In this document: in pieces, positions 1 through 53,180 of the stretch | Layout: each line of letters begins with the position of its first letter | Numbering within the stretch: position 1 is the stretch's first letter | NCBI GenBank assembly: GCA_945907245.1 | Contig: CAMDTB010000015.1 | Span: 1 to 53,180, forward strand | DNA length: 53,180 bases | From: Rhizobium sp. Q54 | GTDB lineage: Bacteria; Pseudomonadota; Alphaproteobacteria; SMXS01 | Direction: 5' to 3' | Notes under the pieces: model-generated | What the model saw: the letters and a program-made list of their open reading frames with translations, nothing else | Told to the model about the DNA's origin: nothing | Database searches by the model: none | Position numbers and translations under genes: made by a program

Positions 1-234
1 CTAGACCCGTCACCCTATACCAGAGGGGGCGATCAAATATATTTATCATTACCCTTTTACTGGGGGTGGGGGGGCTAGAGGGGTAGAGGGGTCACGACTT
101 TGCACCTCGCGCTGCTGGGGTGGGCGCAAGTGAGGCGCCGAACCCCCTCCAATCCTCACGCGCGCGCGATAGCTGGGCATGATTCTCTGATTCTGCTACA
201 CAAATTCCGCCCGAAAACCCGCACGAGGTCCGTC
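1..234. other. Non-coding left edge, upstream of terminase-like gene
   Basis: No convincing gene is visible. The stretch holds G-runs around 61-95, two loosely similar CTAGA...GTCAC tracts near 1-12 and 75-95, and an AT-rich segment at 35-60. The neighbouring gene is phage-derived, so this may be the edge of a prophage remnant, but no attachment site can be shown without the sequence to the left. Confidence 0.4.
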
Positions 235-696
235 ATGAGTACAGCCATCGCCAAGCGGAGCGCAGGCCGCCCACCTGTGATTGATCCGGCCGAAGTCTGG
301 CCGCTGGTGCTGGGCTACATCGCCAGCGGCGACGCCCTTGCTACCGCGCTGCAACGCCTCGACCCGGCGCCGTCCTACAGCTGGGCTAAGGTCCAGCTAC
401 GCGAGAACCCCGACCTCCAAGCCGCCTACCGCGCTGCTATCGAAGACCGCGCCGATGCGCTGGCTGACGATATCATTGCTTTGGCTGACAGCGAACCACC
501 AGCGCATCTCGAAGGGCCAGCTCTGTCAGCATGGGTGCAGCAGCTAAAGCTGCGCGTTCATGCCCGGGAGTGGACCGCCGCCAAGCTACGCCCCCGCGTA
601 TACGGTGAAAAGCTGGACGTATCGGTTCAACATACACAAATCAGCGTGCTGGCGGCGCTGGAGCGGGCGGAGCAGAGGGTGCTCACTTCGGCTTAG
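235..696 (+). CDS. Phage terminase small subunit-like protein (Sf6 type)
   Basis: The protein of about 153 residues resembles small terminase subunits of the Sf6 gp1 type, which recognise phage DNA for packaging. It has an N-terminal helical DNA-binding region (GRPPVIDPAEVWPLVLGYI), a central helix with RADALADDIIALAD, and the family-like REWTAAKLRPRVYGEK segment near residues 110-125. I chose the ATG at 235 because a GAGG-like ribosome site lies just upstream; the frame is open back to 100, but those extra residues look non-coding. No large terminase, portal or capsid gene follows, so in this window it is an orphan and probably a prophage relic. The family call is by motif memory only. Confidence 0.7.
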   Translation: MSTAIAKRSAGRPPVIDPAEVWPLVLGYIASGDALATALQRLDPAPSYSWAKVQLRENPDLQAAYRAAIEDRADALADDIIALADSEPPAHLEGPALSAWVQQLKLRVHAREWTAAKLRPRVYGEKLDVSVQHTQISVLAALERAEQRVLTSA

Positions 697-726
697 GGTG
701 CAATCCGAGAGTTTTTGCAATTGAAA

Positions 727-1230
727 TTAAAATGCCTTTTCAACAGCGCTCATATCTTTACCACGCGCACATGAGCCATTGATATCATACTTTACCATTG
801 GCTTTTTACTCGGATCCCATTCCCCAGCTTTGTAGGGACCAATATACATTGAAAGATCACCCCGTAACCTTCCAGAACCTCGATAAATCGTGATAGATTG
901 TATCGTATAAAAGAACCCAGAGTTCTGAGTATGTATAGATATGACAGATTCTTCACTTACGACGCAATTGCCAATCATTAAGTTAAAGTCGGATTTATCA
1001 TTTTTCTCTACGCATGTATTTTCATATAAACCGGCATCAAAATCAAATTGGTATATGACCGAAGTTTCTTGATCTATTTTGAAATTTAGCCTTTCACCTA
1101 CTCGCCTTTCGTCAGGTATCGAGTATGCTCTTATAACATCACAATCTAAATAGATGTTAGCCGTGGACTGCCCATTCACTGCAGTGGGAAGGCCAATAAA
1201 GACGGACGCTAGCGTGAGTGCCCTTTTCAT
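727..1230 (-). CDS. Hypothetical exported protein, AT-rich
   Basis: I do not recognise the family. The protein of 167 residues starts with a signal peptide (MKRALTLASVFIGLPTAVNGQ), so it is probably periplasmic or secreted. The mature part is rich in Asp, Tyr, Ile and Ser, with Cys at several positions (LDCDVI, ENTCVEK, GNCVVS, GSCARG) that could pair as disulfides. The ATG at 1230 is preferred over 1251 because a GGAG ribosome site lies about 6 bases upstream and the signal peptide begins there. The gene is markedly richer in A+T than everything around it, which points to recent transfer. It sits between a phage-type gene and a broken PDZ gene. Confidence 0.65.
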   Translation of the reverse strand: MKRALTLASVFIGLPTAVNGQSTANIYLDCDVIRAYSIPDERRVGERLNFKIDQETSVIYQFDFDAGLYENTCVEKNDKSDFNLMIGNCVVSEESVISIHTQNSGFFYTIQSITIYRGSGRLRGDLSMYIGPYKAGEWDPSKKPMVKYDINGSCARGKDMSAVEKAF

Positions 1231-1257
1231 ACAAACTCCATATCCTGACAAAACAGT

Positions 1258-1446
1258 CTATTTGCCCCGCGCTGTCTGAACGGGGTCCGCTGCAGGAATA
1301 GTGATCTGCAAAGTCTGAGGTTGCCCATCGCGGATTATCTCAACGGGAACCGCCTGGCCGGCGTAGTCGGTTTTAATCCGGGCAATCCTGTCGAGTGTTG
1401 AGGCATCCTGCCCGGCGATTGTGAGAATGATATCTTCAGTCGGCAT
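1258..1446 (-). pseudogene. PDZ-domain C-terminal fragment (protease remnant)
   Basis: The 62-residue frame reads as the last part of a PDZ domain: DIILTIAGQ followed by an Ile/Arg-rich helix, then VPVEIIRDGQPQTLQITI. In HtrA/DegQ-like proteases and related PDZ proteins this segment follows a GL..GD turn and a catalytic domain. Here an in-frame TGA lies two codons upstream of the first ATG, and no ribosome site or protease domain is visible. It is best read as the 3' stub of a deleted gene. A free-standing mini-PDZ protein is possible but unlikely. Confidence 0.55.
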
Positions 1447-1494
1447 CAGTCAAATCGCTTGGCAAAGCCAGCCCGCTTCGCGCATGTAGGGCGC

Positions 1495-1594
1495 GAGTGG
1501 TATCAGTCCACATGGTCGATCCATCGAAGTTTTTGGCGAAACCCCTTGAATCGACGACAGGCCAAGCCGTCAAGACAACCTGCTGATACCACTC
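1495..1594. repeat. 12-bp inverted repeat pair enclosing a stem-rich segment
   Basis: GAGTGGTATCAG at 1495-1506 is matched exactly by its reverse complement at 1583-1594. Inside, GTCGAT (1515-1520) and ATCGAC (1550-1555) form a second nested pair. The whole 100 bp could fold into one imperfect hairpin or mark the ends of a tiny mobile-element remnant. No transposase is present. Confidence 0.5.
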
Positions 1595-1697
1595 AATTTA
1601 ATTTCCAATCGGGCTCTAAGAGAGCATCGGCTGCAGATGCTCAAAGGGCGCAGCCGGCTGAGAGTAGGTCCTCCCGCCCGCGTACATGGGAGGCACT

Positions 1698-2402
1698 GTG
1701 GATTCCATCGGCATATCGATTCTTGGCAATCAGCTTCTCGCTGGACTGTCCGCGGACGACCTTGCATTGCTGAAACCGCAGCTTGCCCTCGTGGACCTCA
1801 TGCAGAACCAGGTCCTGGTCGAGCCGGATGAGGAAATCCTGCACTGCTGGTTCATCGAGGCGGGGATCGCCTCGATCGTTGCGGGCACGGTGCGTGGCGA
1901 CCAGACCGAGGTAGGGCTTGTCGGGCGGGACGGCATGGTCGACGTCGCCGTTCTCCATACCCTCAATCACTCGCTGTTGCTGGTCTTCGTCCAGGCCCCC
2001 GGACAGGCCTACCGTATTTCGGCCTCCGCCTTGCAGGACGCCCTGCTGCGAAGCGACACCCTCCGCGGGACATTGCTGCACTACGCCTACGCCCTGCTGA
2101 TCCAGGTAGCCAGCACGACCCTGGCGAATGCGTCATGCACGCTCGAGGAACGTCTCGCGCGTTGGCTGCTGATGTATCACGACCGCTCGGAGCGCAACGA
2201 ACTGTTCATGACCCACGAGATACTCTCGCTGATGCTCAACGTCAGGCGCGCCGGCGTATCTCTGAGTCTGAAAGGTCTCCAGACAAGAAGCATCCTGACC
2301 TCGCGCCGCGGTGTGATCACCATCACCGACCGGTTCGCTCTCGAGAAGGTCGCGTGTGACGCCTATGGTGCTCCTGAAAGGCTCGCCATACGAGCCGGCT
2401 GA
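1698..2402 (+). CDS. Crp/Fnr family transcriptional regulator
   Basis: This one-component regulator has an N-terminal cyclic-nucleotide-binding fold and a C-terminal winged helix. The beta-roll is recognisable from LLAGLSADDLALLKPQL, FIEAGIASIVA and EVGLVGRDGMVDV. A long dimer helix follows (LLHYAYALLIQVASTTLANA, CTLEERLARWLLM), then a Crp-type helix-turn-helix (ELFMTHEILSLMLNVRRAGVSLSLKGLQ) and a wing (GVITITDRFALEKVA). No Fnr-type N-terminal cysteine cluster is present, so an Fe-S oxygen sensor is unlikely. I prefer the GTG at 1698, which has GGGAGG four bases upstream; an in-frame ATG at 1686 lacks a ribosome site. The signal sensed is unknown. Confidence 0.87.
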   Translation: MDSIGISILGNQLLAGLSADDLALLKPQLALVDLMQNQVLVEPDEEILHCWFIEAGIASIVAGTVRGDQTEVGLVGRDGMVDVAVLHTLNHSLLLVFVQAPGQAYRISASALQDALLRSDTLRGTLLHYAYALLIQVASTTLANASCTLEERLARWLLMYHDRSERNELFMTHEILSLMLNVRRAGVSLSLKGLQTRSILTSRRGVITITDRFALEKVACDAYGAPERLAIRAG

Positions 2403-2505
2403 GCGTCGGTCACCGCTAATTGGCCATGAGTGTTCGGATGCGTACCGCATCGCCGCTCCATAGGCGCTAGGCTCGATCAGCTCATCGGCAATCGAGGGCG
2501 CGCTC

Positions 2506-2715
2506 ATGCCCCATCCAGGAAAACCACCGGAAACATTGGACGAGTTGCTCGATATCGTCCTGCGGGAACTCGCGGCCGGCCATCCCCGGCTCACGGCGGA
2601 ACAGCAGGCCGGCATGAAGGCCCGCCTGTTCGCGATCATGGTCGACGCCGAAGGGTCGGAGCGAGATCCCGACGAGATGGCGCGCCTTTTCCACACCGCC
2701 ATCGACGCTTGCTGA
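2506..2715 (+). CDS. Small hypothetical protein (69 aa)
   Basis: A small, mostly helical acidic protein (LDELLDIVLRELAAGHP, DPDEMARLFHTAIDAC) of unknown function. It lies about 100 bp behind the Crp/Fnr gene in the same direction, with a weak GAGG upstream. Codon usage matches the neighbouring genes and no better frame covers the stretch. No signal peptide or membrane segment is visible. Confidence 0.5.
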   Translation: MPHPGKPPETLDELLDIVLRELAAGHPRLTAEQQAGMKARLFAIMVDAEGSERDPDEMARLFHTAIDAC

Positions 2716-3015
2716 TTCATGCGACGAGGCATACCGCCCGCCGCAGTATACTTGATTGCCCGGCACACAGGTTTACCTATAGGGTAGAGCTTCAAGACCG
2801 TTGGACGCGGCGAGAAAACCGCGTTCCGCGCAGCAAGTGGCGGCTCGAGCCGCCTTCCGCGCCGGTAGTTGGGGATCAGCGCGGCCCTTCGACCCAAAGA
2901 CCAAGCGGGCGCGCCCGATCATTTCCGACGAGCACGCCCCGATTCCGTTTCCCGGCCAGCACGCCCCCGGTGCGTGCCGCATCGGCGACATCAACGAATT
3001 CAAGGAGAGACATCC
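2716..3015. other. Intergenic stretch, possible weak promoter
   Basis: About 300 bp without a gene I can support. A loose sigma70-like pair (TTGCCC near 2756 and TATAGG near 2778, 16 bp apart) could serve the small gene that starts at 3016. An open frame at 2801-3118 crosses the strong ribosome site of that gene and was not accepted. Confidence 0.3.
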
Positions 3016-3246
3016 ATGGCCGATCCAGCCAGATCCCGCGCAGAGGAAAAGTTCGCCAAGCTGCGCCCGAACGAGGACGACGCCATCAAGGCGCGCGACA
3101 AGGCGCACAAGGAACTGATGGACAAGACCGCCCGCCTGAAGGCCCTGCGGATGGCGAAGGAAGCGGCCGACAAGGAAGCCGCCGCCCTGGCGAAGACCGA
3201 GAAGGCCGAAAAGGCCGCCGCGAAGGCGAAGGCGAAGAAGGCATAG
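3016..3246 (+). CDS. Small Lys/Ala-rich protein (76 aa)
   Basis: The N-terminal half is a charged helix (AEEKFAKLRPNEDDAIKARDKAHKE type sequence). The C-terminal half is almost pure Ala/Lys/Glu and ends in AKAKAKKA, similar in style to histone H1-like tails. The start is secure: AAGGAGAGA stands about 6 bases before the ATG. Function is unknown; a nucleic-acid or acidic-surface binding role is only suggested by the basic tail. It lies directly before, and converges on, tRNA-Gln. Confidence 0.7.
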   Translation: MADPARSRAEEKFAKLRPNEDDAIKARDKAHKELMDKTARLKALRMAKEAADKEAAALAKTEKAEKAAAKAKAKKA

Positions 3247-3256
3247 CAAGGAATTC

Positions 3257-3331
3257 TGGCTGGGGCGGCAGGGATCGAACCTGCGAATGACGGAATCAAA
3301 ATCCGTTGCCGTACCACTTGGCTACGCCCCA
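3257..3331 (-). tRNA. tRNA-Gln (anticodon TTG)
   Basis: The 75-nt gene includes an encoded CCA end (complement of 3257-3259). The acceptor stem TGGGGCG pairs with CGCCCCA. The anticodon stem ACGGA/TCCGT encloses the loop TTTTGAT, giving anticodon TTG (complement of 3297-3299), which reads CAA. The T arm carries the expected GGTTCGATCC. It reads CAA/CAG glutamine codons and is encoded on the strand opposite the small protein before it. Confidence 0.96.
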
Positions 3332-3410
3332 GCAAGGCGGCGGACAATAGTGCGAGAGGCGCACCCGATCAACGGTCGGAATGGCATCCGCCAAAACTCG
3401 GCGAGACAAC

Positions 3411-4658
3411 TCAGCGGAACAGGCCGCGGGTGTCGATCAGCACCTTTCGCGCAAGCTGTTCGCGCTCGATCAGCTTGAAGCGGTCGTGGTCGACCAGCAG
3501 CAGCAGGATGTCGGCCCGCCCGATCGCCTCGTCGACGCCGACGAACTCCACATTGGACAGGCCCTTCAGCTGCGGCGGGCAGTCGTCCACATAAGGCTCG
3601 ACCGCCAGGATTTTCGCGGCCGTGCCGCGCGCCAGCGCCTCGGTGATCGCAAGCGCCGGGCTTTCCCGCAGGTCGTCGATATTGGCCTTGAAGGCGAGCC
3701 CCAGGCACGCGACCACAGGATCCTTGAACCGGTCGGCGGCGCTTTTCACCTGCTCGATCACCCAGAGCGGCTTGCCGTCATTGACCTCGCGGGCGGTCTG
3801 GATCAGCCGGCTCTGCTCCGGCGCCGAATGGACGATGAACCAGGGATCGACGGCGATGCAGTGGCCGCCGACACCAGGGCCAGGCTGCAGGATGTTCACC
3901 CGAGGATGCCGGTTGGCGAGCTGGATCAGCTCCCACACATTGACGCCCAGGCGGTCGCAGATCAGCGACAGCTCGTTGGCATAGGCGATATTGACGTCGC
4001 GGAACGCGTTCTCGGCCAGCTTCGACAGCTCGGCGGTGCGCGCCTTGGTGGTAAACACGGTGCCGGTGGTGAAGGTGCGGTAGAACGCCGCGCCCACCTC
4101 GGCAGACTCGGTGTCGATACCGCCGACGATGCGGTCGTTGATCACCAGCTCCTGCAGCACCCTGCCCGGAAGCACCCGCTCGGGCGAGTGCACCAGGAAG
4201 ATGCGGCCTGAACCCTTGGTGATGTCGGGTCCCAGGTCGGGCCGCTCCTGGGCGATCCAGCCGGCGATCTGCTCGGTCGCGCCCACCGGACTGGTCGATT
4301 CCAGGATCACCAGGTTGCCAGGCCGCAGGTGCGGCGCCAGCGCGCGGGTCGCAGCCTGCACATAGGACATATCGGGAGCATGGCCCTCGGCGAACGGTGT
4401 CGGCACGGCGATGATGAAGATGTCGGCGGGCGCCGGATCGTAGGAGGCCGTGAGCTGGCCGCTGCCGACCGCGGACGCGACAAGGATGTCGAGGTCCGGC
4501 TCGTGGAAGTGGAGGTTGCCAGCCTGCACCGCGCCCACCACCCGGCTGTCGACGTCGACGCCCAGCACCGTGTAGCCGCGCGTCGCCAGCAGGCTTGCCG
4601 TGGGCAGGCCGATATAGCCCAGCCCCAATACGCATATGGTCTTGTCGAAACGCGCCAT
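3411..4658 (-). CDS. wecC: UDP-N-acetyl-D-mannosamine dehydrogenase
   Basis: This NAD-dependent enzyme oxidises UDP-ManNAc to UDP-ManNAcA, a precursor of surface polysaccharides, in the cytoplasm. The 415 residues show the N-terminal Rossmann motif (GLGYIGLPTASLLA), the central dimer helices (ELSKLAENAFRDVNIAYANE), the active-site segment GVGGHCIAVDPW with the catalytic Cys, and the C-terminal UDP-binding domain (LGLAFKANIDDLRESPALAI). Length and motifs fit WecC better than UDP-glucose dehydrogenase. The start lies 8 bp behind the stop of wecB, so the two are one operon and catalyse consecutive steps. Confidence 0.93.
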   Translation of the reverse strand: MARFDKTICVLGLGYIGLPTASLLATRGYTVLGVDVDSRVVGAVQAGNLHFHEPDLDILVASAVGSGQLTASYDPAPADIFIIAVPTPFAEGHAPDMSYVQAATRALAPHLRPGNLVILESTSPVGATEQIAGWIAQERPDLGPDITKGSGRIFLVHSPERVLPGRVLQELVINDRIVGGIDTESAEVGAAFYRTFTTGTVFTTKARTAELSKLAENAFRDVNIAYANELSLICDRLGVNVWELIQLANRHPRVNILQPGPGVGGHCIAVDPWFIVHSAPEQSRLIQTAREVNDGKPLWVIEQVKSAADRFKDPVVACLGLAFKANIDDLRESPALAITEALARGTAAKILAVEPYVDDCPPQLKGLSNVEFVGVDEAIGRADILLLLVDHDRFKLIEREQLARKVLIDTRGLFR

Positions 4659-4666
4659 GCTGTCTC

Positions 4667-5836
4667 CTATGCGGCCCGGTCAACCCACGGTTCGGGCCGC
4701 GCGCCCTGCCCCGCCAGCGCCTCAAGGTACCCGACGATGCGCCGTGCCGCATGCCCATCGCCGTAGGGATTGTGCGCCTCGCTCATCCGGCTGTAATGGC
4801 CCGCGTCATCGAGCAGCCGCGAGGCCTCCGCCACGATCCTCGACCGGTCGGTGCCGGTCATGACGACGGTGCCCGCCTCGACGGCCTCGGGCCGCTCGGT
4901 GGTGTCGCGGGTGACCAGCACCGGCTTGCCCAGCGAGGGCGCCTCCTCCTGGATACCGCCCGAATCCGTGACGATCAGCGTGCTGCGGTTCATCAGGTAG
5001 ACGAACGGCAGATAGTCTTCCGGCTCGGTCAGGTGGATGTCGGCCACGCCGCCGAGGATCTCGTGTACCGGCCCCTTCACGTTGGGGTTGAGGTGTACCG
5101 GATAGAGCACGGTGACATCGCCGCGCGCCGCCAGGTCGGCCAGCGCCAGGCACGTCCGGCGCAGCCCGTCGCCGAAGCTCTCGCGGCGGTGGCCGGTGAC
5201 CAGCACCAGGCGCTTGGGGCCCAGAAACGCGAACCGCTCGTCGTAGCGGCGCAGCTGGGCGTCATCGGCCAGCAGGCGGTCGCGGGTGATGCTCAGCGCG
5301 TCGATCACCGTGTTGCCGGTGAAGTAGACGCTGTCGGCGGGCACGTTCTCGGCAAGCAGATTGGCGCGCGCCCGCGACGTGGGTGCGAAATGCAGGTCGG
5401 CAAGCGCGCCGGTCAGGCGCCGGTTCATCTCCTCGGGCCACGGGCTGTACCGGTTGCCGGTGCGCAGCCCGGCCTCGACGTGCCCGACCGGAATCTTCCG
5501 GTAATAGGCGGCGAGCGATGCGGCGAAGCTGGTGGTGGTGTCGCCGTGGACCAGGATGCGGTCGGGCCGCCAGTCGTCGAACACCCTTTCCATGCCAGCC
5601 AGCACGCCGGAGGTGATGTCGGTCAGGGTCTGCCCGGCCTTCATGATGTCGAGATCCCATGCGGGCCGGATGGCGAACAGCTCGAGCACCTGGTCGAGCA
5701 TCTGGCGGTGCTGGGAGGTGACGCACACGCGGGCGTCGAGCACCTTGCTCGCTTCCAGCGCCTTCACGACCGGCGCCATCTTGATCGCTTCCGGACGCGT
5801 GCCGAACACGGTGAGGATGCGGCCTTGGCCGCTCAT
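4667..5836 (-). CDS. wecB: UDP-N-acetylglucosamine 2-epimerase (non-hydrolysing)
   Basis: The enzyme interconverts UDP-GlcNAc and UDP-ManNAc, feeding WecC encoded just downstream. The 389 residues carry the family N-terminus ([19 protein letters not shown]), the HVEAGLRTG segment with the PWPEEMNRR helix, and the C-terminal nucleotide-binding part ([29 protein letters not shown]). It is the first gene of a leftward pair and is divergent from the epimerase gene at 5949, so the 112 bp between them should hold both promoters. No strong ribosome site is visible at the ATG. Confidence 0.95.
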
Positions 5837-5948
5837 GGGCGTCGTTTCGCCTGTGCTGTCATGCGGTTGACCTTAGCGATCCGGCGCATGAAACCGCAAC
5901 GCGATTCCTGTATCGTCCGGCTGTTTCCGTGTCACGTGAGGTTCCCTT

Positions 5949-6923
5949 ATGTCTGTCCTGGTTACCGGCGCTGCCGGCTTCATCGGCTACCATGTCTGCA
6001 GGAAATTGCTGGCGCGCGGCGAACAGGTGATCGGCATCGACAACCTCAACAGCTACTACAGCGTCGCCCTGAAGGAATCCCGGGTCGCCGACCTGAAGCC
6101 GCATGCCGGCTTCACCTTCCTGAAGCAGGACTTCGCCGACCTGGACGGCCTGCGCAAGGCGGTCGGCTGGGCCGACATCGACCGCATCGTCCATCTCGGC
6201 GCCCAGCCGGGCGTGCGCTACTCCATCGACCACCCGATGGCGTACGCCACGGCCAACCTGACCGGCCACCTCGCCATGCTGGAGCTGGCGCGCGGCATCG
6301 AGGGACTGAAACACATGGTCTACGCCAGCTCGAGCTCGGTCTATGGCGGCAACACCAAGCTGCCGTTCTCGGAATCCGACGCCGTCGACCATCCGGTGTC
6401 GCTCTATGCCGCCACCAAGCGGGCCGACGAGCTGATGAGCGACACCTACGCCCACCTTTACGGCATCCCGCAGACCGGCCTGCGGTTCTTCACCGTCTAC
6501 GGCCCGTCCGGGCGGCCCGACATGGCGGTGTGGCTGTTCACCGAGGCGCTGGTCGCCGACAAGCCGATCCGGCTGTTCGAGAACGGTACGCTGCAGCGCG
6601 ACTTCACCTATGTGGATGACATCGTCGCCGGCGTTCTCGCCGTGCTCGACGGCCCACCCGCGGGCCAGAGGCCGCACCGCGTCTACAATATCGGCAACAA
6701 CAGGCCCGAGAAGGTGACGAGGCTGGTCGAGATCATCGAGCAGGCCGTCGCCCGCAAGGCCCGCATCATCAGCGAGCCCATGCAGCCGGGCGATGTGCCG
6801 GCGACCTATGCCGACATCGACGCCATCCGCCGCGATCACGGCTTCGAGCCGACGACGCCGCTGGAGCAGGGCGTGCCCCGGTTCGTCGAATGGTATCGCG
6901 GCTGGCGTGGACTGCCCGCTTGA
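5949..6923 (+). CDS. NAD-dependent nucleotide-sugar epimerase (UDP-glucuronate 4-epimerase-like)
   Basis: An extended short-chain dehydrogenase/reductase of 324 residues. It has the Rossmann motif TGAAGFIGYHV, the segment GIDNLNSYYSVALKESR typical of UDP-glucuronate epimerases, a Ser-rich strand before VYGGN, and the catalytic YAATK (Tyr-x3-Lys). The C-terminal part (RDFTYVDDIV, NIGNNRPEKV) matches the same subfamily. It probably makes UDP-galacturonate for surface polysaccharide. A GAGG stands about 8 bases before the ATG. Exact substrate cannot be proven from sequence. Confidence 0.88.
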   Translation: MSVLVTGAAGFIGYHVCRKLLARGEQVIGIDNLNSYYSVALKESRVADLKPHAGFTFLKQDFADLDGLRKAVGWADIDRIVHLGAQPGVRYSIDHPMAYATANLTGHLAMLELARGIEGLKHMVYASSSSVYGGNTKLPFSESDAVDHPVSLYAATKRADELMSDTYAHLYGIPQTGLRFFTVYGPSGRPDMAVWLFTEALVADKPIRLFENGTLQRDFTYVDDIVAGVLAVLDGPPAGQRPHRVYNIGNNRPEKVTRLVEIIEQAVARKARIISEPMQPGDVPATYADIDAIRRDHGFEPTTPLEQGVPRFVEWYRGWRGLPA

Positions 6924-7672
6924 GACTGCTCTGGGACGTCTTCCAGCCGAGCAACAGCCTGTTCATGCTGTTCGCGCTGGGCTTCCTGCTGCGGCTCGCG
7001 GGCCGGCGGCGGATCGCCACCTGGATGATGTCCTTCTCGTTCGCCGTGTTCGCCGCGATCATGGTGCTGCCGGTGTCGCGTTACCTCGCGACCACGCTGG
7101 AGGCGCGTTTTCCGGCCCCGGCGCTGCCCGCGCATGTCGACGGCATCATCACTCTGGGAGGCCCGATCAATACCCGCGCAAGCGAGCAACGGGGCCGGCC
7201 GCAGATCAACGGCCATGTCGAGCGCCTGACCGAAGCCATGATTTTGTCCCGCCGCTATCCCGAGGCCACGCTGCTGATCTCGGGCGGACATTACGATCCC
7301 AGCGACCGGCTTTCTGAAGCTCCCGTCGCCCGCGACCTGCTGGTCGAACTGGGTCATCCGGCCAAGCGCATGCTGATCGAGGACCGGTCGCGCACCACCT
7401 GGGAGAACGGCGTTTTCAGCCGCGAGCTTGCGCAGCCGAAGCCGGAACAGGTCTGGGTGCTGGTGACGTCAGCGTTCCACATGCCCCGCGCGGTCGGCGT
7501 TTTCCGCGCGCTGGGCTGGCAGGTCATCCCGTACCCGGCGGACTATTTCACCGACCTTTCGTTCGTGAGCGTCGGCCATCGGCTGGCGCAGTTCGACTTC
7601 GTCACCCGCGAATGGCTGGCGCTGGGCGCCTATCACCTCAAGGGCAGGACATCGTCGTTGTTCCCGCGCTGA
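6890..7672 (+). CDS. DUF218 / YdcF-like (ElyC/SanA type) membrane protein
   Basis: The protein has two N-terminal membrane segments (roughly residues 20-60: NSLFMLFALGFLLRLAG, SFAVFAAIMVLPVS) and a DUF218 domain facing the periplasm (GIITLGGPINT, ATLLISGGHYD, TSAFHMPRAVGVFRALGW). E. coli ElyC and SanA, of the same family, affect the cell envelope and undecaprenyl-linked steps. The ATG at 6890 overlaps the epimerase gene by 34 bp. A TTG at 6920 that overlaps its stop codon is an alternative start. It probably works with the same polysaccharide pathway. Its 3' end overlaps the convergent gene by 40 bp. Confidence 0.85.
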   Translation: MVSRLAWTARLRLLWDVFQPSNSLFMLFALGFLLRLAGRRRIATWMMSFSFAVFAAIMVLPVSRYLATTLEARFPAPALPAHVDGIITLGGPINTRASEQRGRPQINGHVERLTEAMILSRRYPEATLLISGGHYDPSDRLSEAPVARDLLVELGHPAKRMLIEDRSRTTWENGVFSRELAQPKPEQVWVLVTSAFHMPRAVGVFRALGWQVIPYPADYFTDLSFVSVGHRLAQFDFVTREWLALGAYHLKGRTSSLFPR

Positions 7673-8490
7673 ACCGGCGGCTGCGGCTTCACGGTGCGGT
7701 AGCGGCCAAGGAAATCGACGATGCGCGAGGCCACGCCGGGATCGTCGATCACGTCATGCCCCTTGCCCTCGTCCAGCACGATGGATTCCGAGCCGGGACG
7801 CTTGTCGCCGAAAAAGGCGCTGCAGTCGCCCGCCTGCTTGCCGGAGCCGCTGGTGTACCAGGGGTCGTCCTTGCGCACCACCGCCAGCACCGGCGTATCC
7901 TCGGGACCGTCGATGCCCCGCACCCAGGTGGAGCCATGGCAGGTCCACTGGGTGATCACCCGCGCCTTGAACAGGCCGCCGCGGAAATGCGCCGCGGCGA
8001 GGCCGCCCTCGCTGACGCCGACGATGAACAGATTGTCCCAGTCGGCCCACGGATTGCCCGCGATCTGCTGCAGGGCGAAATTGATCTCCTCCTGACGGAA
8101 GTCGAAGACGAACAGGTTGAAACCGCCCTGCTTGTTCCAGGACGCGCACTGCAGCGGCCGGTACTTGCGCGCCATGCTGTTCGGCGCGACGACCACGTAG
8201 CCGGCCTTGGCGATGGTGCGCATCAACGCGCGGTCGGAATCGCTGATGCCGGTGCAGCCATGCATGTACACGACCACCGGGAATTTCCGCCCGGTGCTGG
8301 CCAGCAGTTCCTGCCGCGACGGATCGGAGATGGTGGTGACGCCGCCGCCGATCATGTCCGGCACCGCCGACTGGGCCTGGTGCCAGGTCAGCTCCAGGTC
8401 GGACATGCGGCCGGCCGGGGTCGGGCCGCTGGCGCAGGCCGCGAGGGTCAGGGCGGCCGCAAGAGCCGAAACGATAGGGAGAATTCTCAA
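7633..8490 (-). CDS. Putative lipoprotein alpha/beta hydrolase (dienelactone hydrolase-like)
   Basis: I start this gene at the TTG at 8490, which gives MRILPIVSALAAALTLAACASG, a textbook lipoprotein signal with lipobox LAAC. Upstream in-frame ATGs (8568, 8640) would bury this signal and overlap ispE. The mature part has hydrolase features: an oxyanion segment VVVYMHGCTGIS, the nucleophile elbow GVSEGGLAA with Ser, and a likely catalytic His near GKGHDVIDD. It is predicted to be an outer- or inner-membrane-anchored periplasmic esterase of unknown substrate. It lies 49 bp behind ispE and may be the last gene of that operon. Confidence 0.75.
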   Translation of the reverse strand: MRILPIVSALAAALTLAACASGPTPAGRMSDLELTWHQAQSAVPDMIGGGVTTISDPSRQELLASTGRKFPVVVYMHGCTGISDSDRALMRTIAKAGYVVVAPNSMARKYRPLQCASWNKQGGFNLFVFDFRQEEINFALQQIAGNPWADWDNLFIVGVSEGGLAAAHFRGGLFKARVITQWTCHGSTWVRGIDGPEDTPVLAVVRKDDPWYTSGSGKQAGDCSAFFGDKRPGSESIVLDEGKGHDVIDDPGVASRIVDFLGRYRTVKPQPPVQRGNNDDVLPLR

Positions 8491-8539
8491 GGCAGGTCCG
8501 GAATGCTGTGGCGCAGGCCGGGCATGATACGCAGGGCGC

Positions 8540-9424
8540 TCAGGCGCCGCCAGCCCGAAGCGGGCCATGGGTCGTCCACCACGACGGATTGGGACCGGAG
8601 AGTCGTCCGGCTGCCGCCCGGGCGTCGCCCTCGCCGGCATAGAGGCCGAAACAGGTGGCGCCGCTGCCCGACATGCGCGCCAGCAGGCAGCCGGTGGTCT
8701 TGCGCAGCAGCGCCAGCACGTCGCCGATCACCGGCTCCATGGCGAGCGCCGGCGGCTCGAGATCGTTGGCGCGCTCGGCAAGCGCCGCAGCCAGTTTCAC
8801 CGCCGATCCCATGGGAACCAAGGGTGCCGCCGGGCGGAAATGGGTGACGTCGGCGTCGAAACGCCGGAAGACCGCCGGCGTCAGCACCGCCACGCCCGGA
8901 TTGACCAATACGACCCAGCATTCGGGCAGCGGCGCCGCCGGCGCGAGAATCTCGCCGATACCGGAAACCTGGGCAGGCACGCTGCGGACGCAGGCCGGCA
9001 CGTCGGCGCCCAGACCCTCGGCGATCCGTTCCAGTCGCACGGCCGGCAGGTCCAGCTCCCACAACGCGTCGAGCGCCCGGAGCGTGGCGGCCGCGTCGGC
9101 CGAGCCGCCGCCGATGCCCGAGGCGACAGGCAGGTTCTTGGTCAGGCGGATGCGCGCGCCCCGCGAGCCGTCGGGCGACAGCGCGCGCGCGGCCCGGATC
9201 ACCAGGTTGTCGCCGTCCGCAGGGACGCTGTCCGCGAACGGGCCATCGACAGAGAAGCCCAGCTCGTCCGCCGGCTCGACCGTCAGCGTATCGCCGATGC
9301 CGGCGAAGACGAACAGGCTGTCCAGTTCGTGGTAACCGTTCTCGCGGATCGCGGTGATGTGCAGGTAGAGGTTGAGCTTGGCCCAGGCGGTCTCGACCAG
9401 CCGGCCTTCAGCGATGTTCTGCAA
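8540..9424 (-). CDS. ispE: 4-diphosphocytidyl-2-C-methyl-D-erythritol kinase
   Basis: IspE is the GHMP kinase of the MEP isoprenoid pathway and phosphorylates CDP-methylerythritol at the 2-hydroxyl in the cytoplasm. The 294 residues show the N-terminal substrate motif (AWAKLNLYLHITAIRENGYHELDSLF, here quoted in part: AKLNLYLHIT...NGYHELDS), the ATP loop PVASGIGGGSADAAA and the C-terminal GHMP motif (GCLLARMSGSGATCFGLY). It begins 3 bp after the TPR gene ends, so it is translated from the ETF-QO/TPR operon. Confidence 0.95.
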   Translation of the reverse strand: MQNIAEGRLVETAWAKLNLYLHITAIRENGYHELDSLFVFAGIGDTLTVEPADELGFSVDGPFADSVPADGDNLVIRAARALSPDGSRGARIRLTKNLPVASGIGGGSADAAATLRALDALWELDLPAVRLERIAEGLGADVPACVRSVPAQVSGIGEILAPAAPLPECWVVLVNPGVAVLTPAVFRRFDADVTHFRPAAPLVPMGSAVKLAAALAERANDLEPPALAMEPVIGDVLALLRKTTGCLLARMSGSGATCFGLYAGEGDARAAAGRLSGPNPSWWTTHGPLRAGGA

Positions 9425-9427
9425 GCG

Positions 9428-11206
9428 TCACTTCTCGCTGCGTTCTTCGGCGTCGAGGCCGGACTTGATCTTGGCCTCGATCTTGGCGAGGTCGTCGGCC
9501 TCGGGCTTCATCGCCGCCGCGTGCCGCCACTGGAAGGTCGCATCGAGACGGCGTCCGACCTGCCAGTAGGCATCGCCCAGGTGGTCGTTGATGGTCGGAT
9601 CTTCCGGGATCAGCGCCGCGGCCTTTTCCAGCCACTCGATGGCTTCCTCGTAGCGGCCCAGCTTGTAGAGCGCCCATCCGAGGCTGTCGATGATGTAGCC
9701 GTCGTCAGGCCGCTGCTCCACCGCCTTCTGGATCATGGCGAGCGCCTCCTCAAGGTGGACGCGCTGTTCGATCCAGCTGTAGCCCAGATAGTTGAGCACC
9801 AGCGGCTGGTCCGGCGACAGCTCGAGCGCCTTCTTCAGGTCGGCCTCGGCGTCTTTCCAGCGATCGAGCCGCTCCATTGTGATGCCGCGCGCATAGAACA
9901 GCGCCCAATGCCGCTCGGCCGGCGTCCCGATCCTCGCGACGACCTTGTCATAGGCGACCTTCGCTTCAGCGAAACGTTCCTGGGCGCGCAGCGTGTCGGC
10001 GAGCGACGTCAGCACATTGAGATTGTCCGGCTGCTCGGCGAGCATGGCCTGCAGCGCCTTGATGGATTCGTCGGGCTTGTCCATCTGCCCCAGCAGGATC
10101 GCGGCCTCGAAGCGCGCGTCCCAACCCAGAACCGGGTCCTTCATCACCGCCTGGTAGGCAACCAGCGCCTCGTCGTACTGACCATCCCGATCGAGCACGT
10201 CGCCGAGCAGCAGATGCGCCACCGGGAAATCCGGCTTCAGCGCCAGGGCCAGCCGAAGATACATCACCGCCGGGCCGCGCGAGCGCTCCTGGGCCAGTGC
10301 ACGGCCGGTGCTGAAGAATGCCTCGGCGGCGCCGTCGGCGGCGCTGCGGATCACCGGATAAAGCGCGCCGTCGTCCTTCGAGCCCTGCTGGGCCGCCTCG
10401 ATCAGCACGTTGCTGGGGTAGGATTCCAGATAGGTCTTGTAGACCGACTTGGCCTGGTCGACCTTGCCATGCCGGGTCAGAAACCGCCCATAGGCCAGCA
10501 CCAGTCGCAGGTCAGACCCCTTCTGAAGCGCGATCGCCTCGTCATAGGCGGCCGTCGCATCATCGACCCGATCGGCGAAATCCAGGATATAGGCGCGGTG
10601 GGTCTTCATGAACGAGGTGAAGCCCTTGTTGCCGGACAGCGCATCGAGGCTGGCGAGCGCCTGGTCGCCATTGCCCTCGGCGGCGTCGATCCACGCCGAG
10701 ATCACCGGCGCCATCAGCTCGACGATGCCGGTCTTCGACATGGTCTCCAGCCTGGTGCGCGCGCCCTTGAGATCGTTCTTCCTCAGGTCGTCGGCGAGCA
10801 ACACGAGTTCGGTGAGCCCGGTGGGCTTTTCCTTCAGCTCGCCCAGCCTGCGGGCCAGCCTGACCGCGTCGTCGTGCCGGCCGCTGGCGACCGCGACGGA
10901 AAAAGCCTGGTGCAGCAGTTCGACATTGTCGGGATCGCCCTGGACCGCGCGGATGTAGTAGTCGGCGGCGGCTTCGGTGTCACGGTTGACGATGGCGAAG
11001 CGCCCGGCCAGGTAATCGCCGAACGCCTTCGCGTCGGCATCCTGCGTGGCGCGGGACGGGCGGCCCTGCTCGGGTTGCTGCGACGCGAAGGACGTCGCCG
11101 GTACGGCCACGACCATCCCGCCTACCAGCAGCAGCCGACATAAGCGCCGTAAACCGGGCCGTGATCCTGGGGCCGTTTCCCGCCCCTCGGGGGCTGCTGT
11201 GGTCAT
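9428..11206 (-). CDS. Exported tetratricopeptide-repeat protein
   Basis: A 592-residue protein with a Arg-rich start and a signal or membrane segment near residues 20-42 (LCRLLLVGGMVVAVPATSFA). The rest is a helical solenoid of TPR repeats, clearest near the C-terminus (PLVLNYLGYSWIEQ, GYIIDSLGWALYKLGRYEEA, PTINDHLGDAYWQVGR). Proteins of this layout next to ispE are common in alphaproteobacteria and are thought to be periplasmic scaffolds; the partner is unknown. The ATG lies 8 bp behind the ETF-QO stop codon. Confidence 0.88.
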   Translation of the reverse strand: MTTAAPEGRETAPGSRPGLRRLCRLLLVGGMVVAVPATSFASQQPEQGRPSRATQDADAKAFGDYLAGRFAIVNRDTEAAADYYIRAVQGDPDNVELLHQAFSVAVASGRHDDAVRLARRLGELKEKPTGLTELVLLADDLRKNDLKGARTRLETMSKTGIVELMAPVISAWIDAAEGNGDQALASLDALSGNKGFTSFMKTHRAYILDFADRVDDATAAYDEAIALQKGSDLRLVLAYGRFLTRHGKVDQAKSVYKTYLESYPSNVLIEAAQQGSKDDGALYPVIRSAADGAAEAFFSTGRALAQERSRGPAVMYLRLALALKPDFPVAHLLLGDVLDRDGQYDEALVAYQAVMKDPVLGWDARFEAAILLGQMDKPDESIKALQAMLAEQPDNLNVLTSLADTLRAQERFAEAKVAYDKVVARIGTPAERHWALFYARGITMERLDRWKDAEADLKKALELSPDQPLVLNYLGYSWIEQRVHLEEALAMIQKAVEQRPDDGYIIDSLGWALYKLGRYEEAIEWLEKAAALIPEDPTINDHLGDAYWQVGRRLDATFQWRHAAAMKPEADDLAKIEAKIKSGLDAEERSEK

Positions 11207-11214
11207 TCCATTCC

Positions 11215-12861
11215 TTACATGTTCGGGTAGTTCGGGCCGCCGCCACCTTCAGGCGTTACCCACACTATATTTTGCGTCGGATCCTTGATATCGCAAGTTT
11301 TGCAATGCACACAATTCTGCGCATTGATCTGCAGCCGAGGATTTCCGCCGTTTTCGTCGCGAACGATTTCGTAGACGCCGGCCGGGCAGTAGCGCTGCTC
11401 GGGCGCATCGTACTTGGCCAGGTTGATCTCGATCGGCACCGACGCATCCTTCAGCGTCAGGTGGATCGGCTGGTCTTCCTCGTGGTTGGTGTTTGAGACG
11501 AACACCGAGGAGAGCTTGTCGAAAGTCACCACGCCATCGGGCCTGGGATAGACGATGGGCTGGAACTCGGTCTTGGGCCGCAGCGCCTCGTGGTCGGCCT
11601 TCTTGTGCTTCAGCGTGAACGGCAGGTGGCCGCCCAGCCAGCCCTGTATGCCGGTCATCAGCACGCCCGGGATCAGACCGTAGGCGAACGCCGGCTTCGA
11701 ATTCCGCACCTTCTTCAGGTCTTCGTAGACCCACGAGTTCTGATAGGCCTTGGTATAGGCGGTCAGCTCGTCATGGCCCTCGGAACCTTCCTTCAGCGCC
11801 TGGAACGCGGCCTCGGCGGCCAGCATGCCGGTCTTCATGGCATTGTTCGAACCCTTGATCTTCGGCACGTTCATGAAGCCCGCGGCGCAGCCGATGGTCA
11901 CGCCGCCCGGGAAGGTCAGCTTGGGCACCGACTGGAAGCCCCCCGCCGTCATGGCGCGGGCGCCATAGGCGATGCGCTTGCCGCCCTCGAAAAAGTGCCG
12001 CACCGCCGGATGGTTCTTGAACCGCTGGAACTCGTCGAACGGCGACAGGTAGGGGTTGGCGTAGTCGAGGCCGACCACGAAGCCCACGGAGACCAGGTTC
12101 TCGCCGAAATGATAGAGGAACGACCCGCCATAGGTGTTGGCGTCCATGGGCCAGCCGAAGCTGTGCTGGACATAGCCGGACTTGTGCTTGGCCGGGTCGA
12201 TCTCCCACAGTTCCTTGATGCCGATGCCGAACTTCTGCGGCCCGATGTTGTCGCGCAGGCCAAACCTGTCGGTCAGCTGGCGGGTCAGCGAGCCCCGCGC
12301 GCCCTCGGCGAAGAAGGTGTACTTGGCATGCAGCTCGATACCGGGCGTGTAGTTGGGTCCTTGCGTCCCGTCGCGGTGGACGCCCATGTCGCCGGTGGCG
12401 ACGCCCTTCACGCTGCCGTCCTCATGGAACAGCACCTCGGCGGCGGCGAAGCCGGGATAGATCTCCACGCCGACCTCTTCCGCCTGGGTCGCCAGCCAGC
12501 GGGTCACGTTCGCCAGGCTGACGATGTAGTTGCCCTTGTTGTGCAGCACGGGCGGCAGCATGAAGTTCGGAAAGCTGATCGAGCCCTTCTCGGTGAGGTA
12601 CATGAACTTGTCCTCGACGCAGGGCGTGTCGAGCGGCGCGCCCTTGTCCTTCCAGTCGGGGATCAGCTCGGTGAGCGCGCGCGGCTCGAACACCGCGCCG
12701 GACAGGATATGGGCGCCGACCTCCGAGCCCTTTTCGATGACGCAGACGTTGAACTCGACGTCGTTCTGCTGGCAGAGCTGCTTCAGCCGGATCGCGGCGG
12801 CCAGTCCAGCGGGACCGGCGCCAACGATGACGACGTCGAACTCCATCGATTCACGTTCCAT
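11215..12861 (-). CDS. Electron transfer flavoprotein-ubiquinone oxidoreductase (ETF-QO)
   Basis: This membrane-associated flavoprotein passes electrons from ETF, reduced by acyl-CoA and related dehydrogenases, to ubiquinone. The 548 residues begin with an FAD-binding GAGPAGLAAAIRL, include the quinone-binding region (PKLTFPGGVTIGCAAGFMNVPKIKG), and end with the 4Fe-4S domain (NCVHCKTCDIKDP) and the family C-terminus GGGGPNYPNM. It heads the leftward operon with the TPR protein and ispE. It is functionally related to the acyl-CoA dehydrogenase at 52165, although far away. Confidence 0.96.
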   Translation of the reverse strand: MERESMEFDVVIVGAGPAGLAAAIRLKQLCQQNDVEFNVCVIEKGSEVGAHILSGAVFEPRALTELIPDWKDKGAPLDTPCVEDKFMYLTEKGSISFPNFMLPPVLHNKGNYIVSLANVTRWLATQAEEVGVEIYPGFAAAEVLFHEDGSVKGVATGDMGVHRDGTQGPNYTPGIELHAKYTFFAEGARGSLTRQLTDRFGLRDNIGPQKFGIGIKELWEIDPAKHKSGYVQHSFGWPMDANTYGGSFLYHFGENLVSVGFVVGLDYANPYLSPFDEFQRFKNHPAVRHFFEGGKRIAYGARAMTAGGFQSVPKLTFPGGVTIGCAAGFMNVPKIKGSNNAMKTGMLAAEAAFQALKEGSEGHDELTAYTKAYQNSWVYEDLKKVRNSKPAFAYGLIPGVLMTGIQGWLGGHLPFTLKHKKADHEALRPKTEFQPIVYPRPDGVVTFDKLSSVFVSNTNHEEDQPIHLTLKDASVPIEINLAKYDAPEQRYCPAGVYEIVRDENGGNPRLQINAQNCVHCKTCDIKDPTQNIVWVTPEGGGGPNYPNM

Positions 12862-12898
12862 AGTGCGCGCCCCTTGTTTTCGCTTCTGAGGTGCCCGC

Positions 12899-12928
12899 CT
12901 TATATGCGCCGCCGGGCACGAGGGTCAA
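12899..12928 (-). promoter_or_regulatory. Probable sigma70 promoter of the ETF-QO operon
   Basis: On the minus strand TTGACC (complement of 12923-12928) and TATAAG (complement of 12899-12904) are separated by 18 bp, about 40 bp before the ETF-QO start. The spacing is acceptable and no other good candidate is seen in the gap. Confidence 0.55.
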
Positions 12929-13014
12929 CGATAGGTCGAATCCCGACCGGGCCTCAACGATTTCGCCGCCTTCCGCATGTTCCGGCTGCAAACGCGGCGG
13001 AAACCGTCCTTGCC

Positions 13015-13305
13015 TCAGTGCTTGTGCGGCTGGAAGCCGGCCAGCTTTTCCGCAGGCGCCTCGGTCTGGTGCTTCGCCTTCCATTCCTCGTAGGGCATGC
13101 CGTAGACCCGTTCGCGCGCGGCGTCCTTGCTGACCTCGACGCCCATCTCCTGCGCCGCTTCCCGGTACCAGTTCGACAGGCAGTTGCGGCAGAATCCGGC
13201 CTGGGTCATCAGGTCGATGTTCTGGACGTCCGTCCGTTCGCGCAAATGCTCGACCAGCCGGCGGAACGCGGCGGCCTCGAGTTCGGTCTGTGTCTGCTTG
13301 TCCAT
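13015..13305 (-). CDS. DUF1244 family protein
   Basis: A 96-residue conserved small protein of unknown function. The family signature is visible: EAAAFRRLVEHLRERTDVQNIDLM, then AGFCRNCLSNWYREAA with a CxxC pair, and MPYEEWKAKHQ near the C-terminus. Members are common in proteobacteria and are small, soluble and helical. The gene is divergent from the uracil-DNA glycosylase gene, with about 80 bp between their starts. Confidence 0.9.
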   Translation of the reverse strand: MDKQTQTELEAAAFRRLVEHLRERTDVQNIDLMTQAGFCRNCLSNWYREAAQEMGVEVSKDAARERVYGMPYEEWKAKHQTEAPAEKLAGFQPHKH

Positions 13306-13388
13306 TGGGGTGCTCCTCGATCCGGATTTGCCCTACTATATGGGACGCGCGGCACCACCGCCAACCAACCCCTGAATCCGGAGCCGCC

Positions 13389-14192
13389 ATGACCGACGAC
13401 CGCGATCTCGCCCTTGCCCTGCTGCGCTGGCAGGTGGAGATGGGCGCGGACGAGGCGATCGGCGACGTGCCGGTCAACCGCCTGGCCGCGCCACCGGCTC
13501 CGCCGCCGCAGGCCGCCGAGCCGCGCGCGGCCGCCGTGCCTCCGGTTCGGACGCCGCAGGCGCTGCCGCTAGAACCCGTCCAGGAATCCGTGTCGACCGC
13601 GCGGCGGATCGCGCAGGGCTGCAAAAGCCTCGAAGAACTGCGTGACGCACTGGCCCGCTTCGACCTCTGCCCGCTGCGGGCGACCGCCACCAACCTGGTG
13701 TTAGCCGATGGCAACCCGGACAGCGGCCTGATGTTCATCGGCGAGGCGCCGGGCGCCGACGAGGACCGCCAGGGCCTGCCGTTCGTCGGCGCCAGCGGCA
13801 AGCTGCTCGACCGGATGCTCGCCGCCATCGGTCGCGACCGGACCAGCGCCTACATCACCAACACGATCTTCTGGCGCCCGCCGGGGAACCGGACGCCGAC
13901 ATCGCTGGAATCCGAGTTGTGCGTGCCGTTCCTCGAGCGCCACATCGAACTGGTGAGACCGAAATTGCTGGTGCTGCTGGGCAAGCAGGCGGCCACGGTG
14001 GTGCTGGAAAGCGCCGAAGGCATCACCCGGCTGCGCGGCAAGTGGAAGACTTACGCGAGGAACAGCCTCGACCTGCCGGTGATGCCCACCTACCATCCGG
14101 CCTACCTGCTGCGAAACCCGCCCGCCAAGCGCGAGGCGTGGCGGGATTTCCTGGACGTGAGAAATCGTCTAGAATCAATCAGTAGCGTGTGA
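13389..14192 (+). CDS. Uracil-DNA glycosylase, family 4-like
   Basis: The enzyme should remove uracil from DNA. Motif A is GEAPGADEDRQGLPFVGASG, followed by TNTIFWRPPGNRTP and the C-terminal motif HPAYLLRNPPAKREAW. The first 80 residues are a Pro/Ala-rich, poorly conserved extension before SLEELRDALARFDLCPLRATATN. Fewer Cys are visible (GCKS, DLCPL, ELCVPF) than the four Fe-S ligands of classical family 4, which seems usual for this alphaproteobacterial subgroup. The frame is open upstream to 13290, but the ATG at 13389 follows a CGGAG ribosome site and is the family-like start. Confidence 0.88.
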   Translation: MTDDRDLALALLRWQVEMGADEAIGDVPVNRLAAPPAPPPQAAEPRAAAVPPVRTPQALPLEPVQESVSTARRIAQGCKSLEELRDALARFDLCPLRATATNLVLADGNPDSGLMFIGEAPGADEDRQGLPFVGASGKLLDRMLAAIGRDRTSAYITNTIFWRPPGNRTPTSLESELCVPFLERHIELVRPKLLVLLGKQAATVVLESAEGITRLRGKWKTYARNSLDLPVMPTYHPAYLLRNPPAKREAWRDFLDVRNRLESISSV

Positions 14193-14217
14193 CGGAACCA
14201 ATAGGTCAACAGGGCGT

Positions 14218-16044
14218 ATGAAATTGCAGTTCAAGGGCTTGACGACGGTGGCGGGTCTACTCCTGCTGACGGGTGGCGCGGCGATCGCCCAGAACGCGGC
14301 CGCGCCGGCGCAGCAGGTCGCGGCGGCGACACCGCAGGCCGCCGTCCCCCAGTCGTCGCCCGCCAGCGTCGCCGTGCCGGCGGACGTGGAACCCAGGGTA
14401 CTGTCATCGGAGGATGCGTCGGCCTACCGGCAGGTGTTCGAACTGCAAAAGGACGGCCGCTGGGCCGAGGCCGACAAGCACATCCAGAAGATCAAGGACA
14501 CGGCGCTGATGGGGCACGTGCTCTACCAGCGCTACCTGCACCCGACCAAGTACCGCTCGACCTACCACGAGCTGCGCGACTGGATGACGCTGTATGCGGA
14601 CCATCCGGAGGCCGACGAGATCTATGCGCTGGCCATGAAGCGCAAGCCGAAGCGCGACGTGGCCCCGGTTCCTCCGGTGCCGCAGCGATATGTGCCGCCC
14701 GAGGTCTTCGGCGAGGGCGAGGCGCTACCGCCCGAGGAACTCGAGCGCCGCCGTCGGGAATCCGCCGTCCGTTCGCAGATCGCCTCGGCGCTCAAGGACC
14801 GCGAGCCGGAAAAGGCCGAGCGGGCGCTGATGGCGGCCAAGGGCAAGGGCATTTTCCTGCCGGCCGGCTTCGACACCCAGATGTCGCTGATTGCCAAGGG
14901 TTACTACTTCAACCAGAAGTACAAGAAGGCGCTGGACCTTGGCGCCGACGCCGCCGAGCGTGACGACGGCGAGATCGCCGAGGCGGCGTGGGTCGCCGGA
15001 CTGTCGGCCTGGCGCATGCAGAAATACGGCCGCGCCGCAAAGCTGTTCGAGAAATGCGCCCGCGCCCGCGACGCCGGCACCAGTCTGGGCTCGGCCGGGG
15101 CCTACTGGGCCGCCCGAGCCCACCTGAAGGACCGCGAGCCGGAAAAGGCCATGGAGATGCTGAACCTGGCGGTGCAGAACCGCCGCACGTTCTACGGCAT
15201 CCTCGCCGGCCGCCAGCTCGGCATGCCGTTGCCCTATGACTGGTCGGTGCCGCTGCTGACCCAGGCCGATCTGAACGAGGCGCTGGGCAACCCGGGCGTC
15301 CGCCGCGCCGTGGCGCTGTCGCAGGTCGGCGACAAGGGCCAGGCCGACGACGAGATGCGGCTGGTGATCCGCCGCCTCGCCCCCGACGCGCCGCGTGCCG
15401 GGCTGCTGCGGGTCGCCTTCCGGTCGGAATTCATCGGCTCGGCGGTCACCCTGGCGCGCCAGACCGAGCGCAGGGGCGGTCCGCTCATCGAAGCGGCGCT
15501 GTTTCCGCTGCCCAGCTGGCAGCCGCAGGACGGCTTCAAGCTGGACCGGGCACTGCTCTACGCCTTCACCCGCCAGGAATCCAACTTCATGACACGGGTC
15601 GTGAGCTCGGCCGGCGCCCGCGGCCTGATGCAGCTGATGCCGGCGACCGCCGCCTATATCTCCGAGGATCCGAGCCTCAAGGACCGCAACGCCGAGAAGC
15701 TGTTCGACCCGTCCTTCAACATGATGCTCGGGCAGAAATACCTGCTCTACCTGTTCGACAAGGGCGTGACCCAGAGCAATTTGATCCTCGTCGCCGCCTC
15801 CTACAACGCCGGCCCGGGCAACGTGACCAAGTGGCTCGACCGCGACGACTCGATGGGCGACTGGCTGCTGTTCATGGAGTCGATCCCGATTTTCGAGACC
15901 CGCGCCTATGTGGAGCACGTGCTGGAGAATTTGTGGATATACCGCGCCCGCTTCAACCAGCCGTCACCGTCGCTCGACGCCATGGTGGTCGGCGAGGCGC
16001 CGCTGTATTCGCGCAGCGACGCGCGGGAGCTGGCGGCGCAATGA
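14218..16044 (+). CDS. Soluble lytic murein transglycosylase (Slt-like)
   Basis: This periplasmic enzyme cleaves peptidoglycan to anhydromuropeptides. The 608 residues start with a signal peptide (about residues 1-24, ending GGAAIAQ) and an Ala/Pro linker. A long alpha-superhelical domain follows, then a C-terminal SLT domain with the catalytic Glu at about residue 454 (FTRQESNF) and the family motifs [16 protein letters not shown] and [10 protein letters not shown]. The ATG has a weak AGGG upstream. The stop codon overlaps the start of moaB (ATGA), so the two are co-translated although functionally unrelated. Confidence 0.93.
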
Positions 16045-16586
16045 GCATCGACGACAGCAGGCCGTTCGTGCCGGTCGCCATCGCGGTGCTCACCGTGTCG
16101 GACACGCGGACGCTCGAGGACGACAAGTCGGGCCAGACCCTGGTCGACCGGATCGCGGCGGCGGGCCATACGCTGGCGGCGCGCGCCATCGTCACCGATG
16201 ACGTCGAGGCCATCACCCGCCAGCTCCGCGCCTGGATCGCCGATCCCGAGATCGACGTGGTGATCTCCACCGGCGGCACCGGCGTGACCGGCCGCGACGT
16301 GACGCCGGAGGCGTTCGAGCAGGTCTACGAGAAGAAGATCGAGGGCTTCGGCGAGGTGTTCCGCATGCTCAGCTACAAGCTGATCGGCACCTCGACCATC
16401 CAGTCCCGCGCCACCGGCGGCGTGGCCGGCGGCACCTACCTGTTCGCCCTCCCCGGCTCCCCCGGCGCCTGCCGCGACGGCTGGGACGGCATCCTGAAGG
16501 ACCAGCTCGACTACCGCTTCAAGCCCTGCAACTTCGTCGAGCTGATGCCCCGGCTGCAGGAGCATGTGAAGGGGCGAGGGAAGTGA
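16041..16586 (+). CDS. moaB: Molybdenum cofactor biosynthesis protein B
   Basis: MoaB/MogA-type proteins adenylylate molybdopterin before metal insertion. The 181 residues carry [17 protein letters not shown], the loop [19 protein letters not shown], and [17 protein letters not shown] near the C-terminus, all typical of MoaB. The ATG overlaps the transglycosylase stop by the ATGA arrangement, which fixes the start against the longer open frame from 15831. No other molybdopterin gene lies in the window. Confidence 0.93.
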
Positions 16587-16942
16587 TCCTGTTCCGGCCG
16601 ACCGGCCCAAGGGAGCTGGCGCTGATCGAGCAGAGCGGCTTCAAGACGTTTCCACCACGCCTACCCGACCAGCCAATATTCTACCCGGTGTTGAACTTCC
16701 CCTATGCCGAGCAGATCGCCCGCGACTGGAACTCCAAGCGCGAGGACACGGGTTATCGGGGCTACGTCCTGCAGTTCGAGGTCGACGACGATTTTGCCGC
16801 TCGCTACGAGCCTCAGACCGTCGGCGCGATCATGCACCGGGAGCTTTGGGTGCCCGCCGAGGAACTGGACGCATTCAACGCCCGGATTATCGGCGTGATA
16901 CAGGTCGTCGCGACCTATGATCGCGGCGAGCGAACGAGCTAA
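16583..16942 (+). CDS. Conserved hypothetical protein (119 aa)
   Basis: A small soluble protein whose core ([31 protein letters not shown], quoted in part as [16 protein letters not shown]; then [15 protein letters not shown]) resembles a widespread family. Some databases label this family ADP-ribosylation/crystallin J1, a name that I think is a mis-transfer. The start overlaps the moaB stop by 4 bp, so it is part of the slt-moaB operon. Function unknown. Confidence 0.8.
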
Positions 16943-16966
16943 CCTCCACACGCGCCAACCCCTCGT

Positions 16967-17070
16967 TCGTCATCCCGGCGAAGGCCGGGACCCAGTCCCT
17001 CTTACGAAAAGACCGGCGCGAAGCGCGCCGGATTGTCCAGTCTGGGCCCCGGCCTTCGCCGGGGTGACGA
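16967..17070. repeat. Large intergenic palindrome (GTCATCCCGGCGAAG family)
   Basis: The arms TCGTCATCCCGGCGAAGGCC and its near-complement GGCCTTCGCCGGGGTGACGA lie at the two ends. In the middle is a second hairpin, CCGGCGCGAAGCGCGCCGG. This is a REP/BIME-like element of the type scattered in alphaproteobacterial genomes. Standing after an operon, it may also work as a transcription barrier. A related copy is at 39651-39723. Confidence 0.8.
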
Positions 17071-17089
17071 TGATATTACGGAGATAAAT

Positions 17090-17104
17090 GTTCTTGTTTT
17101 GTTC
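17090..17104 (+). promoter_or_regulatory. LexA (SOS) box, GTTC-N7-GTTC
   Basis: GTTC at 17090-17093 and GTTC at 17101-17104 are exactly seven bases apart, which is the alphaproteobacterial LexA operator. It overlaps the likely -35 region (TTGTTT, 17094-17099) of a promoter with -10 TACTAT at 17118-17123. LexA bound here would block the radical SAM gene that starts at 17130. Confidence 0.75.
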
Positions 17105-17129
17105 AAAACGGCCGCACTACTATCGGCCC

Positions 17130-18236
17130 ATGCCCCGCATCTACAAACCACCGCCGACCGTGCACGCCGTCCAGGCGAACGCCCGCCGCGGGCGCGGCGC
17201 CGCCTCGAAATCCGCCGGCCGGTTCGAACGGTTCCAGACCGAAGTGTTCGACGACGGCTGGGACACCATCGACGAGGAGCCGCCGCCGCTGCGCACCACC
17301 GTTCAACCGGACACCGCCCGCAGCGTCATCAGCTACAACCAGTCGCCCGACATCCACTTCGACCGGTCGATCAATCCATACCGGGGCTGCGAGCATGGCT
17401 GCGTCTACTGCTTCGCCCGGCCGACCCATGCCTATCTGGGCCTGTCGCCCGGGCTCGACTTCGAGAGCCGGCTGTTCGCCAAGTTCGATGCGCCCGAACT
17501 GCTGGCGAAGGAGCTCCGCAAGAAGGGCTACCAGCCGGCGATGATCGCGCTGGGCGTCAACACCGACTGCTACCAGCCCATCGAGCGCGAGCATCGGATC
17601 ACCCGCCGCCTGCTCGAGGTACTGAGCGCCTTCAATCATCCGGTGAGCATCATCACCAAGTCGCAGCTCATCCAGCGCGACCTGGACATCCTGTCGGACA
17701 TGGCGCGGCGCCAGCTGGTCATGGCGGCGGTGTCGATCACCTCGCTGGACCGGGACCTGGCGCGGCGCATGGAGCCGCGCGCGGCGACGCCGCCGCGCCG
17801 GCTGGCGACGCTGGAGGCGCTCAACAAGGCCGGCGTGCCGACGACGATCATGACCGCGCCGCTGATTCCCGGCCTCAACGACCACGAGATCGATGCCCTG
17901 CTGCAGGCGGCGCACGACGTGGGCACGCGCCGCGCCGGCTACGTGCTGCTGCGCATGCCGTTCGAGATCAAGGACCTGTTCCGCGACTGGCTGGCCGAGA
18001 ACTTTCCCGACCGGGCGAACAAGGTGATCAACCTGATCCGCTCGACCCGCGGCGGCAAGGACTACGACAGCGAGTTCTTCACCCGCGGCGAGGGCAAGGG
18101 CCCGTATGCCGACCTGATCGGGCAGCGGTTCCGCGCCGCATGCCGGCGGCTGGACATGAACAGGGCGCCGCATCCGGTGGATTTCTCGAAATTTGCACCG
18201 CCGCCCGCGCCGGGCGACCAGTTGCGGTTGTTTTAG
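17130..18236 (+). CDS. PA0069-type radical SAM protein (SPL-like)
   Basis: A radical SAM enzyme of the PA0069 / spore-photoproduct-lyase-like group. The 4Fe-4S motif is CEHGCVYCFARP (Cys-x3-Cys-x2-Cys) after NPYRG, followed by barrel segments (ALGVNTDCYQPIERE, HPVSIITKSQLIQRDLDIL, TIMTAPLIPGLNDHE). The substrate is unknown; DNA photolesions are an inference from the relatives and from the SOS operator. I start at the ATG at 17130 because the in-frame ATG at 17088 lies inside the LexA box region. No ribosome site precedes 17130, and the predicted +1 falls near the ATG, so the mRNA may be leaderless. Confidence 0.9.
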   Translation: MPRIYKPPPTVHAVQANARRGRGAASKSAGRFERFQTEVFDDGWDTIDEEPPPLRTTVQPDTARSVISYNQSPDIHFDRSINPYRGCEHGCVYCFARPTHAYLGLSPGLDFESRLFAKFDAPELLAKELRKKGYQPAMIALGVNTDCYQPIEREHRITRRLLEVLSAFNHPVSIITKSQLIQRDLDILSDMARRQLVMAAVSITSLDRDLARRMEPRAATPPRRLATLEALNKAGVPTTIMTAPLIPGLNDHEIDALLQAAHDVGTRRAGYVLLRMPFEIKDLFRDWLAENFPDRANKVINLIRSTRGGKDYDSEFFTRGEGKGPYADLIGQRFRAACRRLDMNRAPHPVDFSKFAPPPAPGDQLRLF

Positions 18237-18258
18237 GTCCGCCCTCGCCGCTCCTTTC

Positions 18259-18500
18259 ATTGTCACCCCGGACTTGTTCCGGGGTCTGTCGCTCCGCCCG
18301 ACACCGCGTTTGGCTTCATGTCTCAACCCTCCGTGATTCTGCGAGCGAAGCGAAGCAGTCCAGCCGAGCCGGTGAGGGCTGCGTGGCGGAAAGGCTGGAT
18401 CGCCGCGCTTCGCTCGCGAAATCACGGAGAGGCTTGTGGAAACAGGCCACGTACTCCTTACGCGGCAGCACAGACCCCGGAACAAGTCCGGGGTGACAAT
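18259..18500. repeat. Composite nested palindrome (ATTGTCACCCCGG outer, CCGTGATTCTGCGAGCG inner)
   Basis: The outer arms ATTGTCACCCCGGACTTGTT (18259 on) and AACAAGTCCGGGGTGACAAT (to 18500) are perfect complements. Nested inside, at 18331-18428, is a second palindrome with CCGTGATTCTGCGAGCGAAG at one end and CTTCGCTCGCGAAATCACGG at the other. Two different repeat families are therefore stacked in one gap of 317 bp between genes. No gene is present in this gap. Confidence 0.82.
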
Positions 18501-18553
18501 CGAGAGTAGGATGGGCTTGCCCCAATCCTCCCTCCCCGTGCTAAAGAATTCGC

Positions 18554-20358
<1,805 letters not shown>

Positions 20359-20387
20359 GCGTTTAGGGCTAAACCCTTGAAATACAT

Positions 20388-20526
20388 GGTCATCCCCGCG
20401 CACGCGGGGACCCAGTCGAGGCCGTGACGTGGCCTCTCAACCGCTCGGTTACGAAGAATCTCTTTCGCTGTGCCGCACTCAAGCAGCCCTACGAAGAGCT
20501 GGGTCCCCGCGTGCGCGGGGATGACG
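20388..20526. repeat. Large palindrome (GTCATCCCCGCGCACGCGGGG family)
   Basis: The arms GTCATCCCCGCGCACGCGGG and CCCGCGTGCGCGGGGATGAC stand at the two ends with about 80 bp between. Each arm is itself a short hairpin (CCCCGCG...CGCGGGG). The element lies between the convergent ends of ccrM and mutY and probably insulates them. Confidence 0.8.
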
Positions 20527-20549
20527 ACTTAGGGGTGGAGGGTACGCAG

Positions 20550-21605
20550 CTAACCCATTGCCGTTTTTACAATCTTCGTCATCACCGTCGGCAACGCGTA
20601 GTCCGCCAGCCGATCGAGCCGCACCCAGATCCCCTCGGCCTTCGCACCCGCCGACACCTCGCCGCGCACCACGTCCAGCTCCAGCCGGAAGTGGGTGAAC
20701 ACATGAACGACCGGCTCGTCCACCGCCGTCCATTCGGCCTGGGCCGGCGCGTGGCTCCAGCCATCGGCGGCGTCATCCTCGACCCACGGACTCGACGGCA
20801 CCTCCATCATGCCGCCGAGCAGCCCTTCCTCGGGACGCCGGCGGAGCAGCACCTCGCGGCCGGCGGGGCCGTCCCGCTCCAGCCAGAACGCCATGCCGTA
20901 GCGGGTGGGGCGCGGTTTCTTGTCCTTCTTGCGCGGCAGCTCGGCGGCGACGCCCGCGGCGCGCGCCTCGCAGGCCCATGACCAGGGGCAGACCATGCAA
21001 AGCGGATTGCGCGGCGTGCAGACCGTCGCGCCTAGGTCCATCATCGCCTGGGCGAAGTCGCCGGCGCGCTTTTCCGGCGTGATCGCCCCGGCACGGCGCC
21101 AGATCTCGGGCTTTGACTCGGGCAGCGGCGTCTCGATGGCATGCAGGCGGCTGACCACCCGCTCCACATTGCCGTCGACCACGGTCGCCGGCCGGTCGAA
21201 GGCGATGGCGGCGATGGCGGCCGCCGTGTAGCGGCCGATGCCGGGAAGCGCCAGCAGCGCCGCCTCGTCGGCGGGAAACCGGCCACCGTGCTGCTCCGCC
21301 ACCACGGCCGCGCATTTGTGCAGGTTGCGGGCGCGGGCGTAGTAGCCGAGCCCCGCCCATTCGGTCAGCACGTCGTCGAGCGGCGCGGCGGCGAGATGCT
21401 TCACCGTCGGCCAGCGTTGCAGGAAACGTTCGAAATAATTCTTCACCGTCGCCACGGTGGTCTGCTGCAGCATGATCTCGCTGAGCCACACCGCATAAGG
21501 ATCGGCCCGCTCGCCGGGCGCGGCGCGCCATGGCAGCACACGCCGGTGGCGGTCGTACCAGGCAAGCAGGTCGGCCTGCAGTCGTTGGGTTTTCGGCAAG
21601 GTCAT
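20550..21605 (-). CDS. mutY: A/G-specific adenine glycosylase
   Basis: MutY removes adenine opposite 8-oxoguanine. The 351 residues have the catalytic Glu43 (LSEIMLQQTT), the helix-hairpin-helix LPGIGRYTAAAI with catalytic Asp144 (VVDGNVERV), the 4Fe-4S ligands Cys196-x6-Cys203-x2-Cys206-x5-Cys212, and a C-terminal MutT-like domain for 8-oxoG (LLRRRPEEGLLGGMMEVPS). It is divergent from the DUF721 gene at 21668 with only about 60 bp between starts, so the promoters must overlap. Confidence 0.96.
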   Translation of the reverse strand: MTLPKTQRLQADLLAWYDRHRRVLPWRAAPGERADPYAVWLSEIMLQQTTVATVKNYFERFLQRWPTVKHLAAAPLDDVLTEWAGLGYYARARNLHKCAAVVAEQHGGRFPADEAALLALPGIGRYTAAAIAAIAFDRPATVVDGNVERVVSRLHAIETPLPESKPEIWRRAGAITPEKRAGDFAQAMMDLGATVCTPRNPLCMVCPWSWACEARAAGVAAELPRKKDKKPRPTRYGMAFWLERDGPAGREVLLRRRPEEGLLGGMMEVPSSPWVEDDAADGWSHAPAQAEWTAVDEPVVHVFTHFRLELDVVRGEVSAGAKAEGIWVRLDRLADYALPTVMTKIVKTAMG

Positions 21606-21667
21606 CGTGGGCCCACTGTCAGGGAAAATCGTTGCCAGTCAACCGGGGCGCTGTCAAAACTCGGGCC

Positions 21668-22153
21668 ATGACCAAAAACCGCACAGGCCTTGGACCGCGC
21701 CGATTCGGCGACCTGGCGCGGCCGTTGCTGAGCCCGGCGCTGCGCAAGCAGGGGTTTGCCCAGAACGAGATCGTCACCCGCTGGCGCGAGGTCGTCGGCG
21801 CGCTGCTCGCCTCGCGATCCATGCCCGAGCGGCTGCGCTTCCCGCAGGGCGAGCGAATCGACGGGACCCTGTTCATCCGGGTCGAAAGCAGCTTCGCACT
21901 GGAGTTCCAGCACCTGACCCCCCAGATCCTGGAACGGGTGAACACGTTCTACGGCTACCGGGCGGTGGTGAAGCTAGTGATGAAGCAGGGTCCGATTCCG
22001 CGTCCGGCGGCGCGCCTTTCGGCGGCGGAAAAACCGCTGCCGGCAGCGGCGCAAGCCGGGCTGGAGACCAGCCTGGAGGGCATGAAGCCCGGCCCGCTGA
22101 GGGATGCGCTGAACCGTCTTGGACGACGCCTTCTGGCCGACGGCGAGAGGTGA
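21668..22153 (+). CDS. DUF721 protein (DciA-like helicase loader candidate)
   Basis: The 161-residue protein carries a DUF721 domain (LARPLLSPALRKQGFAQNEIVTRWREVVG, quoted in part as LLSPALRKQGFAQNEIV; then LFIRVESSFALEFQHLTPQIL). The DciA group of this family loads the replicative helicase in bacteria that lack DnaC/DnaI. The C-terminal third is an Ala/Pro-rich tail. The ATG at 21668 fits family length; the frame is open further upstream into the mutY promoter. A position beside mutY and smc is typical of alphaproteobacteria. Confidence 0.83.
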   Translation: MTKNRTGLGPRRFGDLARPLLSPALRKQGFAQNEIVTRWREVVGALLASRSMPERLRFPQGERIDGTLFIRVESSFALEFQHLTPQILERVNTFYGYRAVVKLVMKQGPIPRPAARLSAAEKPLPAAAQAGLETSLEGMKPGPLRDALNRLGRRLLADGER

Positions 22154-22172
22154 AAACAGCGTCCACGGACTA

Positions 22173-22201
22173 TTGTGGCGCCCCAATGAACCTTTTATAC
22201 T
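22173..22201 (+). promoter_or_regulatory. Probable sigma70 promoter for the DsbA-like gene and smc
   Basis: TTGTGG at 22173-22178 and TATACT at 22196-22201 are separated by 17 bp, just after the DUF721 stop and about 25 bp before the next ATG. Confidence 0.5.
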
Positions 22202-22225
22202 CACACAACATCTTGTGGATGAACC

Positions 22226-22963
22226 ATGACACAGCACCCAAATCTTATGTCCAAGGTGTCCCGCCTCCCCGCCGCGCTGCTGTTGGCGCTGGGTCTGAGC
22301 CTGGCGGCGTGCGGCGATGGCGGCGCCAAGGCGCCCGAGCCCGACAAGAAGGCCGAGACGGAGGCGCCTGCCTCGCCAGCCCCCGACGATCCAGCCAATA
22401 CGAGCCCGATTCCCGGCGTACCGCTGGACGACATGGCGGAAGGCTCGGTCGACGCGCCGGTCACGGTGATCGAATTCGCGTCGCTGACCTGCCCGCACTG
22501 CGCGCACTTCCAGAAGGAAACCTTTCCGCTGCTGAAGCGCGACTTCATCGACACCGGCAAAATCCGCTTCATCTTCCGCGAGTTTCCGCTGGACAGCTAC
22601 GCCGTCGACGCGGCGATCCTGGCCCGCTGCTCCGGAACCGAGAACTATTTCAAGGTGCTGGGCAAGCTGTTCGCCGAGCAGCCGCAATGGATGCCCGCGC
22701 CCGGCCCGATCAGCGAGGTGTCGCGCAAGGCGACGCAAGACCGGCTGGCAAACTATGGCGAGGACTTCGGCGTCGACGAGAAGAAGTACCAGGCCTGCCT
22801 GAACAACAAGCCGCTGAAGGATCACCTGGCCAATCGCATGGACGAGGCCCGCAGCCGCTATCAGGTGAACGGCACCCCGGCCATCGTGGTCAACGGCAAG
22901 CTGACGTCGTCGCCGTCCTATGCCGAGGTGGCCAAGGCGATCAACGAGGCCATGCCCAAATAG
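22226..22963 (+). CDS. DsbA-family thiol-disulfide oxidoreductase, lipoprotein
   Basis: The N-terminus ends in a lipobox (LSLAAC, Cys at residue 29), so the protein should be anchored in the membrane facing the periplasm. After an Asp/Ala/Pro linker comes a thioredoxin-fold domain with the redox pair Cys89-Pro-His-Cys92 (SLTCPHCAHF) and the cis-Pro segment VNGTPAIVVNG. It resembles the DsbA/BdbD group that oxidises or isomerises exported proteins. A Met at position 8 is an alternative start. It lies 19 bp before smc and is probably co-transcribed with it. Confidence 0.9.
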   Translation: MTQHPNLMSKVSRLPAALLLALGLSLAACGDGGAKAPEPDKKAETEAPASPAPDDPANTSPIPGVPLDDMAEGSVDAPVTVIEFASLTCPHCAHFQKETFPLLKRDFIDTGKIRFIFREFPLDSYAVDAAILARCSGTENYFKVLGKLFAEQPQWMPAPGPISEVSRKATQDRLANYGEDFGVDEKKYQACLNNKPLKDHLANRMDEARSRYQVNGTPAIVVNGKLTSSPSYAEVAKAINEAMPK

Positions 22964-22982
22964 GGCCTGACGGAGAGACCGT

Positions 22983-25900
22983 TTGCAGTTCCAGCGTCTC
23001 AGACTGACCGGGTTCAAGTCCTTCGTCGATCCGACGGAACTGTATATCGAGCCCGGCCTGACGGGGATCGTCGGCCCGAATGGCTGCGGCAAGTCGAACC
23101 TGCTGGAAGCGCTGCGCTGGGTGATGGGCGAGACCAAGCCCACCAACATGCGCGGCGACGGCATGGAGGACGTGATCTTCGCCGGCACGGCGCTGCGCCC
23201 GCCGCGCAATCTGGCCGAAGTCACCCTGATGATGGACAACGCCGACCGCACCGCACCGGTGACGTTCAACGAGCATGAGCAGATCGAGATCTCGCGCCGT
23301 ATCGAGCGTGAGTCTGGCTCGGTCTACCGGCTCAACGGCAAGGAAGTCCGCGCCCGCGACGTGCAGCTGCTGTTCGCCGACCTGGCGACCGGCGCCCATT
23401 CGCCGTCGCTGGTGTCGCAGGGCCGCATCTCCGCGCTGATCGCCGCCAAGCCGAAGGACCGCCGTGCCATCCTCGAGGAGGCGGCGGGCACCAGCGGCCT
23501 GCATTCACGGCGTCACGAGGCCGAGTTGCGGCTGAAGGCGGCGACCACCAACCTGGAGCGCCTCGCCGACGTCATGGTGCAGATCGAGGCGCAGCTCGCT
23601 GGCCTGAAGCGGCAGGCGCGGCAGGCGGCCCGCTACAAGACCCTGAGCGGCAGGCTGCGCGCCGCCGAGGCGATGATGCTGCATCTCCGCTGGCTGTACG
23701 CCACCGACGCGCTCGCGGCCGCCAAGGAGCACCTGAAGCAGGCCGAGGCCGTTGTCGCCGAACGCACCCGCGCCGCGGCCGTCGCCAGCACCGCCCAGGC
23801 CGAAGCCAGCGCGAAACTGCCGCCGCTGCGCGACGCCGCCGCCGAGGCCGCCGCCGCGACCCACCGGCTGAAGGTCGAGCAGGAGAACCTGGACGCCGAG
23901 GCGCGGCGTCTGCGCGACGCCATCGCGGGGCTGCAGGCACGGCTGGCGCAGATTGCCGGCGATATCGGCCGCGAGGAAGCCCAGGCGAAGGACGCAGCCG
24001 GCCACCTCGAGCAGCTCGCCGCCGAACGGGCCGAACTCGCAAAGGAAGAAGCCGGCCATCCGGCGCGCATGGAGGCAGCCGTGAAGGCGGTCGAGCAGGT
24101 GGCCGCCGAGACGGTTGCCGCCGAAGGTGCGCTCGACGCCATGAACGGCAAGGCCCAGGAAGCCGCCGCCCGCCGCCGCGGCCTGACCGAGCAGGCCAAC
24201 CAGCTTTCCCAGCAGGTCTCCAGGTTGAAGGAGCGGCTGCAGGCCACCGAGGCGGAGAAGGCGAAGCTGATCGCCGGCAAGGCCGCCGACAACGCCGAAC
24301 ATGAAGCCGCCCGTGCGGTCGACCTTTGCCGACACAAGGTCGAGGATGCCCGCGAGGAAGCCGAGGCCGCGGGCGCCGCAAGGCTGAATGCCCAGGCCGA
24401 GGAGACCGAGGCGCGCGCCGCGTTCGACGAGATTCGCGGGCGAGTGCGCGAGTTACAGGCAGAGGAACGGGGTCTCGCCGCGCTGACGCAGACGGCGCGC
24501 GGCGGGTTCACGCCGATTCTCGACCAGATCAAGGTCAAGTCCGGCTACGAGGCGGCGCTGGCCGCCGCCTTTGGCGAGGATCTCGATCTCTCCGACAGCA
24601 GCGAGGCCGCCGCGTTCTGGCAAACCCTGCCGCCCATCGAGGGCGCCGCCGCCCTGCCCGCCGGCGCCAGGGCGCTGGCAGGCTTCGTCAGCGGTCCCGC
24701 CGCGCTGGGACGGGCGCTGGCCCAGATCGGCGTGGTCGACGCCGCCGAAGGCGACCGGCTGCACCCTTCCCTCCTGCCCGGCCAGGTGCTGGTCAGCCGC
24801 TCGGGCGATGCCTGGCGCTGGGACGGCAAGGTCACCCGCGCCGGCGCGCCGAGCGCTGCCGCCACGCGGCTGGAGCAGCGCAACCGGCTGGAGACCGTGC
24901 GCAAGGATCTGGCGGAGGTCGAGGCCGAACAGGTCGCGTCGCAGCAGGCGCTGTCGGCGCTGGTCGACGCGCTTGACCAGGCCGCGACCCGGGACAAGAT
25001 GGCCCAGCGGCAGGTGCGCGAAACCGAGGACGGCCTGATCGCCGCCCGCAACGCCGAGGCCCGCGTCGCCCGGCTGCTGGCCGAGCAGAACAGCCGCATC
25101 GCCGCGCTGCAGGACACCGAAGCACGGCTGCGCGAGGAGCTTGGCGGCAACGAGGCACGGCTCAAGGAAATCCTCCAGTCCATGGAGGCGCTGCCGCCCG
25201 CCGACAGCTTCGCCGCGCCGCTGCAGGAGCTGCGCCGCGCCGTCGACGGGGCGCGCAACGCCCTGTCCGAGGCCAAGGCCGCCCGCGACGGATTGACCCG
25301 CGAGGCCGGGTTCCGCGCCAACCGGATCGCCGCCAATGGCCGCGACCAGGTCTCGTGGACGGGGCGCGCGGAAAGCGCCGCCGGCCAGATCGCCCAGCTG
25401 GGCGCCCGCAAGTCCGAGGCGGAAATGTCGCTCGACGAGCTGAGGGACCAGCCCGCCGGCTTGGAAGAAAAGCGGCTGCGTCTCGCAGAACTGATCGCGG
25501 CCGCCGAGGACAGGCGCCAGGCGTCCGCCGCCGCGCTGGCCGAGGCGGAATCCGAACTGTCACGCAACGATGCCGCGCTGCGCGCCGCCGAGCAGGAGCT
25601 GTCTCGCTCACGTGAGCTGCGGGTCCGGGCCGAGGCCGACGCCGAGCATTCTCAGGAACGCTTCGACAACGTCCTCGCCCAGATCGCCGAGGACCTGGAC
25701 TGCAAGCCCGAGGAAACCCTGGCGCTGGCGGAGCAGGAAGCAGGCACGCCGCTGCCCGAGATGGAGACGGTTTCCCAGCAGCTCGATCGCCTGCGCCGCG
25801 AGCGCGACACCATGGGTCCGGTCAATTTGCGCGCCGACGAGGAGGCCGTCGAGGTCCAAGCCCAGCTCGACAACATGGTGCGCGAGCGCGACGACCTCGA

Positions 25901-26438
25901 GGCCGCCATCGGCAAGCTGCGCCACGCCATCGCCGCCCTCAACAAGGAAGGCCGCGAGCGGCTGCAGGCGGCGTTCGGCACGGTCAACGACCATTTCGAG
26001 CAGCTGTTCACCCATTTGTTCGGCGGCGGCGCCGCCCATCTGGAACTGTCGGACTCGGACGATCCGCTCGACGCCGGCCTGGAAATCTTCGCCAGCCCGC
26101 CCGGCAAACGGCTGCAGAACCTGTCGCTGCTGTCCGGCGGCGAGCAGGCGCTGACGGCGCTGGCGCTGATCTTCGCCGTGTTCCTGACCAATCCGGCGCC
26201 GATCTGCATCCTGGACGAGGTGGACGCGCCGCTCGACGACGCGAACGTGGAGCGGTTCTGCAACCTGCTGCACGACATCTCGGGCCAAACCGGCACCCGC
26301 TTCCTGGTGGTTACCCATCATGCGCTGACCATGGCGAACCTGCACCGCCTCTATGGCGTTACCATGTCGGAGCGGGGCATCTCGCAACTGGTTTCCGTGG
26401 ACTTGGGAGAAGCTGAGCAACTGGTTGCGGCGGAGTAA
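22983..26438 (+). CDS. smc: Chromosome segregation protein SMC
   Basis: SMC is the ATPase core of the bacterial condensin that compacts and separates chromosomes. The 1151 residues have the Walker A motif GPNGCGKSN (31-39), a long coiled coil, a hinge near residues 500-600 (LDQIKVKSGYEAALAAAFGEDL), a second coiled coil, the signature LSGGEQAL (Ser1051) and Walker B ILDEVDAP (Asp1078-Glu1079). The start codon is TTG, with GGAGAG upstream; the MQFQRLRLTGFKSFVDP start matches the family exactly. No scpA or scpB is in the window. Confidence 0.96.
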   Translation: MQFQRLRLTGFKSFVDPTELYIEPGLTGIVGPNGCGKSNLLEALRWVMGETKPTNMRGDGMEDVIFAGTALRPPRNLAEVTLMMDNADRTAPVTFNEHEQIEISRRIERESGSVYRLNGKEVRARDVQLLFADLATGAHSPSLVSQGRISALIAAKPKDRRAILEEAAGTSGLHSRRHEAELRLKAATTNLERLADVMVQIEAQLAGLKRQARQAARYKTLSGRLRAAEAMMLHLRWLYATDALAAAKEHLKQAEAVVAERTRAAAVASTAQAEASAKLPPLRDAAAEAAAATHRLKVEQENLDAEARRLRDAIAGLQARLAQIAGDIGREEAQAKDAAGHLEQLAAERAELAKEEAGHPARMEAAVKAVEQVAAETVAAEGALDAMNGKAQEAAARRRGLTEQANQLSQQVSRLKERLQATEAEKAKLIAGKAADNAEHEAARAVDLCRHKVEDAREEAEAAGAARLNAQAEETEARAAFDEIRGRVRELQAEERGLAALTQTARGGFTPILDQIKVKSGYEAALAAAFGEDLDLSDSSEAAAFWQTLPPIEGAAALPAGARALAGFVSGPAALGRALAQIGVVDAAEGDRLHPSLLPGQVLVSRSGDAWRWDGKVTRAGAPSAAATRLEQRNRLETVRKDLAEVEAEQVASQQALSALVDALDQAATRDKMAQRQVRETEDGLIAARNAEARVARLLAEQNSRIAALQDTEARLREELGGNEARLKEILQSMEALPPADSFAAPLQELRRAVDGARNALSEAKAARDGLTREAGFRANRIAANGRDQVSWTGRAESAAGQIAQLGARKSEAEMSLDELRDQPAGLEEKRLRLAELIAAAEDRRQASAAALAEAESELSRNDAALRAAEQELSRSRELRVRAEADAEHSQERFDNVLAQIAEDLDCKPEETLALAEQEAGTPLPEMETVSQQLDRLRRERDTMGPVNLRADEEAVEVQAQLDNMVRERDDLEAAIGKLRHAIAALNKEGRERLQAAFGTVNDHFEQLFTHLFGGGAAHLELSDSDDPLDAGLEIFASPPGKRLQNLSLLSGGEQALTALALIFAVFLTNPAPICILDEVDAPLDDANVERFCNLLHDISGQTGTRFLVVTHHALTMANLHRLYGVTMSERGISQLVSVDLGEAEQLVAAE

Positions 26439-26517
26439 GTGCACGGCACTGTTGCACTAACGTCGCGTCGCCATTTTTTGCATATCAGTCAATAGCTTAT
26501 GACGTTCCCCCGCATGC

Positions 26518-26546
26518 TTGACAGGCCATATTGGCCCGCCTATGGT
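26518..26546 (+). promoter_or_regulatory. Strong sigma70 promoter of the ATP synthase Fo operon
   Basis: TTGACA at 26518-26523 and TATGGT at 26541-26546 are separated by 17 bp. The expected start site near 26553 leaves a leader of about 40 bases before atpI. Confidence 0.75.
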
Positions 26547-26592
26547 GCACGCGCCTTTGGGGGATCGAGTCGATACCCGAAAGGAGGCTTGT

Positions 26593-26907
26593 TTGGACGA
26601 TCGTGATCCGCCCAGCGCGGCGTCGGACCTCCAGGCCCGCATCGACGAGGCGCGCCGCAAGGCTGCGCCCCCGCCTCCCAAGCCAGCCAGCGCCAAGGCT
26701 GTCAGCATGAGGGCCGGGATCGAGTTGTTCGCGGGCGTGGCGTTCGGGCTCATCGCCGGGATCGCCCTGGACCGTTGGCTTGGCACCGCGCCGTGGCTAA
26801 TGGTCGTGCTCATGATACTGGGCATCGCGGCCGGATTGCGAAACACCATCCGGGCCGCGCAAGAGGATAACAGGAAGGCCCGGAAGGATACCGATACCGG
26901 GCCCTGA
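26593..26907 (+). CDS. atpI: ATP synthase protein I (AtpI)
   Basis: AtpI is a small membrane protein that helps assemble the c-ring of ATP synthase. The 104 residues have a charged, Pro-rich N-terminus and two membrane helices (MRAGIELFAGVAFGLIAGIA, APWLMVVLMILGIAAGL) followed by a basic tail. I use the TTG at 26593 because AAGGAGG stands exactly five bases upstream; the longer ATG frame from 26518 begins inside the promoter. It leads the operon atpI-B-E-b'-b. Confidence 0.9.
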   Translation: MDDRDPPSAASDLQARIDEARRKAAPPPPKPASAKAVSMRAGIELFAGVAFGLIAGIALDRWLGTAPWLMVVLMILGIAAGLRNTIRAAQEDNRKARKDTDTGP

Positions 26908-26922
26908 TACAGGGAACGCCCC

Positions 26923-27666
26923 GTGGCTGCTGGTCATAATCCGCTCGAACAGTTCCAGATCAAGACGCTCCTGCCCATCGAAGCGGGCGGCTACGACATT
27001 TCCTTCACCAATTCCTCGGTATTCATGGTCACCACCGTCGCGGTGATCACCCTGTTCATGCTCGCCGGCGCCAAAAAGAAGGCCCTGGTTCCCGGCCGCT
27101 GGCAGTCGATGGTCGAGATGAGCTACGAGGCCATCGCCGGCATGATCCGCGACACCGTGGGCTCGGGCGGGAAGAAGTATTTCCCGTTCATCTTCAGCCT
27201 GTTCATGTTCGTGCTGATCGCCAACCTGTCCGGCATGGTTCCCTACACCTTCACGGTGACGAGCCACATCGCCGTCACCTTCGCCCTCGCCGCCGTGGTG
27301 TTCCTGGGCGTCACCATCATCGGCTTCGCCAAGCATGGCTTGGGCTATCTGAAGCTGTTCGCGCCGTCGGGCGTGCCGCTTCCAGTGCTGTTCCTGCTGG
27401 TGCCGATCGAGATCATCTCGTATCTGATGCGCCCGATCAGCCTGTCGGTCCGACTGTTCGCCAACATGATGGCCGGCCACGTGATGCTGAAGGTGTTCGC
27501 CGGGTTCGTGATCTCGCTGGGCGCCGTGCTGGTCCCGTTGGGCATCTTCCCGCTGGCGTTCATGGTCGCGCTGACCGGCCTCGAAGTGCTGGTCGCCGTC
27601 CTTCAGGCGTACATCTTCTCGATCCTGACCTGCATCTACCTCAACGATGCAATCCATCTGCACTAA
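26923..27666 (+). CDS. atpB: ATP synthase Fo subunit a
   Basis: Subunit a forms the proton half-channels beside the c-ring. The 247 residues are strongly hydrophobic with five to six helices. The segment ISLSVRLFANMMAGH carries the essential Arg, and the C-terminal helix VAVLQAYIFSILTCIYLNDAIHLH is typical. The start codon is GTG at 26923 with AGGGAA upstream. It lies 15 bp behind atpI. Confidence 0.96.
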   Translation: MAAGHNPLEQFQIKTLLPIEAGGYDISFTNSSVFMVTTVAVITLFMLAGAKKKALVPGRWQSMVEMSYEAIAGMIRDTVGSGGKKYFPFIFSLFMFVLIANLSGMVPYTFTVTSHIAVTFALAAVVFLGVTIIGFAKHGLGYLKLFAPSGVPLPVLFLLVPIEIISYLMRPISLSVRLFANMMAGHVMLKVFAGFVISLGAVLVPLGIFPLAFMVALTGLEVLVAVLQAYIFSILTCIYLNDAIHLH

Positions 27667-27702
27667 CAAGAAAACAACAACACACAGCTAAGGAATTGAT
27701 CC

Positions 27703-27927
27703 ATGGAAGCTGAAGCCGCAAAGCTCATTGGTGCCGGTATCGCCGCCACCGCCCTCATCGGTGCCGGTATCGGCGTGGGTATCGTGTTCGGCAGCTATCT
27801 GCAGGGTGCGCTGCGCAACCCGGCCGCCGCCTCGACCCAGACCACCAACATGTTCCTGGGCTTCGCGCTCTGCGAAGCGACCGGCCTGTTCGGTCTGCTC
27901 GTCTCCATGATGATCCTGTTCGGCTAA
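27703..27927 (+). CDS. atpE: ATP synthase Fo subunit c
   Basis: The 74-residue proteolipid has two helices joined by the polar loop ALRNPAAA. The proton-carrying acid is Glu58 (FALCEATGLF). The first helix contains the glycine-rich pattern GAGIAATALIGAGIGVG. AAGGA precedes the ATG, and the 36-base spacer after atpB is rich in A and C and should stay unfolded, which fits the high translation needed for a multi-copy subunit. Confidence 0.97.
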   Translation: MEAEAAKLIGAGIAATALIGAGIGVGIVFGSYLQGALRNPAAASTQTTNMFLGFALCEATGLFGLLVSMMILFG

Positions 27928-27943
27928 CCGAACCGGATCGGGG

Positions 27944-28537
27944 ATGCCCCGCATGCGCCAGTTCTCAACAGCGGCTCTGGTCCTGACCGGATCGTTCGCC
28001 GTCGCAGCCGGACAGGCCGCGTACGCGGCGGAGGGCGGCCTGCCCCAGCTCGACCTGACGCGGTTTCCGCCGCAGCTGTTCTGGCTGGCGGTCACCTTCC
28101 TGCTGCTCTACCTGCTTATGTCCAAGCTTGCGCTGCCGCAGGTAAGCGACATCCTCCGCAGCCGCGAGGAGAAGATCGCCGGCGACCTGAGCCAGGCCGA
28201 TCAGCTGAACCGCGAGGCCGACGCGGCGCTCAAGGGTTACGAGCAGGCGCTGGCGGAAGCCCGCGCCAAGGCGACGGAGATCGCCGCCCAGACCCGCGCC
28301 ACCATCCAGGCCGACGCCGACGCCCGCCAGGCGGAAGCCGAAGCCCGGCTGTCGGCGCAGGCCGCCGAGGCTGAAGCCAGCATCCGCGCCACCCGCGACC
28401 AGGCCCTGAGTCAGGTGCGCGAGATCGCCACTGACACGGCGGTCGCCGTCGTCGCACGCCTGCTGGGCACCCAGCCGGACGGCGCCAGCATCGACCAGGC
28501 GGTAGGCGAGGAACTGTCGCGCCGGGGAGTGAAGTAA
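27944..28537 (+). CDS. ATP synthase Fo subunit b' (atpF2/atpG-type)
   Basis: The b' subunit pairs with b to form the peripheral stalk in alphaproteobacteria. The 197 residues begin with a signal-like or extended N-terminus (about 1-30, ending AYAAEGG), then one membrane helix (PPQLFWLAVTFLLLYLLMSKL) and a long charged coiled coil with many Ala/Glu. It lies 16 bp after atpE and just before atpF. Having both b' and b, rather than two copies of b, is the alphaproteobacterial and cyanobacterial pattern. Confidence 0.93.
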   Translation: MPRMRQFSTAALVLTGSFAVAAGQAAYAAEGGLPQLDLTRFPPQLFWLAVTFLLLYLLMSKLALPQVSDILRSREEKIAGDLSQADQLNREADAALKGYEQALAEARAKATEIAAQTRATIQADADARQAEAEARLSAQAAEAEASIRATRDQALSQVREIATDTAVAVVARLLGTQPDGASIDQAVGEELSRRGVK

Positions 28538-28538
28538 C

Positions 28539-29087
28539 ATGGAGCATGAAGACGGCACCATGAGCGAGGTCGGCCACGAAGCCGCCGCGCATGCCGAGCC
28601 CTTCTACCAGTCGCCCGAGTTCTGGGTCGCCATCGCGTTCCTGCTCTTCGTCGCGCTGCTGCTGTACGTGAAGGTCCCGAAGCTGATCGCCACGGCGCTC
28701 GACAAGCGGTCCGCCGCCATCGCGGCGCAGATCGACGAGGCCCAGCGGTTGCGCCAGGAGGCGGAAGCCCTGCTCGCCCAGTACCAGCGCAAGGAGCGCG
28801 AGGCGCAGGCCGAGGCGCAGGGGATCGTCGCCCACGCCGAATCCGAGGCCAAGCGGATCGCCGCCGACGCCCAGAAGGCGCTGGAAGCCAGTATCGCCCG
28901 CCGCGAGCAGCTGGCCGTGGAGAAGATCGCCCAGGCCGAAGCCGCCGCGGTAAAGGAAGTCCGCACGGTCGCCGTCGAAGTGGCCACGGAAGCCGCCCGC
29001 AAGGTGATCGCCGCCAGCATCGACGCCGGCAAGGCCAACGCCCTGGTCGAAGACGCCATCCGCGAGCTGCCCAAGCATCTGCACTGA
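28539..29087 (+). CDS. atpF: ATP synthase Fo subunit b
   Basis: The second stalk subunit has 182 residues: a short polar N-terminus, a membrane helix (FWVAIAFLLFVALLLYVKVP) and a continuous coiled coil (AQIDEAQRLRQEAEALLAQY onwards). The start codon follows the b' stop by one base. The operon ends here with a clear terminator; atpHAGDC must be elsewhere in the genome, the usual split in this class. Confidence 0.94.
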   Translation: MEHEDGTMSEVGHEAAAHAEPFYQSPEFWVAIAFLLFVALLLYVKVPKLIATALDKRSAAIAAQIDEAQRLRQEAEALLAQYQRKEREAQAEAQGIVAHAESEAKRIAADAQKALEASIARREQLAVEKIAQAEAAAVKEVRTVAVEVATEAARKVIAASIDAGKANALVEDAIRELPKHLH

Positions 29088-29113
29088 GCGGCTCCTGCAT
29101 ATCGGCATAGGAA

Positions 29114-29140
29114 AACCCCGTTCGAAAGAGCGGGGTTATT
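29114..29140 (+). terminator. Rho-independent terminator after the ATP synthase operon
   Basis: AACCCCGTTC pairs with GAGCGGGGTT (one G-T wobble) around a GAAA tetraloop and is followed by the T-rich TATTCTTAT. It lies 26 bp behind the atpF stop. Confidence 0.85.
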
Positions 29141-29228
29141 CTTATCGGCTGCGCCCTTTACTGCCTCTGGTGGCCGCCCGGACCTGGTCCGAACGCTGTC
29201 CCTCGACGTGACGTGGCAGTCGGCAATT

Positions 29229-29345
29229 TCCTCCTATGTTTCCGTGATTTTGCGAGCATAGCGCGGCAATCCGGCATCTCCGTCTTGCTGCCATCACCGG
29301 CACGGCTGGGCTGCTTCGCGTCGCTCGCAGAAGCACCGATGATTG
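29229..29345. repeat. Degenerate copy of the CCGTGATTCTGCGAGCG palindrome family
   Basis: TTTCCGTGATTTTGCGAGCA near 29239 and CGTCGCTCGCAGAAGCAC near 29320 resemble the arms of the inner palindrome at 18331-18428 but have lost perfect pairing. The rest of the 29141-29357 gap holds no gene. Confidence 0.55.
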
Positions 29346-29357
29346 ATACGTGAATCC

Positions 29358-29981
29358 CTACCGCATCGCGGCGGCGAATGCCGTGGCGATGCGCATCGGC
29401 GCCGCAGGGCGTGCGTACATCCGCGTCATGTAGGTCTGCAGCCTTGGGAAGTCGCCGAGCAGCAGCGCCTCGTTCGCCCAGTCGAGGGTATAGGCCAGCG
29501 CGAAGTCCGCCACCGTCGCACCGTCTCCGGCCACGAACTTACGGCCGGCGAGATGCTCGTCCAGCACCTCAGCCGTGGGCCGGAAGTCCTCGGCCGCCAT
29601 CTCGACATCGGTAGGCTGGCGCTTTTCGGCCGGATAGAGATTGGTGTTGCGGGCGATTCGCCACAACGGCTGCTCGAGCTCGGTGGCCGTGAACATGATC
29701 CATTTGAAAAACTCGGCCCGTTGCTTCACGTCGGCGGGAATGAAACCCTTGTCGGCGTATTTTTCCGCCAGGTAGATGACGATGGCCATGGATTCGGTCA
29801 ATACCAGGTCGCCATCGACCAGCGCCGGGAGCTTTCCCGCCGGGTTGATCTTGAGGAAGGCTGGTTGAAGGTGCTCACCCTTCAGCATGTTGACCGTGAT
29901 CGCCTCGAACGGAATGTCCAGTTCCTGCAGCGTCCAGCGCACCCGGAGCGAGCGCGTAGGTCCGAATTCGTAGAGTTTCAT
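29358..29981 (-). CDS. Glutathione S-transferase family protein
   Basis: A 207-residue GST with an N-terminal thioredoxin-like domain (MKLYEFGPTRSLRVRWTLQEL, where the Ser of TRS is the likely catalytic residue; NPAGKLPALVDGDLVLTESMAI for glutathione binding) and an all-helical C-terminal domain (VADFALAYTLDWANEALLL). It probably conjugates glutathione to electrophiles or acts as a reductase; the substrate is unknown. It is divergent from the membrane protein gene at 30051. Confidence 0.92.
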   Translation of the reverse strand: MKLYEFGPTRSLRVRWTLQELDIPFEAITVNMLKGEHLQPAFLKINPAGKLPALVDGDLVLTESMAIVIYLAEKYADKGFIPADVKQRAEFFKWIMFTATELEQPLWRIARNTNLYPAEKRQPTDVEMAAEDFRPTAEVLDEHLAGRKFVAGDGATVADFALAYTLDWANEALLLGDFPRLQTYMTRMYARPAAPMRIATAFAAAMR

Positions 29982-30050
29982 GGCATCCTCCGGTCCATCG
30001 CTCTAACACTATCCTTGTGCCGCGTTGCGGACTCAACAAGGGAGATGGGC

Positions 30051-30407
30051 ATGACGTTCCTTCGCATCTTCACCGCCGCCGTCGGCGTCCTGCTCGCCGG
30101 CGGCGAACTGGCGCGCTGGTGGGGCCAGCAGCAGTTGATGCCCCTGGCCTTCGACGAGGTGCTCGTGGCGGCGGGCATGCTCTGGGCGGCATGGGCGGGC
30201 CGCCGGATTGGCCTCACCACGGCCTGGGGCGCGTTCTGCGGTTTCACCCTGTCGCTGCTGGTGCCGACACTGGACCACCTGCTCCATGGTCCGCCGAAGG
30301 AAAGCGCGGGCTTCTATGCCGTGGTGCTGACGGCCATGCTGGCCGTCGGGCTCGGCACCCTGGTGGCCGTCCTGCGGCTCACTCGGGAACCGTCGCCCGC
30401 ACGGTGA
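30051..30407 (+). CDS. Small integral membrane protein (118 aa)
   Basis: I do not recognise the family. Three to four hydrophobic segments are visible (IFTAAVGVLLAGGEL, LVAAGMLWAAWAG, TAWGAFCGFTLSLLVPTL, FYAVVLTAMLAVGLGTLVAVL). The ATG at 30051 has GGAG six bases upstream and is preferred over the ATG at 30045. Its end overlaps the convergent hydrolase gene by 29 bp. Confidence 0.75.
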   Translation: MTFLRIFTAAVGVLLAGGELARWWGQQQLMPLAFDEVLVAAGMLWAAWAGRRIGLTTAWGAFCGFTLSLLVPTLDHLLHGPPKESAGFYAVVLTAMLAVGLGTLVAVLRLTREPSPAR

Positions 30408-31332
30408 AACGCCCGTCGGCGGGCCGCCGCTGGTAGCGGGCGTCGCCGATGGCGACGTCGGCGGCGCCGGGCCGCCGCTCGATTTCGGCGAAAGGCAACC
30501 GCGACCAGTAGAGGAAGTCGGCCACCTTCTTGTCCTGCGCCTGTGCCCGGGCGATGGCGGGATCGTCCATGTTGGTCGGCACCAGATCCGGCTCCAGGCT
30601 CAGCATCGGCTCCGGCCGCCAGCGGAGTTCGCCGAAACCGTATGCCTGCCCGGTGCTGAACACGATGGACCGGCGGAACGGGTCGAGCGGCACGGGACTG
30701 GCGAGGACGCTCCGGGGCTCGTCCATGCCGCGCGCGACCACTTCCCGCGCCACATAGCGCTCTGCGGCGGCGCTGGCCGCGCCCATGGCGCTGGAATAGG
30801 CGCCGACAAAGCCCAGCGCCACGGCGGCGGGCTTCCACGTTCCCCCCCTGCCCTGCCGTTCCCTCCGCCGCGACAGCCAGATTCCCAGGCCAAGCGACGT
30901 CCAGACCAGCAGGTCGATGATGAACAGCGCATCGCCATAGAACCAGCGGTCGGAGAACGGCATCAGGCAGCGGATGCCGTAAGTGTTGAGGAAATCCAGC
31001 AGCGGATGCGACAGGATGCCGACATAGGCCAGCGCCAGCACCCAGCCCGGCCGCACCGGCAGCCGGTCCGCCGGCCGCTTGCCGCGCCGCGCCTGCCAAC
31101 GGTCGAACGCCACCACGAGCCACGCGAGCACTGGCGGCAGCAGCAGCAGCGCGATGGGTCCGTGGGTCCAGCCCCGCCGCCAGGCCAGGTTCTCGCCGAA
31201 AAACAGGCCGATGACGTCCAGGTCCGGCAGGTTGGCGGCGATCATCAGGGTCGCCATCGCCAGCCCGGTTTTCTTCTTCAGGCCGGCTTCGCCCAGGGCG
31301 GCGCCGGCCAGGGTGTGCGCCAGATTGTCCAT
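30379..31332 (-). CDS. Membrane-bound metal-dependent hydrolase (YdjM / DUF457-like)
   Basis: The protein begins DNLAHTLAGAALGEAG, a His-containing motif typical of the YdjM/DUF457 membrane hydrolases, and has further metal-type residues (NLPDLDVI, THGPIA, SHPLLDFLNTYG). About four to five membrane helices are present, then a soluble C-terminal domain of about 120 residues (ending FTVRATVPE). The ATG at 31332 matches the family start; the frame runs open further upstream into the ABC permease gene. Substrate unknown. Confidence 0.85.
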   Translation of the reverse strand: MDNLAHTLAGAALGEAGLKKKTGLAMATLMIAANLPDLDVIGLFFGENLAWRRGWTHGPIALLLLPPVLAWLVVAFDRWQARRGKRPADRLPVRPGWVLALAYVGILSHPLLDFLNTYGIRCLMPFSDRWFYGDALFIIDLLVWTSLGLGIWLSRRRERQGRGGTWKPAAVALGFVGAYSSAMGAASAAAERYVAREVVARGMDEPRSVLASPVPLDPFRRSIVFSTGQAYGFGELRWRPEPMLSLEPDLVPTNMDDPAIARAQAQDKKVADFLYWSRLPFAEIERRPGAADVAIGDARYQRRPADGRFTVRATVPE

Positions 31333-31358
31333 GCGCCCATGATGTCGAGAAAGCGCTG

Positions 31359-32486
31359 CTAGTCCAGTGTCTTGCGGTAGCGCAGCAGGGCAATTGTGGA
31401 AACCACCGCGAAGATCAGCAGGATCGGCCACAGATTGGGCAGGATGTCCCACAGGTCGCTGCCTTTCAGCAGGGTGCCGCGGACGATGCGCAGGAAATGG
31501 GTCAGCGGCAACACCGAGCCGATCCACTGCGCCCAGTTCGGCATGCCGAGAAACGGGAACATGAAGCCCGACAGCAGGATCGACGGCAGGAAGAAGAAGA
31601 ACGTCATCTGCATCGCCTGCATCTGGCTGCGGGCGATGGTCGAGAAGGTGTAGCCCAGCGCCAGGTTGGTGGCGATGAACGCCGTCAGGCCGACGAACAG
31701 CGCCGAGAACGAGCCCATCATCGGCACGCCGAAGACGAAATACGCCGCAAGCAGAATGATCGACACCTGGACGAAGCCGATGCCGATATAGGGTGCGATC
31801 TTGCCGATCATCACCTCGACCGGCTTCACCGGCATGGCCAGCAGATTCTCCATGGTGCCGCGCTCGGCCTCGCGGGTCAGCGAGATCGCGGTCATCAGGG
31901 TCATCGTCATGGTGAGGATCACGCCCAGCAGACCGGGCACGATGTTGTAGCGGGTGATGCCTTCCGGGTTGTAGAGCCGGTGGACGACCACGTCGACGGC
32001 AGGCTGGCCCCGCTTCTCCTGCGCCATAGGACCGACCAGATCGTCGCGCAGGGCGTCATCGACGATCCGGCTGAACGCATTGACGGCGTTGCTCGCAGCG
32101 GAAGGATCGGTGGCGTCGGCCTCGATCAGCACCTGGGGCCGCCGGCCGCGCACCAGGTCGCGGCCGAAATCCGCGGGAAACGTCACCACGAAGGACAGCT
32201 CGCCGCGCTGCAGGCCTTCCTCTGCCTCGGCCTCGGTGACGGTGTCGTCCTCGAAGCGGAAATAGTCCGAATTGCGCATGCCCGCGAGGATGTCACGGGT
32301 GTAGGCGCTGGGATTGGGCGCGATGATCGCCGTCGGCAGCTGCTTCGGGTCGGTGTTGATGGCGAAGCCGAACAGGATGAGCTGCATGATCGGAATGCCG
32401 ACCATCATGCCGAAGGTCAGCCGATCGCGGCGGAGCTGGATGAACTCCTTGATCAGGATGGCCTTGATCCGGCTGCCCATATGCAT
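31359..32486 (-). CDS. ABC transporter permease (YbhS/YbhR, ABC-2 type)
   Basis: The 375-residue permease has one N-terminal helix (MMVGIPIMQLILFGFAI), a large periplasmic domain (about residues 50-170) and five C-terminal helices, the layout of ABC-2 drug/ion exporters such as YbhR/YbhS. EAERGTMENLLAMPVKPVEVMIGKI is the cytoplasmic coupling loop. The ATG at 32486 overlaps the ATPase stop codon (TGATG) and has GAGG upstream, which shows translational coupling. Only one permease gene is present. Confidence 0.92.
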   Translation of the reverse strand: MHMGSRIKAILIKEFIQLRRDRLTFGMMVGIPIMQLILFGFAINTDPKQLPTAIIAPNPSAYTRDILAGMRNSDYFRFEDDTVTEAEAEEGLQRGELSFVVTFPADFGRDLVRGRRPQVLIEADATDPSAASNAVNAFSRIVDDALRDDLVGPMAQEKRGQPAVDVVVHRLYNPEGITRYNIVPGLLGVILTMTMTLMTAISLTREAERGTMENLLAMPVKPVEVMIGKIAPYIGIGFVQVSIILLAAYFVFGVPMMGSFSALFVGLTAFIATNLALGYTFSTIARSQMQAMQMTFFFFLPSILLSGFMFPFLGMPNWAQWIGSVLPLTHFLRIVRGTLLKGSDLWDILPNLWPILLIFAVVSTIALLRYRKTLD

Positions 32487-33412
32487 CAGCGCACCTCGCC
32501 ATGCTGGCTCATCAACCGGATGAACACATCCTCGAGGCTGGTCTCGCCAGGCGCGATCTCGAGGCCCGGACGGCCGGCGTAGCGATCCACCGCGGCGCGA
32601 AGGGCCGCCGCGTCGGAGCCGACCACGTGCAGCGTCGTGCCGAACTGCGCCACCTGCTCGACTCCGGTTTGCCTGCGCAACTCGTCGGCCAGCGCGCCGT
32701 TGGCGACCCCGCGGATCACCCAGGTGGTGAGGCCGGATTCGGCGATCACCTCGTCCACCGTGCCGCGCGCCACCACCTTGCCATAGGAAATGTAGACGAT
32801 GCGGTGGCAGCGCTCGGCCTCGTCCATGTAGTGGGTGCTGACCAGTACGGTCAGACCCTCGTCGGCCAGCTGGTGGATCTGGTCCCAGAACTCGCGGCGG
32901 GCCTGCGGGTCGACGCCGGCGGTCGGCTCGTCGAGCATCAGCAGCCGGGGCTCGTGCATGATGCACGCCGCCAGCGCCAGCCGCTGCTTCCAGCCGCCGG
33001 ATAGCTGGCCGGCCAGCTGCTTCTGGCGGCTGCCGAGGCCGAGCCGGGCCAGCGTAGCGTCGACGTACTTCTTCATCGGCTTGAGGTCATAGAGCCGGGC
33101 GACGAACTCCAGGTTCTCGCGGATCGACAGATCCTCGTAGAAGCTGAAGCGCTGGGTCATGTAGCCGATGTTGCGCTTGATCTGGTCCGCCTCGCGGACG
33201 ATGTCGAAGCCCAGGCAGCTGCCGGTGCCGCTGTCGGGCGTCAGCAGGCCGGTGAGCATGCGAATGGTCGTGGTCTTGCCCGAGCCGTTGGGGCCGAGGA
33301 AGCCGACAATCTCGCCCTGCCTCACCTCCAGCGAAACATTGTCGACCACGGTCTTCTCGCCGAAGCGTTTGGTCAGGCCGGCCGCCTCGATGGCGTTGAC
33401 CGCACCGTTCAT
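32486..33412 (-). CDS. ABC transporter ATP-binding protein (YbhF-like)
   Basis: The 308 residues form one ABC domain: Walker A GPNGSGKTT, Q-loop YMTQRFSFYEDLS, signature LSGGWKQRLALA, Walker B LLMLDEPTAGVD, and H-loop STHYMDEAERC. A C-terminal regulatory domain follows (DELRRQTGVEQVAQF, LEDVFIRLM). E. coli YbhF is a tandem of two such domains; here there is one, so the transporter should be a homodimer of this protein. The stop overlaps the permease start; the start overlaps the membrane-fusion gene by 4 bp. Confidence 0.93.
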   Translation of the reverse strand: MNGAVNAIEAAGLTKRFGEKTVVDNVSLEVRQGEIVGFLGPNGSGKTTTIRMLTGLLTPDSGTGSCLGFDIVREADQIKRNIGYMTQRFSFYEDLSIRENLEFVARLYDLKPMKKYVDATLARLGLGSRQKQLAGQLSGGWKQRLALAACIMHEPRLLMLDEPTAGVDPQARREFWDQIHQLADEGLTVLVSTHYMDEAERCHRIVYISYGKVVARGTVDEVIAESGLTTWVIRGVANGALADELRRQTGVEQVAQFGTTLHVVGSDAAALRAAVDRYAGRPGLEIAPGETSLEDVFIRLMSQHGEVR

Positions 33413-34371
33413 GGCCCGTCGGCTTTCCGGCCAAGCACCACGTCCACCGGCTGGCCGGGCTTCAGCGCCGCGGCATTCGCCTGCGGCACCGCCTCGACCT
33501 TGTAGACGAGCTTGTCGCGGGTCTGGACCGAGAAGATCACCGGCGGGGTGAACTCGGCCTCGCCAGACACGAAGGTCACTTTGGCGGTCATGCCGGAGGG
33601 GCAGTTGTCGCAGCCAACCCCGACCGAGTCGTCCTGCTTCACCCGCGCCAGATCGACCTCGGGCACGTAGAACAGCACCTTGCGCCCCGACGGCGGCAGG
33701 ATCGACACCACCGGGCGGCCTTCGGACACCACCTCGCCCTCGCGGAAGAACACGTCCTGCACCGCCCCCGCCCTCGGCGCGTAAACCGAGCGCTCGCGCA
33801 GCGCGGTCTCGGCTTCGGCGAGCTGAGCCTGGGCGGCGGCCACGTTGCGCCTGGCCGCCTCGACGGTGTCCGCGCGGCCTGGCAGCAGCTGGCTGCGGCG
33901 CTCGCGCCTCAGCCGTTCCAGTTCGGCGGCGGCAACGTCGCGGTCACCCCGGGCGTTGTCGAACGACTTCACCGACGCGACCTTGGCGGCGACCAGTTTC
34001 TCGATGCGGTCGAATTCCCGCTGGGCGACGGCAAGCCGCGCCTCGGCCTCGCGGATCTGGGCGTCGATCACGGCGATCTCCTCCGGGCGCTTGCCCTTGA
34101 GCAGGTCGTCGAGCTGGGCCTGCGCCTGCGCCTGGCGTGCGGCGGCCTGGTCACGCCGGGCGAGCACGGTATCGGCATCGAGGATGAACAGCAGCGCGCC
34201 CTGTTCGACCCGTGATCCCGAGTCGACCGCGAGCTTGCTGAGTTGCCCCGAGGCTTTCGGGCCAACGAGCAGCGGGTCGCCCTCGACATAGCCTTGCCAG
34301 GACGCCGGTCCGCCGTCGCCGCAGGCGGCCAGTAAACCGGCCAGAAGACCAAGGGAAACGAGCGTCCTCAT
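33409..34371 (-). CDS. HlyD-family membrane fusion protein (YbhG-like), lipoprotein
   Basis: This periplasmic adaptor links the ABC exporter to an outer channel. The N-terminus MRTLVSLGLLAGLLAAC has a lipobox, so it is lipid-anchored. Next come the first lipoyl half (VGPKASGQLSKLAVDSGSRV), a long coiled-coil hairpin (ARRDQAAARQAQAQAQLDDLL to LAEAETALRERS), the second lipoyl half (VYAPRAGAVQDVFFREGEVV) and beta-barrel domains. The ATG at 34371 overlaps the regulator's stop. No outer-membrane channel gene is nearby. Confidence 0.92.
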   Translation of the reverse strand: MRTLVSLGLLAGLLAACGDGGPASWQGYVEGDPLLVGPKASGQLSKLAVDSGSRVEQGALLFILDADTVLARRDQAAARQAQAQAQLDDLLKGKRPEEIAVIDAQIREAEARLAVAQREFDRIEKLVAAKVASVKSFDNARGDRDVAAAELERLRRERRSQLLPGRADTVEAARRNVAAAQAQLAEAETALRERSVYAPRAGAVQDVFFREGEVVSEGRPVVSILPPSGRKVLFYVPEVDLARVKQDDSVGVGCDNCPSGMTAKVTFVSGEAEFTPPVIFSVQTRDKLVYKVEAVPQANAAALKPGQPVDVVLGRKADGP

Positions 34372-35030
34372 GCGGGCCTCCCGGCGTCCATGATGGCGAT
34401 GAGGTTGGCGCGCAGCGCGGCGCGGATCTGGTCCAGCCGTTCGGGCGTATAGGCGTCCCATTCCAGCCTCCGCAGGATCGCGGCCCGGGCGACGCGAAAC
34501 ACCAGCGCCTGCCCGATCACCGAGAAGATGCGCAGCTTCAGGACGTCCGAGTCGGGCTGCAAACCGAGCAGCGGCCCCAGCAGTTTGGCGATGGCCACGT
34601 AGGACGGGCCCATGACCCGGTCGTAGAGCACGTCGAACGCCTCGGTCGGATCGAACTGCTCCCTCACCACGAAGCGCGCCCAAAGCGCCGCCTCCTCGGT
34701 GCCGACCAACATGGAAATGAAGCCATCGGCCAGCGCCAGCATGGCCTGGTGGCGCTGCTCCGGCGTGGTCGCCGGGTCGTCGGCGAGTTTCCCGGCGGCG
34801 TTCAGCCCGGGCCCCATACTCCCGGTGATCTGGTCGGCAATGTAACCGGCCACCGCGAGATAGAGACCTTCCTTGCCGCCAAAATAGTAAGGTATGGCGG
34901 CAATGTTGGCGCCTGCCTCGCCGGCGATCGCACGGGTCGAGGCGCCTTTGAAGCCGTGCTCGCCGAACACCTTCAGCGCCGCCTCGATCAGCCGCTGCCT
35001 CGCGTCAGCCTTCTCCGCCACAACCTGCAT
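34368..35030 (-). CDS. TetR family regulator (CecR/YbiH-like)
   Basis: The 220 residues have an N-terminal TetR helix-turn-helix (LIEAALKVFGEHGFKGASTRAIAGEAG, quoted in part; then NIAAIPYYFGGKEGLYLAVA) and a CecR-type C-terminal ligand domain (ALADGFISMLVG, ALWARFVVREQFDP). In E. coli CecR controls the ybhGFSR exporter; the same gene order here supports that role. It is the first gene of the operon, so it should repress its own promoter through the palindromes at 35072-35096. The ligand is unknown. Confidence 0.92.
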   Translation of the reverse strand: MQVVAEKADARQRLIEAALKVFGEHGFKGASTRAIAGEAGANIAAIPYYFGGKEGLYLAVAGYIADQITGSMGPGLNAAGKLADDPATTPEQRHQAMLALADGFISMLVGTEEAALWARFVVREQFDPTEAFDVLYDRVMGPSYVAIAKLLGPLLGLQPDSDVLKLRIFSVIGQALVFRVARAAILRRLEWDAYTPERLDQIRAALRANLIAIMDAGRPA

Positions 35031-35064
35031 CCGCCGCTCCGCGATTCATCCTGAACGCGCGGCG

Positions 35065-35092
35065 ACTATATTCAATCGATTGATTAAGTCAA
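35065..35092 (-). promoter_or_regulatory. Promoter of the tetR-exporter operon
   Basis: On the minus strand TTGACT (complement of 35087-35092) and TATAGT (complement of 35065-35070) are separated by 16 bp, about 35 bp before the regulator's start codon. It is overlapped by two palindromes, listed separately. Confidence 0.7.
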
Positions 35093-35096
35093 TTGA
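35072..35096. promoter_or_regulatory. Paired palindromic operators, TCAATCGATTGA and TCAATTGA
   Basis: A perfect 12-bp palindrome at 35072-35083 and an 8-bp palindrome at 35089-35096 have the same TCAAT core and centres 15 bp apart. They cover the spacer and the -35 of the operon promoter, as expected for TetR-type autorepression. Confidence 0.65.
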
Positions 35097-35194
35097 TTAG
35101 GTTGGGATGAAAGTCTGGCTTGGCATGAATGGCGGGAGAACGCCGTTGAGCCGGATAGGCGTGCGCTGGTAATGTCTTACCCACAGACGAAGGA

Positions 35195-35220
35195 GGAACC
35201 GTTCCTTGCCCAGCGACGTT
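35195..35220 (+). promoter_or_regulatory. EcfG-type general stress promoter, GGAAC-N17-CGTT
   Basis: GGAAC at 35195-35199 and CGTT at 35217-35220 are 17 bp apart, the consensus of the alphaproteobacterial general stress sigma factor EcfG. It points at the DUF883 gene 160 bp downstream. A second, sigma70-like extended -10 (TGCTATACT near 35278-35286) lies between. Confidence 0.6.
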
Positions 35221-35381
35221 GATGGGTGGAATGGGCCGCGTTCGCAAGAGCCGGTCCGTTGCCATCAATAGCGATGGGAAACGTGCTATACTGAGGCCCT
35301 TGCTCTTGACGTACTCGAGCGTCGCGGTCCCTGAAGTGGCCGCCCGCGACCGGAGCAGCTGACAATGGAAAGGAAAACGCG

Positions 35382-35714
35382 ATGGCGGATGCACCGGCGG
35401 ACGATTTAGACACCGCGAAGGTGGAAATTTTGAAAAAGGATCTGCGCAAGTTGCAGAAGGATTGGGACGCTCTGGTCGCTTCGACTCAGCAGGTCCTGCG
35501 TGAAGGAACGAGAACCGGTATGAACGAAGCTAAAGCAGAACTCGAAGCACTCCGTGAACGTCTTGAAGATTTGGGCGTCATCCTGAGTGATCGCAGCCAG
35601 CAGGCGGTCGACTCGGTCCGGCTGAACGTGCAGAAGCAGCCTCTTACCAGCCTGGGCGTGGCGTTCAGCGTCGGCGCCATCCTGGCTCTGTTGCTGGCGG
35701 GCGGTCGCCGTTGA
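35382..35714 (+). CDS. DUF883 (ElaB/YqjD-like) membrane-anchored protein
   Basis: The 110 residues have a helical, charged N-terminal part (DLRKLQKDWDALVASTQQVL, AKAELEALRERLEDLG) and a C-terminal membrane anchor (KQPLTSLGVAFSVGAILALLLAGG) of the ElaB/YqjD type. In E. coli such proteins bind ribosomes at the inner membrane in stationary phase. An EcfG-type promoter lies upstream, consistent with stress induction. Its stop overlaps the next start (TGATG). Confidence 0.88.
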   Translation: MADAPADDLDTAKVEILKKDLRKLQKDWDALVASTQQVLREGTRTGMNEAKAELEALRERLEDLGVILSDRSQQAVDSVRLNVQKQPLTSLGVAFSVGAILALLLAGGRR

Positions 35715-36166
35715 TGGGGCTGCTGACCAAGGCCGTTACGCTTTTCCTGACGGTCTCGGCAGCGGCTCGGCCAACCGCATCGATACCGTGGAGCAGGATA
35801 CCCGCCGGGATTTTTCTCGGCTGCGCCTGCTTCGCCATATTCATGACCGCCGCGGGCTTTCTGCTCGCGGCGATCTATATGGCGCTCGAGCCGGCCTGGG
35901 GGCCGGGTTGGGCCGCCTTCGCGGTGGGCGCCGGCCTGCTGCCGATCGGCGGTATTTTCGCGTTCTCGCTCTATCGCCTGGTGACCCGCCCGATGACTCA
36001 CCAGCCCGGCAACGAACTGTCGATGCTGACCGACGAAGCACTGAGGGGTGTCGAGGCCGCCGAGGACTGGGTGGCATCGAAGCCGCTGACCGCGCTGGGC
36101 GGCGCGCTGCTGATCGGCGCCGTGGCCTCGCTGATCTTCTTCAACCGCCCGAGGCGGCGCGACTAG
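35714..36166 (+). CDS. YqjE/holin-like membrane protein with DUF883-type C-terminal anchor
   Basis: The protein of 150 residues has two N-terminal membrane helices (IFLGCACFAIFMTAAGFLLAA, WAAFAVGAGLLPIGGIFAFSL), like YqjE proteins of the phage-holin superfamily, then a soluble linker and a third segment (KPLTALGGALLIGAVASLIFF). That third segment closely copies the anchor of the DUF883 protein encoded just before it. The start overlaps the DUF883 stop by one base, so they are translated together. Probably a stress-induced envelope protein. Confidence 0.78.
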   Translation: MGLLTKAVTLFLTVSAAARPTASIPWSRIPAGIFLGCACFAIFMTAAGFLLAAIYMALEPAWGPGWAAFAVGAGLLPIGGIFAFSLYRLVTRPMTHQPGNELSMLTDEALRGVEAAEDWVASKPLTALGGALLIGAVASLIFFNRPRRRD

Positions 36167-36169
36167 GCG

Positions 36170-37681
36170 CTATCTTTTCAGCGACCCCATCAGGCCGCGC
36201 AGCAATGCCCGGCCGATTTCCCTGCCCACCGACGACGCGATCGACTTGGCGAAGGTCTCGCCCACGCCCTGGCGCTGGCGGGTCGACGGCGCGCGCGTCG
36301 AGGGGCGTGGCGGCGGCCTGGTCTCCCGCGCCGGCTCCTGATCCCGCCCCCCTGCATCCCACGGATTTTGCCGCCGCTGCTGTTGCGGGCGCGGTTCGAC
36401 CCGTTGTGTCAGGCGCTCATAGGCGGACTCCCGGTCGCGGACGGTGTCGTACCGGCCGGACATGACGCTGGCGCGCATCACCTCCTGGCGCTCCTGCGGG
36501 CTGACCGGCCCCAGCCGCGACTGCGGCGGCCGGATCAGCGCCCGGTCGACCATGGTGGGAACGCCCTTGTCGTCGAGGGTCGAGACTAGTGCCTCGCCCA
36601 CCGCGAGTTCGGTGATCACCTGGCTGGTATCGAACGCGGGGTTCTGCCGGAACGTCTGCGCCGCGGTCCGCACCGCGGCCTGGTCGCGCGGCGTGAACGC
36701 GCGCAGCGCATGCTGGATGCGGTTGCCGAGCTGGCCCAGCACGTCGTCCGGGATATCGTCGGGACTCTGGGTGATGAAATACACGCCGACACCCTTCGAG
36801 CGCACCAGCCGAACCACCTGGGTCACCTTGTCGATCAGCGCCTTGGGCGTGTCCTTGAACAGCAGGTGCGCCTCGTCGAAGAAGAACACCAGCGTCGGCT
36901 TGTCCGGGTCGCCTACCTCGGGCAGGTCCTCGAACAGTTCCGACAGCAGCCACAACAGGAAGGTGGCGTAAGTCTTGGGCGACTGGATCAGCCTGTCGGC
37001 CGCCAGGATGTTGATCGTGCCACGCCCGTCCGGCCCGTGCGCCAGGAAATCCCGCAGCTCCAGGGCGGGCTCGCCGAAGAAGCCTTCCGCGCCTTCGTTC
37101 TCCAGCGTCAGCAGCGCGCGCTGGATCGAGCCGATCGAGGCTTTCGACACGTTGCCGTATGCGTTGGTGAGTTGCGACGCGTTCTCGCCGATATGGCTCA
37201 GCATGGCGCGCAGGTCCTTGAGATCGAGCAGCAGCAGTCCCTGCTCGTCCGCCACCCGGAAGGCGATGTTGAGCACGCCTTCCTGCACGTCGTTGAGACC
37301 CAGCATCTGGGTAAGCAGGAGCGGTCCCATCTCGGACACCGTCGTGCGCACCGGATGTCCCTGCTGGCCGAACAGGTCCCAGAACACCACCGGGAATGCC
37401 TCGAATTCGTAGTCGTCGAGGCCGATCTGCGCCGCCCGCTTGAGCAGGAAGTCCTTCGGCGCGCCTTCCTGGCAGATACCGGACAGGTCGCCCTTGGCGT
37501 CTGCCATGAACACCGGCACGCCAGCGCGGGAGAACCCCTCGGCGAGGATCTGCAGCGACACGGTCTTGCCGGTGCCGGTCGCGCCGGCGATCAGTCCGTG
37601 CCGGTTGGCGCGCTTCAGTGTGAGGTACTGGGGCGCCGCCCCCGTGCCGAGATAGATGCTGTCCGGTTTGAGCAGGGTCAT
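36170..37681 (-). CDS. HerA-like ATPase (DUF853 / YjgR family)
   Basis: The 503-residue protein has a Walker A motif [10 protein letters not shown] and Walker [14 protein letters not shown] in a HerA/FtsK-type ATPase core (DUF853). Other family segments are [27 protein letters not shown] and [11 protein letters not shown]-like [19 protein letters not shown]. The C-terminal 90 residues are a low-complexity Arg/Pro/Gln-rich tail ending in a short conserved helix. The in-cell role of E. coli YjgR is not established. The ATG at 37681 is the family start; it overlaps the mtgA stop by 4 bp. Confidence 0.92.
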
Positions 37682-38391
37682 GGCTTCTTTTGCTCCTTGC
37701 AGACGACTTTGGCGGTGTAGGGCACCGAATACATGCGGCCCTGGATGACCCCGGCGCGCGACGACAGATAGGGGCCGGGCTTGCCCGGGTTGTAGCGCAA
37801 CGGGCTGGGCAGGGTCACCGCCAGCAGCGCCGCCTGGCGTGGGCTCAGCTTTGCCGCAGGAACCCCGAAATGGTGTCGGGCCGCCGCCTCGGCGCCGTAG
37901 ATGCCCTTGCCCCACTCGGCGATGTTCAGATACAGCTCAAGGATACGCGGCTTCGGCACCAGAAACTCCAGCCAGACCGTCAGATAGGCCTCGATGCCCT
38001 TGCGGATGAACGACCTGTCCGGCCAGAGGAACAGGTTCTTCGATGTTTGCATCGAGATGGTGCTGCCGCCGCGCGAGCGCTCACCCTGCTGGAGCTTGTC
38101 GAGGTTTTCCTCGAGCGCGTCCCAGTCGAAGCCGTCATGGACGCAGAACTTGGCGTCCTCGGACGCCAGCACCGCGCGCTGGAGATTGGACGAGATGCGG
38201 TCGAGCGGGGTCCAGTCCTTGTCGATGCCGTAGCCTTCGGTCAGCCGGATCAGCATCAGCGGCGTGAACGGCGGCGGTACGAAGCGGTAGGCCAGCAGGA
38301 CCACCGGCGGCGCCAGCAGCACGAAGATCACCAGCATCCCCAGCAGACGCAGGATTCGGCGGCCCAGGCCGCGTTTGGCCCTCTTCGCTAT
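37678..38391 (-). CDS. mtgA: Monofunctional peptidoglycan glycosyltransferase, ATA start likely
   Basis: MtgA polymerises lipid II into glycan strands at the inner membrane. It has one N-terminal membrane helix ([20 protein letters not shown]), the catalytic Glu in [14 protein letters not shown], then [16 protein letters not shown] and [19 protein letters not shown], all family motifs. A conventional ATG exists at 38337, but the ATA at 38391 adds the basic stretch [11 protein letters not shown] expected before the helix. A perfect AGGAGG stands 8 bases before that ATA, and no ATG, GTG or TTG lies between the upstream stop and 38337. If ATA is not used, the gene is 37678-38337. Confidence 0.9.
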
Positions 38392-38452
38392 GGCTGGATC
38401 CTCCTGACGGCGGGCGTTTTACCGTCAGCATAAGGCTAACGACGCAGCCTCA

Positions 38453-39634
38453 CTAGCGAGATGCGCCAAACATGGAGCGGATCGCGGCGACCACCGCCTC
38501 CGGCTCCTCGTAATGGCCGAAATGGCCGCCGGTCGGATGCGCCGTCACCTGCCGGAGATTGTAGACCTTCGCCCGTTCGCTAGCCTTGAAGGCGGCCACC
38601 GAGTCCGCCACCGCCGGGTCCTTCTCGCCGCCCAGGAAGGTGACGGCGGTGGGCGCCTCGACGGTCGGCATCCGGTCGTGCGACGGCTTCCACGGATTGT
38701 GCGCCGCCTCGGCATAGTAGCGCGCCGAGGTGTGGAAGCTGCCGGTCAGCCAATAGAGCATGGTGGTGGTGATCAGGTGCTCCTTCGGGAAGCGCGACTC
38801 CACATCGCCATGGGTGTCGCCCCAGGCGCGCCTGCGCTCGACCAGCCAGGAGAGCAGTCCAGCGGGCGAATCGTTGAGGCCGTTGGCGAGCGTCATGGGG
38901 TCGAGCACCTGGACCGCCACGTGGCTGGCGATGCGCCGCTGGCGGGCGTGGACCGCCTCGCGCAGCTCGCCGGTGACGGACGGCGGCACCAGGGCGCCGC
39001 CGGTGATGTCCCAGGGCCGCTCGTGGTTGAACAGGGTGAGCGGGATGGCGTGCATCAGGTGGATGCCGTGCAGGCTGGCGGCGTATTTGTGGCCGAGCTG
39101 GCTGGTGACCAGCGCACCCCAGTCGCCGCCGCTTGCCGCGTATTTCCCGTAGCCGAGACCTTCGGTCATCAGGGTGTGCCACAGGTCGGCGGTGCGCCAC
39201 CAGTTGATGCCGGGCACCCTGAGCGGCGTCGAGAAGCCGAAGCCGGGAAGCGACGGCACGATCACGTCGAATGCCGGCTTGCCCTCGGCCAGCGGCTTGA
39301 TGACGTGGCGCATGTCCCAGAAACACCACGGCCAGCCATGGCTGACGATGATCGGGATCGCATGCTTCTTCCGGCTCTTGTGGTGGATGAAGTGGACCGG
39401 AACGCCGTCGATTTCCGTCCGGAAGTGGGAGAATTTGTTGATCTCCCGCTCGGCGGCGCGCCAGTCGTAGCCATCGATCCAGTAATCGACCAGCGACTTC
39501 AGGTACGCGGTCGGCGTGCCGTATTTCCAGTCGTCATTGGCGAAGTCGTCGGGAAAGCGCGTCGCCTTGAGGCGGCGCTTCACATCGTCGATGGCCTCGT
39601 CGGGAATGGCGACGGTGAAGGGTTCGATGTGCAT
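38453..39634 (-). CDS. Epoxide hydrolase (EHN family)
   Basis: The 393 residues have the N-terminal EHN domain (MHIEPFTVAIPDEAIDDVKRR, YWIDGYDWRAAEREIN) and an alpha/beta hydrolase core: oxyanion motif SHGWPWCFWDM, nucleophile Asp171 in SGGDWGALV, and the C-terminal His in GGHFGHYEEPE. It opens epoxides, as in juvenile-hormone or microsomal-type hydrolases; the natural substrate is unknown. The ATG at 39634 has GGGGGA upstream and is preferred over 39646. Confidence 0.93.
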   Translation of the reverse strand: MHIEPFTVAIPDEAIDDVKRRLKATRFPDDFANDDWKYGTPTAYLKSLVDYWIDGYDWRAAEREINKFSHFRTEIDGVPVHFIHHKSRKKHAIPIIVSHGWPWCFWDMRHVIKPLAEGKPAFDVIVPSLPGFGFSTPLRVPGINWWRTADLWHTLMTEGLGYGKYAASGGDWGALVTSQLGHKYAASLHGIHLMHAIPLTLFNHERPWDITGGALVPPSVTGELREAVHARQRRIASHVAVQVLDPMTLANGLNDSPAGLLSWLVERRRAWGDTHGDVESRFPKEHLITTTMLYWLTGSFHTSARYYAEAAHNPWKPSHDRMPTVEAPTAVTFLGGEKDPAVADSVAAFKASERAKVYNLRQVTAHPTGGHFGHYEEPEAVVAAIRSMFGASR

Positions 39635-39650
39635 ACGATCCCCCAATTAC

Positions 39651-39723
39651 ATTGTCATCCCGGCGAAAGCCGGGACCCAGAACAGCCGCCGTACTTGGTC
39701 CCGGCTTTCGCCGGGATGACAAT
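39651..39723. repeat. Palindrome (ATTGTCATCCCGGCGAAAG family)
   Basis: ATTGTCATCCCGGCGAAAGC at 39651-39670 is mirrored by GCTTTCGCCGGGATGACAAT ending at 39723. It is a short-loop relative of the element at 16967-17070 and lies between two co-oriented genes. Confidence 0.83.
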
Positions 39724-39746
39724 ACGGATGAGGGGAGCTGTCGGCC

Positions 39747-40292
39747 CTAGGCCGACAGCTCCTTTTCGATGGCGCCGGTGATCGTCGGGTCATCCGGCGC
39801 GATGTCCGGCGCGAAGCGGCCGACCACCTTGCCGTCGCGGCTGACGAGGAACTTCTCGAAGTTCCACATGATGTCGGCCTCGTTCTTCGACGCCAGGCCG
39901 CGCTCGTCGAGGATCTTCTTGAGCTGGCTGTCCGGCTTGTTGATGCGGCCGGGATGCTCGGCGATCAGCTCCTTGTAGAGCGGATGACGGTCGTCGCCCT
40001 GAACGCTGATCTTCGAGAACATCGGGAAATCCACGTCGAACTTGGTCGAGCAGAAATCCTGGATCTCTTCGTCGGAGCCCGGCTCCTGGCCGGCGAAATT
40101 GTTCGCCGGGAAGCCCAGCACCTTGAAGCCCTTGTCGCGGTAGGACTGGTAGGTCTTCTCGAGCGCCTCGTATTGCGGCGTCAGGCCGCACTTCGACGCC
40201 ACGTTGACGACCAGCAGCACGTCGCCCTTGTAGTCCTTCAGCGAGGCTTCCTTGCCGTCGATCTTGCGAACCGGAATGTCGTAGATACTCAT
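39747..40292 (-). CDS. Glutathione peroxidase (Cys type)
   Basis: The 181-residue enzyme reduces hydroperoxides with thiols. The catalytic tetrad is visible: Cys35 (VASKCGLTPQY), Gln69 (NNFAGQEPG), Trp143 and Asn144 (IMWNFEKFLV). It carries Cys in place of selenocysteine, so it is probably thioredoxin-dependent in practice. The ATG lies downstream of a gap that also holds the promoter region of the ABC-F gene on the other strand. Confidence 0.94.
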   Translation of the reverse strand: MSIYDIPVRKIDGKEASLKDYKGDVLLVVNVASKCGLTPQYEALEKTYQSYRDKGFKVLGFPANNFAGQEPGSDEEIQDFCSTKFDVDFPMFSKISVQGDDRHPLYKELIAEHPGRINKPDSQLKKILDERGLASKNEADIMWNFEKFLVSRDGKVVGRFAPDIAPDDPTITGAIEKELSA

Positions 40293-40454
40293 GTCGCTCC
40301 CCTATCCTGAATGAGCGACAAGCTTAGGGGATCGGGCGGCCTGCTGGCAACTCGCCCGGTCGCACGCGCCGGCTCCAGCCAAGCGCTTCGTGCATGGGAC
40401 TTGCCGAGTCCCGTGAGTTGACATCTGCCGCCCGAGAGGCCACTTGTTCGCGCC

Positions 40455-42353
40455 ATGCTGGCGATCCGGAACATAACCTTCACCATGGTGGGCAACCGCC
40501 TGTTCGACAATGCCTCGGCGGTGATCCCGACTGGGCACAAGGTCGGCATGGTCGGCCGCAACGGCACGGGCAAGACCACCCTGTTCCGGCTGATCCGCGG
40601 CGAGCTGTCGCTGGACGACGGCGAGATCGAGGTGCCGCGCAACTTCCGTATCGGCGGCGTCGCCCAGGAAGCGCCCGCGACCGATCACACGCTGCTCGAG
40701 ACCGTGGTGATGGCCGATGTCGAGCGCCACGCGCTGATGCAGGAAGCCGAGATCGCGACCGATCCGCACCGCATCGCCGAGATCCAGATCCGCCTCGCAG
40801 ACATCGACGCCTACTCCGCCGAGGCGCGCGCCGGCCAGATCCTGTCGGGCCTGGGCTTCGACGCCGAGGCGCAGCAGCGGCCCTGCCACGAATTCTCCGG
40901 CGGCTGGCGCATGCGCGTTGCGCTGGGCGCGGTGCTGTTCTCCCAGCCCGACCTGCTGCTGCTCGACGAACCGACCAACTATCTCGACCTCGAGGGCACG
41001 GTCTGGCTGGAAAGCTTCATCGCCAAGTACCCGCACACCGCGCTGATCATCTCCCATGACCGCGAGCTGCTGAACCGGTCGGTGGACGGCATCCTGCACC
41101 TGACCGGCCAGAAGCTGACCTACTACACCGGCACCTACGACCAGTTCGACACCGAGCGCCGGATGAAGCTGGAACAGCAGCTGTCCATGAAGCGCAAGCA
41201 GGACGCCCAGCGCGCCCACATCCAGAGCTTCGTCGACCGCTTCAAGGCCAAGGCCTCAAAGGCCCGCCAGGCCCAGTCGCGGGTGAAGATGCTGGAGCGG
41301 ATGAAGCCGATTCTCGCGGTGTCCGAGAACGCCGTCGCGCCGTTCCATTTCCCCGCCCCGGAAGAGCTCGCGCCGCCGCTGGTGACGTTCGAGAACGCGG
41401 TGGTCGGCTATGACGGCCTGCCGGTGCTGAAGAACCTGAATTTGCGCCTCGACCAGGACGACCGCATCGCGCTGCTGGGCGCCAACGGCGAGGGCAAGTC
41501 CACCTTCGCCAAGCTGCTGGCCGGCCGGCTGCCGCTGATGGCCGGAAAGCTGACCAAGTCGTCCAAGCTGCGCATCGGCTTTTTCGCCCAGCACCAGCTC
41601 GACGAGCTGGTCGAGGGCGAGAACTCGCTGCAGCACCTGATGCGCAAGCTGCCGCAGGAAGGCGAGAGCAAGCTCCGCGCGCGCCTCGGTGCCGCCGGCA
41701 TCGGCGCCGACATCGTGCTCAACCCGGTGGAGAAGCTGTCCGGCGGCCAGAAGGCCCGGCTGCTGATGGCGCTGGCCGCGCTCGACGCGCCGCACATCAT
41801 GATTCTCGACGAGCCGACCAACCATCTCGACATCGAAAGCCGCGAGGTGCTGGTCCACGCGCTCAACGACTATCCGGGCGCGGTGATCCTGATCAGCCAC
41901 GACCCGCATCTTGTCGAGACCGTCGCCGACCAGCTCTGGCTGGTGCAGGGCGGCAAGGTGGCGCCGTTCGACGGCGACATGGAGGACTACAAGCGGCTGC
42001 TCCTGTCGCAGCGCGGCACCAAGAAGGAGCCTGGCTCGAACCGCAAGGGCGACGACCGTTCGGTTGCGGCGCCCAATGCCGCCAGGGGGAATGGTCCGTC
42101 CAAGGCCCAGCGGCAGAACGCGACGCCGCTGCGCAACAAGGTCCGCGACCACGAGGCACGCATCGCCAAGCTGGAGGCCGACCTGGCCAGGGCCGAGGTC
42201 AACCTGGCCGATCCCAAGATTTACGCCGCGGGCGACAAGCCGAGGATCGAACGCCTCACCCGTCTCGTCAAAGACATCAAGGCCGAGCTGGCGCGCGAGG
42301 AATCGCTCTGGATGGAAGCCCAGGAACAGCTCGACGCCACCCTCAGCGCCTGA
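40455..42353 (+). CDS. ABC-F family ATPase (YheS/Uup-like)
   Basis: A soluble 632-residue protein with two ABC domains and no membrane segments. Domain one has GRNGTGKTT, FSGGWRMRVALG and LLLLDEPTNYLD; domain two has GANGEGKST, LSGGQKARLLMA and MILDEPTNHLD. The P-site interaction motif region lies between (about residues 240-300, RRMKLEQQLSMKRKQDAQRAH). A C-terminal coiled coil (KVRDHEARIAKLEADLARAE) resembles Uup. ABC-F proteins act on stalled ribosomes. A TTGACA at 40418-40423 is a candidate -35. Confidence 0.93.
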   Translation: MLAIRNITFTMVGNRLFDNASAVIPTGHKVGMVGRNGTGKTTLFRLIRGELSLDDGEIEVPRNFRIGGVAQEAPATDHTLLETVVMADVERHALMQEAEIATDPHRIAEIQIRLADIDAYSAEARAGQILSGLGFDAEAQQRPCHEFSGGWRMRVALGAVLFSQPDLLLLDEPTNYLDLEGTVWLESFIAKYPHTALIISHDRELLNRSVDGILHLTGQKLTYYTGTYDQFDTERRMKLEQQLSMKRKQDAQRAHIQSFVDRFKAKASKARQAQSRVKMLERMKPILAVSENAVAPFHFPAPEELAPPLVTFENAVVGYDGLPVLKNLNLRLDQDDRIALLGANGEGKSTFAKLLAGRLPLMAGKLTKSSKLRIGFFAQHQLDELVEGENSLQHLMRKLPQEGESKLRARLGAAGIGADIVLNPVEKLSGGQKARLLMALAALDAPHIMILDEPTNHLDIESREVLVHALNDYPGAVILISHDPHLVETVADQLWLVQGGKVAPFDGDMEDYKRLLLSQRGTKKEPGSNRKGDDRSVAAPNAARGNGPSKAQRQNATPLRNKVRDHEARIAKLEADLARAEVNLADPKIYAAGDKPRIERLTRLVKDIKAELAREESLWMEAQEQLDATLSA

Positions 42354-42431
42354 TTACCGCGGGGGACTCGCGTCCCGGCTTCAGGTAAAATGGTCCCCAT
42401 TAGATGGGCGCCGGGGGACTTGGAGGGGGAC

Positions 42432-43256
42432 ATGCTGACCATCACCACTATCCGTGCGCTCTATCCGCGCGGACCGGCCGAACATCTCGCCGCCTTCGCC
42501 GCGCAGGCCGAAGACGTGCTCGGCCGCTTTGGCATCACCGGCAACGACACGCGCCTGCACTATTTCCTGGCGCAGATCGGCCACGAGTCCGGCGGGCTCA
42601 CCATCATGCAGGAGAACCTCAACTACCGCGCCCAGCGGCTGTGCGAGGTGTGGCCCAGCCGATTCCCGACGCTGGCGTCCGCCGGCCGCTGCGCCGGCAA
42701 TCCGGAGTTGCTGGCCAACACCGTCTATGGCGAGCGCATGGGCAACCGGGGCAGTGCCTCGGGCGACGGCTGGCGCTACCGCGGCCGCGGCTACATCCAG
42801 ATCACCGGCCGCGACGGCTACCAGCAGGTCGGCCAGCGCACCGGCCTCGACCTGGAAGGCTCGCCCGACCTGGCGTTCGCGCCCGAGCACGCGCTGGTCG
42901 TGGCCTGCGGCTTCTGGCGCTGGAAGGGCCTCAACGACATCTGCGATACCGGCAATTTCGGCAACGTCACCCGCCGCATCAATGGCGGCCTGAACGGCCA
43001 GGAAGACCGCGAGGCCTGGCTGAACAAGGTCCGCCGCACGCTGGGCGCGCCGGTCCCGCTGGACGAGCAGCCCGATGCACCGGACGTCATCGACATCCAG
43101 CGCCGGCTGCGCGACCTGGGCTATGTGGAAGTCGGCGCCGCCGATGGCGACATTGGCCCGAATACAAGGGCCGCGATCACGCGGTTCAGGCTGGACCAGG
43201 GCTTGCCCGCGGGCGTCGTCGACAAGGCACTGATCAAGGCGCTGGGATTGGCGTGA
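42432..43256 (+). CDS. GH19 lysozyme-like hydrolase with peptidoglycan-binding domain
   Basis: The 274 residues have a glycoside hydrolase 19 domain (FLAQIGHESGG with Glu52, then MQENLNYRAQRL with Glu61; WRYRGRGYIQITGRDGYQ) and a C-terminal PG_binding_1 domain (DVIDIQRRLRDLGYVEVGAADGDIGPNTRAAI, quoted in part). Phage endolysins of this family cut peptidoglycan rather than chitin. No signal peptide is seen, so export is unclear. GGAGGGGG stands just before the ATG at 42432. No phage genes flank it, so it is a domesticated endolysin or an effector-type enzyme. Confidence 0.9.
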   Translation: MLTITTIRALYPRGPAEHLAAFAAQAEDVLGRFGITGNDTRLHYFLAQIGHESGGLTIMQENLNYRAQRLCEVWPSRFPTLASAGRCAGNPELLANTVYGERMGNRGSASGDGWRYRGRGYIQITGRDGYQQVGQRTGLDLEGSPDLAFAPEHALVVACGFWRWKGLNDICDTGNFGNVTRRINGGLNGQEDREAWLNKVRRTLGAPVPLDEQPDAPDVIDIQRRLRDLGYVEVGAADGDIGPNTRAAITRFRLDQGLPAGVVDKALIKALGLA

Positions 43257-43277
43257 CCGCCGGAGCGGCTCCCTTCC

Positions 43278-43736
43278 CTACCGCCCGAAGATCATCCGCA
43301 GCACGCTGACCCGGCGCCGCCGCCGCTTGGCGGGCGCGCGCTTCCTGGGTTCAGGTGGGACACCCAGCAGCATCCAGAATTCGTGGTCGTCCTCGGGCAG
43401 CTTGATCCTGGGGGCGCGGCGTTCGGCCCACAGCACGTAGGAGTGCAGCGAGCGGGACATCTTTTCCTCCATGGACGGGGTCCAGATGCCGGCCACTTCC
43501 CGGGCCCATTTCCACGCGCCCGCTTCCGCGTAGAGCCGCGGCTGCGACTGCCACGGGCCGAGCACGTGGCCCAGCTCGTGCAGCGCCACCGCATAGGTGA
43601 TGGCACTCTTCACCGGCCGGATGGCGATGACCTTGTGGGCCTTGGACGCGCGGCCGCCGCGCGAATGGGGCAGCACCCTGATGCTTTCGTCCCGGCAGAT
43701 GGCGGCGACGTGCTGGGCCATTTCCTCGGACGTCAT
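43278..43736 (-). CDS. Putative HExxH metalloprotease-like protein (152 aa)
   Basis: A small protein with a zinc-type motif His53-Glu54-x2-His57 (ALHELGHVLGP) preceded by a helix of the zincin kind, and further helices (WKWAREVAGIWTPS). The last 25 residues are very basic (RKRAPAKRRRRR). It resembles the ImmA/IrrE-like or phage zincin fold in outline only; I cannot place the family. It converges on the GH19 gene with 21 bp between stops and is divergent from the leu promoter region. Confidence 0.7.
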   Translation of the reverse strand: MTSEEMAQHVAAICRDESIRVLPHSRGGRASKAHKVIAIRPVKSAITYAVALHELGHVLGPWQSQPRLYAEAGAWKWAREVAGIWTPSMEEKMSRSLHSYVLWAERRAPRIKLPEDDHEFWMLLGVPPEPRKRAPAKRRRRRVSVLRMIFGR

Positions 43737-43842
43737 GGCATGGTGCTCATCGGCGGACCCTGGTGATTCACCGTTCCATCATACTGGATGAAGCGCCCTG
43801 ATACATCCTATCACACAACCCGTTGAGGGGATCAGCGATCGC

Positions 43843-43871
43843 TTGACAATCCGGCAGCCATCCGTAGTTAT
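43843..43871 (+). promoter_or_regulatory. Promoter of the leuA attenuator
   Basis: TTGACA at 43843-43848 and AGTTAT at 43866-43871 are 17 bp apart. The predicted +1 is near 43878, which is the first base of the leader-peptide ATG. Confidence 0.65.
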
Positions 43872-43877
43872 GTCGCC

Positions 43878-43931
43878 ATGATCCGCACCGCTGAATCGCT
43901 GCCCCTTCGACTTACGAGCCTGTCCCTCTAG
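43878..43931 (+). CDS. leuA leader peptide (17 aa, five Leu)
   Basis: The short frame encodes MIRTAESLPLRLTSLSL, with Leu at positions 8, 10, 12, 15 and 17, directly upstream of leuA. This is the design of a transcription-attenuation leader: ribosomes stall on Leu codons when charged tRNA-Leu is scarce. There is no ribosome site; with the +1 predicted at or near the ATG, translation is probably leaderless. Confidence 0.78.
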   Translation: MIRTAESLPLRLTSLSL

Positions 43932-44102
43932 TACGGGACCGGGCCGGCTCGCCTATAAGAGCCATGAGACGAACATGCGATCGGGTGACCACAGTGACGG
44001 TTCAAATCGACAGACACGGATCAAAGGGCAGCGCGGCGGTTCGGCGCGCGGTGCGACTTATGGGCGGTTCCCGGGCCTGACCGGCGCACAAGCGCCTGCC
44101 CG
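43916..44102 (+). promoter_or_regulatory. Alternative hairpins of the leu attenuator
   Basis: GAGCC (43916-43920) with GTCCC (43922-43926) can pair with GGCTC (43946-43950) and GGGAC (43935-43939), a pause hairpin covering the last Leu codons and stop. GGCTC can instead pair with a second GAGCC (43959-43963). The two are mutually exclusive. A third, stronger hairpin at 44072-44102 (CGGGC/GCCCG outside GGCGC-ACAA-GCGCC) is the candidate terminator or ribosome-site blocker. No U-tract follows it, so the mechanism is not certain. Confidence 0.55.
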
Positions 44103-44105
44103 TGA

Positions 44106-45878
<1,773 letters not shown>

Positions 45879-45950
45879 CGCTCGCCTTCTCGGCCATTGG
45901 ACGCGGCAAAGCCACCGTTGCAACCCAGCTTGTGCAAGCCGCAATTTTCA

Positions 45951-46025
45951 CCGTGTCCCTGAGCTTGACGAAGGGCCTTGCAGGAGCGCTGATGCAAAGG
46001 CCCTTCGACAAGCTCAGGGACACGG
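45951..46025. repeat. 75-bp near-perfect palindrome (CCCTGAGCTTGTCGAAGGG family)
   Basis: CCGTGTCCCTGAGCTTGACG at the left end mirrors the right end CGACAAGCTCAGGGACACGG with one mismatch, and pairing continues inward through AAGGGCCTT to TGCA. The core is a repeat found across many proteobacteria. Standing 72 bp behind leuA, it may also stop transcription. Confidence 0.87.
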
Positions 46026-46087
46026 ATAAGTTAGCGCCTGCATCGGCATCGATTACCGTGCTTTGCTCTCCATAACGGACTGGGTTC

Positions 46088-46519
46088 ATGACCGACCCCG
46101 ACCTGACCCACTTCATCGAGGCGCAGGATTTCGTCTGGCCGCAGGTGATCGCCGAGTTGACGGCGGGACACAAGCGCACTCACTGGATGTGGTTCGTGTT
46201 CCCGCAGATCGCCGGCCTGGGCTTCAGTCACCGGGCGCAGCTTTACGCCATCAGGGACCTGGACCACGCCCGCCGCTACCTGGCCGATCCGGTGCTGGGT
46301 CCGCGGCTGCGCGAGGGCGTCCGGCTGATGCTGCTGCAGGCGGGGCGACCCGTGATCGACGTCCTCGGCTCGCCCGACGACATGAAGTTGCGCTCGTGCC
46401 TTACCCTGTTCCGCGAGGCGGCCGGCGACGCTGATTTCGCCCTGTTCGACGCCGCCCTCGACGCCTTCTACGGCGGCGATCCGGACCCGCGCACTCTCGA
46501 TCTGTTGAACGCGCGCTGA
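46088..46519 (+). CDS. DUF1810 family protein
   Basis: A 143-residue conserved protein of unknown function. The family signature is visible: LTHFIEAQDFVWPQVIAEL at the start, then HWMWFVFPQIAGLG, and YLADPVLGPRLREGVRLML and DDMKLRSCLTLFREA further on. It is soluble and helical. No ribosome site of note precedes the ATG. The gene stands alone between a palindrome and the small DUF1508 gene. Confidence 0.92.
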   Translation: MTDPDLTHFIEAQDFVWPQVIAELTAGHKRTHWMWFVFPQIAGLGFSHRAQLYAIRDLDHARRYLADPVLGPRLREGVRLMLLQAGRPVIDVLGSPDDMKLRSCLTLFREAAGDADFALFDAALDAFYGGDPDPRTLDLLNAR

Positions 46520-46573
46520 CGGCCGGCCGGTGGTACTCTGGTCCGGTTCAAGGCAACCGATGGAGATCGACCC

Positions 46574-46750
46574 ATGGCGCACAAGTTCGAGATCGTGAAG
46601 GACAAGGCCGGCGAGTACCGCGTACGGTTTAAGTACAACGCCGAAACCATGTTCTCGACCGAGGGTTATTCGTCGAAGGCTTCCGCGCAGAACGCCATCG
46701 ACTCCATCAAGAAGAACGGCCCCGACGCGCCGGTCGAGGACAACAGCTAG
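46574..46750 (+). CDS. DUF1508 (YegP-like) protein, 58 aa
   Basis: The short frame encodes one DUF1508 repeat: [20 protein letters not shown], then [21 protein letters not shown] in the expected order ([20 protein letters not shown] here). E. coli YegP has two such repeats; the function is not known. A GGAG stands about 9 bases before the ATG. The single-repeat length is common in this family. Confidence 0.85.
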
Positions 46751-46824
46751 ACGCCTCGCCGAAAGGACTTGCGGCGCCGCCAGGGGGCGGCCGACAATCT
46801 GCAGCCAACGCTTCGGAGGGGATG

Positions 46825-47601
46825 ATGCCGCGCCGTTTCGTCGACCTGTCGATCTATCTCGAGAACGACGTCGTCTCCGATCCGCCGGGCTTCGGGCCGC
46901 TGATCGACTACGTCACCCACCAGCAAAGCCCGGCCGACATCGCCAGGTTCTTCCCGGGCCTCGCCAAGGAGGACCTGCCCGACGGCGAAGGCTGGGCCAT
47001 CGAATATGTGCGCCTGAACACCCACAACGGCACGCACCTCGACGCGCCCTATCATTTCCACTCCACGATGAACCGGGGCGAACGCGCCTGGACCATCGAC
47101 GAGGTGCCGCTTGAATGGTGCTACGGCGACGGCGTGAAGCTCGACTTCCGCCATTTCGGCGACGGCTACGTGGCGACCGATGCCGACGTCGAGGCGGAAC
47201 TGGATCGCATCGGCTATACCCTGAAGGAGCACGACATCGTGCTGGTCAACACCGCCGCCGGCGCCCGATACGGCCAGCCCGGCTACGTGTCGACCGGCTG
47301 CGGCATGGGCTACAAGGCGACCATGTACCTGCTGGAGCGCGGCGTGCGCCTGACCGGCACCGATGCCTGGAGCTGGGACGCGCCTTTCGTCCACACCGCC
47401 GAGAAATACAGGGAAAGCCACGACGCATCGCTGATCTGGGAAGGCCACAAGGCAGGCCGCCATATCGGCTACTGCCATCTGGAGAAGCTGCACAACCTCG
47501 AGGCGCTGCCGCCCTTTGGCTTCACCATCTCGTGCTTCCCGCACAAGATCCGGGGTGCCTCGGCCGGGTGGACCCGGGCCGTGGCGATCATCGACGAATA
47601 G
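46825..47601 (+). CDS. Cyclase-family metal hydrolase (kynurenine formamidase-like)
   Basis: The 258 residues carry the family metal motif His67-x-Gly-Thr-His71-x-Asp73 with His77 ([12 protein letters not shown]), and further segments [27 protein letters not shown] and a C-terminal [17 protein letters not shown]. Such enzymes hydrolyse formamides, lactams or related bonds; this member is longer than kynurenine formamidase and the substrate is unknown. I prefer the second ATG (46825), because GGAGG is five bases before it and only two before 46822. Confidence 0.9.
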
Positions 47602-47719
47602 CGCGCAAATCCTGGCGGTCGGGCGGAGGCCGGCGGTATCAGGAATATTCGTGATATTGCGAGGATCGAAACCTCGCCTCGACCGTTAATGACGCGGGGG
47701 AGAAAGCAGTGGCTACTCC

Positions 47720-47911
47720 ATGCACATGCCATCCCGCGCACTTCATGACATCCAGGACGCCTGCCTTGCGGAACTGAACATGCCGAAGTCCGTACGATTG
47801 ACCGTGACGCAGGACACGACCCTCAGGGCACGGCTGCGCTACATCATTGCTCAGGTGGATGACGCCAAAGTGGCCTCGCGATTATTCCGCGAGGCCATGG
47901 ACGGAATCTGA
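47720..47911 (+). CDS. Small hypothetical protein (63 aa)
   Basis: A short frame with a plausible amphipathic composition (ALHDIQDACLAELNMPKSVR, YIIAQVDDAKVASRLFREAM) but no recognisable family and no good ribosome site before the ATG. It lies in an otherwise empty gap between the cyclase and ThuA-like genes. Could be chance. Confidence 0.35.
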   Translation: MHMPSRALHDIQDACLAELNMPKSVRLTVTQDTTLRARLRYIIAQVDDAKVASRLFREAMDGI

Positions 47912-47984
47912 CCCCCGGCGGCTACGCCGAAGCGATGGAAATGGAGGACGACGGGTCCAGCCGCCCTCCATTCAAAACGTAGCC

Positions 47985-48803
47985 CTACTTTTTCCGCGCC
48001 CAGGCCTTCGCCTCGTCGGACGCCACCCACTTGATGGCGTCGGCGAGGAACTGGCGGAACGCCGGGTTGGAATAGGCGGCCGGGCCGTCGCCAGCCTCGC
48101 TGCACACCACCGGACTGTTGCCGCTGCGCTTGGCCCAGGCAATCAGGTTGGAGCCGTGCGGATGGTTCCAGTTCTGCTGCTGCTCCTTCGGCGCGAGCGG
48201 CGGCGGGTTGAAGTTCGCCGGCGAGAAGTCGTAGTCGCTGCGCAGCAGCGGCAGGATGTCCGGGTTCTTCTCGAACCCCGGCGTCTTGATGTAGATCTCG
48301 TCGGTCACGGTGAAGCCCTTCCCCAGGTTTTTCGTCGCCGGGTGCGACGGGTCGACCACCGACAGGAAATGGGTGCCGTTCCGGTGCGGCTCGCCGCCGC
48401 CGCCGCGATAGCCGGACCCTGGCACCGTCTCGCCGTACAGCTCGCCTTCTTCCAGCATGAACGACGTGCCGGAGATGCCGCGCCAGGTCGACCAGCCCGG
48501 CCACTGCACCAGCGCGTGGTTCAGCAGCACCAGACCCTTGCCGCTGTCGAGCAGCTTGTTGATGGTGTCGATATAGTGGGCCGGCGGCTCCTTGAACGCG
48601 CGCGAGCCGTCATGCTCGGTACCCCACATGTCGTAGAACACCACCGCGTCGTAATCCTTGACGTATTCCGGCCGCAGGATGATCTGCGCCGCCGGCTGCT
48701 CGACCACCGTGGTGTTGAGTTCCTTGTTCTCATCGAAGATGGCGTAGAAGCCGTTGTAGTCGAACGGATGGCCCTTGGTGACCAGCAGAACATTCAGCGT
48801 CAT
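47985..48803 (-). CDS. ThuA-like domain protein
   Basis: The 272-residue protein matches the ThuA (trehalose utilisation) fold, a glutamine-amidotransferase-like domain without its catalytic Cys: LNVLLVTKGHPFDYNGFYAIF at the start, VVFYDMWGTEHDG, GKGLVLLNHALVQWPGW, and GTHFLSVVDPSHPATKNLG. ThuA-type proteins accompany sugar and other catabolic pathways, but their reaction is poorly known. It is divergent from the AtuA-like gene with about 100 bp between, suggesting shared control. Confidence 0.9.
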   Translation of the reverse strand: MTLNVLLVTKGHPFDYNGFYAIFDENKELNTTVVEQPAAQIILRPEYVKDYDAVVFYDMWGTEHDGSRAFKEPPAHYIDTINKLLDSGKGLVLLNHALVQWPGWSTWRGISGTSFMLEEGELYGETVPGSGYRGGGGEPHRNGTHFLSVVDPSHPATKNLGKGFTVTDEIYIKTPGFEKNPDILPLLRSDYDFSPANFNPPPLAPKEQQQNWNHPHGSNLIAWAKRSGNSPVVCSEAGDGPAAYSNPAFRQFLADAIKWVASDEAKAWARKK

Positions 48804-48910
48804 TGTTTACTTCCCCAGTTTTCCCTGCGCCGGGTATATAAGCGGACAGAACGGAACCAGCGCGGGCGCAGGTTATCACATGCGGCGCGGTTGACGAGCG
48901 GGAGATGACG

Positions 48911-50725
48911 ATGAGCAAGACGGTTCGCATCGGTTCGGCCGGCGGTTTCCTGGGCGACAGCTCGGTGGCGGCGCCCCAGCTGATCAAGGGCGGTGATGTA
49001 GACTATCTGATGCTCGACTATCTGGCCGAACTGACCATGTCGGTGCTGGCCAAGGCGCACGCCCGAAACCCGGAGGGCGGCTATGCCCACGATTTCACCG
49101 AGTGGGTGTGGAAGGACAATGTCCGCGAGATCGCCCGCCGCGGCATCAAGATCGTCACCAACGCGGGCGGCGTGAACCCGCGCGCCTGCCGCGCCCGCAT
49201 GGAACAGATCGCCGCCGAAGCCGGCGTGTCGCTGAAGATCGCGGTGGTCGAGGGCGACAACGTCCTCGACCAAGTCGCCGAACTGGCCGCGTCCGGCGTC
49301 ACCGAGATGTATTCGGGCGAGGCGTTCCCGGACCCGTCGCGCATCGCCAGCGCCAACGCCTATCTGGGCGGGCGGCCCATCGCCGAGGCGCTGGCCCGCG
49401 GCGCCGACGTGGTGATCACCGGCCGCGTGGTCGATTCGGCGCTCGTGCTCGGCCCGCTGATGCACGAGTTCGGCTGGGCCGATACCGACTACGACATGAT
49501 GTCGGCCGGCAGCCTTACCGGCCATCTGCTCGAGTGCGGCGCGCAATCGACAGGCGGCATCTGCACCGACTGGGAACAGGTCGAGGACTGGGCCCATATC
49601 GGCTATCCCATCGCCGAGTGCTTCGCCGACGGCAGCTGCATCGTGACCAAGGCGCCGGGCACCGGCGGCATGGTCAATGTCGGGACCATCTCCGAGCAGA
49701 CGCTCTACGAGGTGGGCGACCCGCAGGCCTATCTGCTGCCCGACGTGGCCTGCGACTGGACCCAGGTGAAAATCGAGCAGGTGGGCGAGGACCGCGTCCA
49801 TGTGTCCGGCGCGAAAGGCTCGGCGCCGACCGGCACATTCAAGGTCTGCACGACCTTCGAAGACGGCTACCGTTCGGTCGGCATCCTGCCGGTGCTGGGC
49901 ATGAACGCCGCCGTCAAGGCCGAGCGGCAGGCCGCGGCGCTGCTCGAGCGCCTCGACGAGATGCTGCGCGACCGCAACATGGGCCCGTTCCGGGCAACGA
50001 ACGTCGAGTCCCTCGGCGCGGAAAGCTCCTACGGCGCCCATTCGCGTGCCCGCGACACCCGCGAGGTGGTCTCCAAGATCTCGGTCGAGCACGAGAACAA
50101 GCACGCCTGCGCCCTGTTCAGCCGCGAGCTGACCTCGCCGATGACCTCCATGATGGTCGGCAACACCGGCTGGCACGGCGGCCGGCCCGAGGTGAACAAG
50201 GTGGTGCGGCTGTTCTCGTTTGCCCTGCCGAAGGAGCGTGTGCGCGCCTCCGTCGACATCGGCGGCAAGACCGAGTCCGTCACCCTCACCACCACCGGCG
50301 GGTTCGACCCGGCTGCTATCCGGCGTCCGGCCGTCGCCGACGTGCCGCCGTTGGACAAGGACGCCGTCCGCGTGCGGCTGGTGGATATCGCCTGGGGCCG
50401 GTCCGGCGACAAGGGCGACAAGTTCAACGTCGCGGTCATCGCTCGCAAGCCGGAGTTCATGCCCTATATCCGCGCCGCGCTGACCGAGGAAGTCGTGATG
50501 GAGTGGTTCGCCCACGAGTTCCGCGGCGCGGTCAATCCGAGGGTCGAACGCTTCGACGTCCCCGCCATGCACGCACTCAACTTCCTGCTCCACGAAGCGC
50601 TGGGCGGCGGCGGCATGGCGACCCTGCGGGTCGACCAACTCGCCAAGGGCAAGGCCCAGCAACTGCTGGAAATTTCCGTGCCGATCCCGGTGTCGCTGTC
50701 CAAGGGCATCAAGCTGGCGGCTTAG
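48911..50725 (+). CDS. AtuA-like acyclic terpene utilisation family protein (DUF1446)
   Basis: The 604 residues have an AtuA/DUF1446 domain (VRIGSAGGFLGDSSVAAPQLI, YLMLDYLAELTMSVLA, ADVVITGRVVDSALVLGPLMHEFGW, quoted in parts) and a C-terminal AtuA-like domain (VRLVDIAWGRSGDKGDKFNVAVI). The family is named from the citronellol/geraniol pathway of Pseudomonas, but members occur in other acyl-CoA pathways and the reaction is unknown. I use the ATG at 48911, six bases after GGGAG, over 48905. It is followed by a Rieske oxygenase and an acyl-CoA dehydrogenase. Confidence 0.9.
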   Translation: MSKTVRIGSAGGFLGDSSVAAPQLIKGGDVDYLMLDYLAELTMSVLAKAHARNPEGGYAHDFTEWVWKDNVREIARRGIKIVTNAGGVNPRACRARMEQIAAEAGVSLKIAVVEGDNVLDQVAELAASGVTEMYSGEAFPDPSRIASANAYLGGRPIAEALARGADVVITGRVVDSALVLGPLMHEFGWADTDYDMMSAGSLTGHLLECGAQSTGGICTDWEQVEDWAHIGYPIAECFADGSCIVTKAPGTGGMVNVGTISEQTLYEVGDPQAYLLPDVACDWTQVKIEQVGEDRVHVSGAKGSAPTGTFKVCTTFEDGYRSVGILPVLGMNAAVKAERQAAALLERLDEMLRDRNMGPFRATNVESLGAESSYGAHSRARDTREVVSKISVEHENKHACALFSRELTSPMTSMMVGNTGWHGGRPEVNKVVRLFSFALPKERVRASVDIGGKTESVTLTTTGGFDPAAIRRPAVADVPPLDKDAVRVRLVDIAWGRSGDKGDKFNVAVIARKPEFMPYIRAALTEEVVMEWFAHEFRGAVNPRVERFDVPAMHALNFLLHEALGGGGMATLRVDQLAKGKAQQLLEISVPIPVSLSKGIKLAA

Positions 50726-50741
50726 GCGCGGTGGAAAGATA

Positions 50742-50848
50742 CCCCTCACCCTAACCCTCTCCCACAAGGGGAGAGGGGATGCTGCGGTGCCGTATCGAAC
50801 CCTTCGCCCCTTGTGGGAGAAGGTGGCGCGAAGCGCCGGATGAGGGGT
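50742..50848. repeat. Palindrome (CCCTCACCCTAACCCTCTCCC family)
   Basis: The left part CCCCTCACCCTAACCCTCTC and CCCACAAGGGGAGAGGGG mirrors the right part CCCCTTGTGGGAGAAGG ... GGATGAGGGG. It is a common proteobacterial intergenic repeat. It lies between the AtuA-like and Rieske genes and would interrupt co-transcription if it terminates. Confidence 0.8.
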
Positions 50849-50917
50849 CGCCGCGATAGCGGCGCTACCGCCGATCCGGTAGATTGTCGGCTGGTCGCAT
50901 GCCATACGGGGAATACG

Positions 50918-52093
50918 ATGGACCGCGCGCAAGAGTACAACGCGATCGCCGAGCGCATCGTCGCGCATCATCGGAACGACACGACCGACCAGGCCGACGG
51001 CATCATGGAAGTGCCGGTCAGCTCCTATAGCGCCCCGCGGCGCTGGGCGCGCGAGGTGGAGGTGATCTTCAAGCACCTGCCGGTGATGGTGGCGCTGACC
51101 TGCGAAATTCCGAAGCCGGGCGACTACAAGGCCTGCGAGATGGTCGGCATCCCGCTGCTGATCACCCGCGGCAAGGACGGCAAGCCGCGCGCCTTCATCA
51201 ATGCCTGCCGCCACCGCGGCGCGCCGATCGCCGAGGATGGGCTGGGCCACGCCAACCGGTTCGTGTGCCCCTATCACGGCTGGACGTTCCGCAACGACGG
51301 CTCGCTGTTCGCCGTGTCAGAGGCGCACAAGTTCGGCCAGATCGACAAGGACGACTTCGGCCTGACCGAGTTGTCGTGCGACGAGCGCGCCGGCATGGTC
51401 TTCGCCATCCTGAAGCCGGGCATCGAACTGGACCTGGACGACTGGCTGGGCGGCATGATCGAGGACGTGGCGCCGCATGGTTTCGAGACCTGGCACTTCC
51501 TGACGTCGAAGGAAATGACCGGCGCCAACTGGAAGATCGCCTTCGACGGCTATCTCGAGGGCTACCACTTTTCCACGTTGCACAAGGAAACCATCCTGAA
51601 GGTGACCCTGAACAATCTGATGGAGTTCCACGCCTTCGGACCGCACATGCGGGTCGCCTACGGCACCACCAATATCGGGGTGATGGACGAGGCCAAGCCC
51701 GATGAACTGCACAGGTTCGAGGAGCAGGGCTTCACCTTCGTGCGCACCCTGTTCCCGAACATCTCCATGTATCTGGGCCTGGGGCTCGGGCAGATCGCCC
51801 AGATCATCCCGGGGCCGACGCCGGACAAAAACCGCACCATCCTCTACTATGTGCATCCGCGCCCGCCGAAGGACGCCGAGGAAGAGGCCGCGCTGCTGGC
51901 GACCGCCCAATTCCTCTACGACGTCACCTATGGCGAGGACTACGTCCTGGGCGAGCGCATCCAGAAGAGTCTCAGCGCCCTGCCGTTCGACAATGTGGTG
52001 TTCGGCCGGAACGAGCGCGGCAACCAGTATTTCCATCGCTGGGTGGACTACTACATCAGCGACAACCCGCACGAGCGGCCGCCGGAGCTGTAG
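50918..52093 (+). CDS. Rieske ring-hydroxylating oxygenase, alpha subunit
   Basis: The 391-residue protein has a Rieske 2Fe-2S site Cys97-x-His99 (ACRHRGAP) and Cys117-x2-His120 (CPYHGWTF), then a catalytic domain with a mononuclear-iron motif (FDGYLEGYHFSTLHKE, two His). It should use an external reductase to hydroxylate or demethylate an aromatic or related substrate; no ferredoxin or reductase gene is nearby. The ATG at 50918 follows ACGGGGAA. The frame is open to 50813 but that stretch is the palindromic repeat. Confidence 0.94.
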   Translation: MDRAQEYNAIAERIVAHHRNDTTDQADGIMEVPVSSYSAPRRWAREVEVIFKHLPVMVALTCEIPKPGDYKACEMVGIPLLITRGKDGKPRAFINACRHRGAPIAEDGLGHANRFVCPYHGWTFRNDGSLFAVSEAHKFGQIDKDDFGLTELSCDERAGMVFAILKPGIELDLDDWLGGMIEDVAPHGFETWHFLTSKEMTGANWKIAFDGYLEGYHFSTLHKETILKVTLNNLMEFHAFGPHMRVAYGTTNIGVMDEAKPDELHRFEEQGFTFVRTLFPNISMYLGLGLGQIAQIIPGPTPDKNRTILYYVHPRPPKDAEEEAALLATAQFLYDVTYGEDYVLGERIQKSLSALPFDNVVFGRNERGNQYFHRWVDYYISDNPHERPPEL

Positions 52094-52145
52094 GCGTTGC
52101 GCTTGCGCCGCCGGACCAAACGGCGGTAACGTCCGCGACCTGAAC

Positions 52146-52159
52146 TATACCGGGGTATA
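52146..52159. promoter_or_regulatory. Inverted repeat TATACC-GG-GGTATA before acyl-CoA dehydrogenase
   Basis: Perfect 6-bp arms around GG end 5 bases before the ATG at 52165, where a ribosome site is expected but absent. It could be an operator, or the left arm and the overlapping TATAAAAT could be promoter elements. Confidence 0.4.
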
Positions 52160-52164
52160 AAATC

Positions 52165-53180
<1,016 letters not shown>

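Follow-up and report, generated by a model that had tools for sequence, protein, structure and literature searches.

The locus considered here raises the question of whether a short element upstream of a gene for a radical SAM protein is indeed an operator of the SOS repressor LexA and, if so, what the position and evolutionary fate of this operator suggest about the transcript and the encoded enzyme. The window, by which the whole analysed stretch of 53,180 nucleotides is meant, had been read from its letters alone in a first-pass annotation supposing an exact GTTC-N7-GTTC box over the -35 region of a PA0069-type gene, SOS control tying this gene to DNA damage, a possibly leaderless mRNA, and kinship of the product to spore photoproduct lyase (SPL). 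The features needed for the argument are as follows.

17090-17104, + strand: predicted LexA operator (SOS box) GTTCTTGTTTTGTTC, an exact match, assigned by conservation in orthologues and by the operator class shared with lexA, umuDC and dinB of this genome

17094-17099, + strand: -35-like hexamer TTGTTT, read from the sequence, inside the operator

17118-17123, + strand: -10-like hexamer TACTAT, read from the sequence, 18 bp after the -35 hexamer

17130-17132, + strand: start codon and predicted +1, deduced from conserved spacing and suggesting a leaderless mRNA

17130-18236, + strand: gene of a PA0069-family radical SAM protein of 368 aa with cluster residues C87, C91 and C94, assigned by NF033668, PF04055 and fold

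The element GTTCTTGTTTTGTTC matches all eight fixed positions of GTTC-N7-GTTC, exactly as annotated, and this pattern is the consensus stated for the LexA site of Caulobacter (PMC12907096). The supposed overlap with the -35 region is likewise borne out by TTGTTT lying inside the operator, the promoter assignment itself coming from conservation. Within the 53 kb window the pattern occurs once against 1.16 expected and is present at least once in 71 of 100 shuffles, so the window alone proves nothing and the match there is at chance level; the decisive evidence for the box lies beyond the window, in its conservation among orthologues. An imperfect inverted repeat at 16967-17070, whose 29-nt arms are 93% complementary and separated by 46 nt, stops 20 bp short of the SOS box on its upstream side and resembles a small palindromic repeat element.

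Across the same genome (3.34 Mb in 136 contigs) 80 exact GTTC-N7-GTTC sites were found versus 24 for the reversed control pattern, and all 80 were examined in context as loci. Most of them have a GC-rich core, many being probably random; exact boxes with an AT-rich core precede lexA, umuDC, dinB and the gene of a ligase-associated DNA-damage DEXH helicase. The lexA gene at C38:29188 thereby possesses its own operator, GTTCTAGTTTAGTTC (reverse strand), in the upstream region, while recA is preceded by the one-mismatch box GAACAAAACAGGTAC. The boxes before these genes show that an ordinary alphaproteobacterial SOS regulon is present in this genome. Outside this set, the exact box GTTCGTGTTTTGTTC is located between divergent genes for an HTH-S24 peptidase (phage-repressor-like) and a small ORF (L025:1600-1727), possibly representing an SOS-controlled mobile element, and an identical box GTTCCTGTTTTGTTC recurs at L005:1708, L007:837 and L059:701, whose neighbouring genes (one of them DUF2147) have no clear role, making these loci candidates for further SOS members. 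As for dinB of this genus (L300-L303), its ATG is found 39-44 nt past the box, like that of the radical SAM gene, and dinB of most other families is devoid of a box.

Conservation of the operator was assessed in two partly overlapping sets of orthologues. The first comprised 109 genes with enough upstream sequence, gathered from relatives and similarity matches, for which the exact box was sought over at most 400 bp. It is present in 99 of the 109, in a single orientation throughout, the reversed control being found in 4/109; nearly all orthologues deprived of the exact box have a one-mismatch site, and the same loci beyond their upstream regions contain 7 boxes in a total of 614,701 bases. 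The second set was a phylum sample of 49 alphaproteobacteria and 31 representatives of other classes, with expectations derived from shuffled sequence. Here GTTC-N7-GTTC precedes 46 of 49 alphaproteobacterial genes against 0.49 expected, and the E. coli-type CTGT-N8-ACAG none of them (0/49), whereas among the other classes the relation is inverted: CTGT-N8-ACAG is found in 22/31 (0.14 expected), with ATG usually 30-38 nt past the box start, and the alphaproteobacterial box in 0/31. One further non-alphaproteobacterial orthologue has TTAGTAATAATACTAA upstream, which is the Xanthomonas-type LexA site. Thus, in most orthologues from other classes the alphaproteobacterial box gives way to the LexA box proper to their own group, which argues that LexA control is kept through changes in operator sequence, and, as far as can be read from these upstream regions, the predicted control of the PA0069-family gene has outlived changes in LexA specificity. 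Among relatives taken for comparison, lexA itself has a box in 25/30 and dinB in 8/30, so that in constancy as a target the radical SAM gene appears roughly comparable to lexA. Members of the genus retain the box between flanks that have diverged.

The same upstream regions, deduplicated between the two sets to 142 distinct alphaproteobacterial ones for analysis of geometry, display a rigid arrangement of box and start codon. An in-frame ATG is situated 37-41 nt past the box start in 94/142, with 37 regions at 38 nt, 34 at 39 nt and 20 at 40 nt, other 5-nt bins mostly containing from 1 to 9. Alignment of these 94 regions by ATG revealed T at -12 in 64, A at -11 in 65 and T at -7 in 78 of them, along with G at -14 (48), C at -13 (46) and C at -1 (76). 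This pattern corresponds to an extended -10 element TGCTAnnnT placed for +1 on the A of ATG, the TTG of the box falling at -35 with a spacer of 17-18 bp; each position of this TTG is kept in 86-89 of the 99 orthologues. An SD-like motif is found in 14/94 fixed-spacing regions, so that the -10 element in register with the start codon is combined with little sign of ribosome-binding signals, as anticipated for leaderless mRNA. Precedents are available: dRNA-seq in Bradyrhizobium detected an extended -10 TGnTA upstream of leaderless mRNAs (PMC4842269), and such mRNAs are common in Caulobacter, with 375 described (PMC4117421). Compared with leaderless mRNAs known from Caulobacter, Sinorhizobium and Bradyrhizobium, the present case shares the TGnTA-type extended -10 reported for the last of these (PMC4842269) and differs in that its -35 element is merged with a LexA operator and its geometry is preserved in many families. 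Given the fixed geometry, the conserved -10 element and these precedents, we infer that the transcript is likely to be leaderless, with +1 at the ATG 17130, in line with the earlier guess. An alternative in-frame ATG at 17088, overlapping the box, was rejected as the start: the box-to-ATG distance is not constant among close relatives, varying by 1 nt (38-40 nt), which would break the frame from 17088 and thus supports 17130, and the codon also lies upstream of the predicted +1.

Two other readings of these data have to be weighed. The 15-mer might be accidental, with no action of LexA at the gene, and it is true that its count in the window equals the chance expectation and that many GC-rich-core sites of the genome are probably random; accident would nevertheless have to preserve the box in nearly every alphaproteobacterium sampled and exchange it for the appropriate LexA box in the majority of orthologues from other classes, which is scarcely credible, and this explanation was rejected on the basis of conservation in the orthologue sets. 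Hence we consider it highly probable that 17090-17104 is a functional operator and that LexA controls the radical SAM gene. The operator may also be real and the mRNA still carry a 5′ leader, owing either to another promoter further upstream or to +1 upstream of the ATG. This would agree with the third of orthologues (48/142) lacking the fixed ATG spacing, some of them clearly having leaders, with ATGs located 45-91 nt past the box in some cases and SD-like sequences in a few, as well as with a generic sigma-70 consensus scan that called no promoter in the window, so that the promoter assignment rests on conservation. Two thirds of the regions, however, share the 37-41 nt spacing, a -10 element at the proper distance for +1 on the A of ATG, and a C just before it, whereas lexA of the same genomes behaves otherwise, its box being mostly in the opposite orientation and followed by a leader of variable length, with GGAGG in several; a leader is therefore unlikely for the radical SAM gene.

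The assignment of the product to the PA0069 type stands: NF033668 (rSAM_PA0069) matches the product of 17130-18236 with 525 bits at a cut-off of 360, over model positions 1-348 of 348, and Pfam PF04055 also matches. The next closest NCBIfam model, NF038135 of the actinobacterial Rv2578c family, gives 216 bits over residues 62-304, far under its own cut-off of 430 bits. The gene is flanked by moaB, together with a small unmatched ORF, on one side and by rnhB-ccrM on the other (moaB to ccrM, window 16041-20358). Since moaB is found in 40/80 and rnhB in 64/80 relatives' loci, the neighbourhood can be regarded as partly conserved; ccrM is present in 17/80. The 119-aa ORF at 16583-16942, which separates moaB from the radical SAM gene, has no Pfam or NCBIfam match and was not found in these 80 loci of relatives.

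The supposed kinship to SPL turned out to be valid in part. An AlphaFold2 model built from 66 orthologues (mean pLDDT 84.7) was compared with known structures, and the top six Foldseek matches are all SPL (best E 3.6e-9); in VIA-align SPL likewise leads with Z 19.3-19.8 versus 15.5 for the next family. The predicted protein and SPL (PDB 4FHC-4FHG, 4K9R, 4RH0) share the CxxxCxxC radical SAM motif and match in fold with Z 19.8 over 268 residues at 14% identity, the relation being accessible by fold comparison only, as neither phmmer with the single protein nor a profile search of PDB reached SPL. Within the 66 orthologues the motif cysteines C87, C91 and C94 are invariant, and N144, D146, Y148 and Q149 are invariant as well. 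In SPL an additional cysteine is required to donate hydrogen, the catalytic one being C140, and C140A/S mutants are named in titles of the SPL entries in PDB. By conservation among the 66 orthologues, no counterpart of this residue (C140/C141) was detected: outside the cluster no cysteine is invariant, C147 being present in 7/66 and C338 in 28/66. Thus, the kinship holds at the level of fold and fails for the extra catalytic cysteine, the chemistry probably differs from that of SPL, and the PA0069 family is better not classified as SPL, even though it may act on DNA in a similar fashion. The two also differ in that the PA0069-type gene is under predicted LexA control and SPL is tied to spores.

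What the enzyme acts upon is the point at which the alternatives come closest. The gene could be SOS-controlled while its product, rather than acting on DNA, modifies some RNA, protein or metabolite that the damage response requires. No reaction was found for any PA0069-family member, the NCBIfam model NF033668 being a hypothetical equivalog; pyruvate formate-lyase activase, lipoyl synthase and NifB follow SPL in the fold comparison at Z about 15; and the extra cysteine of SPL has no conserved counterpart, all of which leaves a substrate other than DNA quite conceivable. On the opposite side, SPL occupies the first six rows in both fold comparisons (Z 19-20 versus 15.5), and most genes controlled by LexA serve DNA repair. 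On balance, an enzyme of DNA lesions is a somewhat favoured identity for the radical SAM product, suggested by regulation and predicted fold rather than by chemistry. A broader statement can be made with more assurance: since nearly all Pseudomonadota relatives keep the SOS switch, with a DNA sequence differing by group, the enzyme very probably serves survival of DNA damage.

As to prior knowledge, the literature was searched for PA0069 in combination with LexA and for Rv2578c in combination with DNA damage, and no paper was found in the collection searched. Cirz in 2006 reportedly listed PA0069 in the P. aeruginosa LexA regulon, which carries no weight as evidence here. Sanchez-Alberola and colleagues (2012) predicted that splB is under LexA control in both alpha- and betaproteobacteria and noted that this control is kept across divergent motifs (PMC3323433). 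Their alphaproteobacterial regulon, including the predicted splB (COG1533), is similar to the present case in the operator, in its position over the promoter and in the SplB-like radical SAM target (PMC3323433), and their splB is likely to be the NF033668 family. The annotated link between the gene and DNA damage is thus supported by conservation of the operator in orthologues, whose lack had been named in that annotation as half of a refuting outcome, and is not new: the gene is a new instance of a connection predicted in 2012, the SOS link being known in outline. That study treats splB as a photolyase shared by alpha- and betaproteobacteria and not seen in the gammaproteobacteria studied there (PMC3323433), whereas in our sample the non-alphaproteobacterial genes have mostly CTGT-N8-ACAG, with one of Xanthomonas type, and the mRNA of the present gene is apparently leaderless. 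Beyond the 2012 prediction, the link now includes most non-alphaproteobacteria of the phylum sample, the promoter has a fixed and probably leaderless arrangement, and the SPL cysteine is missing; what seems to be new is the conservation of the leaderless geometry and the occurrence of the link under three LexA motifs.

Proceeding from the sequence-derived elements (the operator and its conservation across motif changes, promoter and start geometry, family and predicted fold), we infer LexA binding, induction by damage, the start of transcription and a role in DNA repair in the following form. In the undamaged cell LexA seated on 17090-17104 would cover the -35 element and block the start by RNA polymerase. 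Upon DNA damage RecA filaments would stimulate self-cleavage of LexA and free the operator, and transcription would begin at the A of ATG 17130, or within 1-2 nt of it, producing a leaderless mRNA. Its product would be a radical SAM enzyme with the SPL fold, for which repair or processing of a DNA lesion appears the likeliest role. In its full extent we advance the proposal tentatively, as one that could well prove wrong in some part: the PA0069 family would be a core LexA-controlled enzyme of DNA-lesion repair across Pseudomonadota, with chemistry unlike that of SPL, lacking a conserved hydrogen-donor cysteine, and in most Alphaproteobacteria its expression would depend on a promoter of some 40 bp that merges the operator with the -35, the -10 and the start codon, giving a leaderless SOS transcript.

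That LexA control is retained through shifts in the sequence recognised by LexA suggests strong selection for switching this gene on by DNA damage, and the leaderless geometry suggests that a Shine-Dalgarno site could be dispensable for synthesis of the protein. In this respect the PA0069 family appears to be one of the best candidates for an SOS repair activity not yet described among non-spore-forming bacteria.
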